From the NCBI RefSeq assembly GCF_004015795.1, contig NZ_ML137218.1:1959811-2023810 (forward strand): a stretch of DNA of 64,000 nucleotides, given 5' to 3'. Positions 1 to 64,000 of this stretch are shown here, piece by piece. Both the position numbers and the translations under genes were made by a program. Every line of letters starts with the position of its first letter. Within the stretch, counting starts at the first letter, position 1. The stretch is from Falsirhodobacter deserti. Lineage in GTDB: Bacteria > Pseudomonadota > Alphaproteobacteria > Rhodobacterales > Rhodobacteraceae. The notes beneath the pieces are model-generated. The model was not told where the DNA came from, ran no database searches, and saw only the letters and a program-made list of their open reading frames with translations.

Positions 1-1351
1 GACAACTATCGGCCTTGCCGCGCTTCTGGCCACGGCCGCGCTGCCCGCGCTGGCGCAAGACGCACCTGCCGCGCCGGAGGCCGCAGCAGCGGTTGCCGTT
101 CCGACCGACGTGGCGTTCATCTTCAACACGCTTCTTTTCCTGATCGGGGGCTTTCTTGTCTTCTGGATGGCGGCCGGCTTTGCCATGCTGGAAGCGGGCC
201 TTGTGCGGTCCAAGAACGTCGCGATGCAGTGCCTGAAGAACATCTCGCTGTTTTCGCTGGCCTGCACGATGTATTACCTTGTCGGCTACAACCTGATGTA
301 CCCGCTGGGCAACTGGAGCATCGGCTCCGACGAGACCGGCGGCTATCTTGGCGCCTTCGGGGTGGCCATCCTTGAAGCGGTGGGCGTGACGTCCGATGCG
401 GTCGACGACTATTCCTATGCCTCCACGGGTTCGGACTTCTTCTTCCAGGTGATGTTCTGCGCCACCACGGCCTCCATCGTGTCGGGCGCACTGGCCGAAC
501 GCATCCGCCTTTGGCCCTTCCTGATCTTCACCGCCATCCTGACGGCGCTGATCTACCCGATCCAGGCCTCGTGGAAATGGGGCGGCGGGTTCCTTGACGC
601 GGCCGGCTTCATGGATTTCGCAGGATCCACCGTGGTTCACTCGGTCGGTGGCTGGGCTGCGCTGGCGGGTGCCATCATCCTTGGGCCGCGCCTTGGCAAA
701 TACGCGCAGGGCCGCGTGGTGGCCTTCCCCGGCTCCAACCTGACGCTGGCGACACTGGGCACCTTCATCCTGTGGCTGGGCTGGTTCGGGTTCAACGGCG
801 CTTCGCAGCTTGCGATGGGCACGATCAGCGACGTCGCCGATGTCAGCCGCGCCTTCGCCAACACGAACGCCGCCGCCGCGGGTGGTGCATTGGCCGCGCT
901 TGCCATGACGCAGATCATGTACAAGAAGGTCGACCTGACGATGGTGCTGAACGGGGCGCTGGCCGGCCTCGTCTCCATCACAGCGGAACCGCTGTACCCC
1001 ACGCTTGGCGGGGCGATCCTGATCGGCGCCGTCGGCGGCATCCTGGTCGTGCTGACCGTTCCGCTGCTGGATCGCGTCAAGATCGACGACGTGGTAGGTG
1101 CGATCCCCGTGCACCTTGTCTGCGGCATCTGGGGCACGCTGGCTGTCGTGTTCTCCAACCCTGATGCGACGCTTGGGGCGCAGCTGATGGGCATCGTGAT
1201 CGTGGGCATCTTCGTCTTCGTCGTGTCGGCCATCGTGTGGCTGATCCTGCGCGCCACCACCGGCCTGCGGGCAACAGCGGAAGAAGAAACGCTGGGCTTC
1301 GATAAGGCCGAACTGGGTCTGGAAGCCTATCCGGAGTTCACGAAGCTCTGA
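1..1351 (+). CDS. amt: Ammonium transporter (5' end outside window)
   Basis: Amt/MEP/Rh family channel that moves ammonium across the inner membrane. The reading frame is open from base 2, and the first visible residues form the end of a signal sequence (hydrophobic stretch ending in ALAQ), so the GTG at 110 is internal and the true start lies left of the window. About 449 residues are visible, including the family segments FWMAAGFAMLEAGLVR near the first helices and DFAGSTVVHSVGG in mid-protein, with the pore histidine in the latter. The C-terminal cytosolic tail (EEETLGFDKAELGLEAYPEF) resembles the GlnK-contacting tail of AmtB. A PII gene (glnK) usually sits upstream, but that is outside the window. 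A strong hairpin follows the stop codon. Confidence 0.95.
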   Translation, partial: TTIGLAALLATAALPALAQDAPAAPEAAAAVAVPTDVAFIFNTLLFLIGGFLVFWMAAGFAMLEAGLVRSKNVAMQCLKNISLFSLACTMYYLVGYNLMYPLGNWSIGSDETGGYLGAFGVAILEAVGVTSDAVDDYSYASTGSDFFFQVMFCATTASIVSGALAERIRLWPFLIFTAILTALIYPIQASWKWGGGFLDAAGFMDFAGSTVVHSVGGWAALAGAIILGPRLGKYAQGRVVAFPGSNLTLATLGTFILWLGWFGFNGASQLAMGTISDVADVSRAFANTNAAAAGGALAALAMTQIMYKKVDLTMVLNGALAGLVSITAEPLYPTLGGAILIGAVGGILVVLTVPLLDRVKIDDVVGAIPVHLVCGIWGTLAVVFSNPDATLGAQLMGIVIVGIFVFVVSAIVWLILRATTGLRATAEEETLGFDKAELGLEAYPEFTKL

Positions 1352-1376
1352 TCTCCCCAAAGGAAAGTGCCTTGAA

Positions 1377-1401
1377 AGCCCCGCCACCGGCGGGGCTGTT
1401 T
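1377..1401. terminator. Bidirectional hairpin terminator between converging genes
   Basis: A perfect 9-bp stem (AGCCCCGCC/GGCGGGGCT) with a 3-nt loop lies between the stops of amt (plus) and the aminotransferase (minus), followed by GTTTGT on the plus strand. Its placement and strength suggest it ends transcripts from both sides. The T-run is short, so efficiency is uncertain. Confidence 0.75.
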
Positions 1402-1402
1402 G

Positions 1403-2563
1403 TCAAAGAACAGCGGCGATCGCCTTGGCAACAACGGGAATGCTGTCGCGGCTCAGCCCGGCCACGTTGATCCGGCTGTCATCCAGCATGTAAACGCCGT
1501 GCCGGTCCCGCAGCGCCTGCGCCTGCGCCACTGTCAGCCCAAGGCGAGAGAACATTCCCCGATGTTCGGCCACAAAGCCGAAGCGGTCAGTCTGGCAGGC
1601 GTCCCGCAGGGCCACGGCCAGCCCCCCGCGAAGCGCGATCATGCCGGTGCGGATCTCCTCCAGTTCGGCCCGCCAGTCGGCGGCAAGCGCGGGATCGTCC
1701 AAGATGGTCGAAACCACGCGCGCCCCGTGATCGGGCGGGAACGAAACGGTCAGCCGGTTCACCGCCGCAAGATTGTCCTGCACCAGCGCGCGATCCCCAC
1801 CCACCGCCAGCAGTACCCCCGCCCGCTCGCGATAGATCCCGAAATTCTTGGAGCAGGAGGCCGCAACCAGCACCTCCGGCAGCCGCTGCGCCAGAAGGCG
1901 CGTGGGCAGCGCATCCTCCTCCAGCCCGTCGCCAAACCCCTGATAGGCCAGATCCACCAGCGCCGGCGCGCCTGCCCGTTCCAGCACCGCCGCCACCTCG
2001 GCCCACTGGGCCAGCGACAGGTTCGCGCCGGTGGGGTTGTGGCAGCAGCCATGCAGCAGCACGACATCACCCGCCTTCACCCGCGCCAGATCCTCCAGCA
2101 TCCCCGGCACGTCCAGCCCGCCCGTCGCCGCATCGAAATAGCGATATCGGGCGCGCCGCAGCCCCATATGGTCTATGATCGCGGGATGGTTCGGCCATGT
2201 CGGGTCCGACAGCCAGATCGTGACATGCGGCGAGGCTGCGCGGATCAGCTCCAGCGCCTGCCGCAGCGCACCGGTTCCGCCCACGGTGGCAATGGCCGCC
2301 CCCGTTTCCGCACCAAGGATCAGGCGCCGCATGCCCGACAGGAACGCGCCGTCACCCGCCATGGCGGTATAGACCTTCGTTTCCTGACGTTCCCAAACCA
2401 GCCGCTCGGCGCTGCGCACGGCGCGCATGACGGGGGTGCGGCCTTTGGCATCCTTGTAAACGCCTACGCCCAGATCAACCTTCACGGGGCGCGGATCGTC
2501 CCGGAAGGCCTGCATCAGGTGCAGGATCTTGTCCGCAGGCTGCGGTTTCAGGTTTTCAAACAT
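1403..2563 (-). CDS. Class I aromatic/aspartate-type aminotransferase
   Basis: PLP-dependent fold type I transaminase of the aspartate/aromatic amino acid (AspC/TyrB) family, 386 aa. It transfers amino groups between aspartate or aromatic amino acids and 2-oxoglutarate in the cytosol. The N-terminus MFENLKPQPADKIL and DLGVGVYKDAKG are family hallmarks. CCHNPTG lies near residue 174, and the Schiff-base lysine is in SCSKNFG (about K239). I chose the ATG at 2563 rather than upstream starts because the family begins at MFENL. This start overlaps the sulfurtransferase stop by 8 bp, indicating translational coupling. Whether aspartate or aromatic substrates dominate cannot be read from the sequence. 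Confidence 0.92.
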   Translation of the reverse strand: MFENLKPQPADKILHLMQAFRDDPRPVKVDLGVGVYKDAKGRTPVMRAVRSAERLVWERQETKVYTAMAGDGAFLSGMRRLILGAETGAAIATVGGTGALRQALELIRAASPHVTIWLSDPTWPNHPAIIDHMGLRRARYRYFDAATGGLDVPGMLEDLARVKAGDVVLLHGCCHNPTGANLSLAQWAEVAAVLERAGAPALVDLAYQGFGDGLEEDALPTRLLAQRLPEVLVAASCSKNFGIYRERAGVLLAVGGDRALVQDNLAAVNRLTVSFPPDHGARVVSTILDDPALAADWRAELEEIRTGMIALRGGLAVALRDACQTDRFGFVAEHRGMFSRLGLTVAQAQALRDRHGVYMLDDSRINVAGLSRDSIPVVAKAIAAVL

Positions 2564-3389
2564 CGCCCGTCTCCACCGGCAGGTCGGCGCGGCCGCCCCA
2601 TTCGGTCCATGAACCATCGTAAAGCGCGTGATCGCGATGGCCCAGCCGTTCCAGCGCAAGGCTCAGCACCGCCGCCGTGATGCCCGACCCGCAAGAGGTG
2701 ATCACAGGCCGCTCCAGATCGATTCCGGCGGCCACAAAGGCTTGCCGCAGGTCCTCCACCGGCTTCATCGTGCCGTCAGGGTTCAGAAGCTGGCCAAAGG
2801 GCAGATTGCGCGATCCGGGAATATGACCGGTGCGCAGACCGGGGCGCGGTTCGGGCGCCTCGCCGCGGAAGCGGGCGGCAGCGCGGGCATCGACGACCTG
2901 CGCCCGCCCCTCGGCCACCTGCTCGGCCGTGCGAATGCGCGCGGGCTGCGGGATGGGGGTTACGGCCTCGGCCAGCGGCTGCGGCACTTCGGTTGTCAGC
3001 GGACGCCCTTCGGCCTGCCATTTCGGCAGTCCGCCATCCAGCACGGCCACCGCGTCATGGCCCATCAGGCGGAACAGCCACCAAACCCGCGCCGCAGACC
3101 GCACGCCCGAGGCGTCGTAGACCACGACCTGTGTCGCCCCGCCGATGCCCATGGCACCGATCGCGGCCCCGAACATCTCGGCAGACGGGGCCATGTGCGG
3201 CAAGTGGCTGTCGGCGCTGATGGCATCAATATCGAAGAACCGTGCGCCGGGGATGTGGCCAGCCCCATATTCGGCGGCGGGATCGCGCCCTTCGGCGGGC
3301 ATGTGCCACGATCCGTCCAGCACAACGACATCATCCAGATGCGCGGCCAGCCAGTCGGTGGAAACAAGGGTAAGGGGATCGTCGGTCAT
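2556..3389 (-). CDS. sseA: 3-mercaptopyruvate/thiosulfate sulfurtransferase
   Basis: Tandem rhodanese-domain sulfurtransferase, 277 aa. The N-terminal inactive rhodanese domain has YDASGVRSAARVWWLFR (about residues 95-115). The C-terminal catalytic domain carries the loop CGSGITA, with the catalytic cysteine near residue 233. The CG(S/T)G(V/I)T loop is the mercaptopyruvate-type signature, as opposed to the CRxGxR of thiosulfate rhodaneses. It would transfer sulfane sulfur from 3-mercaptopyruvate to thiols or cyanide. It is upstream of and overlaps the aminotransferase. Transaminases of this class can make 3-mercaptopyruvate from cysteine, so the pair is a plausible cysteine-degradation module (inference). 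Confidence 0.93.
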   Translation of the reverse strand: MTDDPLTLVSTDWLAAHLDDVVVLDGSWHMPAEGRDPAAEYGAGHIPGARFFDIDAISADSHLPHMAPSAEMFGAAIGAMGIGGATQVVVYDASGVRSAARVWWLFRLMGHDAVAVLDGGLPKWQAEGRPLTTEVPQPLAEAVTPIPQPARIRTAEQVAEGRAQVVDARAAARFRGEAPEPRPGLRTGHIPGSRNLPFGQLLNPDGTMKPVEDLRQAFVAAGIDLERPVITSCGSGITAAVLSLALERLGHRDHALYDGSWTEWGGRADLPVETGDV

Positions 3390-3422
3390 GGGGGCACCTC
3401 CGCCCCCTTGGTTACGCGCCCG

Positions 3423-3890
3423 TCAGCCCTGCTTCAAGAGCCGCTGCTTCTGGCGGTTCCAGTCCCGCTTGGCCGCGGTTTCCCGCTTGTCGGCCACCTT
3501 CTTGCCCTTGGCGATGCCGATGCGGATCTTCACCACGCCACGATCGTTGAAATACATCCGCAGCGGCACCAGCGTCATGCCTTCGCGCTTCGTTGCGTTC
3601 CACAACCGGGCCAGTTCCTTGCGACTGACCAGCAGCTTGCGCTTCCGCCGCTCCTCGTGGCCCCAGGTCTTGGCCTGAAGATAGGGCGCGACATATCCGT
3701 TGATCAGCCAAAGCTCCCCGTCCTCGACGCTGGCATAGCTTTCGGCGATGTTCGAGCCGCCCTGACGCAGGGACTTCACCTCGGATCCAAGCAGCATGAT
3801 CCCTGCCTCAAGATCATCCTCGATGGCGTAATCGAACCGCGCACGGCGGTTCTCGGCGATCAGCTTGCTGTTTGGATCGGATTTTTTCAT
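3423..3890 (-). CDS. smpB: SsrA (tmRNA)-binding protein SmpB
   Basis: 155-aa RNA-binding protein of trans-translation that escorts tmRNA to stalled ribosomes. The whole family pattern is present: [15 protein letters not shown] near the N-terminus, [17 protein letters not shown], and the basic C-terminal tail ([21 protein letters not shown]) that enters the mRNA channel. Length is normal. It is downstream of dapA on the same strand with a gap of 37 bp, a pairing common in alphaproteobacteria. The tmRNA gene is not in the window. Confidence 0.98.
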
Positions 3891-3927
3891 CGGGCAGAGA
3901 TAGGGGCCACGGGGCCTTTCGTCCAGA

Positions 3928-4803
3928 TCAGTTCAAAATGCCGGCATGGCGCATGGCGGCATCGATCCGCGCCTTCACGCCGTCCGAAACGCCAACCAGC
4001 GGCAGGCGCACCTCGTCCTCGCACCGGTCCAAACACGACAGGGCGTATTTCGCCCCCGCAAGGCCGGGTTCAAGGAAGATCGCCTCGTGCAGGGGCATCA
4101 GGCGATCCTGATAGGCCAGCGCCTTGGCATAATCGCCGGCAAGCGTCGCCGCCTGGAATTCGGCGCAAAGGCGCGGGGCGACGTTCGCGGTCACGCTGAT
4201 GCAGCCAACGCCGCCATGTGCGTTGAAGCCAAGCGCGGTCGCATCTTCGCCCGAAAGCTGCACGAAATCCGGCCCGCAGGTGATGCGTTGCTGGCTGACG
4301 CGTTCCAGCTTGCCGGTCGCATCCTTCACACCGATGATTCGGGGCAGCTTTGCCAGCTCTCCCATCGTTTCGGGGCTCATATCCACGACAGAACGGCCGG
4401 GGATGTTGTAGATGATGATCGGCAGGTCGCAGCTGTCATGCAGCGCGCGGTAATGGGCGATCATGCCCGCCTGCGTGGGCTTGTTGTAATAGGGTGTGAC
4501 GACCAGCGCCGCATCCGCCCCCGCGTCCTGCGCGTAACGGATCAGGCCAATCCCCTCCACGGTGGAGTTGGAGCCGGCTCCGGCGATCACGGGCACGCGG
4601 CCGGCCGCGTATTCCACCACCGCAGCGATCACGGTGCGGTGTTCATCATGGGTCAGGGTGGGGCTTTCGCCCGTCGTGCCCACCGGCACCAACGCCGAGG
4701 ATCCTTCGGCGATCTGCCAATCCACGAGCTTCTTCAGCGTATCCAGATCCAGGGCGCCGTCCTTGAACGGCGTCACGAGGGCAGGAATGGACCCCTTGAT
4801 CAT
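3928..4803 (-). CDS. dapA: 4-hydroxy-tetrahydrodipicolinate synthase
   Basis: Class I aldolase, 291 aa, condensing pyruvate with aspartate semialdehyde, the first committed step of lysine and meso-diaminopimelate synthesis. Visible hallmarks are GTTGESPTL near residues 43-51, the tyrosine of IIIYNIPGR (about Y132), and the Schiff-base lysine in [10 protein letters not shown] (about K160). Length is typical. It begins the minus-strand dapA-smpB unit and is divergent from the lytic transglycosylase across about 130 bp, so the two share an upstream region. Confidence 0.97.
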
Positions 4804-4932
4804 GACACGCTTCTCCTGTGCGAAATGCGGATTCGTCCGCCGTCATCTGGCGTCTTACGCGCGTGGCAGCGCTTTGCCAAGCTGGCGGCTTCTTGAGTTG
4901 TGGCATCGCCTGCGCTTTGGCAGGATGCCGTC

Positions 4933-6843
4933 ATGAAACGCGCCCTGCTTCTATCCGCCTGCCTGATGCTGCCCCTGCCCGCCTTCGCCGAGGACGGGCT
5001 GGCCGCGGCCCTTGCCCTTGCCGCGCGACATGACTGGACCGAAGCGGCCCGCGTCGTGAACAGCGACGTGGCCCGCGACATCGTGGAATGGCAGCGCCTG
5101 CGGGCGGGCGAAGGCACCGCCGCCGAGTATGAGGATTTCCTGACCCGCCGCCCCGACTGGCCGGGCCTGCCGCTGCTGCAAAGAAAGGGCGAAGGCGCGA
5201 TTGCCACCTCGGGGGATGCGGGCCGCATCATCACCTTCTTCGCCGCCCTGCCCCCGCAAACGGCGAAAGGGGCAATAGCCCTGTCCCGCGCCTATCTTGC
5301 AACGAACCGCGCCCCCGAAGCGCAGGCCGAGGCGGAGCGGGCATGGCGCGATCTGTCCCTTTCCGCCGAGGAACAGACCGAACTTTCGCAGATGTATCCC
5401 GTGCCGCTGGCGGGGCTGGACATCCCGCGCACCGACCGCCTTTTATGGGACGGCGCGCGGGCCGAGGCAGAGCGGATGATCCCGCGCCTTTCCATGGGCT
5501 GGCAGGCGCTGGCACGGGCGCGGATCGCCCTGCGCGCCGATGAACAGGGCGTGGATGACCTGATCCATGCGGTGCCCGAACAGCTTGCCGATGATCCCGG
5601 CCTTGCCTTCGAACGCTTTGCATGGCGGATGCGGCGTGGCTTTTACGAAACCGCCGCCGAACTGATGCTTGAACGCAGCGGCAGCGCCGAAACGCTGGGC
5701 CTTCCGGAAAAATGGGCGCCCCGCCGCATCTATCTCGTGCGCGAGTTTCAGGACAGCGATCCCGATCTGGCCTATCGCCTCGCCTCCTCGCACCACCTGA
5801 CAGAAGGCGGAAGCTTTGCCGATCTGGAATTTCTGGCCGGCCATATCGCCCTGCGCAAGCTGAACCGTCCCGCCGAGGCGCTGGAACATTTCCGCCATCT
5901 GGAAACCGGCGTCGGCACCGCCATCAGCCTGTCACGCGCGCTTTACTGGCAGGGCCGCGCACAAGAGGCGATGGGCAATTTCGATGCGGCGATGAACACG
6001 TTCCGCAAAGCGGCCGACCACTCCTCGGCCTATTACGGGCTGCTTGCTGCCGAGAGGCTGGGCCTGACCACAGATCCCGCACTTCTGGCGCAGGATCACG
6101 CCCCCGACTGGCACGGCGCGACCTTCACAACATCCTCGGTCTTTCAGGCGGCGCAGCTGCTTCTGGCGGCGGGGGATTTCCAGCTTGGCCGCCGCTTCAT
6201 CCTGCATCTGGCCGAATCGCAGGATGCCACCGGCCTTGCCCAGCTTGCCGACATGGCGCTGGAAACCGGGGAACCGAACATCGCCCTTGGCGTGGCCAAA
6301 ATGGCCGCCTATCGCGGGATCATCCTGCCTGCCGCCTATTACCCCGTGCCCGATCTGGTGCCCGAGGGGCTGCCGGTGACCCGGGCCTTCGCCCTTGCCA
6401 TTTCCCGCCGCGAATCCGAATTCGATCCGGCGGTTATCAGCCCCGCAGGGGCACGCGGGCTGATGCAGGTTATGCCGGAAACCGCGCGCCGCTTGGCCGC
6501 AGGCCTTGGGGCCGACCATGACCGCGCGCGCCTGACCACCGATCCGGCATGGAACGTCACGCTCGGTTCCACCTACCTTGCGCAGATGATCGAAATCTTC
6601 GGCCCGTCGGTGGCGCTGGTCGCCTCGGGTTACAATGCGGGGCCGGGCCGCCCTGCCCAGTGGATCGAAAGGCTGGGCGATCCGCGTGATCCGCAGGTGG
6701 ACGTGGTGGACTGGGTGGAAGCGATCCCCTTTGCCGAAACGCGAACCTATGTGCAGCGCGTGGTGGAATCGCTGGTCATCTATCGCGCGAAACTGGCCGG
6801 GACCCCCATCCCCGTCCGCGTCACGGACGAGCTACGGGGGTAG
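4933..6843 (+). CDS. Soluble lytic murein transglycosylase (Slt70-like)
   Basis: Periplasmic GH23 lytic transglycosylase of 636 aa that cleaves peptidoglycan glycan strands to 1,6-anhydro-muropeptides. The start at 4933 gives a clean Sec signal peptide (MKRALLLSACLMLPLPAFA). Residues about 25-480 are alpha-helical superhelix (U/L-domain-like). The catalytic domain follows with SRRESEFDP (catalytic Glu about 494), GARGLMQVMPETAR, SGYNAGPGRPAQW and ETRTYVQRV, all classical Slt motifs. The 3' end overlaps the convergent EamA transporter by 23 bp. Confidence 0.95.
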   Translation: MKRALLLSACLMLPLPAFAEDGLAAALALAARHDWTEAARVVNSDVARDIVEWQRLRAGEGTAAEYEDFLTRRPDWPGLPLLQRKGEGAIATSGDAGRIITFFAALPPQTAKGAIALSRAYLATNRAPEAQAEAERAWRDLSLSAEEQTELSQMYPVPLAGLDIPRTDRLLWDGARAEAERMIPRLSMGWQALARARIALRADEQGVDDLIHAVPEQLADDPGLAFERFAWRMRRGFYETAAELMLERSGSAETLGLPEKWAPRRIYLVREFQDSDPDLAYRLASSHHLTEGGSFADLEFLAGHIALRKLNRPAEALEHFRHLETGVGTAISLSRALYWQGRAQEAMGNFDAAMNTFRKAADHSSAYYGLLAAERLGLTTDPALLAQDHAPDWHGATFTTSSVFQAAQLLLAAGDFQLGRRFILHLAESQDATGLAQLADMALETGEPNIALGVAKMAAYRGIILPAAYYPVPDLVPEGLPVTRAFALAISRRESEFDPAVISPAGARGLMQVMPETARRLAAGLGADHDRARLTTDPAWNVTLGSTYLAQMIEIFGPSVALVASGYNAGPGRPAQWIERLGDPRDPQVDVVDWVEAIPFAETRTYVQRVVESLVIYRAKLAGTPIPVRVTDELRG

Positions 6844-7714
6844 GCGCCTCGCCCTTCTTGTCGGCCCGCCACAAGGTGAACAAGCCCGCCGCCACCACGA
6901 TGCCCGCGCCGATCACGACGTTGGCCGTAAGCGATTCGCCCAGAAACGCCACGCCAATGATCGACGCCCAGACAAGCTGCAGGAACGAAAACGGCTGGAT
7001 CGCGCTCGCCTCGGCATAGTCATAGGCGCGGATCATGCACCAGTGCCCGATGATGCCGGTCACGCACAGCGCGGCCATCCACGGCCAGCTGCCCTCGCTC
7101 AGCGGTTCCCAGAACCACAGGCCAAGCATGGTGATGGCCACGGCCCCCGATGTGCCGGCCCAGAAAAAGCTGACCGCCGCGCCGTCCTCGGCCGCGACAT
7201 AGCGGGTCAGCAGGCCGTAAAGCGCAAACAGCAGCGCCGCCGCAAAGGGCAGCACCGACCACAGCGACAGCACCCCGCCCCCCGGCTGCAGGATCACCAG
7301 CACCCCCACAAGGCCCACCGCAACCGCCGTCCAGCGCCGCCAGCCGACATATTCGCCCAGAACCGGCCCCGACAGTGCCGCCACCAGCAAGGGAAAACAG
7401 GTGAACACGGCATGGGTCGCCACCAGCCCCAGCTTCACGAAGGCCACGACCATGATGCATATCTCGGCCACCAGCATCACGCCGCGCAGCACCTGGATCA
7501 CCGGAAAGCGCGGACGCAGCGCCCGCCCCAGCCCGCCGGGCGCCTTCAACGCCAGCGCGACAACGAAGGCGGCAAAGAACCAGTAGCGGATCATCACGAT
7601 CACGAAGACGTTGTTCGTCTCGCCCAGGTGCCTGGACAAGGCATCCTGCACAGAGAAAACCAGCGTGGCGGCGATCATGCAGGCGATGCCTTTGCGCGTG
7701 TCGGGTCGGGTCAT
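6821..7714 (-). CDS. EamA/DMT-family membrane transporter
   Basis: 297-aa inner-membrane protein with about ten hydrophobic helices in two EamA repeats, each about 140 residues; the second repeat begins near LFALYGLLTRYVA. Starts at MTRPDTRKG, where ATG overlaps the mnmD stop by 4 nt (ATGA), so it is translationally coupled to mnmD. The drug/metabolite transporter superfamily exports small metabolites or drugs. The substrate here is unknown and nothing in the sequence identifies it. Its 3' end overlaps the convergent transglycosylase gene. Confidence 0.85.
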   Translation of the reverse strand: MTRPDTRKGIACMIAATLVFSVQDALSRHLGETNNVFVIVMIRYWFFAAFVVALALKAPGGLGRALRPRFPVIQVLRGVMLVAEICIMVVAFVKLGLVATHAVFTCFPLLVAALSGPVLGEYVGWRRWTAVAVGLVGVLVILQPGGGVLSLWSVLPFAAALLFALYGLLTRYVAAEDGAAVSFFWAGTSGAVAITMLGLWFWEPLSEGSWPWMAALCVTGIIGHWCMIRAYDYAEASAIQPFSFLQLVWASIIGVAFLGESLTANVVIGAGIVVAAGLFTLWRADKKGEAPTPVARP

Positions 7715-8382
7715 TCCTGCTCCTTGCGGTATCCGGTACTCATGTGTCGTTTGGTGCCGAAGCCGGGCTGGCGGCTGACGGCGAAGCCTGCCGCTTCCAG
7801 CGACCGGCGTACATGGCCTGCGGCAGTATAAGTGGCAAAGGTGCCGCCCGCGCAGGTGTGCCGCCCCACCTCGTCCAGCAGGTCTTCGGCCCACATCTCG
7901 GGGTTCTTTGCGGGGGAAAAGCCGTCCAGAAACCACGCATCCGCCACACCCGCCCAAGGGCGAAGGGTTTCGCGCACATCGCCCACGATCACCTCGGCCT
8001 CCAGATCGTCCAGAACGATCCGGCGCGCGCCCGCCTCCCACTGGGCTAGGATGGGCGCGGCGATCTGCTGCACTTCGGGAAAGGCGGCATGGGCGCGGGC
8101 CATGTCATCGGCGCGCATCGGAAATCCCTCGAACGAGGTGAAGCGCAGCTTCCCTGCCACACCCGCCGCCCGCCATGCCATCAGCGCCGCCAGCAGGTTC
8201 AGGCCGGTGCCAAAGCCGAGTTCGGCGATATGGAACCCGTCGCGAAAGCGGGCGGGCAAGCCGTTGCCGTCCAGAAACACGTGCCGCGTTTCCGCCAGCC
8301 CGCCGGTCAACGAGAAATAGGGATCGTCGAAGCGGGTGGATACCGGGATTGTCCCGTCCCGCCAGTCAAGCTCTGCCTGCAT
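7711..8382 (-). CDS. mnmD: tRNA (5-methylaminomethyl-2-thiouridine) methyltransferase, MnmC N-domain
   Basis: 223-aa SAM-dependent methyltransferase corresponding to the N-terminal half of MnmC. It methylates nm5(s2)U34 of tRNAs to mnm5(s2)U. The SAM-binding motif AELGFGTGLNLLA lies near residue 60, and the MnmD signature DGFSPAKNPEMW near residue 160. I chose the ATG at 8382 because homology begins at LDWRDGTIPVS and upstream sequence would run into the divergent gene's leader. The FAD half of MnmC is not fused. A gene of that type lies divergently 88 bp away. Confidence 0.88.
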   Translation of the reverse strand: MQAELDWRDGTIPVSTRFDDPYFSLTGGLAETRHVFLDGNGLPARFRDGFHIAELGFGTGLNLLAALMAWRAAGVAGKLRFTSFEGFPMRADDMARAHAAFPEVQQIAAPILAQWEAGARRIVLDDLEAEVIVGDVRETLRPWAGVADAWFLDGFSPAKNPEMWAEDLLDEVGRHTCAGGTFATYTAAGHVRRSLEAAGFAVSRQPGFGTKRHMSTGYRKEQE

Positions 8383-8470
8383 GGGTGGCCTCCGTCCTGC
8401 CTTCCATGCGCCTGCCGGAAGGGAAGCGCAACCTCTGGCCGCGCGCCTGCCCGTGACGTATGAAGCCGCC

Positions 8471-9493
8471 ATGCAACCAGATCTTGTCATCCACGGGGCC
8501 GGCATCTTCGGCCTGTCCATCGCCTGGGAAGCCACCCGCCGCGGCGCGCGTGTGATCGTTGCCGATCCGCATGGCGTCGGCGCGGGGGCATCGGGGGGCG
8601 TTGTCGGGGCTTTGGCACCGCATGTGCCGGAAAACTGGAACGAAAAGAAAGCCTTTCAACTCTCCAGCCTTCTGATGGCGGGCGCCTTCTGGGCAGGGGC
8701 CGAGGAGGCTTCGGGCCTTCCCTCCGGCTATGCCCGCACCGGCCGGCTGCAACCCTTGGCCGATGACGCGGCGGTAACGCTGGCCCGCCAGCGGTGCGAA
8801 GGCGCAAGGGCCCTGTGGCAGGGCGAGGCTGTCTGGACCGTTCGCCCCGCCCAAGGTGGGTGGGAACCGCCCTCCCCCACGGGCCTGCTGGTGGAGGATA
8901 CGCTGAGCGGGCGCATCCAGCCGCGCATGGCGCTGGCCGCGCTGGCGGGGGCGATCCGCGCCAAGGGCGGCCGGATCACCGATGAGGCAGAAAGCACGCC
9001 TGCGATATGGGCCACGGGCGCTGCGGGCCTGCATGATCTGTCCGCTGCGCTTGGCCGCAACGTGGGCACCAGCATCAAGGGTCAGGCGCTGGTGCTGCGG
9101 CACGAGGCGCGGACCCTGCCGCAGCTTTTCGTGGACGGGCTGCATATTGTGCCCCATGCCGATGGAACGGTTGCCATCGGTTCAACGACGGAACGTGACG
9201 TGCAGGATCTGGGAACGGATCATCAGCTTGATGCCTTGCATGAAAAGGCGGTTGCAGCGCTGCCGGTGCTGGCCGATGCGCCGGTAGTGGAACGGTGGGC
9301 CGGCCTTCGCCCCCGCGCCAGATCGCGTGCCCCGATGCTGGGGGCATGGCCAGACAGGCCGGGACATTTCATTGCCAATGGCGGCTTCAAGATCGGCTTT
9401 GGCATGGCGCCGAAGGTGGCGCAGGTGATGGTCGATCTGGTGCTGGAAGGGCGGGACGCGATCCCAGGCGGCTTCCGCGTCAGCGACAGTTAA
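8471..9493 (+). CDS. FAD-dependent oxidoreductase (DAO/MnmC2-like)
   Basis: 340-aa flavoprotein of the D-amino-acid-oxidase fold. The dinucleotide-binding motif HGAGIFGLSIAWEATRRGA is at the very N-terminus (residues about 7-25), and the C-terminal FAD contacts GLRPRARSRAPMLG and ANGGFKIGFGMAP are present. Divergent from mnmD with an 88-bp shared upstream region. This suggests it supplies the MnmC2 activity (oxidative removal of the carboxymethyl from cmnm5U34), giving a split MnmC. A glycine/sarcosine-oxidase-like role is the alternative. The stop overlaps that of the convergent next gene by 4 bp (TTAA). Confidence 0.8.
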   Translation: MQPDLVIHGAGIFGLSIAWEATRRGARVIVADPHGVGAGASGGVVGALAPHVPENWNEKKAFQLSSLLMAGAFWAGAEEASGLPSGYARTGRLQPLADDAAVTLARQRCEGARALWQGEAVWTVRPAQGGWEPPSPTGLLVEDTLSGRIQPRMALAALAGAIRAKGGRITDEAESTPAIWATGAAGLHDLSAALGRNVGTSIKGQALVLRHEARTLPQLFVDGLHIVPHADGTVAIGSTTERDVQDLGTDHQLDALHEKAVAALPVLADAPVVERWAGLRPRARSRAPMLGAWPDRPGHFIANGGFKIGFGMAPKVAQVMVDLVLEGRDAIPGGFRVSDS

Positions 9494-10506
9494 AGATCCA
9501 GATCCACCCAGACCGGCCAGTGCGAGGAAGCGTCGCGCGCCTCCTCCGCCTCGGTCAGGCCCGCGCCAAGGACCGCAAGACCCGCCATCGGCAGCACGTA
9601 ATCCAGCCGCAACCCGCCCGTGCGGTCATATTGGGCGGTGTGCAGGGCCGGATCACCCCGCGTGTTGCCATCGCGGATGGAACCTTGCGGTCGCGGATCC
9701 GTCAGCGTGGGATGATGCAGCAGGCGCAGGATGCCATCGGCCAGCCCGTCGCCATCCTCGGGGTCGGCATTGGCATCGCCCAGCACCACGAAAGGTGGCG
9801 CGGGCGGATCGAAGGGAAGCCGCCCCTCGATCAGGTTTGCCCAGAACACAAGCTCGTCATGGTTGCGGCGGCCGTTCCGATCTTCGGGCCCGTCAAAGAC
9901 CGGCGGCGTGGCGTGGAAGGTCAGCAGCCGCAGCACGGTGCCGGAAGGAAGCTGCACCGGCACCTCCCAATGGGCGACGGAGGACAAGCGCTGCACACGC
10001 TTCGCCTCCGCCGTCATGCCATCGAACAGAAGGGCATCCGGCTGATCGGCCCAAAGCAGATCCGAAAAATCGCGCACCTGATCGGTCAGGATCGGATGGC
10101 GCGACAGGACGGCAGTTCCCCCGTCGCCGGCGAAAAAGCCGAAACCCTGCGCATCCCCTGCCCCGCCAAGCCGCCCGTCACCATCCAGATCCAGACCCGT
10201 TGCCATGCCGCTGTTCGGCCGACGCGCAAGGCGGTGGGGATAGTCCGTCGCCAACAGATCGGCGAAGGCAGACAGGCCGATGCCTTCCAGATCGTAATCG
10301 ATATCCTGCAACACGATCACATCGGCGCGGGTGGCATCCACCATGGCCGCCGCGGCCAGCGCCTGCGGATCGCCCTTCAGGATGTCGCGCAGCATCAGCC
10401 CCGGCCCCTTGCGCGACAGGCTGGTGTTGAAGCTGGCCACGCGCACCGGATCGGCCAGGGCCGCCAAGGGAAGGATCAGCAGGATAAGAAAAAGCCCGAC
10501 ACGCAT
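9490..10506 (-). CDS. Secreted endonuclease/exonuclease/phosphatase-family protein
   Basis: 338-aa protein with a Sec signal peptide (MRVGLFLILLILPLAALA) and an EEP-superfamily fold: VASFNTSLS at the mature N-terminus, IVLQDIDYD (metal-binding acidic residue), FVVLGDANADPEDGDG (catalytic GDxN-type motif) and a C-terminal SSHWPVWVDL (catalytic His). Members hydrolyse phosphodiesters in nucleic acids or phospholipids. Export suggests scavenging of phosphate or nucleotides, or a nuclease role outside the cytoplasm (inference). It is not in an obvious operon; leuD lies 45 bp upstream on the same strand. Confidence 0.82.
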   Translation of the reverse strand: MRVGLFLILLILPLAALADPVRVASFNTSLSRKGPGLMLRDILKGDPQALAAAAMVDATRADVIVLQDIDYDLEGIGLSAFADLLATDYPHRLARRPNSGMATGLDLDGDGRLGGAGDAQGFGFFAGDGGTAVLSRHPILTDQVRDFSDLLWADQPDALLFDGMTAEAKRVQRLSSVAHWEVPVQLPSGTVLRLLTFHATPPVFDGPEDRNGRRNHDELVFWANLIEGRLPFDPPAPPFVVLGDANADPEDGDGLADGILRLLHHPTLTDPRPQGSIRDGNTRGDPALHTAQYDRTGGLRLDYVLPMAGLAVLGAGLTEAEEARDASSHWPVWVDLDL

Positions 10507-10551
10507 GGTGCCGGGCTATCACATCACGGTTAACGTGCCGTTAAACCGCCA

Positions 10552-11157
10552 TCAGATCCAGGGACGGGCGGTGGCCATCTTCGCCTCGAACCCCTGAATG
10601 GCGGAGGCCTTTTCCATCGTCAGGCCGATATCGTCCAGCCCGTTCAGCAGGCAATGGCGGCGGAACGGATCGACCGAAAACGCGAACTCCTTCCCGTCCG
10701 AAGTGGTCACCACCTCACGCTCCAGATCAACGGTCATGCGGGCATTGGCCCCGCGCGAGGCATCTTCCATCAGCACATCCACAACGTCTTGCGGCAAGGT
10801 GATCGGCAGGATGCCGTTCTTGAAGCAGTTGTTGAAGAAGATGTCGGCAAAGCTGGTGGAGATCACGCAGCGGATGCCGAAATCCAGAAGCGCCCAAGGC
10901 GCGTGTTCGCGCGACGATCCGCAACCGAAATTGTCGCCCGCGATCAGGATCTCGGCCTGACGATAGGCGGGCTGGTTCAGCACGAAACCGGGATTCTCGT
11001 TACCGTCCGCATCGAATCGCAGCTCGTCGAACAGGTTCTTGCCCAGGCCCGACCGCAGGATCGTCTTCAGAAACTGCTTGGGTATGATCATGTCCGTGTC
11101 GATGTTGACCAGCGGCATGGGGGCGGCAACGCCCGTCAGTTGGGTGAACTTTTCCAT
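10552..11157 (-). CDS. leuD: 3-isopropylmalate dehydratase small subunit
   Basis: 201-aa small subunit of isopropylmalate isomerase, which forms the swivelling domain that completes the active site with LeuC. Signatures are [12 protein letters not shown] near residue 17 and [15 protein letters not shown] near residues 78-92. The start ATG at 11157 shares its A with the leuC stop (TGATG), so it is tightly coupled. Normal length. Confidence 0.97.
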
Positions 11158-12584
11158 CAAACAGCCTCCGCCATCAGGTCGCGCACATCGGTCAGGCGGC
11201 CCGTCACCGCCGCTGCCGCCGCCATTGCGGGGCTCATCAGGTGGGTGCGGCCGCCGCGGCCCTGACGGCCTTCGAAGTTGCGGTTCGACGTCGCGGCGCA
11301 ACGGTCGCCGGGCGACAGCTGATCATCGTTCATGCCAAGGCACATGGAGCAGCCTGCCAAACGCCATTCGAAACCCGCATCGATGAAGATCTGCGCGATG
11401 CCTTCCTGTTCGGCCTGCGCACGCACCAGCCCCGATCCGGGAACCACCATCGCGCGGATCCCGTCCTTGACGCGGCGGCCACGCAGAACCTCGGCCGCGG
11501 CGCGCAGATCCTCGATCCGGCCATTGGTGCAGGAGCCGATGAAGACCGTGTTCACCTCGATCTCGTCCAGCTTCTGGCCGGCCTCCAGCCCCATGTATTC
11601 CAGCGAACGTTTCGCGGCAGCGACCTTGCCGCCCGCGAAGCTTTCCGGTGCCGGAACAACACCGGTGATGGGCAGCACATCCTCGGGCGAGGTGCCCCAT
11701 GTCACGACAGGGGCGATATCCTCGGCACGGATGGTGATGACCTTGTCGTAATGCGCGCCTTCATCGGAAAACAGCGTCTTCCAATAGGCGACGGCGGCAT
11801 CCCACTGTTCGCCCTTCGGCGCGTTGGGGCGGCCCTTGCAATAGGCGAAGGTCGTTTCGTCCGGCGCGATCAGGCCAGCGCGGGCACCCCCTTCGATCGC
11901 CATGTTGCAGACGGTCATGCGGCCTTCCATCGACAGTTCGCGAATCGCCTGCCCGCAATATTCGATCACATGGCCGGTGCCGCCTGCCGTGCCGGTCAGG
12001 CCGATCACCGTCAGGGTGATGTCCTTGGCCGTCACGCCCGGGGGAAGCGATCCGGTGATCTCTACCTTCATGTTCTTGGACTTCTTCTGGATCAGCGTCT
12101 GGGTGGCCAGAACATGCTCCACCTCCGACGTGCCGATGCCGTGGGCCAACGCACCGAAGGCGCCATGCGTGGCGGTGTGGCTGTCGCCGCAAACCACCGT
12201 CATGCCCGGCAGCGTCCAGCCCTGTTCGGGGCCGACGATGTGCACGATCCCCTGACGCACGTCGTCGATGGGGTAATAATGCACGCCCGTCGCGCGGGCA
12301 TTGGTATCGAGGGCGGCGACCTGGATGCGCCCCTCCTCGTTCTCGATATGCGTTTCGCGGCCCGCAGTGGTGGGGACGTTGTGATCCGGCACGGCAATCG
12401 TCTTGCCCGGCGCATGCACGGTGCGGCCCGCCATGCGCAGCCCTTCGAAGGCCTGCGGGCTGGTCACCTCGTGCACCAGATGGCGGTCGATATACAGCAG
12501 GCAGGTGCCGTCGGCATCCTGCTGGACGACGTGGTCGTCCCAGATCTTGTCGTAAAGGGTACGCGGTTTGTCCTGAGCGGTCAT
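11157..12584 (-). CDS. leuC: 3-isopropylmalate dehydratase large subunit
   Basis: 475-aa aconitase-family subunit carrying the [4Fe-4S] cluster. With LeuD it interconverts 2- and 3-isopropylmalate in leucine synthesis. Visible motifs are KIWDDHVV at the N-terminus, [27 protein letters not shown], and CSMCLGMN, which holds the other two cluster cysteines. I chose the start at 12584 because homology begins at [11 protein letters not shown]. Upstream on the same strand sits a 30-codon candidate leader ORF and a hairpin (see separate entries). Confidence 0.97.
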
Positions 12585-12625
12585 GGCTCGTCCTGTGTCG
12601 GAATGGCTTTGAGTGTTTGGGATCA

Positions 12626-12659
12626 GCGGCGTCTGGGATGCGCGAAGGCAGCCCGCCGC
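12626..12659 (-). repeat. Inverted repeat in the leuC leader
   Basis: GCGGCG and CGCCGC form a perfect 6-bp stem around a 22-nt loop, starting immediately after the stop codon of the candidate 30-codon leader ORF and ending about 40 nt before leuC. No U-run follows, so it is not a canonical terminator. It could be a leader RNA structure. Confidence 0.4.
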
Positions 12660-12660
12660 A

Positions 12661-12753
12661 TCAAAGCCGCGCGAGGACGTTACGGGTCGCACCGAAGAAC
12701 CGCGCCGGAAGGCGGGCATGGTCGGTGATGTTGAAATAGATGAACCCTTGCAT
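12661..12753 (-). CDS. Candidate 30-aa leader peptide upstream of leuCD
   Basis: Open frame of 30 codons beginning MQGFIYFN and ending LARL, 76 bp upstream of leuC on the same strand. It lies directly downstream of a -35/-10-like promoter whose predicted start site is at or next to the ATG, so it could be translated as a leaderless message; no Shine-Dalgarno is visible. Three of its four leucine codons lie in the last third or beside the stop (CTT, CTC, CTT), followed at once by a hairpin, which is compatible with a leucine-sensing leader. It matches nothing I recognise, and codon use is only weakly informative at this length. Confidence 0.35.
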
Positions 12754-12760
12754 ACTGCCG

Positions 12761-12788
12761 ATCATATCAGGATTGCCGTCCCCGGCAA
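12761..12788 (-). promoter_or_regulatory. leuC: Candidate promoter for leader ORF-leuCD
   Basis: On the minus strand, TTGCCG (-35) and TATGAT (-10, one mismatch to TATAAT) are separated by 16 bp. The predicted start falls near 12754, one base before the ATG at 12753. It is the best sigma-70-like match in the leuC/rsfS intergenic region on that strand. Confidence 0.45.
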
Positions 12789-12789
12789 G

Positions 12790-12964
12790 GTTCTCGAAAG
12801 CGATCGGATCATGACATGAAGACTGCGGCTTTGCTTCCCGCCGGATGCCGTGATCATGATTGGATCAGCGCCCCGCGAGGGCGGGGCGAAAGGTCCCATA
12901 ATCGCCATGATATGCGCCCTTTTCGCCTCTGCGCCGCATCCCCTGCCCGCCCGTTGAAGCGGCG
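12790..12964. other. leuC/rsfS divergent intergenic region, middle part
   Basis: Together with the flanking entries this covers the 511 bp between leuC and rsfS. It holds a perfect 8-bp hairpin CGCCCCGC-GAGG-GCGGGGCG at 12869-12888 without a T-run, and no open frame I can support. A purine/pyrimidine-balanced GC-rich stretch follows up to the rsfS promoter candidate. Confidence 0.4.
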
Positions 12965-12993
12965 TTGAGGTTGCGGCCCCTTGATGGTATCGT
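12965..12993 (+). promoter_or_regulatory. rsfS: Candidate sigma-70 promoter of rsfS-rlmH
   Basis: TTGAGG and TATCGT with exact 17-bp spacing, each four of six to consensus. Predicted start is near 13000, about 40 nt before the GGAGGA ribosome-binding site at 13032. It is a weak match but well placed. Confidence 0.35.
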
Positions 12994-13039
12994 CGGGATG
13001 TGGCGCGGGGCCTTTTCCGCGCAAGATAACTGGAGGACA

Positions 13040-13099
13040 ATGTCCTGTCTCATTCCGATCCTGCGACCGGGTTGCCGGTCGGGCCGCGTCCTGACATGA
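13040..13099 (+). CDS. Candidate 19-aa upstream ORF coupled to rsfS
   Basis: ATG at 13040 is preceded at ideal distance by GGAGGA (13032-13037), the only good ribosome-binding site before rsfS. The frame (MSCLIPILRPG...) ends at a TGA that overlaps the rsfS ATG as ATGA. This suggests translational coupling of rsfS to a short upstream ORF. Alternatively the RBS marks an rsfS start now out of frame: the rsfS frame itself is open back to 13030 but has no ATG/GTG/TTG until the TTG at 13072. Confidence 0.35.
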   Translation: MSCLIPILRPGCRSGRVLT

Positions 13100-13464
13100 C
13101 CGTGGCCAAAACCGATGACGCACAAAGCGAGGCGATGCTTGCCCGCGTCCTGCAATCGCTTGACGATGACAAGGCCGAGGAAATCGTGCAGATCGATCTG
13201 CGCGGTCGTTCCGACATGGCCGATTACATGATCATCTGCTCGGGCCGGTCGTCCCGCCAGGTGGCCTCGATCGCCGAAAAGCTGACCGACAACGTGAAGC
13301 GCGACTTCGGCCGCGTCTCCAAGGTCGAAGGCAAGGAAACCGGCGACTGGGTGCTGATCGACACGGGCGATGTCATCGTTCACGTCTTCCGCCCCGAAGT
13401 GCGCGAGTTCTACCAGCTTGAAAAGATGTGGCTGCCTTCGGACCAGCAACACCAGCCCGGCTGA
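13096..13464 (+). CDS. rsfS: Ribosomal silencing factor RsfS
   Basis: 122-aa RsfS/DUF143 protein that binds ribosomal protein uL14 and blocks subunit joining in stationary phase. Motifs: LDDDKAEEIVQIDLRG, ADYMIICSGRSSRQVASIAEKL and TGDWVLIDTGDVIVHVF. The start is uncertain: ATG 13096 is used here because a short upstream ORF with a strong RBS terminates on it, but TTG 13072 would add PVGPRPD and a few residues. The stop overlaps the rlmH start (TGATG), the conserved rsfS-rlmH pair. Confidence 0.92.
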   Translation: MTVAKTDDAQSEAMLARVLQSLDDDKAEEIVQIDLRGRSDMADYMIICSGRSSRQVASIAEKLTDNVKRDFGRVSKVEGKETGDWVLIDTGDVIVHVFRPEVREFYQLEKMWLPSDQQHQPG

Positions 13465-13934
13465 TGCGGGTGCATCTTTGCGCTGTGGGCCGGCTGCGGC
13501 AGGGCCCCGAGCGTGATCTGGTGGATGATTACGTCACCCGCTTCGACCGCACCGGCCGCGCCCTTGGCCTTGGTCCACTGACCATGCACGAGGTGGAGGA
13601 TCGCAAGGGTGGCGGCATGGAGGCGGAAGCCGACCTGCTGTCTCGCGCCCTGCCCGCCGGCGCGCTGGTGGCGGTGATGGATGAACGGGGTCGAACGCTG
13701 AACAGCCCCGAATTTTCCGATCAGCTTGCAAAATGGCGCGATGGCGGGCGGCAGGATGTCGCCTTCGTCATCGGCGGGGCGGACGGACTTGCGCCCGCCT
13801 TCCGCCAGCGGGCGGATTTCGCACTGTCCTTCGGGCGCATGGTCTGGCCGCATATGCTGGTGCGGGTCATGTTGACCGAACAGCTTTACCGTGCGGCATC
13901 GATCCTGTCGGGAAGCCCGTATCACCGGGCATAA
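13464..13934 (+). CDS. rlmH: 23S rRNA pseudouridine(1915)-N3 methyltransferase
   Basis: 156-aa SPOUT-class methyltransferase that methylates pseudouridine 1915 in helix 69 of 23S rRNA on 70S ribosomes. The trefoil-knot motifs VAVMDERGRTLNSPEF, FVIGGADGL and the C-terminal LSFGRMVWPHMLVRVMLTEQLYRA...YHRA are complete. Starts on the base shared with the rsfS stop. Confidence 0.97.
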   Translation: MRVHLCAVGRLRQGPERDLVDDYVTRFDRTGRALGLGPLTMHEVEDRKGGGMEAEADLLSRALPAGALVAVMDERGRTLNSPEFSDQLAKWRDGGRQDVAFVIGGADGLAPAFRQRADFALSFGRMVWPHMLVRVMLTEQLYRAASILSGSPYHRA

Positions 13935-13937
13935 GGC

Positions 13938-13955
13938 GGCGCGGCTTCCCGCGCC
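13938..13955. terminator. Hairpin between rlmH and accA
   Basis: Perfect 7-bp stem GGCGCGG-CTTC-CCGCGCC placed 3 bp after the rlmH stop and 12 bp before the accA stop (convergent). No T-tract on either side, so it may be a Rho-assisted end or an RNA 3' protector. Confidence 0.5.
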
Positions 13956-13967
13956 ACCCTTCCGTGA

Positions 13968-14927
13968 TCAGGCAGCGAGGCTTTTGCTGCCCATTTCAAG
14001 GAACTTCTTGCGGCGATCGGCGATCAGCTCCTTGCCGCTTTTTCCCGAAAGCTCTTTCAGCATCGTGGCGATGGCCTTTCCGACCGCCTGAATCGTTTCT
14101 GCGGGGGCACGCTGCGCGCCGCCCAGCGGTTCCTGGATGATGCGGTCGATCACGCCAAGCTTCTGAAGATCCTGTGCCGTCAGGCGGAGCGCTTCGGCGG
14201 CTTCGCGCATTTTTTCGGCGTCCTTCCACAGGATGGACGCGCACCCCTCGGGCGAGATCACGGAATAAACCGAATGTTCCAGCATCGCGACGCGGTTGCC
14301 CGCAGCGAATGCGACAGCACCGCCCGAGCCCCCTTCGCCGATCACGGTGGCCAGCACCGGAACGCCGATTTCAAGGCATTTCTGCGTGGAACGGGCGATG
14401 GCCTCGGACTGGCCCCGTTCTTCGGCACCCTTGCCGGGATACGCGCCGGGCGTGTCGATCAGAGTGATGACTGGCAGGCCGAAACGGTCGGCCATGTCCA
14501 TCAGGCGGATCGCCTTGCGGTAACCTTCCGGGCGGGCCATGCCGAAGTTCCGCTCGATCCGGCTTTTGGTGTCATTGCCCTTTTCGTGGCCGAGGACCAC
14601 GACCGGCTGATCGTGAAACCGCGCGATGCCGCCCATCACGGCATGATCATCGGCGAAGTTCCGGTCGCCGGCCAGCGGCGTGAACTCGGTGAACAGCGCG
14701 TCGATGTAATCCTTGCAGTGCGGACGTTCGGGATGACGCGCCACTTGCGTCTTCTGCCACGCCGTCAGGCCCTTATAAAGGTCGCGCAGCATCGTCTCGG
14801 CCTTGCGGTCAAGGGCGGCGGCTTCCTTTTCCACATCCATGGACTCGTTCTGGCGGCCCATTGCGCGAAGCTCTTCTGCCGTGCCCTCGATCTCGGCAAG
14901 CGGCTTTTCGAATTCCAGATACTGCAT
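13968..14927 (-). CDS. accA: Acetyl-CoA carboxylase carboxyltransferase alpha subunit
   Basis: 319-aa alpha subunit of the carboxyltransferase that transfers CO2 from biotin to acetyl-CoA, making malonyl-CoA for fatty acid synthesis. It starts [14 protein letters not shown], the family N-terminus, and contains [53 protein letters not shown] and the crotonase-like [12 protein letters not shown]. Monocistronic here; the beta subunit gene is not in the window. Its upstream region is long (see next entry). Confidence 0.98.
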
Positions 14928-15341
14928 TGCGTCGTCCCTGTGGATGCTTGCCGTTATATGCCCGCCCCGAACGCGCGATGCAACCGCGAGGCCGGACATG
15001 GCAACGCCCCGGAGTTTCCTCCGAGGCGCGCCTCCCTCCCCTCGATGTCGCCAAGTGCCTCCCCGCACCGACGACCGGGTATTCCGTTGCTGATCCCGTG
15101 ATCAACCATAGCGGTAGAGTGATGGTGATTCCGGCGTTCTGTCAACAATTCTTTACAAAGCACCCCCAAGCATATCGGTGCGCGGATCTTGCGCCCTCCG
15201 GACATCCGACGCCTGATCCTGTCGCCATACGGGCATTGTGCCGGATTATCTTCGACGGCCGAAGGAATCAGGATCAAAAACAGAGAACCAATTCCACGGG
15301 ACCGCCTCTAACCTGCGATGACCCTCAGCCGGAGAAACGTC
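14928..15341. other. accA/dgcN divergent intergenic region (414 bp)
   Basis: No convincing gene. On the minus strand there is a perfect TTGACA (-35 type, 15139-15144), but no good -10 at 16-18 bp, so an accA promoter here would need an activator or give a leader of roughly 180 nt. On the plus strand, TTTACA (15151-15156) is followed at 15 bp by TATCGG. A 5-bp inverted repeat CTTCG-N5-CGAAG lies at 15250-15264, about 78 bp before dgcN, and could be an operator. A small CGGAG/CTCCG hairpin lies at 15010-15023. Confidence 0.4.
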
Positions 15342-16343
15342 ATGATCGAAACGCCTTATCTGCTGTTCCTGGGCGATGCGCCCGATGCCCTTGCCGCCAA
15401 GGTGGCGCAGGGAATCAAGGACTGGCGCCCCGAATTCGCCAAGGGCCAGCTTCGGATGGAGGGGTGCAAGGCCGATATGGGCCTGACCGACATGACGGTG
15501 GACGAGGCTGTGGCCGCCGGCGTCAAGACGCTGGTGATCGGCGTGGCCAACCGGGGCGGCGTCATTTCACCCGCGTGGAAGAAGGTGCTGGTGGAGGCGC
15601 TGGAGAAAGGCCTCGACATCGCGTCGGGCCTGCACAACCTGCTGCGGGACGAAGCGGAACTGGTCGCAGCCGCCAAGGCCAATGGCCGCCAGCTGCATGA
15701 CGTGCGCGTGCCATCGGTGCAGTATCCCATCGCGAACGGCAAGAAGCGCACGGGGAAGCGGATGCTGGCCGTGGGCACCGATTGTTCGATCGGCAAGATG
15801 TACACGGCGCTGTGCGTTGAAAAGGAAATGCGCGCACGCGGCATGAAGGCCGACTTCCGCGCCACGGGCCAGACAGGCATCCTGATCACCGGCAACGGCG
15901 TGCCGCTGGACGCGGTGATTGCGGATTTCATGGCAGGCTCCGTGGAATACCTGACGCCCGACAACGATGCGGATCACTGGGACCTGATCGAGGGGCAGGG
16001 TTCGCTGTTCCACGTTTCCTATTCCGGGGTGACGATGGCGCTGATTCACGGCGGCCAGCCGGATGCGCTGGTGGTGTGCCATGAACCCACGCGAGAGCAC
16101 ATGCGCGGCCTGCCCGATTACAGGCTGCCCTCGCTGGAGGCGGTGCGCGACATGGCGCTGGCGCTGGCCAGGGTGGCCAATCCCGATTGCAAGGTCGTCG
16201 GGTATTCCATCAACACCCAGCACATGAACGAGGCTGACGCCAAGGCCTACATCGCGAAGGTGGAAGCGGATCTGGGCCTGCCTGCCACCGATCCTTTCCG
16301 CTTCGGGGCCGGCAAACTGGTGGACGCACTGGACGCGATCTGA
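15342..16343 (+). CDS. dgcN: DUF1611 protein, probable D-glutamate N-acetyltransferase DgcN
   Basis: 333-aa DUF1611 (P-loop NTPase-like) protein. The C-terminal domain carries a glycine-rich phosphate-binding-like motif GTDCSIGKM (about residues 144-152); RATGQTGILITGNGVPLDAV and EGQGSLFHVSYSGV are further family blocks. Family members next to an L-Ala-D/L-Glu-epimerase-like gene have been described as DgcN, which acetylates D-glutamate at the start of a D-glutamate catabolic route. I chose the start at 15342 because GGAG lies 7 nt upstream and the family begins MIETPYLLFLGD; an in-frame ATG at 15318 is possible. First gene of a three-gene operon. Confidence 0.8.
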   Translation: MIETPYLLFLGDAPDALAAKVAQGIKDWRPEFAKGQLRMEGCKADMGLTDMTVDEAVAAGVKTLVIGVANRGGVISPAWKKVLVEALEKGLDIASGLHNLLRDEAELVAAAKANGRQLHDVRVPSVQYPIANGKKRTGKRMLAVGTDCSIGKMYTALCVEKEMRARGMKADFRATGQTGILITGNGVPLDAVIADFMAGSVEYLTPDNDADHWDLIEGQGSLFHVSYSGVTMALIHGGQPDALVVCHEPTREHMRGLPDYRLPSLEAVRDMALALARVANPDCKVVGYSINTQHMNEADAKAYIAKVEADLGLPATDPFRFGAGKLVDALDAI

Positions 16344-16351
16344 AACCCTGC

Positions 16352-16370
16352 CGGGGGCGTACAGCCCCCG
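16352..16370 (+). repeat. Intercistronic hairpin dgcN-dgcA
   Basis: Perfect 7-bp stem CGGGGGC-GTACA-GCCCCCG between the first two genes of the operon, followed by the dgcA ribosome-binding site AAGGAGG. Without a T-run it is more likely an mRNA stability or processing element than a terminator. Confidence 0.5.
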
Positions 16371-16391
16371 CATCATTCCAAGGAGGTCGGC

Positions 16392-17354
16392 ATGATCGAC
16401 GTTCTCGCCGAAACCTTTCCGCTTGCGCAGGTTTTTACCATCAGCCGCGGTTCGCGCACGGAAACCCGGGTCATCACCGTGAAGATCACGCGCGGCGGCA
16501 TCACGGGATGGGGCGAATGCCTGCCCTATGCCCGCTATGACGAAACGCTGGACAGCGTGGCCGACCAGATCGCCACCCTTCCCGATAACGTGACGCGCGC
16601 GCAGCTTCAGGGCCTGCTGCCCGCAGGCGCGGCCCGCAACGCGGTCGATTGCGCGCTTTGGGATCTGGAGGCGAAGGCCACGGGCAAGCGGGTGTGGGAA
16701 CTTGCGGGCCTTTCCGCACCGGGGCCTGAGATCACGGCCTATACCCTCTCGCTCGACACGCCCGAGAACATGCGCGCGGCAGCGGCCAAGAACGCCCATC
16801 GCCCCCTGCTGAAGATCAAGCTTGGCACCGAGGGCGACATGCCGCGGCTTGAAGCTGTTCGCGCCGGTGCGCCGAACACGAAGATCATCGTGGATGCGAA
16901 CGAAGGCTGGACGGCAGAGGTTTATTCCGACCTTGCCCCGCATCTGGTTCGCATGGGGGTGGCACTGGTGGAACAGCCGCTGCCGGCAGGCAAGGACGAC
17001 ATGCTGGCCGAGATTGCGCGCCCCCTGCCTGTTTGCGCCGACGAATCCTGTCATAACCGTGCCAGCCTGCCGCACCTTAAAGGGAAGTACGATGTCATCA
17101 ACATCAAGCTGGACAAGACCGGCGGCCTGACCGAGGCGCTGGATCTGAAGCGCGCGGCGCTGGCCGAAGGCTATGGCCTGATGGTCGGCTGCATGGTCGG
17201 CACCAGCCTTGCCATGGCCCCCGCCCTGCTGGTGGCGCAAGGCGCGCTGGTGACCGACCTTGACGGTCCGCTGCTTCTGGCCGAAGACCGCATGCACCCG
17301 CTGACCTTCGATCAGGCCGGGGTGCACCCGTCTGACGCGAAACTCTGGGGATGA
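16392..17354 (+). CDS. dgcA: Enolase-superfamily epimerase, probable N-acetyl-D-glutamate racemase DgcA
   Basis: 320-aa protein of the muconate-lactonizing/dipeptide-epimerase subgroup. All superfamily catalytic elements are visible: the KxK motif in LLKIKLG (about K141, K143), metal ligands in VDANEGW (D168), VEQPLP (E194) and ADES (D217), and the second catalytic lysine in INIKLDKTGG (about K239). General annotation would be L-Ala-D/L-Glu epimerase. With the preceding DUF1611 gene it matches the DgcN-DgcA pair reported for D-glutamate catabolism, where DgcA racemises the N-acetylated amino acid. Strong RBS AAGGAGG. The stop overlaps the next start region. Confidence 0.82.
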   Translation: MIDVLAETFPLAQVFTISRGSRTETRVITVKITRGGITGWGECLPYARYDETLDSVADQIATLPDNVTRAQLQGLLPAGAARNAVDCALWDLEAKATGKRVWELAGLSAPGPEITAYTLSLDTPENMRAAAAKNAHRPLLKIKLGTEGDMPRLEAVRAGAPNTKIIVDANEGWTAEVYSDLAPHLVRMGVALVEQPLPAGKDDMLAEIARPLPVCADESCHNRASLPHLKGKYDVINIKLDKTGGLTEALDLKRAALAEGYGLMVGCMVGTSLAMAPALLVAQGALVTDLDGPLLLAEDRMHPLTFDQAGVHPSDAKLWG

Positions 17355-17356
17355 CC

Positions 17357-18220
17357 ATGACGCGCATTGTCTATGTGAACGGCGAATACCTTCCCGATAC
17401 GGAAGCCAAGATTTCCATCTTCGACCGCGGCTTCCTGATGGCCGATGCCGTCTACGAGGTGACCTCGGTTCTGGATGGAAAGCTTCTGGATTACGCCGGG
17501 CATGAATCGCGCCTTGCCCGCTCGCTGGACGAGCTGGGGATGGCCAATCCCGTCACGAAAGAGGAACTGCTGGCGATCCACCGCGAACTGGTGTCGCGCA
17601 ACGGCGTCGGCAATGGCCTGGTTTATCTTCAGATCACGCGCGGCAGCGCGGGCGACCGCAGCTTCGTGTTCCCCGATCCGGCCACCACCCCGTCGGGCAT
17701 CGTGCTGTTCACGCAGAAGGTCGATGATCTGGATTTCCCGCCCGCAGCCAAGACGGGCATCAAGGTCATCGCATTCGACGATCTGCGCTGGGGCCGCCGC
17801 GACATCAAGACGGTGCAGCTTCTGTGGCCCTCGATGGCGAAGATGGCGGCAAAGAAGGCCGGTTGCGATGACGCCTTCTTCGTGCAGGACGGGATGGTGA
17901 CGGAAGGCTCCGCCTCCAACGCTTATATCGTGAAGGGCAACCGCATCATCACGCGCCCGCTGTCCAACGATATCCTGCACGGCATCACCCGCGCCACGCT
18001 GCTGAAATACGCCGCCGAAGCCCAGTTCGAGATCGAGGAACGCGCCTTCACCATCGCCGAGGCGCAGGCCGCGGACGAAGCTTTCGTGACCGGCGCCTCC
18101 ACTTTCGTGATGCCGGTGGTGGAAGTTGACGGCGCAAAAGTGGGCAGCGGCACGCCCGGCCCCGTCGCCACCCGCCTGCGCGAGCTTTACATCGAGGAAG
18201 CGAAAAAGGCCGCGATCTAA
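17357..18220 (+). CDS. D-amino-acid transaminase (fold type IV)
   Basis: 287-aa class IV PLP aminotransferase close to D-alanine transaminase. FDRGFLMADAVYEVT near residues 23-37 and RDIKTVQLLWPSMAKMAAK with the Schiff-base lysine near residue 145 are diagnostic, as are EGSASNAYIV and ITRATLL. It would exchange amino groups between D-alanine/D-glutamate and 2-oxo acids. ATG 17351 overlaps the dgcA stop (ATGA), but GGGG at 17347-17350 is correctly spaced for ATG 17357, which I used. It completes a D-amino-acid operon with dgcN-dgcA. Confidence 0.85.
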   Translation: MTRIVYVNGEYLPDTEAKISIFDRGFLMADAVYEVTSVLDGKLLDYAGHESRLARSLDELGMANPVTKEELLAIHRELVSRNGVGNGLVYLQITRGSAGDRSFVFPDPATTPSGIVLFTQKVDDLDFPPAAKTGIKVIAFDDLRWGRRDIKTVQLLWPSMAKMAAKKAGCDDAFFVQDGMVTEGSASNAYIVKGNRIITRPLSNDILHGITRATLLKYAAEAQFEIEERAFTIAEAQAADEAFVTGASTFVMPVVEVDGAKVGSGTPGPVATRLRELYIEEAKKAAI

Positions 18221-18384
18221 CGGCGCGGCGCGCTTTCGCGCAACCACACCTCGGCGGCATCCTCTTCGCGGGGGGCCGCCATGCGGGACGCGTCCCGCGT
18301 CACATGCGGAAGATCGACGGGCGGGCGAGCCGTTGCAGGGCCGCCCAGCCCAAGGCAGATCATCGCAGCAAAAAGTCGCAACAT
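18217..18384 (-). CDS. Small secreted protein of 55 aa
   Basis: Short open frame with a clear Sec-type signal (MLRLFAAMICLGLGGPATA) followed by about 36 polar residues rich in Arg, Glu and Pro. GGAG stands 7 nt upstream of the ATG at 18384. The stop overlaps that of the D-amino-acid transaminase (convergent, 4 bp). It lies just downstream of the N-formylglutamate amidohydrolase gene on the same strand. Function unknown and no family recognised. Confidence 0.6.
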   Translation of the reverse strand: MLRLFAAMICLGLGGPATARPPVDLPHVTRDASRMAAPREEDAAEVWLRESAPRR

Positions 18385-18435
18385 GGGATGGCTCCGTTCC
18401 AGGTGCGGCAATGATGGGGCTGCCACACCCTCACG

Positions 18436-19185
18436 TCAAAACGCCATCGCGTGATCCAGATCGGCCACCGCCGCCGCGACGACCGGGGCAAGCCGGTCCG
18501 CCCATGCCGCCTGCCCCGCAGGGCTTCGGATCAGGTCGTTGCGCAATTCGATCAGCGTGTTGTGTCGCCCCTTCTGCAATGCGTGGCGATCGATGGCATC
18601 GCCCGGAAGGTGCCCCGAATAGGGTTCGTTGTCGCCAGTGCAGATGTCCGGCTCGGCCCGCAGACGGGCGATCAGCCGCTGGCTCAGCCTGTCGTTCAGG
18701 GGCGAATGCAGCACGCCCACATGCCACGGTCGCTGCGCCCGCCCGTTCAGGCGCGGCGTGAAACTGTGGATCGACACGATCACGGTATCGTCCCGCCGCG
18801 CCGCCAGCCGCGCCAGCGCCGCGTGATAAGGGCGGTAAAGCGTGTCCAGCCGCCGCTCCACCTCTGCCGCATCGACATGGCGGTTGGCGGGGATGATCGT
18901 GCCGTCATAAAGGCGCATCACCAGCGTGGGATCATCCTCTCCCCGGTTCGGATCGATGACGAGGCGCGAGAAATCCGACAGCACCGCCGTCGCCCCCAAA
19001 CGGTCCGCCAGCGCCACCGCCAGCCCGGCCGCGCCCACGTCGAAGGCGATGTGGCGGTTCATGTCTTCGGCCGCGATTCCCAGATCGCCGCCGTTCACAT
19101 CGCCCGGCACGCGGTTGCTTGCGTGATCGCAAGTGACCAGAATCTGGGCGTCGCGATTTTCGCCATGGATACGGAACGGGTGCAC
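18436..19185 (-). CDS. N-formylglutamate amidohydrolase family protein
   Basis: 249-aa FGase-family (DUF-type HutG2) zinc hydrolase. ILVTCDHASNRVPGD at residues about 15-29 (metal-binding His) and VSIHSFTPRLNGRAQRPWHVGVLH in the middle are family hallmarks; the C-terminal HNTLIELRNDLI block is also conserved. It hydrolyses N-acyl glutamate to L-glutamate. The start is GTG 19185 with AAGGAGGG upstream. There are no other histidine-utilisation genes here. Next to the D-glutamate genes it is a candidate for the deacylase that releases L-glutamate from N-acetyl-L-glutamate (inference). Confidence 0.85.
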   Translation of the reverse strand: MHPFRIHGENRDAQILVTCDHASNRVPGDVNGGDLGIAAEDMNRHIAFDVGAAGLAVALADRLGATAVLSDFSRLVIDPNRGEDDPTLVMRLYDGTIIPANRHVDAAEVERRLDTLYRPYHAALARLAARRDDTVIVSIHSFTPRLNGRAQRPWHVGVLHSPLNDRLSQRLIARLRAEPDICTGDNEPYSGHLPGDAIDRHALQKGRHNTLIELRNDLIRSPAGQAAWADRLAPVVAAAVADLDHAMAF

Positions 19186-19274
19186 GTGGCCCTCCTTGTC
19201 GCATTTCCTTCGGGTTGACCCTATATCCCGACGAGAACCGAAGCCAGTTGCGAGGGATGTTGTGCGCTAACACG

Positions 19275-19786
19275 AAAGCGGGCAAAACATCCCCAAGGAA
19301 TGGGAGAATTGAATGAGACGCCTTCGCAACGTCAAGATCGTGGCCACGCTTGGTCCTGCTTCCAGCAGCTACGAGGTGATCCGCGCACTGTTTGAGGCCG
19401 GTGCCGACGTGTTCCGCCTGAACATGAGCCACGGAAGCCATGACGACATCCGTGCGAGGCACGAGATTATCCGCCGGATCGAAAGCGACACGGGCCGCCC
19501 CATCGGCATCCTTGCCGACCTTCAGGGCCCAAAGCGGGCAAAACATCCCCAAGGAATGGGAGAATTGAATGAGACGCCTTCGCAACGTCAAGATCGTGGC
19601 CACGCTTGGTCCTGCTTCCAGCAGCTACGAGGTGATCCGCGCACTGTTTGAGGCCGGTGCCGACGTGTTCCGCCTGAACATGAGCCACGGAAGCCATGAC
19701 GACATCCGTGCGAGGCACGAGATTATCCGCCGGATCGAAAGCGACACGGGCCGCCCCATCGGCATCCTTGCCGACCTTCAGGGCCC
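19275..19786 (+). repeat. Exact 256-bp tandem duplication of the pyk 5' end
   Basis: Bases 19275-19530 and 19531-19786 read identically. Each unit contains 38 bp of pyk leader including the GGGAG ribosome-binding site, the ATG and the first 218 bp of coding sequence. Bases flanking the units differ (G versus C at the left edge, A versus G at the right). 256 is not a multiple of three, so the first copy shifts frame at the junction. The junction shows short imperfect homology (CGAAAGC versus CGAAGC). Confidence 0.95.
19313..19651 (+). pseudogene. Truncated duplicate of pyk (5' 73 codons plus frameshifted tail)
   Basis: This frame starts with its own RBS and ATG and reads the first 73 residues of pyruvate kinase (through ILADLQGP), then at the duplication junction runs out of frame for 39 more residues to a stop at 19651 inside the intact copy. 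It is nearest the presumed promoter, so it would be transcribed and translated first. The product would lack the active-site barrel and the B domain and should be non-functional. Ribosomes terminating at 19651 pass over the RBS and start of the real gene. Confidence 0.85.
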
Positions 19787-21014
19787 GAAGCTGCGCGTCG
19801 GCGTGTTCGCAAACGATTCCGAGGAACTGGCCGAAGGCGCACCCTTCCGTCTGGACCTGTCGGATGCGCCGGGCGATGCCACGCGCGTGAACCTGCCCCA
19901 CCCCGAGATTTTCGCCGCGCTGGAGCCGGGGGCTTCGCTTCTGGTCAATGACGGGAAGATCCGCCTGCGGGTGCACGAATGCGGCACCGATTTCGCCAAT
20001 TGCGTGGTGGAAGTCGGCGGCACCATTTCGAACCGCAAGGGTGTGAACGTGCCGGACGTGGTGCTGCCGCTGGCGGCGCTGTCTGCAAAGGACCGCAAGG
20101 ATCTGGAGTTCATCTGCGATCTGGGCTGTGACTGGCTGGCCCTGTCCTTCGTGCAGCGCCCCGAGGATGTGACCGAGGCACGCGACCTGGCAAAGGGCCG
20201 CGCCGCGATCCTGTCCAAGATCGAGAAGCCGGCCGCCGTGAAGGCCTATGACGCGATTCTGGAAGCGTCGGACGGCATCATGGTCGCGCGGGGCGATCTG
20301 GGCGTGGAACTGCCGGTGCAGGCCGTTCCGCCGATCCAGAAGCGCCTGGTCCGTCTGGCCCGCGCCGCCGCCAAGCCGGTGATCGTGGCCACGCAGATGC
20401 TGGAATCGATGATCGATTCGCCCGTTCCCACGCGGGCCGAGGTGTCGGACGTCGCCACCGCCATCTATGAAGGCGCCGATGCGGTGATGCTGTCTGCCGA
20501 ATCCGCTGCCGGCCATTATCCGGTGGAAGCGGTAACGACGATGAACAACGTCGCCATCTCGGTCGAAAGCGACAGCACCTACCGCGAGGTGATCGAGGCA
20601 AGCCGCTCGGCCAAGCGCGCCTCGGTTGCCGATGCGATCGTGGCCGCCGCGCGCGAAATTGCGGAAAGCACGCCGATCAAGGCGATCTGCTGCTTCTCGC
20701 AAACCGGCACCACGGTGTCGCTGGTGGCCCGTGAACGCCCGCGCGTGCCAATCATGGCGCTGACGCCGCTGATGGAAACCGCGCGGCGCATGACGCTGAC
20801 ATGGGGCACCCATTGCGCGATCACCGAATCACAGCACCGCTTCAAGGGGGCGGTTCTGGCCGCGGCCAAGGCCGCACGGCAATACGGCTTCGCGACCGAG
20901 GATGAACAGATCGTCGTGACCGCCGGCGTGCCCTTCAACCGTGCCGGCACCACGAACATCCTGCGCGTCGCCCCTTGCGACGAACGCCGGATCGTCAGCG
21001 CCGAGTTCGAATAA
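19569..21014 (+). CDS. pyk: Pyruvate kinase
   Basis: 481-aa glycolytic enzyme forming pyruvate and ATP from phosphoenolpyruvate and ADP. Intact: N-terminal [27 protein letters not shown] in the B-domain region, the catalytic SKIEKPAAV and [12 protein letters not shown], and the family signature [10 protein letters not shown] with [25 protein letters not shown]. Its 5' region (RBS, start and 72 codons plus two bases) exists twice in tandem, so transcripts from the original promoter carry an extra 256-nt leader containing a truncated ORF. Confidence 0.97.
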
Positions 21015-21016
21015 GC

Positions 21017-21045
21017 TTGCAGCGGGCGGTGTTCCACCTTATACG
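21017..21045 (+). promoter_or_regulatory. rpmI: Candidate promoter of rpmI-rplT
   Basis: TTGCAG and TATACG with 17-bp spacing start just after the pyk stop. Predicted start near 21052 gives a leader of about 70 nt that contains the hairpin described next. Confidence 0.4.
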
Positions 21046-21060
21046 CCGCCCCCTGATACC

Positions 21061-21097
21061 CGCGCGCCCGGCCGATGTGGCATTGCCGTGGCGCGCG
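21061..21097 (+). repeat. Leader hairpin upstream of rpmI
   Basis: CGCGCGCC and GGCGCGCG form a perfect 8-bp stem around 21 nt, ending 14 nt before the AGAGGAG ribosome-binding site of rpmI. It may act in L20-type autoregulation or attenuation, or as the pyk terminator. It has no T-run. Confidence 0.45.
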
Positions 21098-21123
21098 TTC
21101 ACAACTCGCAAGAGGAGACGAAA

Positions 21124-21324
21124 ATGCCCAAGATGAAGACAAAGTCGGCCGCGAAGAAGCGCTTCAGCTTCACGGCCTCCGGCCGCGTCAAGGCCGGTCC
21201 TGCCGGTAAGCGCCACGGCATGATCAAACGCTCGACGAAATTCATCCGCGACGTCACGGGAACGATGATCCTGTGCGATTCGGACGAGAAGATCGTCAAG
21301 AAATACATGCCCTACAACCGGTAA
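21124..21324 (+). CDS. rpmI: 50S ribosomal protein L35
   Basis: 66-aa basic ribosomal protein bL35. [20 protein letters not shown] and [15 protein letters not shown] are diagnostic, with a C-terminal KKYMPYNR. The RBS AGAGGAG precedes the ATG. It is followed 11 bp later by rplT. infC, often upstream in this operon, is replaced here by pyk. Confidence 0.98.
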
Positions 21325-21335
21325 GGAGAGCGTAG

Positions 21336-21698
21336 ATGTCCCGCGTTAAATCCGGCGTCGTCACGCACGCCCGTCACCGTAAAGTCATCAAGGCGGCCAA
21401 AGGCTACTACGCCGCCCGTTCGACGAACTTCCGCACCGCGACCCAGGCCGTCGACAAGGCGAACCAGTACGCGACCCGCGACCGCAAGACCCGCAAGCGC
21501 ACGTTCCGCGCCCTGTGGATCCAGCGCATCAACGCGGCTGTTCGCCTGTTCGACGCCGAGATGACCTATTCGCGCTTCATCAACGGTCTGGCGCTTGCCG
21601 GTATCGAAGTGGACCGCAAGGTTCTGGCCGATCTGGCCGTGCGCGAGCCCGAGGCGTTCAACGCCATCGCGGCCCAGGCGAAAAAAGCCCTCGCCTGA
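21336..21698 (+). CDS. rplT: 50S ribosomal protein L20
   Basis: 120-aa bL20, an early 23S rRNA assembly protein. [33 protein letters not shown] and [13 protein letters not shown] match the family. It is co-transcribed with rpmI and ends at a strong intrinsic terminator. In other bacteria L20 represses its own operon through a leader RNA. Confidence 0.98.
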
Positions 21699-21708
21699 TC
21701 TTCGAAAA

Positions 21709-21732
21709 GCCCCGCTTCGGCGGGGTTTTTTA
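21709..21732 (+). terminator. Intrinsic terminator after rplT
   Basis: Stem CCCCGC-TTCG-GCGGGG with a stable TTCG loop followed by TTTTTT and located 11 bp past the rplT stop. Textbook Rho-independent form. Confidence 0.9.
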
Positions 21733-21793
21733 TTGCCCGCCTTGCCAGTCAGCGCCCCTGCGGCTAATCCAAAGCCGGACCAAGGAGGCCGGC

Positions 21794-22876
21794 ATGGACG
21801 GGATCGACACGCTTCGCGACACTTACCTCAACCGCATCAAGGATGCCGGGGATGAGGCTGCGGTGGAGGAGCTTCGTCTTGCCGCGCTTGGCAAGAAGGG
21901 CGAAATCAGCCTGAAGATGCGCGAGCTGGGCAAGATGACGCCCGAGGAGCGCCAGACGACCGGCGCCGCGCTGAACCGTTTGAAGGACGAACTCGACGCA
22001 GCCCTGCGGGCTCGCAAAGCTTCGCTTGCCGATGCCGCGCTGGAACAGCGCCTTGCCGCCGAATGGCTGGACGTGACGCTGCCGGGCCGCCCGCGCCGCT
22101 TCGGCACCATCCACCCTGTCAGCCAGGTCATGGACGAGCTGACCGCCATCTTCGCCGATATGGGCTTTTCCGTTGCCGAAGGCCCGCAGGTCGAATCCGA
22201 CTGGTACAACTTCGACGCGCTGAACATCCCGCCCGAACACCCCGCGCGGCAGGAACATGACACCTTTTTCATGCATCGTGCGGAAGGCGATGACCGCCCG
22301 CCCCACGTGCTGCGCACCCACACCTCGCCCGTGCAGATCCGCGCGATGACGCAGCAGGGCGCGCCAATCCGCGTGATCGCCCCCGGCCGCGTGTATCGCA
22401 TGGACATGGATCAGACCCACACGCCGATGTTCCACCAGGTCGAAGGCCTCGCCATCGACAAGAACATCTCCATGGCCAACCTGAAATGGGTGCTGGAGGA
22501 GTTCTGCCGTGCCTTCTTCGAGGTGCCCTCGGTCGAACTGCGTTTCCGCGCGTCCCACTTCCCCTTCACCGAACCCTCGGCCGAGGTGGATATCCGCTGT
22601 TCATGGGCGAACGGCCAGCTGAAGATCGGCGAAGGTGACGACTGGATGGAAATCCTCGGCTCCGGCATGGTGCATCCGAAGGTGCTGAAGGCCGCGGGTG
22701 TCGATCCCGACCAGTGGCAGGGCTTCGCCTTCGGCATGGGCATCGACCGGCTTGCGATGCTGAAATACGGCATCCCCGACCTGCGCGCCTTCTTCGAATC
22801 CGATCTGCGCTGGCTGCGCCATTACGGCTTCGCCTCGCTTGACATGCCCGACCTTGCCAGCGGGCTGAGCCGCTAA
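21794..22876 (+). CDS. pheS: Phenylalanyl-tRNA synthetase alpha subunit
   Basis: 360-aa class II aminoacyl-tRNA synthetase catalytic subunit. An N-terminal coiled coil (about residues 1-90) precedes the catalytic domain with motif 2 ([30 protein letters not shown]) and motif 3 ([17 protein letters not shown]). The start at 21794 follows AAGGAGG and gives the normal length. It forms an alpha2-beta2 enzyme with PheT, whose gene starts 12 bp downstream. Confidence 0.98.
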
Positions 22877-22888
22877 GGAGATACAGAC

Positions 22889-25276
22889 ATGAAATTCACC
22901 CTCTCCTGGCTCAAGACCCACCTCGACACGGCTGCAAGCCTTGATGACATCGCCTATGCCCTGACCGATCTGGGGCTGGAGGTGGAAGGCATCACGGATC
23001 CCGCCGCGAAGCTGAAAAACTTCACGCTGGCCAAGGTCCTGCATGCCGAACAGCATCCGGATGCAGACCGCCTGCGCGTGTGCCGCGTCCAGACCGATGA
23101 AGGCGAAAAGCAGATCGTCTGCGGTGCTCCGAACGCTCGCGAAGGCATCACCGTGGTGCTGTGCAAACCCGGCGATTACGTTCCCGGCATCGACACCACG
23201 CTGGGCGTGGGCAAGATCCGCGGCATCGAATCCCACGGCATGATGGCGTCCGAACGTGAGTTGGAGCTTTCGGACGAACATAACGGCATCATCGAGCTGC
23301 CCTCGGGTGAAGTCGGCGAGCGGTTCGTTGACTGGCTGGCCGCGAACCGCCCCGGCGCGGTCGATCCGATGATCCACATCAAGATCACGCCGAACCGCCC
23401 CGATGCCCTTGGCGTGCGCGGCATCGCACGCGATCTGGCGGCGCGCGGCCTTGGCACGCTGAAGCCGCTGGTGGTTGAGCCGGTTATTGGCAACTTCCCG
23501 AACCCGATCACCGTGCGCACGGAAACCGAAGGCTGCCCCCTGTTCGCGGGCCGCGTGATCCGCGGCGTGAAGAACGGTCCCTCGCCCGCTTGGCTGCAAC
23601 AGCGGCTGATGGCAATCGGCCTGCGTCCGATCTCGGTTCTGGTGGATATCACCAACTTCTTCACCTTCGACCTGAACCGCCCGCTGCACGTGTTCGATGC
23701 AGGCAAGGTGAAGGGCGATCTGGTCGTCCGGTCCGCGCAGGATGGCGAAACCCTGCAGGCGCTGGATGGCAAGACCTATACCCTTCGCCCCGGCATGGTG
23801 GTCATCGCCGATGATACCGGCGTCGAATCCCTTGGCGGCATCATGGGCGGCGAGGTTTCGGGCTGCGACGAGGCGACCACCGATGTTTATCTGGAAGCCG
23901 CCTACTTCGATCCGATCACCACGGCCACCACGGGCCGCGCACTGAAGATCAACTCCGACGCGCGCTATCGCTTCGAACGCGGCATCGACCCCGCCTTCAC
24001 GCTGGAGGGGATGGAACTTGCGACGCGCATGATCCTCGACCTGTGCGGGGGGGAGGCATCGGAGGTGCAGGTGGCAGGTGCCGTGCCGGACACGGCCCGC
24101 GCCTATCGCCTCGACACCGACCGCGTCGTGTCGCTGGTCGGGATGGAGATCGCGGCCGAAGAACAGCGCGCAACGCTGGAAGCGCTTGGCTTCCGGCTGG
24201 AAGGCGACATGGCCCATGTGCCCTCATGGCGCCCGGATGTGCTGGGAGAGGCTGATCTGGTCGAGGAAATCGCCCGCGTTGCTTCCCTTACCAAGCTGCA
24301 GGGCAAACCCCTGCCCCGCACCGCTGCCGGTGTGCCGCTGCCGATCCTGACGCCGCTGCAACAGCGCGAGAAGATGGCGCGGCGGACGCTGGCATCGATC
24401 GGCTATAACGAATGCGTCACCTACAGCTTCATCAATGCAGGCGATGCGGCGCTGTTCGGCGGCGGCGCGGATGCCGTGCGGGTGGAAAACCCCATCAGCA
24501 GCGAGATGACGCATCTGCGGCCCGACCTACTTCCGGGCCTGCTGCGGGCCGCGGCCCGCAATCAGGCGCGCGGTTTCGCCGACATGGCCCTGTTTGAGGT
24601 TGGCCCCGCCTTTACGGGTGGCGAACCCGGCGAGCAGGTGCTGCAAGCGACCGGCCTGCTGATCGGTGCCAGCGCCGTGCGTGACACCTTCGGATCGCGC
24701 CGCCCGGTGGACTTGTTCGACGCCAAGGCAGATGCAGAGGCGATCCTTGCCGCCCTTGGCGCCCCCGCGAAGGTGCAGATCAGCCGCAAGGCGGCGGGCT
24801 GGTGGCATCCGGGACGCTCTGGCGTCATCGGTCTGGGGCCGAACGCGCTGGCGACGTTCGGAGAGGTGCATCCGCGCATCCTGCATGCGCTGGATGTGAA
24901 GGGCCCCGCAGTTGCCTTCACGATCAACATTGCCAAGATCCCCTATCCCAAGGTGAAAACGCCGACGCGGCCCGCACTGGTCCTGTCGGACCTGCAGGCG
25001 GTGGACCGTGATTTCGCCTTTGTTGTGGACGCACAGGTGGAGGCGCTGACGCTTGTCAACGCGGCTGCCGGTGCAGACAAGGCGCTGATCGAAAGCGTGC
25101 GCGTGTTCGACCAGTTCGCGACCGATGCGCAAAAGGCCGAGGGCAAAAAATCCCTCGCCCTGACCGTGCGCCTGCAACCGACGGACAAAACGCTGACCGA
25201 CAAGGATATCGAGGCGGCCAGCGCCAAGATCATCGAAAAGGTGGCAAAGGCAACAGGCGCGACATTGCGCGCCTGA
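22889..25276 (+). CDS. pheT: Phenylalanyl-tRNA synthetase beta subunit
   Basis: 795-aa beta subunit. N-terminal tRNA-binding OB domain (residues about 40-150, LRVCRVQTDEGEKQIVCGAPN), B3/B4 editing domain in the middle, B5 (DNA-binding-like) domain, and a C-terminal anticodon-binding FDX domain. It edits mischarged Tyr-tRNA(Phe) and binds tRNA. The end is only 5 bp from the convergent panC stop, so no terminator fits between them. Confidence 0.98.
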   Translation: MKFTLSWLKTHLDTAASLDDIAYALTDLGLEVEGITDPAAKLKNFTLAKVLHAEQHPDADRLRVCRVQTDEGEKQIVCGAPNAREGITVVLCKPGDYVPGIDTTLGVGKIRGIESHGMMASERELELSDEHNGIIELPSGEVGERFVDWLAANRPGAVDPMIHIKITPNRPDALGVRGIARDLAARGLGTLKPLVVEPVIGNFPNPITVRTETEGCPLFAGRVIRGVKNGPSPAWLQQRLMAIGLRPISVLVDITNFFTFDLNRPLHVFDAGKVKGDLVVRSAQDGETLQALDGKTYTLRPGMVVIADDTGVESLGGIMGGEVSGCDEATTDVYLEAAYFDPITTATTGRALKINSDARYRFERGIDPAFTLEGMELATRMILDLCGGEASEVQVAGAVPDTARAYRLDTDRVVSLVGMEIAAEEQRATLEALGFRLEGDMAHVPSWRPDVLGEADLVEEIARVASLTKLQGKPLPRTAAGVPLPILTPLQQREKMARRTLASIGYNECVTYSFINAGDAALFGGGADAVRVENPISSEMTHLRPDLLPGLLRAAARNQARGFADMALFEVGPAFTGGEPGEQVLQATGLLIGASAVRDTFGSRRPVDLFDAKADAEAILAALGAPAKVQISRKAAGWWHPGRSGVIGLGPNALATFGEVHPRILHALDVKGPAVAFTINIAKIPYPKVKTPTRPALVLSDLQAVDRDFAFVVDAQVEALTLVNAAAGADKALIESVRVFDQFATDAQKAEGKKSLALTVRLQPTDKTLTDKDIEAASAKIIEKVAKATGATLRA

Positions 25277-25281
25277 CTCCA

Positions 25282-26106
25282 TCAGACGGCGATGTTGTCG
25301 ATCAGACGCACGCCGTCGATCCACGCCGCTGCAAGCATACGGGCCGGTCGGGACAACGTCTCGGTCGGCTCAAGTGTTTCGGCATCACAGAGTTCGACAT
25401 AATCGATCTCGGCAAATCCTGCCTTTCGCAGCGCCTGCCGTGCCTGATCCAGCGCATGGTCGATCGCAACACCGCTGCGGATCGCCTGTGCCGCATCACG
25501 CATCGCACCATACATCAGGCGCGCATCGTCGCGCGATGCCGTCAGCCTGCGATTGCGCGAGGACATGGCAAGGCCATCCGCCTCGCGCACCGTTTCGCAG
25601 CCCTTGATCCGGATAGGCAGGTTCAGATCGGCCACGAACCGGCGCACGATCTGAAGCTGCTGCCAGTCCTTTTCCCCGAAGAAGGCAATATCGGCCTGCG
25701 ACATCGAGAACAGTTTCGTCACCACCGTGGCCATGCCGTTGAAATGGCCGGGCCGGTGCGCACCCTCCAGCAGGTCCGACAGGCCGCCCACCTGAACCGT
25801 GCTGGCGAATCCCGCCGGATACATCTCCTCCACCGAGGGGATGAAAACTGCGTCGACCCCATCCAGCAGGGCCACGTCGCGCGCCTCGTCACGGGGATAC
25901 TTCGCCAGATCCTCGGGGTTGTTGAACTGGATCGGGTTCACGAAGATCGACACGATCACCCGTCCACATTCGGCCCGGGCGCTGTTCACAAGGCTCAGAT
26001 GCCCGTCATGCAGCGCGCCCATGGTGGGAACCAGCCCGACGGTCTGCCCCGCCGCCTTCCACGCCGCAACCTGTGCACGCAGATCGGCCACAGTCCGAAC
26101 GATCAT
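25282..26106 (-). CDS. panC: Pantothenate synthetase
   Basis: 274-aa ATP-dependent ligase joining pantoate and beta-alanine. [15 protein letters not shown] near residue 26 holds the HxGH nucleotide-binding motif; [18 protein letters not shown] and [15 protein letters not shown] are conserved. The second signature motif is read as MSSRNRRL rather than KMSKS. The start overlaps the panB stop by 4 bp (ATGA), so it is coupled to panB. Confidence 0.97.
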
Positions 26107-26924
26107 TTGACGGCATCCCCGAAGCTGTGTTCCGGTGCCGGGAAGGCGCCGCTTCGCACCTCGGCGGCATAGGCGGCGATGGCGCGATCCGCTTCACCCG
26201 CCAGATCGGCATAGCGCTTGACGAACTTGGGGCGGAAATCGGCGAAGAGGCCCAGCATGTCATCCACGACGAGGATCTGTCCGTCACATCCTGCGCCAGC
26301 GCCGATGCCGATGGTCGGTATCTTCAGTGCCTCGGTGATCTGGCGGCCCAGCGATTCCGGGACCTTTTCCAGAACGACGGCGAAAGCCCCGGCATCCGCC
26401 ACGGCCTGCGCATCGGCCAGAATACGTTCGCGGTCCGCATTGCGCCCTTGAACCTTGTAGCCGCCAAGTGTGTTCACCGCCTGCGGCGTCAGCCCGATAT
26501 GCGCCATGACCGGCACGCCGCGCGCCACCAGAAACGCGATCGTTTCGGCCATATGCGCGCCCCCCTCCAGCTTCACCGCTGCGGCCCCCGTTTCCGCCAG
26601 CAAGCGCGAGGCGTTGCGGAAGGCCTGTTGCGGGCTTTCCTCGTAACTGCCGAAGGGCAGATCGATCACGCAAAATGCGCGGGACAACCCGCGCATCACC
26701 GCCTGCCCGTGCAGGATCATCATCTCCATCGTGACGCCAAGCGTGGACGGCAAACCGTGCAGCACCATGCCAAGGCTATCGCCCACCAGCACAATGTCGC
26801 AATGGGCATCCACCTGCCGGGCCATCGGCGTGGTATAGGCCGTCAGGCAAACGAGCGGAGTTGCCCCCTTTGCCCCGAGGATGTCCGGAACCGTCAGGCT
26901 CCGGCTTTGAACATTGGCGCTCAT
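26103..26924 (-). CDS. panB: 3-methyl-2-oxobutanoate hydroxymethyltransferase
   Basis: 273-aa TIM-barrel ketopantoate hydroxymethyltransferase, the first committed step of pantothenate synthesis. [16 protein letters not shown] and [10 protein letters not shown] are family blocks, and KLEGG carries substrate-contacting residues. The ATG at 26924 has GGGGAGG at ideal distance. First gene of the panB-panC operon. Confidence 0.97.
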
Positions 26925-26985
26925 GTAACCTCCCCGGGCTGCGTTGCGGGAAGGTGATAGCGGCAGGCCCCGTTGGGCGCCAGCC

Positions 26986-27720
26986 TCAGCCGGCCGACGC
27001 AACCAGCAGGGGCAGTTCCGTCCCGGGCGGGTGGACCTCGCCATTGGCATCCTCCACCCATATACCTTCGTATTCGCGGCTTTCGGCCTCGGTCCGCACC
27101 TTCACGCGGGCGCCGGGCTCGACGCGGTTGTAAAGGTCGATGATGTCCTGGTTGAACAGACGGATGCACCCGGCCGAATTTGCGCGCCCGATGGACCGAT
27201 CATCGATCGTGCCGTGAATACGGTAATAGGTGTCGCGCCCGTTGCGATAAAGGTACAGCGCGCGCGCGCCCAGCGGGTTTTCCAGCCCGCCCGGAAGGCC
27301 CGAAGCATATTCCGCGTAAAGTTCCGGCTGCGTGCGGATCATGTTCTGCGTCGGCGTCCAGCTGGGCCATTCCCGCTTCATCCCGATGCGCGCATTGCCG
27401 CGGAATGCCTTGCCTTCAGGGCCGACACCCACCGCATAGCGCATCGCGCGCCCGTCGGGCAGAACATAGTAAAGGCGGCGGGTAAAGGGATCGACGACGA
27501 TGGTGTTCGGCGATTCCGGCCCGCTATAGGCCACTTCCGTGCGCACCTTTTCTGGCGTCAGAAAGGCCGGGTTTACGGCCGGGATCAGGTATTCCCCGTC
27601 CTGAACGGCGGCATATCGCGGATCTGCGGGCGCTTGCATGACCTGCGGCGGCGGCGCGGCACAAGCCGTAAGGAAAGCGAGCGACACAACCGTGGCTATA
27701 TGTCTGAGTTTCAGGCGCAA
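26986..27720 (-). CDS. L,D-transpeptidase (YkuD), lipoprotein
   Basis: 244-aa periplasmic enzyme that makes 3-3 peptidoglycan crosslinks or attaches proteins to peptidoglycan. Lipoprotein signal with lipobox LTAC (Cys about 20). The YkuD domain occupies about residues 70-205, with the HG motif in RIHGTIDD and the nucleophile in [11 protein letters not shown] (Cys about 185). It follows fliP on the same strand with a 107-bp gap that contains its own likely promoter region. It is probably unrelated to the flagellar operon, although peptidoglycan remodelling would fit. Confidence 0.93.
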
Positions 27721-27809
27721 CGTAGATTCCCATCTTCTTCTTATTCACGGGTCAAACTGCGCTGCGGCCGATCAAGGTCAACCCGCAACACATACGGGCG
27801 GTACCGACC

Positions 27810-27825
27810 GTGGCCGATTGGCCAC
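27810..27825 (-). terminator. Small hairpin after fliP
   Basis: GTGGCC-AATC-GGCCAC (6-bp stem, tetraloop) sits 2 bp after the fliP stop codon. It lacks a T-run. It is a possible weak terminator of the fliF-fliH-fliN-fliP operon or a 3'-end protector. Confidence 0.4.
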
Positions 27826-27827
27826 CC

Positions 27828-28541
27828 TCAGGAATAGCTCCGCACCAATGCCGCCGCGACCAGCGACCAGCCATCGGCCACCACGAAGAAAGCAAGCTTG
27901 AACGGAAGCGAAACGATCGCCGGGGGCACCATCATCATCCCCATCGACATCAGCACCGCCGAAACGACAAGGTCGATCACAAGGAAGGGAAGAAACAGCA
28001 GGAAGCCGATTTCAAACGCCCGCTGGATTTCTGACAGCATGAAGGACGGAACCAGCACCGACAGCGGCGCCTCCCCGATCACGGGGGGCGCGCCTTCGCG
28101 CAAGGAGGCAAGCGCAGCGAATGCGTCCGGATCCATGCGCGCGGTCATGAAGGCGCGGAACGGATCGACGATCGCGGGCCATGCCGTTTCAAGATCCACC
28201 TGCCCCTCACTTAATGGGCGGATCCCGTTGATCCATGCATCCGTCAGCACCGGGTCCATCACGAACCAGGTCAGGAACATCGCAAGGCTGATCATCAGCA
28301 TGTTTGGCGGCGCCTGCTGCAGGCCGATGGCCTGACGCAGGATGGACAGCACCGTCACGATGAAAGGAAAGCAGGTCACCATGATCGCGATGCCTGGCAC
28401 AAGGCTCAGCACAGTGATCAGCGCGATCAGCTGGATCGAACGTCCTGCAAGGGAGGCGTCGCCGTTCCCCATGTCGATGGAGATCTGCTGCGCCAGCGCA
28501 GGCTGGGCCAGCAGGATCAGCACCAGCGCGATGCGGATCAA
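27828..28541 (-). CDS. fliP: Flagellar export gate protein FliP
   Basis: 237-aa inner-membrane component of the flagellar type III export gate (FliPQR pore). N-terminal cleavable signal (MIRIALVLILLAQPALAQ), four hydrophobic helices, and the signatures VVTVLSILRQAIGLQQ-like (ITVLSILRQAIGLQQAPPN region) and PSFMLSEIQRAFEIGF. Last gene of the minus-strand fliF-fliH-fliN-fliP unit; its start overlaps the fliN stop by 4 bp. FliQ and FliR are encoded separately in the same locus. Confidence 0.97.
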   Translation of the reverse strand: MIRIALVLILLAQPALAQQISIDMGNGDASLAGRSIQLIALITVLSLVPGIAIMVTCFPFIVTVLSILRQAIGLQQAPPNMLMISLAMFLTWFVMDPVLTDAWINGIRPLSEGQVDLETAWPAIVDPFRAFMTARMDPDAFAALASLREGAPPVIGEAPLSVLVPSFMLSEIQRAFEIGFLLFLPFLVIDLVVSAVLMSMGMMMVPPAIVSLPFKLAFFVVADGWSLVAAALVRSYS

Positions 28542-28804
28542 AGCGCGCCCCCACCGGCGGCAACCTCGGTCAGGCGCACAGCAAGCTGGCCGGCCTGGTC
28601 GCCCTCACCTTCCTGCAGAACGCCGCGGGCAATCAGCCTGTCGCCGACGTAAAGCTCCACCGGGTCTTCCACGCGGCGGTCCAGTGTCAGGACCGCATCG
28701 CGGCCAAGGTTCAGAAGTTCGCGCACGCGGGGGCGGGCCTTGCCCACTGAAACGGTGATCTCGATCGGGACCTGCGAAAACGGGCTATCGGCGGTGTCAT
28801 CCAT
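28538..28804 (-). CDS. fliN: Flagellar motor switch protein FliN (short form)
   Basis: 88-aa SpoA-domain protein of the C ring. PIEITVSVGKARPRVRELLNLGRDAVLTLDR is the typical FliN core with DPVELYVGDRLIARG (residues about 40-60). It is shorter than enterobacterial FliN (137 aa) because it lacks the N-terminal extension, as in many alphaproteobacteria. The start at 28804 overlaps the fliH stop by 8 bp. FliG and FliM partners are not in this window. Confidence 0.92.
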   Translation of the reverse strand: MDDTADSPFSQVPIEITVSVGKARPRVRELLNLGRDAVLTLDRRVEDPVELYVGDRLIARGVLQEGEGDQAGQLAVRLTEVAAGGGAL

Positions 28805-29375
28805 GGCGGACCTCGGCATTGAGGGTGAAGAAATCATCAAGCGCGGCAAGGATCGCGTTTGCCGCGCCCGCGGGATCGACCAGGGTTTCGGACAGCCCGT
28901 CTGCGATCAGGGCAGAGCCACGGGCCACGGCGGCGTCCGTTTGCACCACAAGCGGGAACCCCGCATCGGGAAGGCGCGGCAAAATGGCCGCGTGATCTTC
29001 CGGATGCAGCAACAGGCGCAGCGGCTGGCCGGTGGCCGATTGCGCCAGCGGCAGCACGGCATCGGCAACGGCAGGGGCCAGCGCCGCGGCGGCCATGGGC
29101 GGCAGAACGGTGTTCAGGATCTGGCGCAGCAACGGATCCAGCGCCTGCATCATCTGCTCTCGGGCACCGTGCCATGCGAAGGCCATGTCCTGCAGGCTGC
29201 GCGAAAGGGTTTCCGCGATCTCCCGCTCTGCCTGTTCGGCCGAGGCGGCCATTTCCGCCTCTGCCTCGGCGCGGCCTGCCGCACGGGCCTCGCGGCGCAC
29301 GTCTTCCAGCGCGGCAGCATCGGTCACCACGACCTCACTGGCATCGCCAAAAGGTTCAAGACGCAGGGGAATCAT
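28797..29375 (-). CDS. fliH: Flagellar assembly protein FliH
   Basis: 192-aa FliH-like regulator of the FliI ATPase. The N-terminal half is an Ala/Glu-rich coiled coil (residues about 30-75); the C-terminal domain (about 95-190) ends in a FliH/YscL-like fold with LLHPEDHAAIL. Identified mainly by position between fliF and fliN plus composition, because the family is divergent. The start at 29375 overlaps the fliF stop by 4 bp. Confidence 0.82.
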   Translation of the reverse strand: MIPLRLEPFGDASEVVVTDAAALEDVRREARAAGRAEAEAEMAASAEQAEREIAETLSRSLQDMAFAWHGAREQMMQALDPLLRQILNTVLPPMAAAALAPAVADAVLPLAQSATGQPLRLLLHPEDHAAILPRLPDAGFPLVVQTDAAVARGSALIADGLSETLVDPAGAANAILAALDDFFTLNAEVRHG

Positions 29376-30898
29376 GTCCGTTCTTCCTTGTCCATCCATC
29401 CACGCAGAACTTCCACCGTTTCCACCTGCCGCGCCTCGATCAGGCGGCGCAGACGGGCCACGGGATCGGGCAGGTCATCATCGGCGTCGGCCGTTTCCTC
29501 CAGCTCGCCGTCGAGGGCGGTCGTGCCGGGAAGGGCAAGAACCGGCGCGGGCGCCTCCAGCTCCTCGGGGCGGCGCGTCAGGATCGGGCGCACCACGAAC
29601 AGCCCGAGGATCAGTGCAACAAGCGCCAGCACCGCGATCTGCACGATCTGCATCATGTTCATCTGCTTGAGGGGCGAGAACATGCCCTCTTCGGCCAGCG
29701 TGCCCTGCGGGGCCACCTGTTCGAACTGAAGCGAGCGGATGGTCAGGATATCGCCCCGCGCCGTATCCAGCCCCACGGCCGAGGCGACAAGGTCATGCAG
29801 CGCCGTCATTTCTTCCTCGGGGCGCGGTGTCCAGGTGGTGGTGCCATCTTCGGCCGTCTCCGTCAGCCCATCCACGAGCACCGCCACGCTGAGCCTGCGA
29901 ACATCACCCGGGCTGCGCAGCAGGTCGCGCTGCGTTTCGGACACTTCGTAGTTCACCGTTTCCTGCGTTTCGGAACTGCTGCTGCGCCCGTCCTGCGCAT
30001 CCCCGGCAGCATCGCCGTCAGGCACGTTGGAGGCCACCGTCACGGCACCCGACGGGCGGGTATCGGAACTTGTCCTTTCCACCATTTCGGAACTGATCGG
30101 CACGCGGCCCTGCGGATCGAAACGCCGCTCGATGATCTGCTCACGCTCCGTCCCGAGTTCGACCGCGACTTCCACGACCGCGTGGCCGGGGCCGACGCGG
30201 GCTGCCAGCAGGCGTTCCACGTTCTGGCGCAGGCGTTCGGCGCGATCGGTGGCGGGGGGCGTTTCATCCATGTCCAGCAGCCCGCGACGGCTGTCGATCA
30301 CGGAAACATCCTCCACCCGCATGCCGGCGACGGCCCCCGAGACGAGCGAGCGCAAAGCGCGCGCCTGCGCCTGTGTCAGCCCGCCCTGCGCCGTGGTCAG
30401 CGTGACGCTGGCGGTGGGCCGTGCCTCGCGACGGAAGGGCTGGTCGTTGCCCTGCGCGATATGCACACGCGCCGCGCGCACCTCGGGCATGGAAAGGATG
30501 GTACGGGCCAGCTCCCCTTCCTTTGCCCGAAGATAGGCGGCGTCGAATATCTGCGACGTGGTGCCGAACCCCGACAGCCCGTCAAGAAGTTCGTATCCGG
30601 CGGCGCCGAAACTTGGCAGGTCCTGCCCGGCCAGCATCATGCGAAGGCGGTCGCGTTGTGCCGCGTCCACGTGGATCGAGTCGCCCTCGATCCGGTATGA
30701 AACGCCCTGCTGTTCCAGCGCGCCCACCACCTCGCCTGCGGCCTGCGGCTCCAGCCCGGAATAAAGAAGTGCCATGTCGGGTGCAGTCGCGATGCGTGAA
30801 AGACCAAGAATGGCCGCGAACATCCCCAGTGTCGCCCCGACAATGACGATCTTGCGCCGCAGCGCCATGGATGCCCAAAGGGACAGCACGTTCTGCAT
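29372..30898 (-). CDS. fliF: Flagellar MS-ring protein FliF
   Basis: 508-aa membrane protein forming the MS ring. Two transmembrane helices (about residues 17-37 and 414-436) flank the periplasmic ring-building domains (LLYSGLEPQAAGEVV, ASVTLTTAQGGLTQAQARALRSLV). The cytoplasmic C-terminus ends in RLRRLIEARQVETVEVLRGWM, the FliG-binding segment. First gene of the minus-strand operon, divergent from fliL over a 121-bp region with a CtrA-like box. Confidence 0.96.
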   Translation of the reverse strand: MQNVLSLWASMALRRKIVIVGATLGMFAAILGLSRIATAPDMALLYSGLEPQAAGEVVGALEQQGVSYRIEGDSIHVDAAQRDRLRMMLAGQDLPSFGAAGYELLDGLSGFGTTSQIFDAAYLRAKEGELARTILSMPEVRAARVHIAQGNDQPFRREARPTASVTLTTAQGGLTQAQARALRSLVSGAVAGMRVEDVSVIDSRRGLLDMDETPPATDRAERLRQNVERLLAARVGPGHAVVEVAVELGTEREQIIERRFDPQGRVPISSEMVERTSSDTRPSGAVTVASNVPDGDAAGDAQDGRSSSSETQETVNYEVSETQRDLLRSPGDVRRLSVAVLVDGLTETAEDGTTTWTPRPEEEMTALHDLVASAVGLDTARGDILTIRSLQFEQVAPQGTLAEEGMFSPLKQMNMMQIVQIAVLALVALILGLFVVRPILTRRPEELEAPAPVLALPGTTALDGELEETADADDDLPDPVARLRRLIEARQVETVEVLRGWMDKEERT

Positions 30899-30954
30899 GT
30901 CGTGTCCTCCGATATTCGGGCTTCTGCCCACGAAGGCTGTCTGAACTATCCAGC

Positions 30955-30969
30955 TTAACAATCGGTTAG
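30955..30969. promoter_or_regulatory. CtrA-like box between fliF and fliL
   Basis: TTAA-N7-TTAG (TTAACAATCGGTTAG), one base off the CtrA consensus TTAA-N7-TTAA, lies in the fliF/fliL divergent promoter region, 56 bp from fliF and 50 bp from fliL. CtrA controls flagellar genes in Rhodobacterales, so this is a plausible shared activator site. Confidence 0.5.
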
Positions 30970-31019
30970 TGGAATGGCCCCTATAACCGCCGCAACGCAG
31001 AAAGGCGGAAGGAAGACCG

Positions 31020-31484
31020 ATGACGGAAGTCGCAGACCAGCAGGATCCATCCCCGCGCAAGTCGCGCCTGCCCCTGATAACCGGCGCGGTTCTGGCCGTG
31101 ACGCTGGGCGCTGCCGGATTCTATGCAGCCTATTCGGGGATGCTGCCACTGGCGCAGAAGGACGCGGGGGCGGTGGGGCTTCCGGCCCTGTCCTATGTCA
31201 CTCTTGAACCGGTGCTCATCTCGCTTGGGGATGCGTCGGATCGCCAGCACCTGCGCTTCCGCGCCGAGCTGGAGGTTGCGCCCCAGCACAAGGCCGAGGT
31301 GGAACTTTTGCAGCCGCGCATTCTGGATGTGCTGAACAGCTATCTTCGCGCCGTATCTGTCGAGGATCTTGAAGATCCCGCCCATCTTGTGCGGCTGCGG
31401 GCGCAGATGCTGCGCCGCGTCCAGATCGTGACCGGCGAGGGCCGGGTGCGCGATCTTCTTGTGACCGAATTCGTATTGAACTGA
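31020..31484 (+). CDS. fliL: Flagellar basal body-associated protein FliL (copy 1)
   Basis: 154-aa single-pass inner-membrane protein. TM at residues about 17-40, then a periplasmic FliL domain (LSYVTLEPVLISLGD, HLRFRAELEV, RILDVLNSYLRAV, RVRDLLVTEFVLN). It supports stator function. First gene of the long plus-strand flagellar operon. A second FliL paralogue lies at 40134-40589. Confidence 0.93.
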   Translation: MTEVADQQDPSPRKSRLPLITGAVLAVTLGAAGFYAAYSGMLPLAQKDAGAVGLPALSYVTLEPVLISLGDASDRQHLRFRAELEVAPQHKAEVELLQPRILDVLNSYLRAVSVEDLEDPAHLVRLRAQMLRRVQIVTGEGRVRDLLVTEFVLN

Positions 31485-31495
31485 AAGGAAGCGTC

Positions 31496-31804
31496 ATGGA
31501 CCTGATCACGGATGTGCTTCTGGGGGCTGGCGCACTTGGGGCTGCCTTCTATTGCTATATTCTTGGCCGCCGCCTGCGTGCCTTTTCAGAGCTTGAAGGC
31601 GGAATGGGCGGTGCCATTGCCGTGCTTTCGGCCCAGGTGGACGAGATGACGCGCGCGCTGGAAGCCGCCCGCGCCACCGCCGGCGATTCGGCCGACAAGC
31701 TGGAAGACCGCGTGGCCCGTGCCGAAGCGGCGGCGCAGCGGCTGGAACTGCTGCTTGCCTCGCTGCACGATCTGCCCACCGCCCCGCGCGAGGCTGCGGA
31801 ATGA
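31496..31804 (+). CDS. Membrane-anchored coiled-coil flagellar protein (uncharacterised)
   Basis: 102 aa with an N-terminal hydrophobic helix (residues about 5-22) followed by an Ala/Glu/Arg-rich coiled coil to the C-terminus (VDEMTRALEAARATAGD, RVARAEAAAQRLELLLASL). It resembles the small DUF6468-type proteins found in alphaproteobacterial flagellar loci, but I recognise it by position and architecture only. It lies between fliL and the MotE-like gene; the stop overlaps the next start by 4 bp (ATGA). Confidence 0.6.
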   Translation: MDLITDVLLGAGALGAAFYCYILGRRLRAFSELEGGMGGAIAVLSAQVDEMTRALEAARATAGDSADKLEDRVARAEAAAQRLELLLASLHDLPTAPREAAE

Positions 31805-32364
31805 GCCGGCGGCGCGGACTTGGCGCGCTGGTGATTCTGGCGCTGTTCATGGGATCGGCCGGGGCGCTACGCCTTGGCGCGGGCGTCAGCACCGCACTGG
31901 CACGTGTTCCGGACCAATCTGCGCCGGCCATGCCCCCCGCGCCTGCGATCTGCCCCGAACCGCCCGCCGCACTGGCCGAGGCGCTGCGCCAACGCGAGGC
32001 GGAGGTTGAAATGCAGGAAGCGGCGCTGGCCGAACGGCTGGCTGCGCTTGATCTGGCCAATGCCGCGATCGACCGGCGGATGGAGGATCTTCAGCAGGCG
32101 GAAAGCAAGCTGTCCGAAACGCTGGCCGTCGCCGATGGTGCATCGGAAAAAGATCTTTCGCGCCTGACCAGCGTTTACGAGGCGATGCGCCCGAAGGACG
32201 CCGCCGCGCTTTTCACCGCGATGGATACCGACTTCGCCGCAGGCTTCATCGGCCGGATGCGCCCCGAAGCGGCAGGCGCGGTGCTGGCCGGAATGCCTTC
32301 TGAAAATGCCTATGCGATCAGCCTGCTGCTGGCCGGACGCAACGCCCTCGTTCCCAAGGAGTAA
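31801..32364 (+). CDS. MotE-like (MgtE N-domain) flagellar protein
   Basis: 187-aa protein with an N-terminal signal/TM helix (LGALVILALFMGSAGALRLG), a proline-containing linker, a coiled coil (residues about 55-110), and a C-terminal MgtE-N/FliG-like helical domain (LTSVYEAMRPKDAAALFTAMD, FIGRMRPEAAGAVLAGM). This layout is that of MotE, described in rhizobia as the periplasmic chaperone of the motility protein MotC. It is immediately upstream of motA; the motA RBS AAGGAG lies in its last codons. Confidence 0.8.
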   Translation: MSRRRGLGALVILALFMGSAGALRLGAGVSTALARVPDQSAPAMPPAPAICPEPPAALAEALRQREAEVEMQEAALAERLAALDLANAAIDRRMEDLQQAESKLSETLAVADGASEKDLSRLTSVYEAMRPKDAAALFTAMDTDFAAGFIGRMRPEAAGAVLAGMPSENAYAISLLLAGRNALVPKE

Positions 32365-32369
32365 GCTTT

Positions 32370-33236
32370 ATGCTGGGACTGATCGGAATCGCCGTCATCT
32401 TCGTCATGGTCTTTGGTGGCTTTGTTCTCGCGGGCGGCAAGCTGGGCGTCATTCTGCATGCGCTTCCCTATGAATTGGCGATGATCGGCGGCGCAGCCAC
32501 CGGAGCCTTCCTGCTGGGCAATGACATGGCCACCGTGAAGGCCACGCTGCGTGATGTCGTGAAGGTGTTTCGCGGCACGCGTTGGAAGAACGACGATTAT
32601 CGCGATCTTCTTTGCCTGTTGTTCGAACTGATCCGCATCGCCCGCGCCAATCCCGTCGCGTTGGAAGAACATATCGAAAACCCTGCCGACTCTTCTGTCT
32701 TTGCGCGGTACCCGCGCATTGTTGCCGATCACGAGGCGGTGGACCTGATCTGCGATACGCTGCGCGCCGGCTCCATGAACTATGACGATCCCCACCAGGT
32801 GGAGGAGGTTCTGGAAAAACGGATGGAGGCGAATGCTCATCACGCGATGACCACCAGCCACGCCCTGCAGACAATGGCCGATGCCTTGCCTGCCCTTGGC
32901 ATCGTGGCCGCCGTTCTGGGCGTGATCAAGACCATGAGCGCCATCGACCAGCCCCCCGAGATTCTGGGCAGCATGATCGGCGGCGCACTTGTTGGCACCT
33001 TTCTGGGCGTGTTCCTTGCCTATGGCCTTGTCGGCCCGTTCGCCACGCGCCTGAAATCCATCGCCGAGGAGGACGGCCAGTTCTATGGCCTGATCCGCGA
33101 GGTGCTGGTGGCCAACCTGCACGCCCACCCGGCCAATATCTGCATCGAAGTCGGCCGCCAGAACACGCCGCACCACTTCCGGCCTGCCTTCAACGATCTG
33201 AACGCTGCCCTTCGCGGACTGAAGGAGGCAGCATGA
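32370..33236 (+). CDS. motA: Flagellar motor stator protein MotA
   Basis: 288-aa stator subunit with four transmembrane helices. GGKLGVILHALPYELAMIGGAA near residues 20-45 and MADALPALGIVAAVLGVIKTM, with the conserved proline of the third helix, are hallmarks, as is the cytoplasmic loop with charged residues. It conducts ions with MotB to drive rotation. No motB follows; a large secreted protein does. Confidence 0.96.
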   Translation: MLGLIGIAVIFVMVFGGFVLAGGKLGVILHALPYELAMIGGAATGAFLLGNDMATVKATLRDVVKVFRGTRWKNDDYRDLLCLLFELIRIARANPVALEEHIENPADSSVFARYPRIVADHEAVDLICDTLRAGSMNYDDPHQVEEVLEKRMEANAHHAMTTSHALQTMADALPALGIVAAVLGVIKTMSAIDQPPEILGSMIGGALVGTFLGVFLAYGLVGPFATRLKSIAEEDGQFYGLIREVLVANLHAHPANICIEVGRQNTPHHFRPAFNDLNAALRGLKEAA

Positions 33237-35233
33237 AGAATGTTCTTGCCGCTGCACTTTGCGTGGCCGCTTCGGGCGCATGGGGGCAGGCAGTTACCGT
33301 TCATACGGGCGAACACAAAGGCTTCACGCGCCTCGCGATGGTGCTGCCTTCGCAGCAGGGCTGGCGCCTTGGCCGCACCGATGAGGGCTATGCACTGGCG
33401 CTGGACAAGCCGGTGGATCTGAACCTTTCCGGTGTCTGGCGCAGGATCGGCAAGCAGCGCATCAACGGGCTGTCGCACGATCAAGGCAGCAGCATGCTGC
33501 GGGTGGCGCTTGCCTGTTCGGCCTGCCACGCGACGGCGTTCGAGATGGAGCCCGGCCTCATCGTCGTGGATATCCGCGACGGCGACGCACCGGAAGGTTC
33601 GCGCTTCGAAGCGCGGCTGGTCGCGGACCGCCCCCGCCCGCGCCAGCCCGAACCGAAACAACGCGACGTGGTGGCGCTGCCGACTTCGCGGCCGGAGCGC
33701 GGCTATGACTGGACGACCCTGCCGCGCAACCCGGACGTGGCCCCACCCCCTCCCGCACTGGACGCCTTCCGCGATGCCGTTCTGCGCCAGCTGGCGGACG
33801 GTGCCGCACGCGGTGTCGTGGACATGGTGGAAAGCCTGCCTCCCGCCCCCGAGATGACGGCCCTGCCGCCACAGATGCGCGTGCAGCAGGAACCGGGCTT
33901 CGTTCCTGACCCCAAGCAACCCCTGACGGCCGAGGGGCGCATCTGCATCCCTGCCGAACGTCTCGACCTTGCAAGCTGGGGAACCGAGGCGCCGGTTTCG
34001 GAAGCGCTCGGCCTTGCCCGCAGCGGGCTGGAGGGCGAATTCGACGTTCCCGACACGGAAGCCGTGGACCGCGCTGTCCGTTATTATCTGCACCTTGGTT
34101 TCGGGGCGGAGGCGCGGCAGCTTGCGCAGGCCTATTCCCTTCCGGCCGAGGATCGCCGCCTGTATTCCGCCCTGTCCCGCATTCTGGACGGGGAGCCGGT
34201 GCCCGGCGGCCTTCTGGCACCGATGGCCGATTGCGATGGCCCCGCCGCCCTTTGGGCCTTGCTTGCATTGCCCGCCCCGCGTCCGGGGCAGCCGGAAAAT
34301 GCAGGGGCCGCGCTGCAAGCCTTCACCGCCCTGCCCCAGCATCTTCGCCGGACCCTTGCGCCCTTGCTGCTCGAACGGCTTGAACGGCGGAAGGACACCG
34401 AGTCCATCCGCATCGTGCAGGACGCCTTGCTGCGGGCCGATCCCGACCCCGATCCCGAAACCCGTCTGCTCGTCGCGCGGCAGGCCACGGATGGGGAGGC
34501 CGATCTGGCCGCCCTTGCTGCCGAAGGCGGCCGCGGCTCTGCCGATGCGACCGTGGCACTGGCCGACCGGCGGCTGTCGGCGGGAACGCCCATCGACGCC
34601 CCGACGCTGGTGGCCCTGCAGGCGCTGGCGCAGGAACGTGACAGCGCGGCCCTGCGCCGGCTGGTGGTGCTGGGGCTGGCCTCCACGGGGGATTTCGAAG
34701 CCGCCTTCCGCGAGGTTGCGCATGCCCGTTCGGCCGCGGACGAGCTTTGGGGCTGGCTGGCGACCACGGGCGATGACAACACGCTTTTGCGCCATGCCGT
34801 CCTGCCCAAGGACGCCCCGCATCCTGCGCTGCCGCTTGCCACGCGGATCGCGCTGGCGGACCGACTGACCGATATCGGGCTGCCGGAGCTGGCCGTCCGG
34901 TGGCTCGGCGATGCTGCAACCCTTCCCGATGCGACCGAGGCCGAACGTCTGGCTGCCGCGCGGGCTGCCGTTGCAGATCGCAATGCGCCCGAGGTCGTGC
35001 GGCTTCTGGCAGGGCTGACGGGAAAGGACGCGGACGCGCTTCGCGCACGTGCGGATGCGCAGCCCAAACGCGCCCCCTCCCCCTCGGAAGCCTGGGCGCA
35101 GACGCAAGAGTTGCTGACGGTCGATCATCCCGAAGAAGGCCCGCTGGGGCATGGGCGCACCCTTGCCGCGCAGGCCGGGGATACCCGGGCACGGATCGAG
35201 GCGCTTCTGACCGGCACGCAGGTGCAACGGTAA
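33233..35233 (+). CDS. Large secreted protein coupled to motA, with one CXXCH motif
   Basis: 666 aa with a signal peptide (MKNVLAAALCVAASGAWGQA). The N-terminal part (about 20-140) looks beta-rich, AMIN-like. A Pro/Arg-rich linker follows, and residues about 270-650 are Ala/Leu-rich helical repeats resembling a TPR/HEAT superhelix. CSACH at residues 95-99 fits the haem c attachment pattern CXXCH and occurs once. The start overlaps the motA stop (ATGA). By position next to MotE-like and MotA it may be the local counterpart of rhizobial MotC (periplasmic motility protein), but I do not see clear homology. Confidence 0.75.
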   Translation: MKNVLAAALCVAASGAWGQAVTVHTGEHKGFTRLAMVLPSQQGWRLGRTDEGYALALDKPVDLNLSGVWRRIGKQRINGLSHDQGSSMLRVALACSACHATAFEMEPGLIVVDIRDGDAPEGSRFEARLVADRPRPRQPEPKQRDVVALPTSRPERGYDWTTLPRNPDVAPPPPALDAFRDAVLRQLADGAARGVVDMVESLPPAPEMTALPPQMRVQQEPGFVPDPKQPLTAEGRICIPAERLDLASWGTEAPVSEALGLARSGLEGEFDVPDTEAVDRAVRYYLHLGFGAEARQLAQAYSLPAEDRRLYSALSRILDGEPVPGGLLAPMADCDGPAALWALLALPAPRPGQPENAGAALQAFTALPQHLRRTLAPLLLERLERRKDTESIRIVQDALLRADPDPDPETRLLVARQATDGEADLAALAAEGGRGSADATVALADRRLSAGTPIDAPTLVALQALAQERDSAALRRLVVLGLASTGDFEAAFREVAHARSAADELWGWLATTGDDNTLLRHAVLPKDAPHPALPLATRIALADRLTDIGLPELAVRWLGDAATLPDATEAERLAAARAAVADRNAPEVVRLLAGLTGKDADALRARADAQPKRAPSPSEAWAQTQELLTVDHPEEGPLGHGRTLAAQAGDTRARIEALLTGTQVQR

Positions 35234-35305
35234 TGCTTGGGAAAGATTCAGACCCTACTCTGCCCGCAAAGGGCGGCGAAGCTGCGACAAACACGGGTGA
35301 AACCC

Positions 35306-35950
35306 ATGAAGGCTTGGATATGGCTGATGATCGCGCTTGCGCTGCCGCAGGCGGCGCTCGCGGCGCGCGATCCGTCAATGCTGTGCGAACAAGCCGCCCG
35401 GATTGCCGCGCAGCGTGAAGGTGTTCCGCTGGACGTGATGCGCGCGCTGACCCTTACCGAAACCGGGCACCACCGCGACGGTGCGCTGCGCCCGTGGCCC
35501 TGGGCCATCAACCGCGGCGGAGAGGGGCACTGGTTCGAAACCGAAGCGGAAGCCTTTGCCTTCGCCACCAACACGCTGAGGCAAGGGGCGCGCAATTTCG
35601 ACGTCGGCTGCTTCCAGTTGAACCACCGCTGGCATGCGAACGGGTTCAGTGATCTGCGCACCATGTTTGATCCGTTGGAAAACGCACTTTATGCCGCCCG
35701 CTTCCTGCGCCGGCAATATGACGCCACCGGCGACTGGACCCGCGCGGCGGGCGCTTATCATTCGCTGACGCCGGAACATGCCGCCCGCTATCGCACCCGT
35801 TTTGCCCAGCTTCGCGAAGGGCTGGATGCCGCACCGCAGGTCGGCCGCGCGGAACGGCAGAACAGCTTCCCCCTTTTGCGCGGCGGACGCGGCACGGCAG
35901 GGTCTCTGGTTCCGCTGGGCGGCCTTGGCATGCGCCTGATCGGAGATTGA
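35306..35950 (+). CDS. Flagellar lytic transglycosylase, SltF-like
   Basis: 214-aa secreted SLT-domain enzyme (signal MKAWIWLMIALALPQAALA). ALTLTETGHHRDG holds the catalytic glutamate (about E52); DVGCFQLNHRWHANGF and YAARFLRRQY complete the lysozyme-like fold. Within a flagellar operon this matches SltF of Rhodobacter sphaeroides, which opens peptidoglycan for the rod because the rod protein FlgJ lacks a muramidase domain. Here too FlgJ is the short form. I chose ATG 35306 for the signal peptide. Confidence 0.85.
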   Translation: MKAWIWLMIALALPQAALAARDPSMLCEQAARIAAQREGVPLDVMRALTLTETGHHRDGALRPWPWAINRGGEGHWFETEAEAFAFATNTLRQGARNFDVGCFQLNHRWHANGFSDLRTMFDPLENALYAARFLRRQYDATGDWTRAAGAYHSLTPEHAARYRTRFAQLREGLDAAPQVGRAERQNSFPLLRGGRGTAGSLVPLGGLGMRLIGD

Positions 35951-35951
35951 T

Positions 35952-38000
35952 ATGACGGCACGCGCACTTTTCCAACCCACAGTTCTTCTGGCGCTGGCGC
36001 TGACAGCGGTTGTCGTGATGATGATCCTGCCCGTTCCAGCATGGATGCTGGATATCGGGCTGGCGGCCTCGTTCGCGCTGGCGATCCTGATGCTGACCGT
36101 GACGCTGTTCATCGAACGGCCGCTGGATTTTTCGGCCTTTCCGACGATCCTTCTCGCCTCGCTGATGCTGCGGCTCTCGCTCAACGTCAGCTCGACCAAG
36201 CTGATCATCGGGGAAGGGCATACCGGCACGGCTGCGGCCGGCCACGTGATCGAAGGCTTCGCCAATTTCATCATGGGCGGCAACATCCTGCTGGGTCTTG
36301 TGATCTTCTGCGTGCTGCTGATCGTCAACTTCATCGTCATCACCAAGGGCGCGGGCCGGATGGCCGAGGTGGGCGCCCGCTTCGCGCTGGACGGTATGCC
36401 CGGCAAGCAGCTTGCCATCGATGCCGACATGGCCGCCGGTGCGATCGATCACACCGAAGCCAAGGCACGACGAGAGCGGGAGCTGGACGAGACGAACTTC
36501 TTCGGCGCCCTGGACGGTGCATCGAAATTCGTGAAGGGCGATGCGGTGGCAGGGCTGCTGATCACGCTTCTGAACATCGTCGTCGGGCTGATCGTTGGCA
36601 TCGTCATGCATGGCATGCCGGTGGAACGTGCCTTTGGCACCTATGCCATCCTGACGGTGGGCGACGGGCTGGTGGGGCAGATACCGGCGGTCCTGATCTC
36701 TATCGCGACGGCACTGCTGCTGACGCGCGGCGGCGCGAAAGGCGCCGCGGACGTTGCGTTTTTCCAGCAGCTCGGCCGTTACCCGGCAGCGCTTGGCACG
36801 GTGGCTGCCCTGATGGCGCTGTTCGCGCTGGTGCCGGGAATGCCGTTCCTGCCCTTCATCTGCGGCGCGGCGGCACTGGCGGCGGCGGCCTGGTTCGGCG
36901 CGCGCCGTCCGAAGGTGGATGACACGCCGATGGCGGAAGCACCGCCCCCGCAACGCTCCTTGGGCGACATTCTCGATTTCGACGATATCCATATCGAGTT
37001 TGCCTCGGATCTGGTGCCTATGGTTCTGGATCCGGCAACGGGGCTGGATGCACGCATCACCAACATGCGGACCCATGTTGCCAGCGCCTTCGGCCTGATC
37101 CTGCCCGAGATTCGGCTGACGGATGAAGCCGCCCTGCCCCCCGGCACCTATCGCATCCGCCTGCACGGGGTGGAACGGGCGCGCGACCTGCTGCACTCCG
37201 ACCGCGCACTGGTCCTGCTGGCCGATGACATCGCTGCCCCTGCGGGCGAGGATGTGCGCGAGCCCGTATATGGCGCGCCGGCACGTTGGATCGCGCGCGA
37301 CCGGCATGAGGATGCGGCGCTGTCTGGCCTGACCGTCGTCAGCCCTGCCGAGGTTCTGGCCACCCACCTGCTGGAGGTTCTGAAGGCCAACCTTGGCCGC
37401 CTGCTGACGCTGAAGGGCCTGCGCCGCCTGCTGGATGAATTCACCAACCTGTCCGACCCCGCGCGTGCCGCCGCCAACCGGCGCCTGCTGGATGAGCTGG
37501 TGCCAGACAAGGTGCCGGTCGATCTGCTTCTGGCCGTGATGCGCCTGCTGCTGGAGGAGCGTGTTTCCATCCGCAACCTTCCCCTGATCCTCGAATCGGT
37601 TTCGGAAGGGCGCAGCCTTGGCCCGGCAGAAGTGGTGGCCGAACATGTGCGCCAGCGGCTGGGGTTCCAGATGGTGGCCGAACTGCGTCGCCCCGACGGC
37701 ACGATCCCCCTGATCCAGCTGGCGCAGGAATGGGAACAGACGTTCGCGCGCCACACGATGGAAGGCGGGCGCGACGTGGCCCTGCCCCCCGATGCGTTCA
37801 ACCGCCTGGCCGCCGGATTGGCCGGCCAGTTGAACAAGGCGGCGGAAATGGGGTCGCATCCGGCCATCGTCACCTCGGCCCTGCGGCGGCGCTTCGTGCG
37901 GACGGTGGTGGCCGCCAAAGGCCTTGGCGCGCCGGTGCTGTCATATGACGAGATCGGAATGGACGCGCGGCCTTCCATGATTGGCGTGGTGCCACTTTGA
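35952..38000 (+). CDS. flhA: Flagellar export protein FlhA
   Basis: 682-aa export-gate protein. N-terminal eight-helix membrane domain (residues about 1-310) with DASFALAILMLTVTL-type helices, LMLRLSLNVSSTKLII and the FHIPEP-region block GAGRMAEVGARFALDGMPGKQLAIDADM. The cytoplasmic domain (about 330-682) binds chaperone-substrate complexes. The gene begins 1 bp after the sltF-like stop and overlaps the fliR TTG start. Confidence 0.98.
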   Translation: MTARALFQPTVLLALALTAVVVMMILPVPAWMLDIGLAASFALAILMLTVTLFIERPLDFSAFPTILLASLMLRLSLNVSSTKLIIGEGHTGTAAAGHVIEGFANFIMGGNILLGLVIFCVLLIVNFIVITKGAGRMAEVGARFALDGMPGKQLAIDADMAAGAIDHTEAKARRERELDETNFFGALDGASKFVKGDAVAGLLITLLNIVVGLIVGIVMHGMPVERAFGTYAILTVGDGLVGQIPAVLISIATALLLTRGGAKGAADVAFFQQLGRYPAALGTVAALMALFALVPGMPFLPFICGAAALAAAAWFGARRPKVDDTPMAEAPPPQRSLGDILDFDDIHIEFASDLVPMVLDPATGLDARITNMRTHVASAFGLILPEIRLTDEAALPPGTYRIRLHGVERARDLLHSDRALVLLADDIAAPAGEDVREPVYGAPARWIARDRHEDAALSGLTVVSPAEVLATHLLEVLKANLGRLLTLKGLRRLLDEFTNLSDPARAAANRRLLDELVPDKVPVDLLLAVMRLLLEERVSIRNLPLILESVSEGRSLGPAEVVAEHVRQRLGFQMVAELRRPDGTIPLIQLAQEWEQTFARHTMEGGRDVALPPDAFNRLAAGLAGQLNKAAEMGSHPAIVTSALRRRFVRTVVAAKGLGAPVLSYDEIGMDARPSMIGVVPL

Positions 38001-38749
38001 ACGACCTGATCGCCGTCCTGACCCAACTGACCGGAACTGCCGCCGAGATGTGGCAGCAGGCCTTCGCGGTCTTCCTGCGGATCGGTGCGGTGGCCGCGCT
38101 GATGCCCGGCTTTGGCGAACAATCCGTACCGCAGCGCGTGCGGCTGGGCGTGGCACTGGCTTTCACCGCCGTCGTCGCGCCGTCGGTTGACGTTCCGGTG
38201 CTGACACTTGGCGGATACGGGGCCGAGGTTGTGGCGGGGCTGGCGCTGGGCCTTGGGCTGCGGCTGCTGGTCATGGCGCTGCAAACGGCGGCGGCCATGG
38301 TGGCGCAGGCAAGTTCATTGTCGCAACTTCTGGGGGGCGCTGGCGAACCGCAACCGGCGATCGGCCATCTGCTGACGCTGGGCGGAATTGCCGTGGCGAT
38401 GGCAGCCGGGTTGCATCTGCGGCTGGTGGAATTCCTGGTCCTCTCCTACCGCGCGATGCCGGCCGGCACCCTGCCCGACGCGGGAATGCTGGCCGAATGG
38501 GGCGTGGCGCAGGTGGCGCATGCCTTCTGGCTGGCCTTCGCGCTGGCTGCACCCTTTGTGGCAGGCTCGTTGATCTATAACGTTGCGCTTGGTGTCATCA
38601 ACCGCGCGATGCCGCAGCTGATGGTGGCGATGATCGGTGCCCCCGCCCTCAGCCTTGGTGCGATGGCAATGCTGGCAATTGTTGTGCCGCTGGCGCTGGC
38701 CCTTTGGGTGGCAGCGCTGAACGGCTGGCTGGCGGATCCGTTCGGATGA
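37997..38749 (+). CDS. fliR: Flagellar export gate protein FliR
   Basis: 250-aa hydrophobic export-gate component. AFAVFLRIGAVAALMPGFGEQSVPQRVRLGVALA is the conserved N-terminal block. The start is TTG 37997, overlapping the flhA TGA as TTGA, which implies reinitiation; the nearest ATG (38048) would cut the first conserved helix. Its stop overlaps the flhB start by 4 bp. Confidence 0.94.
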   Translation: MNDLIAVLTQLTGTAAEMWQQAFAVFLRIGAVAALMPGFGEQSVPQRVRLGVALAFTAVVAPSVDVPVLTLGGYGAEVVAGLALGLGLRLLVMALQTAAAMVAQASSLSQLLGGAGEPQPAIGHLLTLGGIAVAMAAGLHLRLVEFLVLSYRAMPAGTLPDAGMLAEWGVAQVAHAFWLAFALAAPFVAGSLIYNVALGVINRAMPQLMVAMIGAPALSLGAMAMLAIVVPLALALWVAALNGWLADPFG

Positions 38750-39822
38750 GCGAGGAAGCCGCCGAAAAGGAACACGAGCCGACACAGCGAAAGCTGGACG
38801 AGGCGCGCAAGGAAGGCAACATTCCCCGTTCGGCCGATCTGACATGGGCGGCGGTCTGCGGCGGGTTCATTCTTGCGGCGATGACCGCCGGACCGAACGC
38901 ACTGCGCGAGGCGGGCGAGGCGGCAGAGGTGCTGCTGGACCAGTCCGCCCGGCTCGCCCCCCTGATGGCCGAAGGCGCAAGCGCGCCACTGGGCGGGCTG
39001 ATGCTTCGCCTTGGGGCAGCGCTTTGGCCCTTCGTGCTGATCCCCTTCGTGGCGGCGATCACTTCAGTGGCCCTGCAACGCAGCTTTCTGATCACGCCCT
39101 CCAAGCTGGCACCGAAGCTCTCGCGCATCTCCCCGCTGTCCAACGCCAAGAACAAGTTCGGGGCGGATGGCTTGTTCGAGTTTGGCAAAAGCTTCGTGAA
39201 GATGATCCTCACCGGCATCATCCTTGTCTGGTTCCTTGCCAGCCAGAAGGACCGGATCGTGGCGATGCTTTACCTTGATCCGGCGGTTGCCTTTGCAACC
39301 ACGCTGGGCCTTGTGCTGCGGTTCCTGCTGGTGGTTCTGGCGCTGGCAGTGCTGATCGGCGGCACGGATTTCTTTTGGCAGCGGATGCAGCACATCAGGC
39401 GCAACCGCATGTCGCGACAAGAGGTTCTGGACGAACACAAGGGCGCCGAGGGCGATCCCCACATGAAGCAGCAGCGGCGCCAGCGCGGCATGGAAATCGC
39501 CATGAACAAGATGCTGACCGAGGTGGCGAAGGCCGATGTCGTGATGGTGAACCCGACGCATTATGCCGTGGCGCTGGCATGGGATCGGGCCAGCGGGCGG
39601 GCGCCGGTTTGCGTGGCCAAGGGGGTTGATGAAGTTGCCCGTCGCATCCGCGAACGCGCGGCCGAGGCGGGCGTGCCGGTGCATCGCGATCCGGCAACCA
39701 CCCGTGTGCTGCATGCAAGCCTGGAGATCGGGGACGCGATCCATCCCGACCATTATCGCGCTGTCGCTGCCGCGATCCGCTTTGCAGATGCGATGCGCAA
39801 GAAAGCCAAGGAGCGGGAATGA
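38746..39822 (+). CDS. flhB: Flagellar export specificity switch FlhB
   Basis: 358 aa. N-terminal EPTQRKLDEARKEGNIPRSADL (residues about 11-32), four transmembrane helices, then the cytoplasmic autocleaving domain with NPTH at about residues 269-272 (MVNPTHYAVALAWD). Cleavage between Asn and Pro switches export from rod/hook to filament substrates. Overlaps fliR and the following fliJ-like frame by 4 bp each. Confidence 0.97.
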   Translation: MSEEAAEKEHEPTQRKLDEARKEGNIPRSADLTWAAVCGGFILAAMTAGPNALREAGEAAEVLLDQSARLAPLMAEGASAPLGGLMLRLGAALWPFVLIPFVAAITSVALQRSFLITPSKLAPKLSRISPLSNAKNKFGADGLFEFGKSFVKMILTGIILVWFLASQKDRIVAMLYLDPAVAFATTLGLVLRFLLVVLALAVLIGGTDFFWQRMQHIRRNRMSRQEVLDEHKGAEGDPHMKQQRRQRGMEIAMNKMLTEVAKADVVMVNPTHYAVALAWDRASGRAPVCVAKGVDEVARRIRERAAEAGVPVHRDPATTRVLHASLEIGDAIHPDHYRAVAAAIRFADAMRKKAKERE

Positions 39823-40133
39823 AGCGCCTGAACCGGCTGTCGCAGATCGCGGATCTGCTGCTTGATGCGAAGCTTGTGAAACTGCGTGAGGCTGCCCGGG
39901 CGCGGGATGAAAGCCTTTCACATCTGGCAGCCTTGCAGCTGGCTGCGGCGCCCTCGGATGATCCGCTGCTCTTGGCCCGGGTTGCGGTGCGGTAGGAGGG
40001 GTGGGCAGATACACGCCGCGCTGCGATCAACGTGACGCTGGCGCGACAAACGGCCGAATGGATGGACGCGCAGGACGAGGCCCGCGCCGCCTTCGGCCGG
40101 GCGCAGGTTCTGGCCCGGCTGAAGGCACGGTGA
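39819..40133 (+). pseudogene. FliJ-like coiled-coil gene interrupted by an in-frame amber codon
   Basis: From ATG 39819 (overlapping the flhB stop as ATGA) a frame of 104 codons runs to TGA 40131-40133, but codon 59 is TAG (39993-39995). Residues before it (MKRLNRLSQIADLLLDAKL...) and after it (EGWADTRRAAINVTLARQ...) have the same Ala/Arg/Leu-rich coiled-coil character and codon use. This looks like one protein in which a single base change (for example TAT or TAC to TAG) made a stop. Size and position suggest a FliJ-like export chaperone. The TAG is part of TAGGAGGGG, a possible internal ribosome-binding site, with in-frame GTG at 40029 as a possible restart. No other fliJ candidate is in the window. 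Confidence 0.7.
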
Positions 40134-40589
40134 TCAGTTGTCCTGACGCATGATCTCCACGATCAGCACGTCGGATACCGTCGCACCCAGCACCTGCTGC
40201 GCCGCTTCAAGAAGCGATTTGCGCAACGTCACAAGGTTGGTGCCATCGGTGAAGCTTCCATCGAAGCCGCCGGTATTGGCATGATCGAACATCACCTGAA
40301 GGAAGCTGTCCCGCAGCTTCGGTTCGCGCAGATAGACATTGTCCGTTGCACCCACCTGCACCTCAAGACTGAGGGAGATGACGATCATCGATGTCACCCG
40401 CCCCTGCGACAGAAGCGGCACGACGAACTGGTTGCCCATCTTGATGTAATCATGCTTCGCCGAGATGTCGGGCGCCGCTGCGGGCTGCTCTTCCAGCTCT
40501 GCCTGCGGGGCGGGACGCAGGGCAATACCCGCCCCGACGCCGCCGCCAACGCCAATCAACACAAGAATGAGGGGGAGAAGTTTTTTCAT
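40134..40589 (-). CDS. fliL: FliL-family protein (copy 2)
   Basis: 151-aa protein with an N-terminal TM helix (LLPLILVLIGVGGGVGAGIAL) and a FliL-like periplasmic domain (VVPLLSQGRVTSMIVISLSLEV, LREPKLRDSFLQVMFDHA, VSDVLIVEIMRQ). Last gene of the flgB-to-fliL2 operon; its start shares one base with the flgH stop (TGATG). It is distinct from copy 1 in sequence. Confidence 0.88.
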   Translation of the reverse strand: MKKLLPLILVLIGVGGGVGAGIALRPAPQAELEEQPAAAPDISAKHDYIKMGNQFVVPLLSQGRVTSMIVISLSLEVQVGATDNVYLREPKLRDSFLQVMFDHANTGGFDGSFTDGTNLVTLRKSLLEAAQQVLGATVSDVLIVEIMRQDN

Positions 40590-41308
40590 CAGAATGGCAA
40601 CACGATATCGGTGATCTGCTGGCCATAGCGGGGCTGCTGCACGTTCGTGATCTGCCCGCGCCCGCCATAGGCGATCTGCGCGCCGGCGATCTTGTCGTAC
40701 GTCACCTCGTTCTGGCGGGAAATGTCGGCGGGGCGGACATAGCCCGTGACCTGCAATTCACGAAGTTCATAGTTCACGCGCACCTCCTGCCGGCCTTCGA
40801 TCCGCAGAACCCCGTTCGGCAGTTCCTCCACCACGGTTGCGGCGATGCGCAGTTCAAGCTTTTCATTGCGCTTGGTCGATCCGTCGCCTTCATAGCTGTG
40901 GCTGGAAGAGGTGTTGACGGCACTGGCCATCGTTGCACCTTCGGGCAGCTTCCGGTCCAGCCGTTCCGGCAGGCCGAACAGCGAAGGCAGCTTCATCTCG
41001 TCTGATCCGCTGCGCGTCTGGCCGGATGTGTTCGACATCTCGGCCCGATCGTCAATCTCGATCACGACGGTCAGGATGTCGCCACGGCGTTCGGCGCGCC
41101 GATCGCTGAGCAGCGATGACCGCCCCCCCGTCCAAAGAGAGGAGGTTGAAGCCGGCGTTGCCTGCCGCACCGAATCCGGCATCGGCGTCGCGTAAAGCGC
41201 GTGATACTGATAGGTTTCCTGCTGGGGCGAAAAGGCGGGGGCCTTGCCCACCTGCGACAGCGGCCCGCAGGCAGTCAGGGTGGTCAGGCAAAGTATGGCG
41301 GCGCGCAT
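40589..41308 (-). CDS. flgH: Flagellar L-ring protein FlgH
   Basis: 239-aa outer-membrane lipoprotein forming the L ring. Lipobox LTAC (Cys about 14); DRRAERRGDILTVVIEIDDRAEMSN and VRVNYELRELQVTGYVRPADI...NEVTYDKIAGAQIAYGGRG are family blocks. The P-ring gene flgI, usually nearby, is absent from the window. Confidence 0.96.
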   Translation of the reverse strand: MRAAILCLTTLTACGPLSQVGKAPAFSPQQETYQYHALYATPMPDSVRQATPASTSSLWTGGRSSLLSDRRAERRGDILTVVIEIDDRAEMSNTSGQTRSGSDEMKLPSLFGLPERLDRKLPEGATMASAVNTSSSHSYEGDGSTKRNEKLELRIAATVVEELPNGVLRIEGRQEVRVNYELRELQVTGYVRPADISRQNEVTYDKIAGAQIAYGGRGQITNVQQPRYGQQITDIVLPF

Positions 41309-41317
41309 GGGTTCCTC

Positions 41318-41740
41318 CTACAGGCCTGACTTCACGATCACCTGCCCGTTTTCGGACACGCGGCCGGACACGGTGGTGCGCGATTGCAGGTTCATGACGC
41401 GGATCACGTCCCCTGCCCCGCCCCGACCAAGGGCGCGGCCTTCGGTCAGGATCGACAAGCCCCCAGCGTAAAAGCTGAGCGGCACAAGCTGGTTGCGCGT
41501 GACGATGGCGGGCGGGCCGAGATCTTCGGCCTTGATCGGGCGGCCTGCATAAAGCGTCACCCGCGCTTCCATCCCGATGGCCAGACGCGGATCATCCAGC
41601 GCACCGGAAACGGTGCCGGGAACGGTTTTCACATCCTCGGCCGACAGCACGGTTTCTGCCCGCAGCGTTCGCCCTGCCAGCACCGTATCGGCACCTGCCG
41701 CGGCGGGCAGCAGCGCAAGGATCAGTGCGGCGGGGATCAT
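41318..41740 (-). CDS. flgA: P-ring assembly chaperone FlgA
   Basis: 140-aa periplasmic protein with a signal peptide (MIPAALILALLPAAAGA) and SAF-like beta domain: GRTLRAETVLSAEDV, RVTLYAGRPIKAEDLGPP, RVMNLQSRTTVSGRV. Shorter than enterobacterial FlgA, normal for this group. Its start overlaps the flgG stop by 4 bp. Confidence 0.93.
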   Translation of the reverse strand: MIPAALILALLPAAAGADTVLAGRTLRAETVLSAEDVKTVPGTVSGALDDPRLAIGMEARVTLYAGRPIKAEDLGPPAIVTRNQLVPLSFYAGGLSILTEGRALGRGGAGDVIRVMNLQSRTTVSGRVSENGQVIVKSGL

Positions 41741-42522
41741 TTGACCTGAACCGTGGCTGACAGGATTTCATCCGCCGCGCGGATCACCTTGGAATTCAAC
41801 TCGTACGCCCGCTGCGCCTTGATCAGTTCGGTCACCTCGCGCACCGCATCGACAGAGCTGTCCTCAAGATAGCCCTGCCGCAGGGTGCCCAGGCCGTCTT
41901 CGCCGGGCAGGCCCTGGATGGGTGGGCCAGAGGCTTCGGTTTCAAGGAAGAGGTTGGATCCAGTCGCCTCCAACCCTTTTGCATTGGTGAAGTTCACCAT
42001 GTTCAGCTGGCCAAGAAGCTGCGGCTGCACCTGAGCGGAAAAATAAGCGTAAACCTCGCCATCGGCGTTGATGGACAGGCTGTTGGCATCGTCCGGAATG
42101 GTGATGCCCGGGGCAACCTCGTGCCCGTCGGCATTCACGATCAACCCGTCGGCGGACCGCTTCAGCGCACCATCGCGGGTATAGGCGGCGGCACCGTTGG
42201 GCAGCGTCACTTCCAGATAACCAGCACCTTCGATGGCGACATCCAGATCGCCGCCGGTTTGCGAAAGCGAGCCCTGCGCCAGAACCACGGAAACCGAAGA
42301 AGGGCGCACCCCCATTCCAAGCTGGACGCCCGTGGGAAGCATCGTACCATCTTCGGCCGCGATGGTGCCTGGGCGGGCGATCTGCTGGTAATGCAGGTCG
42401 GCAAAATCGGCGCGACGTGCGTTGTAGCCGGTCGTCGACATGTTGGCGAGGTTATTGGACACGGTATCCACGCGCATCTGCTGCGCGGCCATGCCCGAGG
42501 CGGCGATCTGAAGGGCGTTCAT
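41737..42522 (-). CDS. flgG: Distal rod protein FlgG
   Basis: 261-aa axial protein of the distal rod. N-terminal MNALQIAASGMAAQQMRVDTVSNNLAN with NMSTTGYNARRADF, and C-terminal LEDSSVDAVREVTELIKAQRAYELNSKVI, form the D0 coiled coil. Length matches FlgG (260 aa). Confidence 0.97.
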   Translation of the reverse strand: MNALQIAASGMAAQQMRVDTVSNNLANMSTTGYNARRADFADLHYQQIARPGTIAAEDGTMLPTGVQLGMGVRPSSVSVVLAQGSLSQTGGDLDVAIEGAGYLEVTLPNGAAAYTRDGALKRSADGLIVNADGHEVAPGITIPDDANSLSINADGEVYAYFSAQVQPQLLGQLNMVNFTNAKGLEATGSNLFLETEASGPPIQGLPGEDGLGTLRQGYLEDSSVDAVREVTELIKAQRAYELNSKVIRAADEILSATVQVK

Positions 42523-42530
42523 GGCAGCTC

Positions 42531-43241
42531 CTACTGGCCGAGGGTCTGGATTGCGGTGCGGAGGCGGTCATCCTCACGATCAAGGAAGCTCTGCCCCATC
42601 TCGTAGGCGCGCTGGACCTCGATCATGCAGGCAATCTCACCGATCGGATCGACGTTCGAATCTTCCAGTGCACCTTGAATGATTGTTCCCGCTTCGGTCG
42701 GTTCGGTCGCATCCGCGGCAAAAAGGGTGCCGCTTTCGTGGCGCAGGCTGTTCGGATCGGCGGGTTGCCACAGCCCGATGCGCGCCAGTGGCTGACCGCC
42801 CGCGGAAAGCGAGCCGTCCAGCGCTACAGCGACCGGCCCCGCATCCGGCGGCACGAAAACCGGTGCGCCGCCATCATCCAGCAGCGGATGGCCATCGGGG
42901 TTGACCAGCAGCCCTTCGGGCGATGGGGTGAAGCTGCCGGCGCGGGTCAGCCGCTCCCCCTCAGGGGTTTGCACGGCGAAGAAACCTTCGCCCTGGATTG
43001 CAAAATCGAAGCTGCCGCCCGTTGTCGTGATCCCGCCCTGCGACAGGTCGATCTGGCGGACGCTTGCGTTTGCCATCGACAAGGACGGCGCATCGTCCAG
43101 CTTGCGGACGAATTCGGAAAACCCAACGCCTTCGCGCCGGAAACCGGTGGTGGAGATGTTGGCGACGTTGTTTGCAACAGCCTGCATCTCTCGCATCAGG
43201 CCTGCTTGCCGCGTCAGCGTGGTATAGCCGCTTGCATCCAT
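42531..43241 (-). CDS. flgF: Proximal rod protein FlgF
   Basis: 236-aa axial rod protein. Starts MDASGYTTLTRQAGLMREMQAVANNVANISTTGFRRE-type (first 17 residues MDASGYTTLTRQAGLMR), then the hook-basal-body core FAIQGEGFFAV and C-terminal EDSNVDPIGEIACMIEVQRAYEM. The start at 43241 leaves 1 bp to the fliQ stop and matches FlgF N-termini better than an upstream ATG inside fliQ. Confidence 0.95.
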   Translation of the reverse strand: MDASGYTTLTRQAGLMREMQAVANNVANISTTGFRREGVGFSEFVRKLDDAPSLSMANASVRQIDLSQGGITTTGGSFDFAIQGEGFFAVQTPEGERLTRAGSFTPSPEGLLVNPDGHPLLDDGGAPVFVPPDAGPVAVALDGSLSAGGQPLARIGLWQPADPNSLRHESGTLFAADATEPTEAGTIIQGALEDSNVDPIGEIACMIEVQRAYEMGQSFLDREDDRLRTAIQTLGQ

Positions 43242-43242
43242 T

Positions 43243-43512
43243 TCACTGCCCCGCGATCCGGGGAAGCACCCCGTCATGAAAGAATGAGACCAGCGTTGCG
43301 GTCATGAAGCTCATCGAGACCCAGAACACGGCAAGCATCGCCGCCACCTTGGGCACGAAAGTCAGCGTCATCTCCTGGACCGAGGTCAGTGCCTGGAACA
43401 GGCCGATGATCAGGCCGGCAACCAGCGCCACGGCCAGAAGCGGGGCGGAGATCTGCACCGCGATCCACAAGGCCTGACGCAGAATGTCGAAGATTACGCC
43501 TTCGTCCAGCAT
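43243..43512 (-). CDS. fliQ: Flagellar export gate protein FliQ
   Basis: 89-aa protein with two transmembrane helices. LRQALWIAVQISAPLLAVALVAGLIIGLFQALTSVQE-type core (conserved GLFQA and QEMTLTFVPK). Its start shares one base with the fliE stop (TGATG). Confidence 0.96.
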   Translation of the reverse strand: MLDEGVIFDILRQALWIAVQISAPLLAVALVAGLIIGLFQALTSVQEMTLTFVPKVAAMLAVFWVSMSFMTATLVSFFHDGVLPRIAGQ

Positions 43513-43784
43513 CAGACGGGCATCCGCAGGATGTCCTGATATGCCTCGACCACCTTGTCGCGCACGGTCACGGCCGTTTCCACTGCCAACTCCGACGCGG
43601 AAAGGGCCTGCACAAGGGCATGCGGAGCGGCACCGCCCGTCATGGCGGCGGCTGCGGTTTGTTCGCCCTGTTGCAGGGTCTTTGCAAAATCGCCTGCCAC
43701 GCGGAACAGGCCATTGCCGTCAGGCTCTGTCGCGGGGCGGGATTTCAGATAGCCCTGCGCGGCGAAGGATGCGGTGATTTCCAT
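43512..43784 (-). CDS. fliE: MS-ring/rod junction protein FliE
   Basis: 90-aa rod adapter between FliF and FlgB. The C-terminal ALVQALSASELAVETAVTVRDKVVEAYQDILRMPV-type helix pair (conserved EAYQDILRMP-V ending) is diagnostic. Situated between flgC and fliQ. Confidence 0.93.
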   Translation of the reverse strand: MEITASFAAQGYLKSRPATEPDGNGLFRVAGDFAKTLQQGEQTAAAAMTGGAAPHALVQALSASELAVETAVTVRDKVVEAYQDILRMPV

Positions 43785-43796
43785 TCTGGAACCTCT

Positions 43797-44174
43797 TTAT
43801 CGGCGAAGAAGATCGAACAGGCTTTGCGTCATCTGCCGCGCCTGATCGAACATGCGAAGGTTTGCCTCGTAGCTGCGCTGCGCTTCCCGTGCGTCGGCGA
43901 TTTCCATCACCATGTCGACGTTGGAGCCGTCGTAATGACCGGTCGCGTCAGCAAGCGGATTCGAGGGATCATAGACCCGGGTCAGATCGCTGCGATCAAG
44001 GCGAACGGGGCCTGGCGTCACGCCGCCATTCATCGCCTCGCCGAAGCTGATCGTTTTGCGATGATAGCCGGGGGTGTCGGCGTTCGCGATGTTCTCGGAC
44101 ACGTGCCGCAGCCGCTGGGTTTGCGCCGTCATGCCCGAAGCGGAAATCGAAAGGCTGCCAAGAAGATCGCTCAT
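43797..44174 (-). CDS. flgC: Proximal rod protein FlgC
   Basis: 125-aa rod protein. LSISASGMTAQTQRLRHVSENIANADTPGYHRK at the N-terminus and SNVDMVMEIADAREAQRSYEANLRMF near the C-terminus. Overlaps the flgB stop by 4 bp. Confidence 0.96.
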   Translation of the reverse strand: MSDLLGSLSISASGMTAQTQRLRHVSENIANADTPGYHRKTISFGEAMNGGVTPGPVRLDRSDLTRVYDPSNPLADATGHYDGSNVDMVMEIADAREAQRSYEANLRMFDQARQMTQSLFDLLRR

Positions 44175-44545
44175 CCCCGCCTCCCCAGGCTGGCCCGCAG
44201 AATGTCGGATGAGGCGCGGTAGATCGACAGCGCCAGATCATGTTCCTGCCGGATCTGGGCCGCGCGAACCATTTCCTGATCCAGCGATACCGTGTTGCCG
44301 TTCGGATCAGCCCCTAGGGGGGACTGGACGATTTGCGCCTGCCCCTGCGATCCGCCGACATGGGCCGCGCGCGTGGCACGCATCGCCCCTGCCTCGCGGA
44401 AGCTGTCGGCGAAACTGCCCATATCCAGCGCCTTGAAGCCGGGCGTATCGGCGTTGGCGATGTTGCGCGACACCAGAACCTGACGCGATCCTGCGTGATC
44501 CGCCAAGGCATGTGCCATTTTTACGATCTTCAAACTTTCGAACAT
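44171..44545 (-). CDS. flgB: Proximal rod protein FlgB
   Basis: 124-aa rod protein. LVSRNIANADTPGFKALDM and the C-terminal EMVRAAQIRQEHDLALSIYRASSDIL-type helix. I chose ATG 44545 (MFESLKIVKMAHAL) over an upstream ATG because rod homology starts there. First gene of the minus operon flgB-flgC-fliE-fliQ-flgF-flgG-flgA-flgH-fliL2, divergent from fliI over 82 bp. Confidence 0.95.
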   Translation of the reverse strand: MFESLKIVKMAHALADHAGSRQVLVSRNIANADTPGFKALDMGSFADSFREAGAMRATRAAHVGGSQGQAQIVQSPLGADPNGNTVSLDQEMVRAAQIRQEHDLALSIYRASSDILRASLGRRG

Positions 44546-44627
44546 CGGGGCTTCTCCCTCGACCACTTTCATCAAGGCTTAAGGGTGATTCCTTTAGAAA
44601 CGGTAAGCGAACGAAAAAGGAACCGTC

Positions 44628-45923
44628 ATGCAGTCTCCCTTTCAGGCCCTGGGCACAAAGATCGAAGGCATCACCGCTGTTCGCCGCGTCGGGCGCATCG
44701 CTGCGCTGGGCGGCGGAACGCTGCGGGTGACGGGGCTTTCGGATATCGCGGCGCTGGGCGACCGCGTTGCCATCTCGGGCCGGTTCGGCGGGGAGGTGGT
44801 GGAAATCGGCACCGACACCCTGACCGTCATCTGCGACGAGGCGATCGAGGGGCTGGCCCTTCAGGACCGGGTGGAGCTTGAGGGCGCGATGAGCGTGGCA
44901 CCTGATGACAGCTGGATCGGCCGCGTCATCGATCCGCTTGGCCGCCCGCTGGACGGCCGCCCGCTGCTGCCGGGGCCGCATGCGCGCAGCCTTCGGGCGG
45001 CCCCGCCGCAGCCCGCTGAACGTCGCGCGATGGGTGACCGCTTGGCCACGGGAATGGCCGCCTTCGACACGCTTCTGCCACTGGTGCGCGGGCAGCGGAT
45101 CGGTCTTTTCGCCGGCTCGGGCGTTGGGAAATCCACATTGCTTGCCGGCTTTGCGCGGGGGGTTCAGGCCGACATCGTCGTCATCGCGCTGATCGGGGAA
45201 CGGGGGCGGGAGTTGCGTGAATTCGTTGAAACAGTGCTGGGGCCGGAAGGCATGGCGCGCGCGGTCGTCATTGCTGCCACCTCGGACCGGTCGGCCCCGG
45301 TCCGGCGGCGCTGCGCCCTGACCGCAATGACGGTGGCCGAGCATTTTCGTGATCGCGGGCATCATGTGCTGCTTCTGGCGGACTCCATCACCCGCTTCGC
45401 CGAAGCGCATCGCGAAATGGCAGTTGCGGCCGGCGAAGCCGCCAGCCTGCGCGGGTATCCCCCATCCACCAGCCATGCGATCATGTCGCTTGCCGAGCGG
45501 GCCGGTCCGGGAACCGAGGGTGCTGGCGACATCACCGCCGTCTTCAGCGTGCTTGTCGCAGGGTCGGACATGGAAGAGCCGGTGGCAGATATCCTGCGCG
45601 GCACCATTGACGGGCATGTTGTTCTGGATCGCGCCATTGCCGAACGTGGCCGCTTTCCCGCGATCGACATCCTCCGCTCTGTTTCGCGCAGCCTTCCTGC
45701 GGCCGCCACTGCCGAACAGAACGCCATGATCGGGCGCGCAAGGCAGATCATGGGCACATGGGACAAGGCCGAGATGATGGTTCAGGCGGGACTTTATGCC
45801 AAGGGATCGGACCCGCAGGTTGATCTGGCGGTGCGCCTCTGGCCGAAGCTGGACGCGTTCCTGGCCGAACGTTCGACCGGTGTCACCCATGCCTTCCAGC
45901 GGCTGGAGGCGTGCCTGCGTTAG
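44628..45923 (+). CDS. fliI: Flagellar export ATPase FliI
   Basis: 431-aa F1-beta-like ATPase energising type III export. Walker A FAGSGVGKSTLL near residues 161-172, the Walker B region HHVLLLADSITRFAEAHREM, and the RGYPPSTSHAIMSLAERAGPG export-ATPase block. Its partners FliH and (broken) FliJ-like are encoded elsewhere in the locus. Stop overlaps the convergent DUF1217 gene by 4 bp. Confidence 0.97.
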   Translation: MQSPFQALGTKIEGITAVRRVGRIAALGGGTLRVTGLSDIAALGDRVAISGRFGGEVVEIGTDTLTVICDEAIEGLALQDRVELEGAMSVAPDDSWIGRVIDPLGRPLDGRPLLPGPHARSLRAAPPQPAERRAMGDRLATGMAAFDTLLPLVRGQRIGLFAGSGVGKSTLLAGFARGVQADIVVIALIGERGRELREFVETVLGPEGMARAVVIAATSDRSAPVRRRCALTAMTVAEHFRDRGHHVLLLADSITRFAEAHREMAVAAGEAASLRGYPPSTSHAIMSLAERAGPGTEGAGDITAVFSVLVAGSDMEEPVADILRGTIDGHVVLDRAIAERGRFPAIDILRSVSRSLPAAATAEQNAMIGRARQIMGTWDKAEMMVQAGLYAKGSDPQVDLAVRLWPKLDAFLAERSTGVTHAFQRLEACLR

Positions 45924-46729
45924 GCCAGAAGCGACAGGATTCCGCCAGCCGATCCGTTGGACTGGAAAAGCTGCAAGACCGGCGATTGTGCCGCGGCCGA
46001 GTTGTTGATCTGCGACATCGTCAGGAACCGCTTGATCAGCGTGTCCATCTTTTCAGGATCTTCAAGCGCGGAAAGGGAGTCGGTTCCCAGCAGGGACTGC
46101 ATCTTGTCCTGCATCTGGCGCACCTGCTGGTCCAGATCGATGGCCGCAAAGGAAGAGGGCAGGCCAAAGGCCGTCTGGAACACATTGCGCAACGGGCTGG
46201 ACCCCAGAACCGTGTACCACTTGGTCGTATCGCTGGAGCTTTTACCGGCAAGTGTCGCCAATTCCCGCTCTGCGTTCAGGGCCAGCCGCATGTCGTTGTT
46301 CTGTTCCCCCACCGCCAGTTCGAACTGGCGGTCGGAAAAACGGGAAAGGATCTTGTCGGCGAAACCCGCTTCCTTCGTGGCGCCGACCTTGAAATCGAAA
46401 GCTTCCGCCATCGTGGCATAGCTTTTGTCCGACAGGCGGTTGGCGAGGGCGGATTTTTCTTCCGTCCCTTCCTCCAGAACCTTGCGGATGAAGAACCTGC
46501 TGTTGATTTCATCATCCAGCCCGAAGGCGCCCAGCGCGACCTTCAGCAGGCGGCGGTCGGAAACCAGCTCCTCGGCCGAGGTGATGGAGCCGATCTTTTC
46601 GCGGAAATAATCCTCGTCCCGCTGAAGTTCGGGGGACGCATCGAAGGCCGCCTTCTGGCTGTCCATCGTGCGTTGCAGGAAGGTCCAGCCGCCATAGCCG
46701 GCCATGGGGATGATGGGGGTGAAGCTCAT
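45920..46729 (-). CDS. DUF1217 flagellar protein
   Basis: 269-aa DUF1217 family protein, found in alphaproteobacterial flagellar loci. Helical, with RDEDYFREKIGSITSAEELVSDRRLLKVALGAFGL-type N-terminal block (conserved DRRLLKVALGAFGLD) and a C-terminal MSQINNSAAAQSP. No signal peptide or TM. Likely an axial or export-related protein; biochemical role unknown. Overlaps flbT start by 4 bp, so it is coupled to flbT. Confidence 0.85.
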   Translation of the reverse strand: MSFTPIIPMAGYGGWTFLQRTMDSQKAAFDASPELQRDEDYFREKIGSITSAEELVSDRRLLKVALGAFGLDDEINSRFFIRKVLEEGTEEKSALANRLSDKSYATMAEAFDFKVGATKEAGFADKILSRFSDRQFELAVGEQNNDMRLALNAERELATLAGKSSSDTTKWYTVLGSSPLRNVFQTAFGLPSSFAAIDLDQQVRQMQDKMQSLLGTDSLSALEDPEKMDTLIKRFLTMSQINNSAAAQSPVLQLFQSNGSAGGILSLLA

Positions 46730-47130
46730 CCCACTTGCGCGGCCAGCAGCCGCTCCTCTCGTGGCAGCAGGGCGCGCAGAACCTTAAGCGCGGGATAAAA
46801 CTGCCCTTGCAAAACAGCAGCGGTCGCCTGTGTCAGCAGGCTGCGGCTGTCGTGGTCGGTCAGAACCTGGCTCAGTTGTTCGATGCCCGAAAGAAGCTGC
46901 TTACGGCCTTCGGCCGGCTCCGCATCACCGGAAAGAACAAGCTGCGCGATATAGCAAACGCGGCGCACGGGCGTGTCGGCCTGATCGGGGCGGATCGCAT
47001 CGCGCATCCGCAGGATATGCGCGTTCGGCGTTTTCACGGCCAGTTTTGCGCGCCTGTCGCCGTTTTCGATGACCACGCCGTTGATCAGGACGCGTTCGTT
47101 GGGGCCAAGCTTCAGCACAAGGCCGGTCAC
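46726..47130 (-). CDS. flbT: Flagellin mRNA regulator FlbT
   Basis: 134-aa post-transcriptional regulator. LVLKLGPNERVLINGVVIENGDRRAKLAVKTP-type N-terminus (conserved LKPxERxxINGxVIxNGDRR) and ILRMRDAI are diagnostic. In Caulobacter FlbT binds the 5' UTR of flagellin mRNA and destabilises it when assembly stalls. It lies two genes from flagellin, which has a hairpin in its 5' UTR here. Overlaps flaF by 4 bp. Confidence 0.95.
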   Translation of the reverse strand: MTGLVLKLGPNERVLINGVVIENGDRRAKLAVKTPNAHILRMRDAIRPDQADTPVRRVCYIAQLVLSGDAEPAEGRKQLLSGIEQLSQVLTDHDSRSLLTQATAAVLQGQFYPALKVLRALLPREERLLAAQVG

Positions 47131-47495
47131 GCTGCGGGCCCTCCGCGAAGACCGCGCATGACCGAGGTGTTGATTTCGATCAGCACATCAAGCCCGGCCT
47201 CTTTTTTCAGAGCCTTGGGCGTGTGCTGCATGGTGAACCGGTAAAGCGAAAGCAGTTGCGCTTTCAACTGATCGGGCAACGCATTGTTCGGCTGGCTCAG
47301 GTCAGCGGCCAGAGCGGTCCAAAGGCGCTGGTTGTCGTGCAAGGCTCGCACATAGGACGCGAAGGCGGTGTCACGCTGCGAGGGGGCTGCGGTCAGCGCG
47401 CGCGTGACGCGGGCGAAGACATCGTACTCGACGCTGCGTTCGCAGCGAAGCGGTGCGTCGGTGCGGGCATAGGCGTGGGGGTGATAGGCGTTCAA
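47127..47495 (-). CDS. flaF: Flagellin synthesis regulator FlaF
   Basis: 122-aa FlaF family protein (acts opposite to FlbT, promoting flagellin synthesis and secretion). The conserved C-terminal half includes NQRLWTALAADLSQPNN and LKAQLLSLYRFTMQHTPKAL. Upstream is the flagellin gene with a hairpin between them. Confidence 0.93.
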   Translation of the reverse strand: MNAYHPHAYARTDAPLRCERSVEYDVFARVTRALTAAPSQRDTAFASYVRALHDNQRLWTALAADLSQPNNALPDQLKAQLLSLYRFTMQHTPKALKKEAGLDVLIEINTSVMRGLRGGPAA

Positions 47496-47523
47496 TCCGG
47501 CTTCTCCCGATCGAAGTCAAATG

Positions 47524-47549
47524 TGGGGCCGGATGTTCACCCGGCCCCG
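47524..47549 (-). terminator. Hairpin terminator between flagellin and flaF
   Basis: Perfect 8-bp GGGGCCGG/CCGGCCCC stem with an 8-nt loop, 9 bp after the flagellin stop. There is no strong T-run, so it may attenuate read-through from the abundant flagellin transcript into flaF-flbT and protect its 3' end. Confidence 0.6.
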
Positions 47550-47557
47550 TGTTCAGC

Positions 47558-48757
47558 TTAGCGGAACAGGGACATGATGCTTTGCGGCGACTGGTTGGCG
47601 ATCGAAAGCGCCTGCACCCCCAGCTGCTGCTGCACCTGAAGCGCCTGCAGTCGCGCCGATGCTTCTTCCATGTCGGCATCGACCATCGCGCCGATACCCG
47701 ACTTCAGGTTGTCCGTCAGCTTGCTGACGAAGTTCGACTGGGTTTCGATCTGGTTCTGGGCCGTACCAAAGGCAGAAGCGGCGTCGACGGAGGTCTTGAT
47801 CAGCCCCTCGATCGCTTTCATCGCGCCCTCGGCGTCGGTGGTCACGTCCAGCGACGCCATGTCAGCCAGACCACCACGCTTCACGTTCATGTCGATGTCG
47901 AACGTATCGGTCGTGCTCGAGTTGGTGATCTCGTTGTCCGCCGCGCTGTACGTCAGGGTAGTGAAGCCAGCGTCGGTCAGCGCCCCGTTGATGCCGTCTT
48001 CGACCGCATCTGCGTCGTCACCGGCAGCAATGGTGTAGGTGACGGACTTGTCGCCCACCTTGATCTCGACAACGTCGCCTTCGATGATGCCGCTTGTGTC
48101 GCTTGCATCGGCGGATGCGTCATCAGCAGCAAGCGCGTCTGCGCCACCCTGGAAGGTCAGCGCTGCCACGGTAACCGCACCGTCATTGGTGCCATCATTG
48201 ATCGCAACCGTCTGCACCTCGCCATCGGCGATGGACAGCGAACGAAGGTCAACGGTCGAAACGTCGATGTTCGCGGCCTTGACGTTGCCATTGATGTCGC
48301 GGTCCAACGAGGACAGGACCTTCATCGGGCTTTCGGTGCTGCCGTCCACAAGGTTGCGGCCATTGAACTGGGCCGAGCCGACAACGGAACTGACCTGCTT
48401 TTTCAGCGCATCGATATCGGCTTGGATCTTTTCCTTGGAGCTGGCATCAACGCCGTCACCCTGGGCTTGGGTGATCTTGTCCTTCATTTGCGTCAGCAGG
48501 TCGGTCACGGTTTCCGCAGCATCACGCGCAACGGCAACAGTCGACTTGCCAACAGCAAGGCCTTCCGAAATCTTTTTGAAGCCCGTCACGTCGGCTTCCA
48601 TCGTCTTGGAGATCGCCCACACAGCGGCGTTGTCCTTGGCGCTACCGACAGATTTCCCCGTAGAGATCTCACTCTGCACCTGGCTGAGGTTGCTGTTGAT
48701 GCCCTTCAGCGTTTGAAGGGCAACCATCGCGCTGGAGTTGGTCAGGATCGAAGACAT
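47558..48757 (-). CDS. fliC: Flagellin
   Basis: 399-aa filament subunit. N-terminal D0/D1 helices (SSILTNSSAMVALQTLKGIN, STGKSVGSAKDNAAVWAISK; residues about 1-135) and C-terminal D1/D0 (ALQVQQQLGVQALSIANQSPQSIMSLFR, with conserved LGVQALSIANQSPQ) flank a variable central domain rich in Asp, Ala and Thr (about 140-290). Lower GC than neighbours. It is the only flagellin gene in the window. The RBS AAGGGA precedes ATG 48757. No flagellin chaperone FliS is visible. Confidence 0.97.
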   Translation of the reverse strand: MSSILTNSSAMVALQTLKGINSNLSQVQSEISTGKSVGSAKDNAAVWAISKTMEADVTGFKKISEGLAVGKSTVAVARDAAETVTDLLTQMKDKITQAQGDGVDASSKEKIQADIDALKKQVSSVVGSAQFNGRNLVDGSTESPMKVLSSLDRDINGNVKAANIDVSTVDLRSLSIADGEVQTVAINDGTNDGAVTVAALTFQGGADALAADDASADASDTSGIIEGDVVEIKVGDKSVTYTIAAGDDADAVEDGINGALTDAGFTTLTYSAADNEITNSSTTDTFDIDMNVKRGGLADMASLDVTTDAEGAMKAIEGLIKTSVDAASAFGTAQNQIETQSNFVSKLTDNLKSGIGAMVDADMEEASARLQALQVQQQLGVQALSIANQSPQSIMSLFR

Positions 48758-48774
48758 CTTTTTATTCCCTTGTC

Positions 48775-48794
48775 GCCACGCAGTTTCACGTGGC
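48775..48794 (-). promoter_or_regulatory. Hairpin in the flagellin 5' UTR
   Basis: On the minus strand GCCACG-TGAAACTG-CGTGGC forms a 6-bp stem with an 8-nt loop ending 18 nt before the flagellin ATG. With flbT in the same locus it is a candidate FlbT-responsive element or translational control hairpin. Confidence 0.45.
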
Positions 48795-48858
48795 CTTTGC
48801 CGCCTTCAAAGCAGCGATAAACGGGCTTCTACCCTGCGACCGGCGGGAACCGTCGCGC

Positions 48859-48876
48859 CGCCCCTACCGTGGGGCG
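48859..48876. repeat. Inverted repeat upstream of flagellin
   Basis: CGCCCC-TACCGT-GGGGCG (6-bp stem), about 100 bp upstream of the flagellin ATG, between it and the 9-codon ORF. It could be an operator or the end of a short plus- or minus-strand transcript. Confidence 0.35.
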
Positions 48877-48914
48877 CAGGACCGTTCTGCCCCCGGAATC
48901 TTAAGGAGGACCTA

Positions 48915-48944
48915 ATGGCGCAGGACCAAGTAATTCGGATTTGA
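48915..48944 (+). other. Nine-codon ORF with a strong ribosome-binding site
   Basis: AAGGAGG at 48903-48909 stands 5 nt before ATG 48915; the frame reads MAQDQVIRI and stops at TGA. It is on the strand opposite to the flagellin and flgN-like genes around it, so it belongs to neither. It may be a gene remnant, a tiny leader of an unseen transcript, or chance. Confidence 0.3.
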
Positions 48945-48950
48945 ATCAAC

Positions 48951-49265
48951 TCAGACACGCCGGGCAAGCGAGGTGCTTCCACCCGTGTCGTGGCGCTGGC
49001 CCTGGCCGTCATAGGTGACCAGGCGGTCGCCCTTGCGGCCCATGGCCCGGATCTCGGCCAGGCGCCAGCGCGCTGCGCGAACGCCATCCGCCGCAGCCTG
49101 AAGCCGGGGGCCCAGATCCCGCGCCAGCACCTGCACGGCGGCGGCATCCTCGCGCCGGATCAGGGCAATTTCCGCCTCCAGCTGCGCGGTGCAGGCGGTG
49201 ACGGTTTCCAGATCGCCGGCAGACAGGGCCGCGCCGATCCGTTCCAGAAGAACAAGCGCCGTCAT
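48951..49265 (-). CDS. FlgN-like flagellar chaperone candidate
   Basis: 104-aa helical protein (LLERIGAALSAGDLETVTACTAQLEAEIA near the N-terminus, then a long Arg/Ala-rich helix) ending in LVTYDGQGQRHDTGGST, similar to the TYdxxGr tail of FlgN-type chaperones for hook-filament junction proteins FlgK/FlgL. Overlaps the flgJ stop by 4 bp. Identification rests on size, helical character, tail and position. FlgK and FlgL themselves are not in the window. Confidence 0.55.
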   Translation of the reverse strand: MTALVLLERIGAALSAGDLETVTACTAQLEAEIALIRREDAAAVQVLARDLGPRLQAAADGVRAARWRLAEIRAMGRKGDRLVTYDGQGQRHDTGGSTSLARRV

Positions 49266-49522
49266 TCCGCACCCCCCATGGCGCGATAAAGCCGTTCCGT
49301 CAGCCCGATGCCGCCGCTTTGTACGAGGGCCTTCGCCTGTTCCTCGCGCAGGAACGAAGCGAACTGCTCCTCCCCTATGCCGCCCGAGAAGCCTTCCGTT
49401 GCAGCATCAAGGCCCGCATGGCCCAGCATCTCGGTCAGGAAGGCGGTTTCAAGTTGCGCTGCCTTTTCCCGCAACCTGTCGGGCTGTTGCGCGACGGGGT
49501 GGGAGTGAATTGATGTGATCAT
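49262..49522 (-). CDS. flgJ: Rod-binding protein FlgJ (short form without muramidase)
   Basis: 86-aa rod-binding domain only: LETAFLTEMLGHAGLDA, FSGGIGEEQFASFLREEQAKALVQSGGIGL and ERLYRAM match the FlgJ N-terminal domain. The C-terminal glycoside hydrolase domain of enterobacterial FlgJ is absent; its job is probably done by the SltF-like enzyme at 35306-35950. Divergent from fliK across 96 bp. Confidence 0.88.
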   Translation of the reverse strand: MITSIHSHPVAQQPDRLREKAAQLETAFLTEMLGHAGLDAATEGFSGGIGEEQFASFLREEQAKALVQSGGIGLTERLYRAMGGAE

Positions 49523-49618
49523 AGGGCCTCCTGCAATTTGGTGCAGTTTGGCGGAACGCGGTAAAGAAAGCGGTAATGGTCACCATGGCAGAAAGCCGTC
49601 AAAGGAGACCGCCGCGCA

Positions 49619-50848
49619 ATGCATGTCCTGAATATATCAAACGGGCTACCGTCCCTGCAGCCGGCGGCAGCGCTGGTTGCCCCCGTTCTGCCGGTTGCCC
49701 CGTTCACGCTGGATCTGCCCAAGGGGGCCATCGTTCTGCCACAGCCTGAAGCCGCCCTTCCCCTTGCCGAGGGTGAGGTGCCAGCCGCCACGGAGATGCT
49801 TGCGAAGACAGAGCCCGCTCCCGACACCCACCTGACGCCAGAGGGCGAGGGGATCTTGGACGCGCTGGCGGTTGAACCGGATGCTCTTGGACCGGCAAAG
49901 ATGCCAGCCAAACCGGACGCTACGTTGCCGGCAGCATTGCCGGATCAGGGCATGCCGGAAACCACAGCCGAACCGGAAGCGCCGGCCGGCCCCGCTCCGG
50001 CCATAGCGGATGGTCCGGTAACGACAATACCCCGCAAGGCGGAGCCAGTGGCGAACAAAGCCGAAGCCGCCGAGCCCGAGGAGGTTTCCGCCGACGCCGA
50101 AGCGACGGACACGCCGCCCGCCGCAGTTTCGCTGTCCGAGATGGTCTGGCGACTGCCCGAACAGCAGGCGTCGCCTGAGTCTCCGACCCGCCGCACCGTC
50201 ATGCAAGGGGCCGCGCCTGTTCCGTCCGGTCCGGCTGTCATGACGCCGCCAGACCCCGTGCAGCCAGACCCCGTGCAGGCGGAAACGAAGGCGGCCAAGG
50301 CAGATATGCCAGTGCCGGACGTGGAGGGGCCCGCCCCAACGCCGGTCGGTACCGCGGTGCAGCCGGATGCCCTGCAAACGCAGGACGCCCCGCCCCCGCC
50401 CGACGAGATGGCTGGACGCAAGGCAGAGGCCCCGCCCCCACCAGCCGCGCCCGGCCCCGAAACCAGCGCGCAGGATGCCCCCCGCCGCGCCGCTGCCGAG
50501 GTGGTGCAGGACAGTCTGCAAAGGCTGGTCCAGAAGGACAGCGCCGAAGACCATCAGGGCCGTGTGCAGGTGACGCTGCACCGCGAGGGGGAGGATTGGC
50601 GCGTGGTGGTCAGCGCCGACAATCCCGAAACACTGGACCTGATGCGCCGCCATGCGGACATGCTTCAGCAGGATCTGGCGCGTCAGGGATTCGCGGGGGC
50701 ACAGCTGGACTTCTCGGAATGGGTCGATGGGGAACAGGACGCACAAGAACAACAGCAGCAGGATGCGCCGCCACTCAAAGCCGGCAGCGCCACCTATGTC
50801 GCCCGCACCGGCCCTTCCGAATCGACCGGACTCGATCTTCGCCTATAG
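49619..50848 (+). CDS. fliK: Flagellar hook-length control protein FliK
   Basis: 409 aa. Residues about 1-290 are Pro/Ala/Glu-rich low complexity (molecular ruler region) and include a perfect 15-bp tandem repeat. The C-terminal Flg_hook domain (about 295-385) has GRVQVTLHREGEDWRVVVSADNPETLDLMRRH-type sequence (conserved VTLHREGEDWRVVVSA). It measures the hook and triggers the FlhB switch. The ATG at 49619 is 9-10 nt past AAAGGAG. Followed by flgD after 9 bp. Confidence 0.93.
   Translation: MHVLNISNGLPSLQPAAALVAPVLPVAPFTLDLPKGAIVLPQPEAALPLAEGEVPAATEMLAKTEPAPDTHLTPEGEGILDALAVEPDALGPAKMPAKPDATLPAALPDQGMPETTAEPEAPAGPAPAIADGPVTTIPRKAEPVANKAEAAEPEEVSADAEATDTPPAAVSLSEMVWRLPEQQASPESPTRRTVMQGAAPVPSGPAVMTPPDPVQPDPVQAETKAAKADMPVPDVEGPAPTPVGTAVQPDALQTQDAPPPPDEMAGRKAEAPPPPAAPGPETSAQDAPRRAAAEVVQDSLQRLVQKDSAEDHQGRVQVTLHREGEDWRVVVSADNPETLDLMRRHADMLQQDLARQGFAGAQLDFSEWVDGEQDAQEQQQQDAPPLKAGSATYVARTGPSESTGLDLRL
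50250..50279 (+). repeat. 15-bp perfect tandem repeat in fliK
   Basis: CCAGACCCCGTGCAG occurs twice head to tail, encoding PDPVQPDPVQ in the ruler region of FliK. In-frame copy-number change would alter FliK length by five residues per unit. Confidence 0.9.
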
Positions 50849-50857
50849 GAACGCAAC

Positions 50858-51475
50858 ATGAGCATCACACCCGCCGCATCCGGTTTGAAGCCGGACACCA
50901 ACTATCAAACCTTTCTGACGATGCTGACCACGCAGATGCGGAATCAGGATCCGACCTCGCCCATGGAATCCAGCGATTTTGCAGTGCAGCTTGCCACCTT
51001 TTCCGGGGTGGAACAGCAGACGCGCACGAACGAGCTGATCGAAGGGCTGGGCGCGAAGCTGGACGCGCTGACGCTGTCGGATCTGTCCAGCTGGCTGGGG
51101 GCACAGGCGCTGGTGGATGCGCCGGTTCCGGTGGATGGCAGCACGATCACGCTTTTTCCCGAGACGGCCGCCAATGCCGATGGCGCGGTTCTGGTGGTCA
51201 AGGATGCCTCGGGCAAGGTTGTCAGCCGCACCGACATCGCGCCGGGCGCGCAAAGCGTGGAATGGGTGCCGGCGGATCAGGCCGGAACCCCGCTGACGGC
51301 AGGGCGGTATACCTTGGGCGTCGAAAGCTATCTTGGCCAGACGATGATCTCGACCGGTCCAGCCCGCCATTACGCCACAGTGGCCGAAGCGCGCAACGAT
51401 GCGAGCGGCACGATCCTGGTGATGAAAGGCGGGGCTGAGGTTCCCGCAGGCCAGGTGGCCGCGCTGAAGCGCTAG
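50858..51475 (+). CDS. flgD: Hook-cap protein FlgD
   Basis: 205-aa hook-capping protein. The N-terminal NYQTFLTMLTTQMRNQDPTSPMESSDFAVQLATFSGVEQQ-type block (conserved FLTMLTTQMRNQDPTSPM) is diagnostic; the C-terminal part is a FlgD Ig-like/tudor fold. Its substrate, the hook protein FlgE, is not encoded here. Stop overlaps the convergent ubiB stop by 4 bp (CTAG). Confidence 0.96.
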   Translation: MSITPAASGLKPDTNYQTFLTMLTTQMRNQDPTSPMESSDFAVQLATFSGVEQQTRTNELIEGLGAKLDALTLSDLSSWLGAQALVDAPVPVDGSTITLFPETAANADGAVLVVKDASGKVVSRTDIAPGAQSVEWVPADQAGTPLTAGRYTLGVESYLGQTMISTGPARHYATVAEARNDASGTILVMKGGAEVPAGQVAALKR

Positions 51476-52992
51476 ATCAGCGCGCCCAGCGCCACCCCTG
51501 CCAGTGCGATAACCGCCCCCGCCACCATCCAGTTCAGGCGCGAGGGGGGGCGGACAACCACGGTGGTTTCCTGCCGATCGCGGATCAGCCGGTCTTCCAC
51601 CAGGTCGGGCAGGCGCGGGCCGAAGCGGGCCAGAACCCGTGCCGTCCGTGCCAGATCGCGGATCGCGGCGCGGGGGCCGACATTCTCGCGGATGTATGCC
51701 TCCACCACCGGGCGGGCGACCTGCCAGATATTGATGTGGGGATCAAGGGAGCGGGCCACCCCTTCGACAACCACCATCGTACGTTGCAGCAGGATCAGCT
51801 CGGTCCGGGTTTGCATCCCGAAACGCTCCGTCACCTCGAACAGGTAGGACAGCAGCCGCGCCATGGAGATGTGGGAGGCGTCCATGCCGAAGATCGGTTC
51901 CCCGATCACGCGCAGGGCACGGGCGAATTCGTCGATGTCGCGGTCGCGCGGGACATAGCCCGCCTCGAAATGGACCTCTGCCACACGGCGGTAATCGCGG
52001 CGGATGAAACCATACAGGATTTCGGCATAAACGCGGCGGGTATAGGGATCGAGCCGCCCCATGATCCCGAAGTCATAGGCGACCACGGCACCGTCCGGTG
52101 CCACCTTCAGGTTGCCGTGATGCATGTCGGCATGGAACAGCCCGTCGCGCAGCGCGTGGTTCAGGAACAGTTGCAGCACGCGGTCGCCGATCACCACCCG
52201 GTCATGCCCCGCCGCATCCAGCGCTGCCGTATCGGCAAGGCTGATGCCGTCCACCCAGTCCATCGTCATGACGGTGCGGCCCGACAGGTTCCAGATCGGC
52301 GCAGGGACGCGGAAGCCCTGATCATTGGCGGTGTTCACCGCAAATTCCCCAGCTGCGGCCGCTTCCAGCCGCAGGTCCAGTTCCCCCGTCACGACGCCGT
52401 CGAAATGGCGCACGACGTCCATCGGGCGCAGGCGGCGCGAAAACGGCAAAAGCGCCTCCACGATGCGCGCCCCGGTATAGAATGCGTCCACATCCACGCG
52501 GAATGCCCGCTCGATTCCCGGACGAAGGACCTTCACGGCAACCTCGCGCCCGTCGGCCAGACGTGCGTGATGCCCCTGCGCGATGGAAGCGGCAGCCACG
52601 GGCTCGGAGAAGTCCGTGAATGCGGCAATCGCGCCGGTGCCCAGTTCCGCCTCGATCTGCTGCTTGGCGAGGACGGTGGGGAATGGCGGAAGCCGGTCCT
52701 GAAGATAGCGCAGTTGCAGTGCCAGATCGCCCCCCACGATATCGGGGCGGGTCGAAAGGATCTGCCCGAACTTGATATAGGCAGGCCCCAGCGCTGTGAT
52801 GGCCCGCACCACGGGCGGCAAGGCCGGATCGCCCTTCAGCCCCAGCCATGTGAAGGGCCAGGCCAGCAGATGCGCCACCAGACGCAGCCGTGCCGGCGCT
52901 TCGGCCTGTTGCAGGATCACGGGCAGCGCGCCGGTGCGCTGGAACGTGGCGAGCGTGCGGATCAGCCGCAGGATGTTATGCGGACCCCTCAA
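51472..52992 (-). CDS. ubiB: Ubiquinone biosynthesis kinase-like protein UbiB
   Basis: 506-aa atypical kinase/ATPase of the ABC1/ADCK3 family required for ubiquinone synthesis. KFGQ motif in GPAYIKFGQILSTRPDI (about residues 75-92), the loop HADMHHGNLKV and DFG in VVAYDFGIMGRLDP, and a C-terminal TM helix (NWMVAGAVIALAGVALGALI). The start is TTG 52992 (then RGPHNILRLIRT), 1 bp after the ubiE stop. No ATG fits the conserved N-terminus. HADMHHGN replaces the common HADPHPGN. Confidence 0.94.
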   Translation of the reverse strand: MRGPHNILRLIRTLATFQRTGALPVILQQAEAPARLRLVAHLLAWPFTWLGLKGDPALPPVVRAITALGPAYIKFGQILSTRPDIVGGDLALQLRYLQDRLPPFPTVLAKQQIEAELGTGAIAAFTDFSEPVAAASIAQGHHARLADGREVAVKVLRPGIERAFRVDVDAFYTGARIVEALLPFSRRLRPMDVVRHFDGVVTGELDLRLEAAAAGEFAVNTANDQGFRVPAPIWNLSGRTVMTMDWVDGISLADTAALDAAGHDRVVIGDRVLQLFLNHALRDGLFHADMHHGNLKVAPDGAVVAYDFGIMGRLDPYTRRVYAEILYGFIRRDYRRVAEVHFEAGYVPRDRDIDEFARALRVIGEPIFGMDASHISMARLLSYLFEVTERFGMQTRTELILLQRTMVVVEGVARSLDPHINIWQVARPVVEAYIRENVGPRAAIRDLARTARVLARFGPRLPDLVEDRLIRDRQETTVVVRPPSRLNWMVAGAVIALAGVALGALI

Positions 52993-52993
52993 T

Positions 52994-53737
52994 TCAGACC
53001 TTCCAGCCGGAATGCAGCGCGGCAATGCCCATGGACAGGTTGCGATAGTTCACCAGATCAAACCCCGCCTTGCGGATCATGCCGGCGAAGGTTTCCTGAT
53101 CGGGGAACTTGCGGATCGATTCCACCAGATACTGGTAGCTGTCACGGTCCCCCGTCACCAGCTTGCCCATCGGCGGGATGACGTTGAAGCTGTAAAGATC
53201 ATAGGCCTTCTGCATGGCCGGATTGGGAAGCTGGCTGAATTCCAGCACCATCAGGCGCCCGCCGGGACGCAGGACGCGATATGCCTCGTTCAGGGCGTCC
53301 TGCACGCGGGTTACGTTCCGGATGCCGAAGCTGATGGTATACACGTCGAAGCTGCTAGAGGGGAGCGGCAGCGCCATCGCGTCACCAACCACCCAATCCA
53401 GCCGCTCGGCCATGTCGGCGGCGTCGGCGCGCTGGCGGCCCGCCACCAGCATCGATTCGGTCATGTCCAGCACAACCGCCTTCGACCCCTTGGCCCGTTT
53501 CAGGAAGCGGAAGGCGATGTCGCCCGTGCCACCGGCCACATCCAGAAGGCGCTGACCAGGACGCGGGGCCAGCCAGTCCATCATCGCGTCCTTCCACAGG
53601 CGGTGCACACCCGCGGACATCAGGTCGTTCATCACGTCATAGCGCGAGGCGACCGAAGAGAAGACGCCATGCACGAGGCCCGCCTTCTCGGTCTCATCCA
53701 CGGTGCGAAAGCCGAAATGGGTGGTCCTGTCGCTCAT
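52994..53737 (-). CDS. ubiE: Demethylmenaquinone/demethoxyubiquinol methyltransferase
   Basis: 247-aa class I SAM methyltransferase of quinone C-methylation. [34 protein letters not shown] (SAM motif I), [34 protein letters not shown]-type signature (conserved FGIRNV and RVLRPGGR) and a C-terminal [21 protein letters not shown]. Divergent from mutM, adjacent to ubiB. Confidence 0.97.
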
Positions 53738-53843
53738 CTGCGCCCTCCGTCATTTGGGACTTGGGTATATGCTGCGGGGCCGAAGGAAAACCGCTTTGTG
53801 CCCCACGCCCCGCACATATATAGCGATGCGCCGGAGGTCGCCC

Positions 53844-54686
53844 ATGCCAGAATTGCCCGAAGTCGAAACTGTCCGCCGCGGGCTGGAGCCCGCGATGACC
53901 GGGCATGTCATCACGAAGGCCGATGTGAACCGCCCCGGCCTGCGCTGGCCCTTCCCGCCGGACATGGCCGCGCGGCTGACCGGCGCGCGGGTGCTGGGGC
54001 TGCGGCGGCGGTCGAAATACATCCTTGCCGATCTGGATACGGGGGAATCGCTTCTGGTCCATCTTGGGATGACCGGGCGGATGCTGGTTTCGGGAATCAT
54101 GGTGGGGGAGTTTCATTACGACCACCCCGCCCCCGAAAAGCACGACCACGTGGTGCTGAGGATGGAAACGGGGGCAAAGGTCACCTTCAATGAGGCGCGC
54201 CGCTTCGGCGCGATGGACCTGCTGCCCACGGGTGGCAGCCATCCGCTTCTGGCCTCGCTCGGGCCCGAGCCGCTGGGGAACGCCTTCGACGCGTCCTACC
54301 TGGCGGGGAGGCTGGCGGGGCGGAAGATGCCGGTTAAATCGGCGCTGCTGGACCAGAGAATCGTTGCCGGCCTTGGCAACATCTATGTCTGCGAAGCGCT
54401 GTTCCGGGCCCGCATCGATCCGCGCCGGCTGGCAGGCAGCCTGACGGGGGAAGAAACCGCGCGGCTGGTGCCCGTCATCCGCGACGTTCTGGACGAGGCG
54501 ATCGCCGCGGGCGGATCCTCCTTGCGCGATTATCGCCAGACAGGCGGGGAACTTGGCTACTTCCAGCACAGCTTCCGCGTTTACGGCCGCGAAGGCGCGC
54601 CCTGCCCCGAATGCGGCACGCCGGTCGCCCGGATCGTGCAGGCGGGGCGGTCCACATTCTGGTGCCCGTCCTGCCAAACGGGTTGA
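53844..54686 (+). CDS. mutM: Formamidopyrimidine-DNA glycosylase
   Basis: 280-aa base-excision repair glycosylase/AP lyase for 8-oxoguanine and Fapy lesions. Mature N-terminus [15 protein letters not shown] (catalytic Pro1, Glu2), [25 protein letters not shown] helix-two-turn-helix and a C-terminal zinc finger with four cysteines (CPECG...WCPSC, about residues 251-277). The start at 53844 is forced by the catalytic proline after Met. Confidence 0.98.
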
Positions 54687-54711
54687 CTTCGAGCCGACTC
54701 GGGCATAAAGA
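54683..54711 (+). promoter_or_regulatory. rpsT: Candidate promoter of rpsT
   Basis: TTGACT (-35, five of six) overlaps the mutM stop codon. At 15-17 bp follows CATAAAGA, which offers a -10 of CATAAA or TAAAGA. Predicted start is near 54717, leaving a leader of about 40 nt. Confidence 0.5.
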
Positions 54712-54756
54712 CCCGGCTTCAAGATTAGAACCCCGACAGAACCGGAAACCCGACCT

Positions 54757-55029
54757 ATGGCAAACACGCCCCAGTCCAAGAAGCGCGCCCGGCAGTCCGA
54801 GGCCCGCTATGCCGTGAACAAGGCGCGCCGTTCGCGGATCCGCACCTTCCTGCGCAAAGTTGAAGAGGCCATCGCATCCGGCGACCAGGCCGCAGCCGCC
54901 GAAGCCCTCCGCGCCGCCCAGCCTGAACTGGCACGTGGCACGACCAAGGGCGTGGTGCACAAGAACACCGCAGCCCGCAAGATCTCGCGCCTCTCGTCGC
55001 GCGTGAAAGCTCTGGGCGCAGCAGCCTAA
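54757..55029 (+). CDS. rpsT: 30S ribosomal protein S20
   Basis: 90-aa basic bS20. [33 protein letters not shown]-type N-terminus (conserved [15 protein letters not shown]) and [22 protein letters not shown] at the C-terminus. Monocistronic between its own promoter candidate and a strong terminator; its position just before dnaA is typical of Rhodobacterales. Confidence 0.97.
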
Positions 55030-55053
55030 TCTGCTGAAAATTAAGCGAAAATG

Positions 55054-55078
55054 GCGCGCCTTATGGCGCGCTTTTTTA
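55054..55078 (+). terminator. Intrinsic terminator after rpsT
   Basis: GCGCGCC-TTAT-GGCGCGC (7-bp stem) followed by TTTTTT, 25 bp after the rpsT stop. Canonical Rho-independent terminator; it isolates rpsT from dnaA. Confidence 0.9.
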
Positions 55079-55223
55079 TTGGTCAAGCCTGTTTCGGCAG
55101 GCGCGATACACGTTCCGGATTCGGCCCAGCCATTTCTTCGTCAACAGCAAAGTTCGGTTGCGGAGCCCTCCGATACGGGGCTAGCGTCTCAGGGCGATTC
55201 ACTTGTCCTGGGGGACATGACGC

Positions 55224-55295
55224 GATCGCATCCTGTTGCAGCCCGGCTGCCAAACCGTCGCCTCGCGCGACCAGGGCTGCCTGCAGGATGCGATC
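55224..55295 (+). repeat. Long inverted repeat upstream of dnaA
   Basis: GATCGCATCCTG (55224-55235) pairs perfectly with CAGGATGCGATC (55284-55295), and inside it GCAGCCC (55238-55244) pairs with GGGCTGC (55274-55280) after a small 2/3-nt internal loop. The apical loop is 29 nt. Nineteen base pairs in all, 200 bp before the dnaA ATG. Confidence 0.85.
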
Positions 55296-55341
55296 TTCAC
55301 AAGGCTAGATAGGGTGCCACTGCGGCACTTTGCGATTCGGT

Positions 55342-55362
55342 CGCGGGAAGGATTTTCCCGCG
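55342..55362 (+). repeat. Perfect hairpin upstream of dnaA
   Basis: CGCGGGAA-GGATT-TTCCCGCG, 8-bp stem with a 5-nt loop, 135 bp before the dnaA ATG. No T-run after it. It could be a protein-binding palindrome or leader RNA stem. Confidence 0.7.
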
Positions 55363-55496
55363 CCGATCATCTTGTCGTTAAGGCCACCGGCATTGCCGGC
55401 TGGTCGTCCTCCGCGGCTTGCCGTCCTTCGGGGCGGGGTGAACAAGATGATAACCGGGCGGGAAGCCCGCGCGGTGATGGAGCGGTCAGGACCACG

Positions 55497-56873
55497 ATGA
55501 CAAACGACATTTGGACGAAGTTGCGCGAAGACCTGCTGCTTCATGTCGGCCGGAACAACTATGTCACGTGGATCGAGCCGCTGAAGCTGACGCGTCTGGC
55601 CGAGGGCCGGGCTGAATTCGAGGTGCCGACCTCGTTCTTCGGCAACTGGGTGCAGCGCAACTTTGCCGACCAGATCCGCCATCGCCTGATCGAGGCGGGC
55701 CAGGACGTCTCTCGCGTGGATTTCTGCGTTGCGCGTGGCGCGGCCCCTGCCCCCGCGGCAGCGACGGCCCCCGTGCGTCCGGCAGCCGCCGCACGCCCGT
55801 CGCCCGTGCGCACCCCGGCGCGCGAGGATGATCTGACCTCTGCCCCGCTGGATGCCCGCTTCACCTTTGACAGTTTCGTCGTCGGCAAGCCGAACGCATT
55901 GGCCCATGCCGCCGCCCGCCGCGTGGCCGAGGGTGGCCCCGTGACCTTCAATCCGCTGTTCCTGTATGGCGGCGTGGGTCTGGGCAAGACGCACCTGATG
56001 CATGCCATCGCGCACGAACTGCAGTTGCGCCAGCCGCATCTGCGCGTGCTGTATCTTTCGGCCGAACAGTTCATGTACCGCTTCGTGCAGGCCCTGCGCG
56101 AACGCCAGATCATGGATTTCAAGGAAATGTTCCGCAGCGTCGACGTCCTGATGGTCGATGACGTGCAGTTCATCGCCGGCAAGGATTCCACGCAGGAAGA
56201 GTTCTTCCACACCTTCAACGCGCTGGTGGACCAGAACAAGCAGATCGTGATCTCCGCCGATCGCGCCCCGGGTGAGATCAAGGACATGGAGGACCGCATC
56301 AAGTCCCGCCTGCAATGCGGGCTGGTGGTGGACCTGCACCCGACCGATTACGAACTGCGCCTTGGCGTGTTGCAGCAGAAGGCCGAAGCCTATCGCCGCC
56401 AGATGGGCGATCTGGTCATCGCCGACGGCGTGCTGGAATTCCTGGCCCATCGCATCACCACCAACGTCCGTGTTCTGGAAGGCGCGCTGACGCGTCTGTT
56501 CGCCTTTGCCAATCTTGTGGGGCGTCCGGTCACGCTGGAGGTGACGCAGGAATGCCTGTCGGACATCCTTCGCGCCAGCGACCGCAAGGTCACGATCGAG
56601 GAAATCCAGCGCAAGGTCGCCGAACACTACAACGTCCGCCTGTCCGACATGATCGGGCCCAAGCGCGTTCGCACCATTGCCCGCCCGCGCCAGGTGGCGA
56701 TGTATCTGGCAAAGCAACTGACCCCGCGTTCCCTGCCCGAGATCGGGCGCCGTTTCGGCGGGCGCGACCACACCACCATCATGCATGGCGTGAAGAAGGT
56801 GGAAGAGCTGATGTCCACCGATTCGCAGCTGGCAGATGACCTTCAGATGCTGCGGCGGCTGCTTCAGGGCTGA
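55497..56873 (+). CDS. dnaA: Chromosomal replication initiator DnaA
   Basis: 458-aa AAA+ initiator. Domain I (residues about 1-85, WTKLREDLLLHVGRNNYVTWIEPL-type start), an Ala/Pro-rich domain II linker (about 85-115), domain III with Walker A GGVGLGKTHLMHA (about 157-169) and Walker B LMVDDVQFI (about 218), and domain IV with the DNA-binding signature GGRDHTTIMHGVKKV (about 421). The start at 55497 follows AGGACC weakly; homology begins at IWTKL. Confidence 0.98.
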   Translation: MTNDIWTKLREDLLLHVGRNNYVTWIEPLKLTRLAEGRAEFEVPTSFFGNWVQRNFADQIRHRLIEAGQDVSRVDFCVARGAAPAPAAATAPVRPAAAARPSPVRTPAREDDLTSAPLDARFTFDSFVVGKPNALAHAAARRVAEGGPVTFNPLFLYGGVGLGKTHLMHAIAHELQLRQPHLRVLYLSAEQFMYRFVQALRERQIMDFKEMFRSVDVLMVDDVQFIAGKDSTQEEFFHTFNALVDQNKQIVISADRAPGEIKDMEDRIKSRLQCGLVVDLHPTDYELRLGVLQQKAEAYRRQMGDLVIADGVLEFLAHRITTNVRVLEGALTRLFAFANLVGRPVTLEVTQECLSDILRASDRKVTIEEIQRKVAEHYNVRLSDMIGPKRVRTIARPRQVAMYLAKQLTPRSLPEIGRRFGGRDHTTIMHGVKKVEELMSTDSQLADDLQMLRRLLQG

Positions 56874-56949
56874 CCTTGACGCCCGCCCGAGATAATCGGA
56901 AAGTCCAAGCGGACACGCCGGCGCGGGCCGGCAAACGGGAAAGACGGCA

Positions 56950-58068
56950 ATGAAGATCAGCATCGAACGTGGCACACTCCTGAAAGCGGTCTCGCAGGCC
57001 CAGTCGGTTGTGGAACGCCGCAACACGATCCCGATCCTCGCCAACGTCCTGATCGAGGCGGAAGGCGCGGCCGTGTCCTTCCGCGCCACCGATCTTGATA
57101 TCGAGGTGATCGATCGCGCGGCGGCGCAGGTCGATCGTGCGGGGGCCACCACGGTTTCGGCCACCATGCTGCACGAGATCGTGCGCAAGCTGCCCGATGG
57201 CGCGCTTGTCAGCCTGTCCGAGGATGCGGCGTCCGGCCGGCTGGTCGTGACGGCGGGCCGATCGAACTTCAGCCTCGCCACGCTTCCGAAAGAGGATTTT
57301 CCCGTGATGGCCTCGTCCGAATATGCGACGAGCTTCACGGCAAAGGCGCAGGTTCTGCGCCGCCTGTTCGACAAGGCGAAATTCGCCATCTCGACCGAGG
57401 AAACGCGCTATTACCTGAACGGCGTTTACATGCACATCGCCACGGGCGAGGATGGCCCGGCCCTGCGCTGCGTGGCAACCGATGGCCACCGCCTGGCCCG
57501 CATCGACGCCCCCCTGCCCGATGGTGCGCAGGGCATGGCCGGCATCATCGTGCCCCGCAAGACGGTTGGGGAACTTCGCAAGCTGCTGGATGATGACGAT
57601 GCCGATATCGAGGTTTCGGTTTCCGAAACCAAGGTGCGCTTCGCCACGCCGAACATCACCATGACCTCCAAGGTGATCGACGGCACCTTCCCCGACTATA
57701 CCCGCGTGATTCCGCAGGCCAACACGCGCCGGCTGGAAGTGGACGCGGCCGAATTCGCCAAGGCCGTGGACCGCGTGGCGACCGTATCCTCCGAACGTTC
57801 CCGCGCCGTGAAGCTGAGCATGGATGACGACCGGCTTGTCCTGTCGGTGAACGCGCCCGACAGCGGTGCCGCCGAGGAAGAACTGGCCGTGGCCTATAGC
57901 GACGAGAAGCTGGAGATCGGCTTCAACGCCAAGTACCTGCTGGAAATCGCCAGCCAGGTGGACCGCGAAAACGCGGTATTCCTGTTCAACTCCTCGGGCG
58001 ATCCGACGCTGATGCGCGAAGGCAACGACGCTTCGGCCGTTTATGTCGTCATGCCGATGCGTGTCTGA
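56950..58068 (+). CDS. dnaN: DNA polymerase III beta clamp
   Basis: 372-aa sliding clamp subunit with three repeated clamp folds. MKISIERGTLLKAVSQAQSVVERRNTIPILANVLIE-type N-terminus (conserved VERRNTIPILANV), DFPVMASSEY, YYLNGVYMH and a C-terminal YVVMPMRV (P-M-R-V end). It lies 76 bp after dnaA; recF overlaps its 3' end. Confidence 0.98.
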   Translation: MKISIERGTLLKAVSQAQSVVERRNTIPILANVLIEAEGAAVSFRATDLDIEVIDRAAAQVDRAGATTVSATMLHEIVRKLPDGALVSLSEDAASGRLVVTAGRSNFSLATLPKEDFPVMASSEYATSFTAKAQVLRRLFDKAKFAISTEETRYYLNGVYMHIATGEDGPALRCVATDGHRLARIDAPLPDGAQGMAGIIVPRKTVGELRKLLDDDDADIEVSVSETKVRFATPNITMTSKVIDGTFPDYTRVIPQANTRRLEVDAAEFAKAVDRVATVSSERSRAVKLSMDDDRLVLSVNAPDSGAAEEELAVAYSDEKLEIGFNAKYLLEIASQVDRENAVFLFNSSGDPTLMREGNDASAVYVVMPMRV

Positions 58069-59131
58069 CACTGCCGGCACCAGCAGCCCTGCGATCACGT
58101 CGCTGAGGCTGTCGCATTTCCGCAGCCATCGCAGCGCCCGCCTGTCCTTCGACGGGCGGCCTGTTGCATTTTATGGCCCGAACGGCGCGGGCAAGACCAA
58201 TGTGCTGGAGGCGGTCTCGCTTCTTTCCCCGGGCCGCGGGTTGCGGCGGGCGGGGATGGACGATCTGTCCCGCCGCCCCGAGATGCTGGGCTGGAAGGTC
58301 GTGGCCGAAAGCGCCGGCCACGAGATCGAGACCTGGGCCGAAGCGGGCGAGACGCGGCAGGTGCGCATCGACGGCAAGGCCGCCCCGCAAATCGCGCTAA
58401 GCCGTGTGCTGCGGCAGGTCTGGCTTGTTCCGTCGATGGACCGGCTGTGGATCGAAGCGGCCGAAGGGCGCAGGCGCTTTCTGGATCGCATGACGATGAG
58501 CATCCTTCCCGATCACGCCGAGGCGGTGCTGACCTATGAAAAGGCCATGCGCGAACGCAACCGCCTGCTGCGCGACGAGGTGACGGACCCTGCATGGTAT
58601 CACGCGCTGGAGGCGCAGATGACCGAGGCCGGGCAAACCGTTGCCGCCAATCGCGCGGCAGCCCGCGCGCAGATCGGCAGCGCACAATCGGATCTGTCCT
58701 TTCCGCGCGCCGATCTTGAGATTTCGGATGAAGGCATCTGGCCCGAAGCATGGGCCGACCGGCGCCGTGACATGGCGGCGGGGCGCACGCTTGCAGGGCC
58801 GCACCGCGCCGATCTGCTGGCCACCTATGCGGCCAAGGCCATGCCCGCGGCGCAATGTTCGACGGGTGAACAGAAGGCCTTGCTGATCAGCCTGATCCTT
58901 GCCAATGCCCGCGCGCTTTCGGGCCACGCACCCGTTGTCGTGCTGCTGGACGAGGTTGCCGCCCATCTCGATGCAGATCGCCGCGCTGCGCTTTACGAAG
59001 CGCTTCTTGCGCTGGATGTGCAGACCTTGATGACGGGCACGGGGGCAGAGCTGTTTGACAGTCTCGGCCCGCGTGCGCAGATGCTGGAAGTGCGCGAAAC
59101 AGGCGGCGAATCTGCCGTGTTTCCCCGCTGA
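58061..59131 (+). CDS. recF: DNA replication and repair protein RecF
   Basis: 356-aa SMC-like ATPase that loads RecA at gaps. Walker A FYGPNGAGKTNVLEA (about residues 37-51), the signature CSTGEQKALLISLILANARAL-type ABC motif (conserved STGEQKALL) and Walker B VVVLLDEVAAHLD. The start is uncertain: GTG 58061 (overlapping dnaN by 8 bp) is chosen; ATG 58043 in the same frame is the alternative. Homology begins at ITSLRLSHFRSH. Confidence 0.93.
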   Translation: MSDTAGTSSPAITSLRLSHFRSHRSARLSFDGRPVAFYGPNGAGKTNVLEAVSLLSPGRGLRRAGMDDLSRRPEMLGWKVVAESAGHEIETWAEAGETRQVRIDGKAAPQIALSRVLRQVWLVPSMDRLWIEAAEGRRRFLDRMTMSILPDHAEAVLTYEKAMRERNRLLRDEVTDPAWYHALEAQMTEAGQTVAANRAAARAQIGSAQSDLSFPRADLEISDEGIWPEAWADRRRDMAAGRTLAGPHRADLLATYAAKAMPAAQCSTGEQKALLISLILANARALSGHAPVVVLLDEVAAHLDADRRAALYEALLALDVQTLMTGTGAELFDSLGPRAQMLEVRETGGESAVFPR

Positions 59132-59156
59132 ACCCGCGAAAAAACCGCCCCTTCGC

Positions 59157-59185
59157 GTGACATTGCCGCCTGCGGGATGTATAGA
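59157..59185 (+). promoter_or_regulatory. gyrB: Promoter of gyrB
   Basis: GTGACA (-35, five of six) and TATAGA (-10, four of six) with exact 17-bp spacing. Predicted start near 59192, about 22 nt before the gyrB ATG. A 6-bp inverted repeat CGCGAA/TTCGCG (59135-59157) overlaps its upstream edge. Confidence 0.6.
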
Positions 59186-59207
59186 TCGGAGACAAAAGAA
59201 AAGGTAG

Positions 59208-61664
<2,457 letters not shown>

Positions 61665-61665
61665 C

Positions 61666-62745
61666 GTGCCGACACTCGCTGAGATTTACGACCAGCGGGT
61701 GGCCGCCGGGTCGCTGAAACCCGACGCGGCCCAACGCGCTGTCCTGCCGGAACTGGAACGGATCCGGCAGGCGCTTGAGGCTGCCCCCCCGCCCCCCGCC
61801 AAGCGCGGCTTCTTCGCGCGGTTTTCCCGGCAAGAAACGCCGCATATCCGCGGGCTGTATCTTTGGGGCGGCGTCGGGCGCGGAAAGTCCATGCTGATGG
61901 ACCTGTTCACCGATGCGGTGGACATTCCCGAAAAACGGCGTGTCCACTTCCACGCCTTCATGCAGGAGGTGCATCACGCCATGCATCAGGCCCGCAAGCG
62001 CGGGGTGGATGACGCCATCGCGCCCGTGGCCGATGACATTGCCGGAAAGCTGCGCCTTCTGGCCTTCGACGAGATGCAGATCACCGACATCACCGATGCG
62101 ATGATCGTGGGGCGCCTGTTCCAGAAGCTGTTCGAAGGCGGCGTGACGATCGTCACCACCTCCAACCGTGTGCCGGACGATCTTTACAAGAACGGGCTGA
62201 ACCGGCAGCTGTTCCTACCCTTCATCGGCCTGTTGAAGCAGCGATTGGTGGTCAAGAGCCTTGAAAGCGACAATGATTACCGCCAGCACCGGCTGACGGG
62301 GCAGCAGGTTTACTTCACCGGTCCGGCCACCACCCAGATCGACGAGATCTGGAACGACCTTACCGGCGATGCCGCTGGGGAGCCGCTGGTTCTGAACGTC
62401 AACACGCGCGAAGTGACGGTGCCGCGTTTCGCCAATGGCGTGGGGCGTGCCAGCTTTGCCGACTTGTGCACCAAGCCGCTGGGGCCTGCGGACTTTCTGG
62501 CCCTGGCCGATGCGGTGCGGGTTCTGATCCTTGAGGATATCCCCCGTCTGTCGCGTGCCCGCAACAACGAGGCAAAGCGGCTGGTGACGCTGATTGATGC
62601 CCTTTACGAAGCAAAAGTACGCCTGATTACCAGCGCCGCCGAGGAGCCGGAAAAGCTTTACGAAGAAGGCGAAGGTGCCTTCGAATTCGAACGAACCGCA
62701 TCCCGCCTGCGCGAGATGCAGGATGCAAGCTGGGGTCAGTCCTGA
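61666..62745 (+). CDS. zapE: Cell division AFG1-like ATPase ZapE
   Basis: 359-aa AAA+-like P-loop ATPase of the AFG1/ZapE family, which destabilises FtsZ polymers at constriction in E. coli. Walker A LYLWGGVGRGKSMLMDLF (about residues 64-81), the HFHAFMQEVHH block, Walker B LLAFDEMQITDITDAMI, and TTSNRVPDDLYKNGLNRQLFLPFI. The start is GTG 61666, 1 bp after the gyrB stop, so it is probably co-transcribed with gyrB. Stop overlaps the convergent thioesterase by 10 bp. Confidence 0.95.
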   Translation: MPTLAEIYDQRVAAGSLKPDAAQRAVLPELERIRQALEAAPPPPAKRGFFARFSRQETPHIRGLYLWGGVGRGKSMLMDLFTDAVDIPEKRRVHFHAFMQEVHHAMHQARKRGVDDAIAPVADDIAGKLRLLAFDEMQITDITDAMIVGRLFQKLFEGGVTIVTTSNRVPDDLYKNGLNRQLFLPFIGLLKQRLVVKSLESDNDYRQHRLTGQQVYFTGPATTQIDEIWNDLTGDAAGEPLVLNVNTREVTVPRFANGVGRASFADLCTKPLGPADFLALADAVRVLILEDIPRLSRARNNEAKRLVTLIDALYEAKVRLITSAAEEPEKLYEEGEGAFEFERTASRLREMQDASWGQS

Positions 62746-63224
62746 TCCTTTGCCGCCGCGCGCATGCGTTCGGCATGTTCGCGGCGCAGGCTGCGGCGCA
62801 GGTCTGCCGCGCGGTGGCGCTGGCGCTCCACATCATTGGTCGGCACCAGTTCGGGAACCGACACGGGGCGCCCGTCATCATCCACCGCAACCATCGTGAA
62901 ATAGCATGAATTGGTGTGGCGCCGCTCTCCGGTGCGGATGTTCTCGGCCTCCACCCTGATCCCGATCTCCATCGAGGTGCGGCCGGTATAATTGACGGCG
63001 GACAGGAAGGTCACAAGTTCGCCCACGTTGATGGGTTGCTTGAACACCACCTGATCGACCGACAGCGTGACCGCGTAATGCTTGGAATACCGCGATGCCA
63101 GCGAGAAGGCGACACGGTCGAGCAGCTTCAGCAGCTCGCCCCCATGCACCTTGCCGCTGAAATTCGCCATGTCGGGCGTCATCAACTCGGTCATGTGAAG
63201 ATGGTTGGTGGGCGTGGCTGGCAT
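62736..63224 (-). CDS. Acyl-CoA thioesterase (hotdog fold)
   Basis: 162-aa thioesterase of the YciA/BACH acyl-CoA hydrolase family. MTELMTPDMANFSGKVHGGELLKLLDRVAF, with the catalytic Asn-to-Gly/His-Gly-Gly helix region (conserved GKVHGGELLKLLD), and SVDQVVFKQPINVGE are characteristic. It hydrolyses acyl-CoAs in the cytosol; chain-length preference is not readable. I chose ATG 63224 for the N-terminal MPATPTNHLHMTELM. Confidence 0.88.
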   Translation of the reverse strand: MPATPTNHLHMTELMTPDMANFSGKVHGGELLKLLDRVAFSLASRYSKHYAVTLSVDQVVFKQPINVGELVTFLSAVNYTGRTSMEIGIRVEAENIRTGERRHTNSCYFTMVAVDDDGRPVSVPELVPTNDVERQRHRAADLRRSLRREHAERMRAAAKDQD

Positions 63225-63261
63225 GATGGTTCCGCTTCGACGTGCTTGGTAAGGATGGGGA

Positions 63262-64000
63262 TCAGGCTGCGAACTCGTCACGGGCATACCCCTGAAGATA
63301 CAGCAGTGCCGTCAGATCGCCGTGGTTCACGCGCAGGCTGCATTGGGCGGCAACGGCGGGCTTGGCATGCAGGGCCACGCCCATGCCCGCACGGCCAAGC
63401 ATCCCCAGATCGTTTGCCCCGTCGCCCACGGCGATGGCGTCCGCCTCGCCGATGCCCATCTGCGCCGTCACCTCCTCCAACGCGGTGATCTTCGCCGCCC
63501 GCCCCAGAATGGGTTCGGCCACCTGCCCCGTCAGCTTTCCATCTTCGGCCAGCAGCGTGTTGGCGCGGTTTTCGTCAAAACCAAGCGAAGCGGCCACCCG
63601 CTGCGTGAAGTCTGTGAAGCCGCCTGACACCAGAACCGCCCGCGCACCCTGCGCCTTCATCGTGGCGATAAGGGTCGTGCCGCCGGGCATGAAGGTGATC
63701 CGTTCCGCCACGACCTTGTCGATGATGGAGGCGGGCAGATCCTTCAGCAGCCCCACCCGTTCGCGCAGCGCGGCTTCGAAATCCAGTTCGCCGTTCATGG
63801 CGCGGGCGGTGATGGCCGCGACATGCGGGCCCACCCCTGCCTCGGCGGCCAGCTCGTCAATGCATTCCTGCTGGATCATGGTTGAATCCATATCGGCCAG
63901 CAGCAGGCGCTTGCGCCGGTTTTCTGCCGGCGTCACCGCCAGATCGATCCCCAGCGCCTGCATCTTTTCCCAAACATGCCAAAGATCGTCCGGAACCTTC
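63262..64000 (-). CDS. serB: Phosphoserine phosphatase (5' end outside window)
   Basis: HAD-superfamily phosphatase giving L-serine from phosphoserine. The frame stays open to the right edge (codons before the internal Met read KVPDDLWHVWEK), so the gene continues beyond 64000. Visible HAD motif I is LLADMDSTMI, motif II SGGFTDFTQRVA, motif III/IV AVGDGANDLGML. About 246 residues are present; the missing N-terminus would be an ACT-like region of roughly 45 residues. Confidence 0.95.
   Translation of the reverse strand, partial: KVPDDLWHVWEKMQALGIDLAVTPAENRRKRLLLADMDSTMIQQECIDELAAEAGVGPHVAAITARAMNGELDFEAALRERVGLLKDLPASIIDKVVAERITFMPGGTTLIATMKAQGARAVLVSGGFTDFTQRVAASLGFDENRANTLLAEDGKLTGQVAEPILGRAAKITALEEVTAQMGIGEADAIAVGDGANDLGMLGRAGMGVALHAKPAVAAQCSLRVNHGDLTALLYLQGYARDEFAA

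Follow-up and report, generated by a model that had tools for sequence, protein, structure and literature searches.

An exact 256-bp tandem duplication across the start of pyruvate kinase in Falsirhodobacter deserti is most probably an unmerged contig overlap

The pyruvate kinase gene (pyk) of Falsirhodobacter deserti lies in the window analysed here, a 64-kb stretch of genomic DNA (64,000 nucleotides), between an N-formylglutamate amidohydrolase-type gene (PF05013) upstream on the opposite strand and the rpmI and rplT genes downstream, and this gene setting is ordinary. The start of pyk is present twice in the sequence. Positions 19275 to 19530 recur base for base at 19531 to 19786 (256 of 256 positions identical), head to tail and with a spacer of 0, forming a repeat that is far beyond chance and the sole tandem repeat in the window at a period of 20–5000 and an exact run of at least 0.9 of the period. 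Tandem Repeats Finder also detects the 256-bp repeat, along with four other arrays that are all short (period 12–22); it places the end at 19791 because AAGC matches again after a differing base (A at 19531, G at 19787). The features of the locus are as follows.

19258–19274, forward strand: conserved upstream motif TGTT...CGCTAACA, found in seven of seven genus sequences in an alignment; directly 5′ of the unit and outside the duplication
19275–19530, forward strand: copy 1 of the 256-bp unit, comprising the 3′-terminal 38 nt of the pyk leader with the ribosome-binding site (RBS), followed by 218 nt of coding sequence starting at the ATG
19313–19651, forward strand: truncated, frame-shifted open reading frame (ORF) of 112 aa from the first ATG, aligning with pyruvate kinase models over about 74 residues
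19527–19535, forward strand: junction GCCC/AAAGC, with no N, an exact microhomology of 0, and AAGC in common after one G/A mismatch
19531–19786, forward strand: copy 2 of the 256-bp unit, identical to copy 1, which opens the intact pyk
19569–21014, forward strand: intact pyruvate kinase of 481 aa (NF004886, 675 bits; TIGR01064, 490 bits; both above cut-off)

The base-for-base comparison agrees with the coordinates and the absence of any difference between copies described in an earlier sequence-only reading, whose 73 codons per unit are corrected to 72 full codons plus 2 nt. Because 256 is not a multiple of three, the reading frame begun at the first ATG closes after 112 aa, and the one begun at the second is the intact pyk; as that reading had also described, the decoy ORF stops 83 nt within the intact gene. 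Each copy carries the RBS AAGGAATGGGAG; by predicted opening energy (10.8 kcal/mol for the second RBS, 13.0 kcal/mol for the first), the second should be at least as accessible.

The conserved motif TGTT...CGCTAACA is a candidate binding site for CceR, a regulator of the LacI type whose site it resembles. Deletion of cceR in Paracoccus is described as raising Pyk (PMC11323563). A TATA-like block upstream of pyk is likewise kept in the genus alignment. A sigma-70 scan of 19100–21150 yielded a single site at 21098–21125 and none upstream of pyk, and on this result a promoter within the 256-bp unit was rejected; judging from the conserved TATA-like block, the pyk promoter probably lies outside the duplicated unit. 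An Rfam scan of 18900–21900 (E up to 1) returned four matches, all below the gathering score and all at 21672–21790, outside the repeat, and a known RNA element at the repeat was therefore rejected. A mobile copy of the region was also rejected, as a megablast search of 19000–21100 against a plasmid collection gave no match.

The duplication appears to be confined to this assembly among the sequences compared. The 256-bp unit is single in all six other genomes of the genus, which belong to other species (in two of them only the coding part matches). No tandem repeat (period 20–1500, exact run of at least 0.8 of the period) was found in 109 pyk loci of relatives, spanning 708,883 bases. A protein search of 41 genomes matched pyk in 40, and an extra match limited to the first 75 pyk residues occurred only in the window's own genome; the second pyk matches in three genomes (G008, G025 and G028) are separate homologues, long or partial. 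Among the contigs recovered that carry a species name, Rhodobacter xinxiangensis TJ48 has the closest pyk (89%).

The sequence across the copy junction at 19530/19531 reads GGGCCC/AAAGCGGG. The exact microhomology that is expected of microhomology-mediated tandem duplication is absent at the unit ends, as it is at about half of random breakpoints (0.53). At random blunt junctions, four or more matches occur in 0.66% of cases on the AAGC side and in 1.3% on either side, figures limited by the fact that the AAGC pattern was chosen after being seen. This imperfect homology modestly favours replication slippage; a contig join on a short imperfect overlap would give the same appearance. There is no N anywhere in the 64-kb window, and no gap is visible between the pyk copies.

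The assembly as a whole is a gapped draft. It comprises 2,982,257 bases in seven contigs, five of 106,094–2,292,967 bases and two of 525 and 505 bases. Three 5S genes lie inside contigs, and the view that this is a good, long-read-like assembly was overturned by the ten-N gaps and the contigs of about 500 bp. A 16S search of this genome gave no match, and runs of 47, 1810 and 1439 N near the 5S genes suggest that the rRNA regions are masked; a run of 990 N at C1:2080378 (L215:10378-11367) is either a gap or another masked region. We scanned the window and 106 sampled stretches (2,079,257 bases including N; with the window, 72% of the genome) for tandem repeats with a period of 60–1500 and an identity of at least 85%. 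The scan yielded eight: the pyk unit, a second duplication at C1:17749-18260, two tandem tRNA pairs (tRNA-Gly and tRNA-Asp), and four repeats with a ten-N run between the copies. The 106 stretches contain six such ten-N runs inside contigs, and at these four of the six matching flanks of 210–447 bp abut both sides of the N run.

C1:2206500 (L155:6500-6929): exact doubled end of 210 bp, covering the beginning of a gene with no family name above cut-off (weak Mitofilin match)
C1:242507 (L161:17507-18380): doubled end of 432 bp, exact, in sucB
C1:833854 (L165:8854-9757): doubled end of 447 bp, exact, in pntA
C5:14498 (L177:14498-15221): doubled end of 357 bp in an IS110 transposase, one mismatch between the copies

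The remaining two of the six ten-N gaps, in transposase-like frames, have no doubled ends. The sucB unit is single in all six other genus genomes, in each of which, as in the window's own genome, a weaker second match overlaps the other lipoyl-domain region; the pntA unit is single in five of the six, and the sixth gave no match. The doubled ends, through which sucB and pntA read as broken in this assembly, are most simply explained by scaffolding in which overlapping contig ends stayed unmerged. All four lengths are multiples of three (a chance of 1 in 81), which contig overlap does not predict and which counts against an artefact; 256 is not such a multiple. A contig-end error does not account for the mismatch in the IS110 unit, as two further copies of the IS match copy B (the contig start) there and differ from copy A; a joint probability of 0.0053 for three mismatches near unit ends was dropped for this reason.

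The second duplication lies just after an M20 peptidase-type gene. Its tandem copies (C1:17749-18004 and 18005-18260; L113:17749-18260) are also exactly 256 bp long, with a spacer of 0 and no N. Both mismatches fall close to the end of copy A, at distances of 20 and 2 bases, as at a poor contig end; the chance that both fall in the last 20 of 256 bp is about 0.006. A third, dispersed partial copy (C1:33524-33678, 155 bp, 95%) agrees with copy B at the first mismatch and stops before the second, and given this copy the duplication could be a natural repeat. Besides the tRNA pairs, the pyk unit and this one are the only N-free duplications in the window and the 106 stretches, and their common length would arise by chance about once in 800–1400 if lengths were spread over 60–1500. 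Two N-free 256-bp duplications, one of them with errors at the expected contig end, suggest a fixed technical overlap. The further N-free duplications of period 256 that this would lead one to expect did not appear in the last 20 stretches scanned.

The likeliest cause of the pyk duplication, and a probable one, is an overlap between assembly pieces that was not merged. The beginning of pyk would have been covered by two pieces with a 256-bp overlap, either a pair of contigs or one contig plus a patch used to close a gap, and these would have been placed end to end with the overlap left uncollapsed, so that a single-copy X-U-Y was written as X-U-U-Y. The organism would then have one ordinary pyk with one start, and the 112-aa decoy ORF and any switch built on it would not exist. 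False duplications are characterized by near-identical copies at overlapping contig ends and by gaps between the paired copies, in the accounts cited (PMC2864568, PMC9516828). At pyk, the adjacent copies are identical, and the same defect recurs elsewhere in the assembly, at four of six ten-N gaps; a gap or boundary between the copies is present at those four sites and not at pyk. Two points are inferred: the pyk junction, although free of N, would be a join of this kind, and the 256-bp length would be of technical origin. The zero divergence between the copies and the lack of exact microhomology at their junction were also counted for an artefact. Counted against it were the N-free junction, unlike the four doubled gap ends, and the AAGC homology, as well as the two undoubled N gaps, the IS110 mismatch and the absence of a third 256-bp case; in addition, duplications within contigs are described as rarely false (PMC2864568). 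Because no gap is visible between the pyk copies, the assignment is indirect and stays below certainty. The closest parallel is that of duplicated overlapping contigs (DOCs), as presented by Kelley and Salzberg in 2010 (PMC2864568), in which near-identical adjoining ends are written consecutively and look like a very recent duplication beside a join or gap. The DOCs described there come from two vertebrate haplotypes and lie in separate contigs, whereas the present case is bacterial and its join has no N run.

A real, very recent and unselected tandem duplication is an unlikely origin. During replication, the nascent strand would slip back by 256 bp, its GCTTT end pairing on GAAGC with a terminal T-G wobble, and the N-free junction with its imperfect homology of 4–5 bp is consistent with such an event. 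The predicted accessibility of the second RBS also fits, as does the intactness of pyk through copy 2, though an overlap artefact would leave the same. Several findings stand against these points: contig ends are doubled at no fewer than four N gaps of the same assembly, which also contains another 256-bp duplication free of N; the pyk copies have not diverged at all; and tandem duplication occurs in 0 of 109 relatives' loci. Known duplications offer partial likenesses. The microhomology-mediated tandem duplications (MTDs) of ssp1 in S. pombe, as summarized in a review (PMC13207564), are likewise intragenic, head-to-tail and frame-shifting, and could revert by recombination, but they are bounded by exact microhomology, whereas the pyk unit has none and only the imperfect AAGC. 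Spontaneous RecA-independent duplications in bacteria (PMC3411829) are similarly tandem, with ends that lack an IS element; in the confirmed Salmonella cases reported there, the homology at the junction was about 11 bp or longer, in contrast to the exact homology of zero found here, which speaks against a real duplication. The literature on bacterial intragenic, microhomology or short-junction duplications offered general parallels only, and the duplication in PMC5343319 is one of 5 bp. The sequence-only reading had named both a very recent event and an assembly artefact; the evidence favours the second.

That reading had also proposed altered glycolytic control and a reversible state. A duplicated start maintained by selection as an off/on or low/high switch of pyruvate kinase is highly improbable: the layout alone suggests it, in that a decoy ORF overlaps the true start and the identical repeats could be collapsed by RecA. 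Neither the six other genus genomes nor any of the 109 sampled pyk loci show the arrangement, and the exact identity of the copies is no sign of age or selection. Both altered control and the switch derive from the letters of the locus and are unsupported. Hardly credible, too, is a real, lineage-specific process that makes N-free duplications of a fixed 256 bp (pyk and C1:17749-18260) and places a start behind a decoy in a form reversible by recombination.

Were the duplication real, the intact pyk start would sit inside a translated out-of-frame ORF, with an RBS identical to the first. As the upstream motif lies outside the unit, the putative promoter and control site would not be duplicated, and both starts would lie on the same transcript. 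The second RBS would be traversed by ribosomes translating the decoy ORF, so that a moderate fall in Pyk seems the likeliest outcome, and recombination between the copies could restore the single-copy form. It would then be a neat but ordinary short tandem duplication, potentially reverting. If, as is more probable, the pyk duplication is an unmerged contig overlap, the 112-aa ORF and the switch should be kept out of annotation, and sucB and pntA, which contain doubled ends of the same assembly, would be falsely broken in it.
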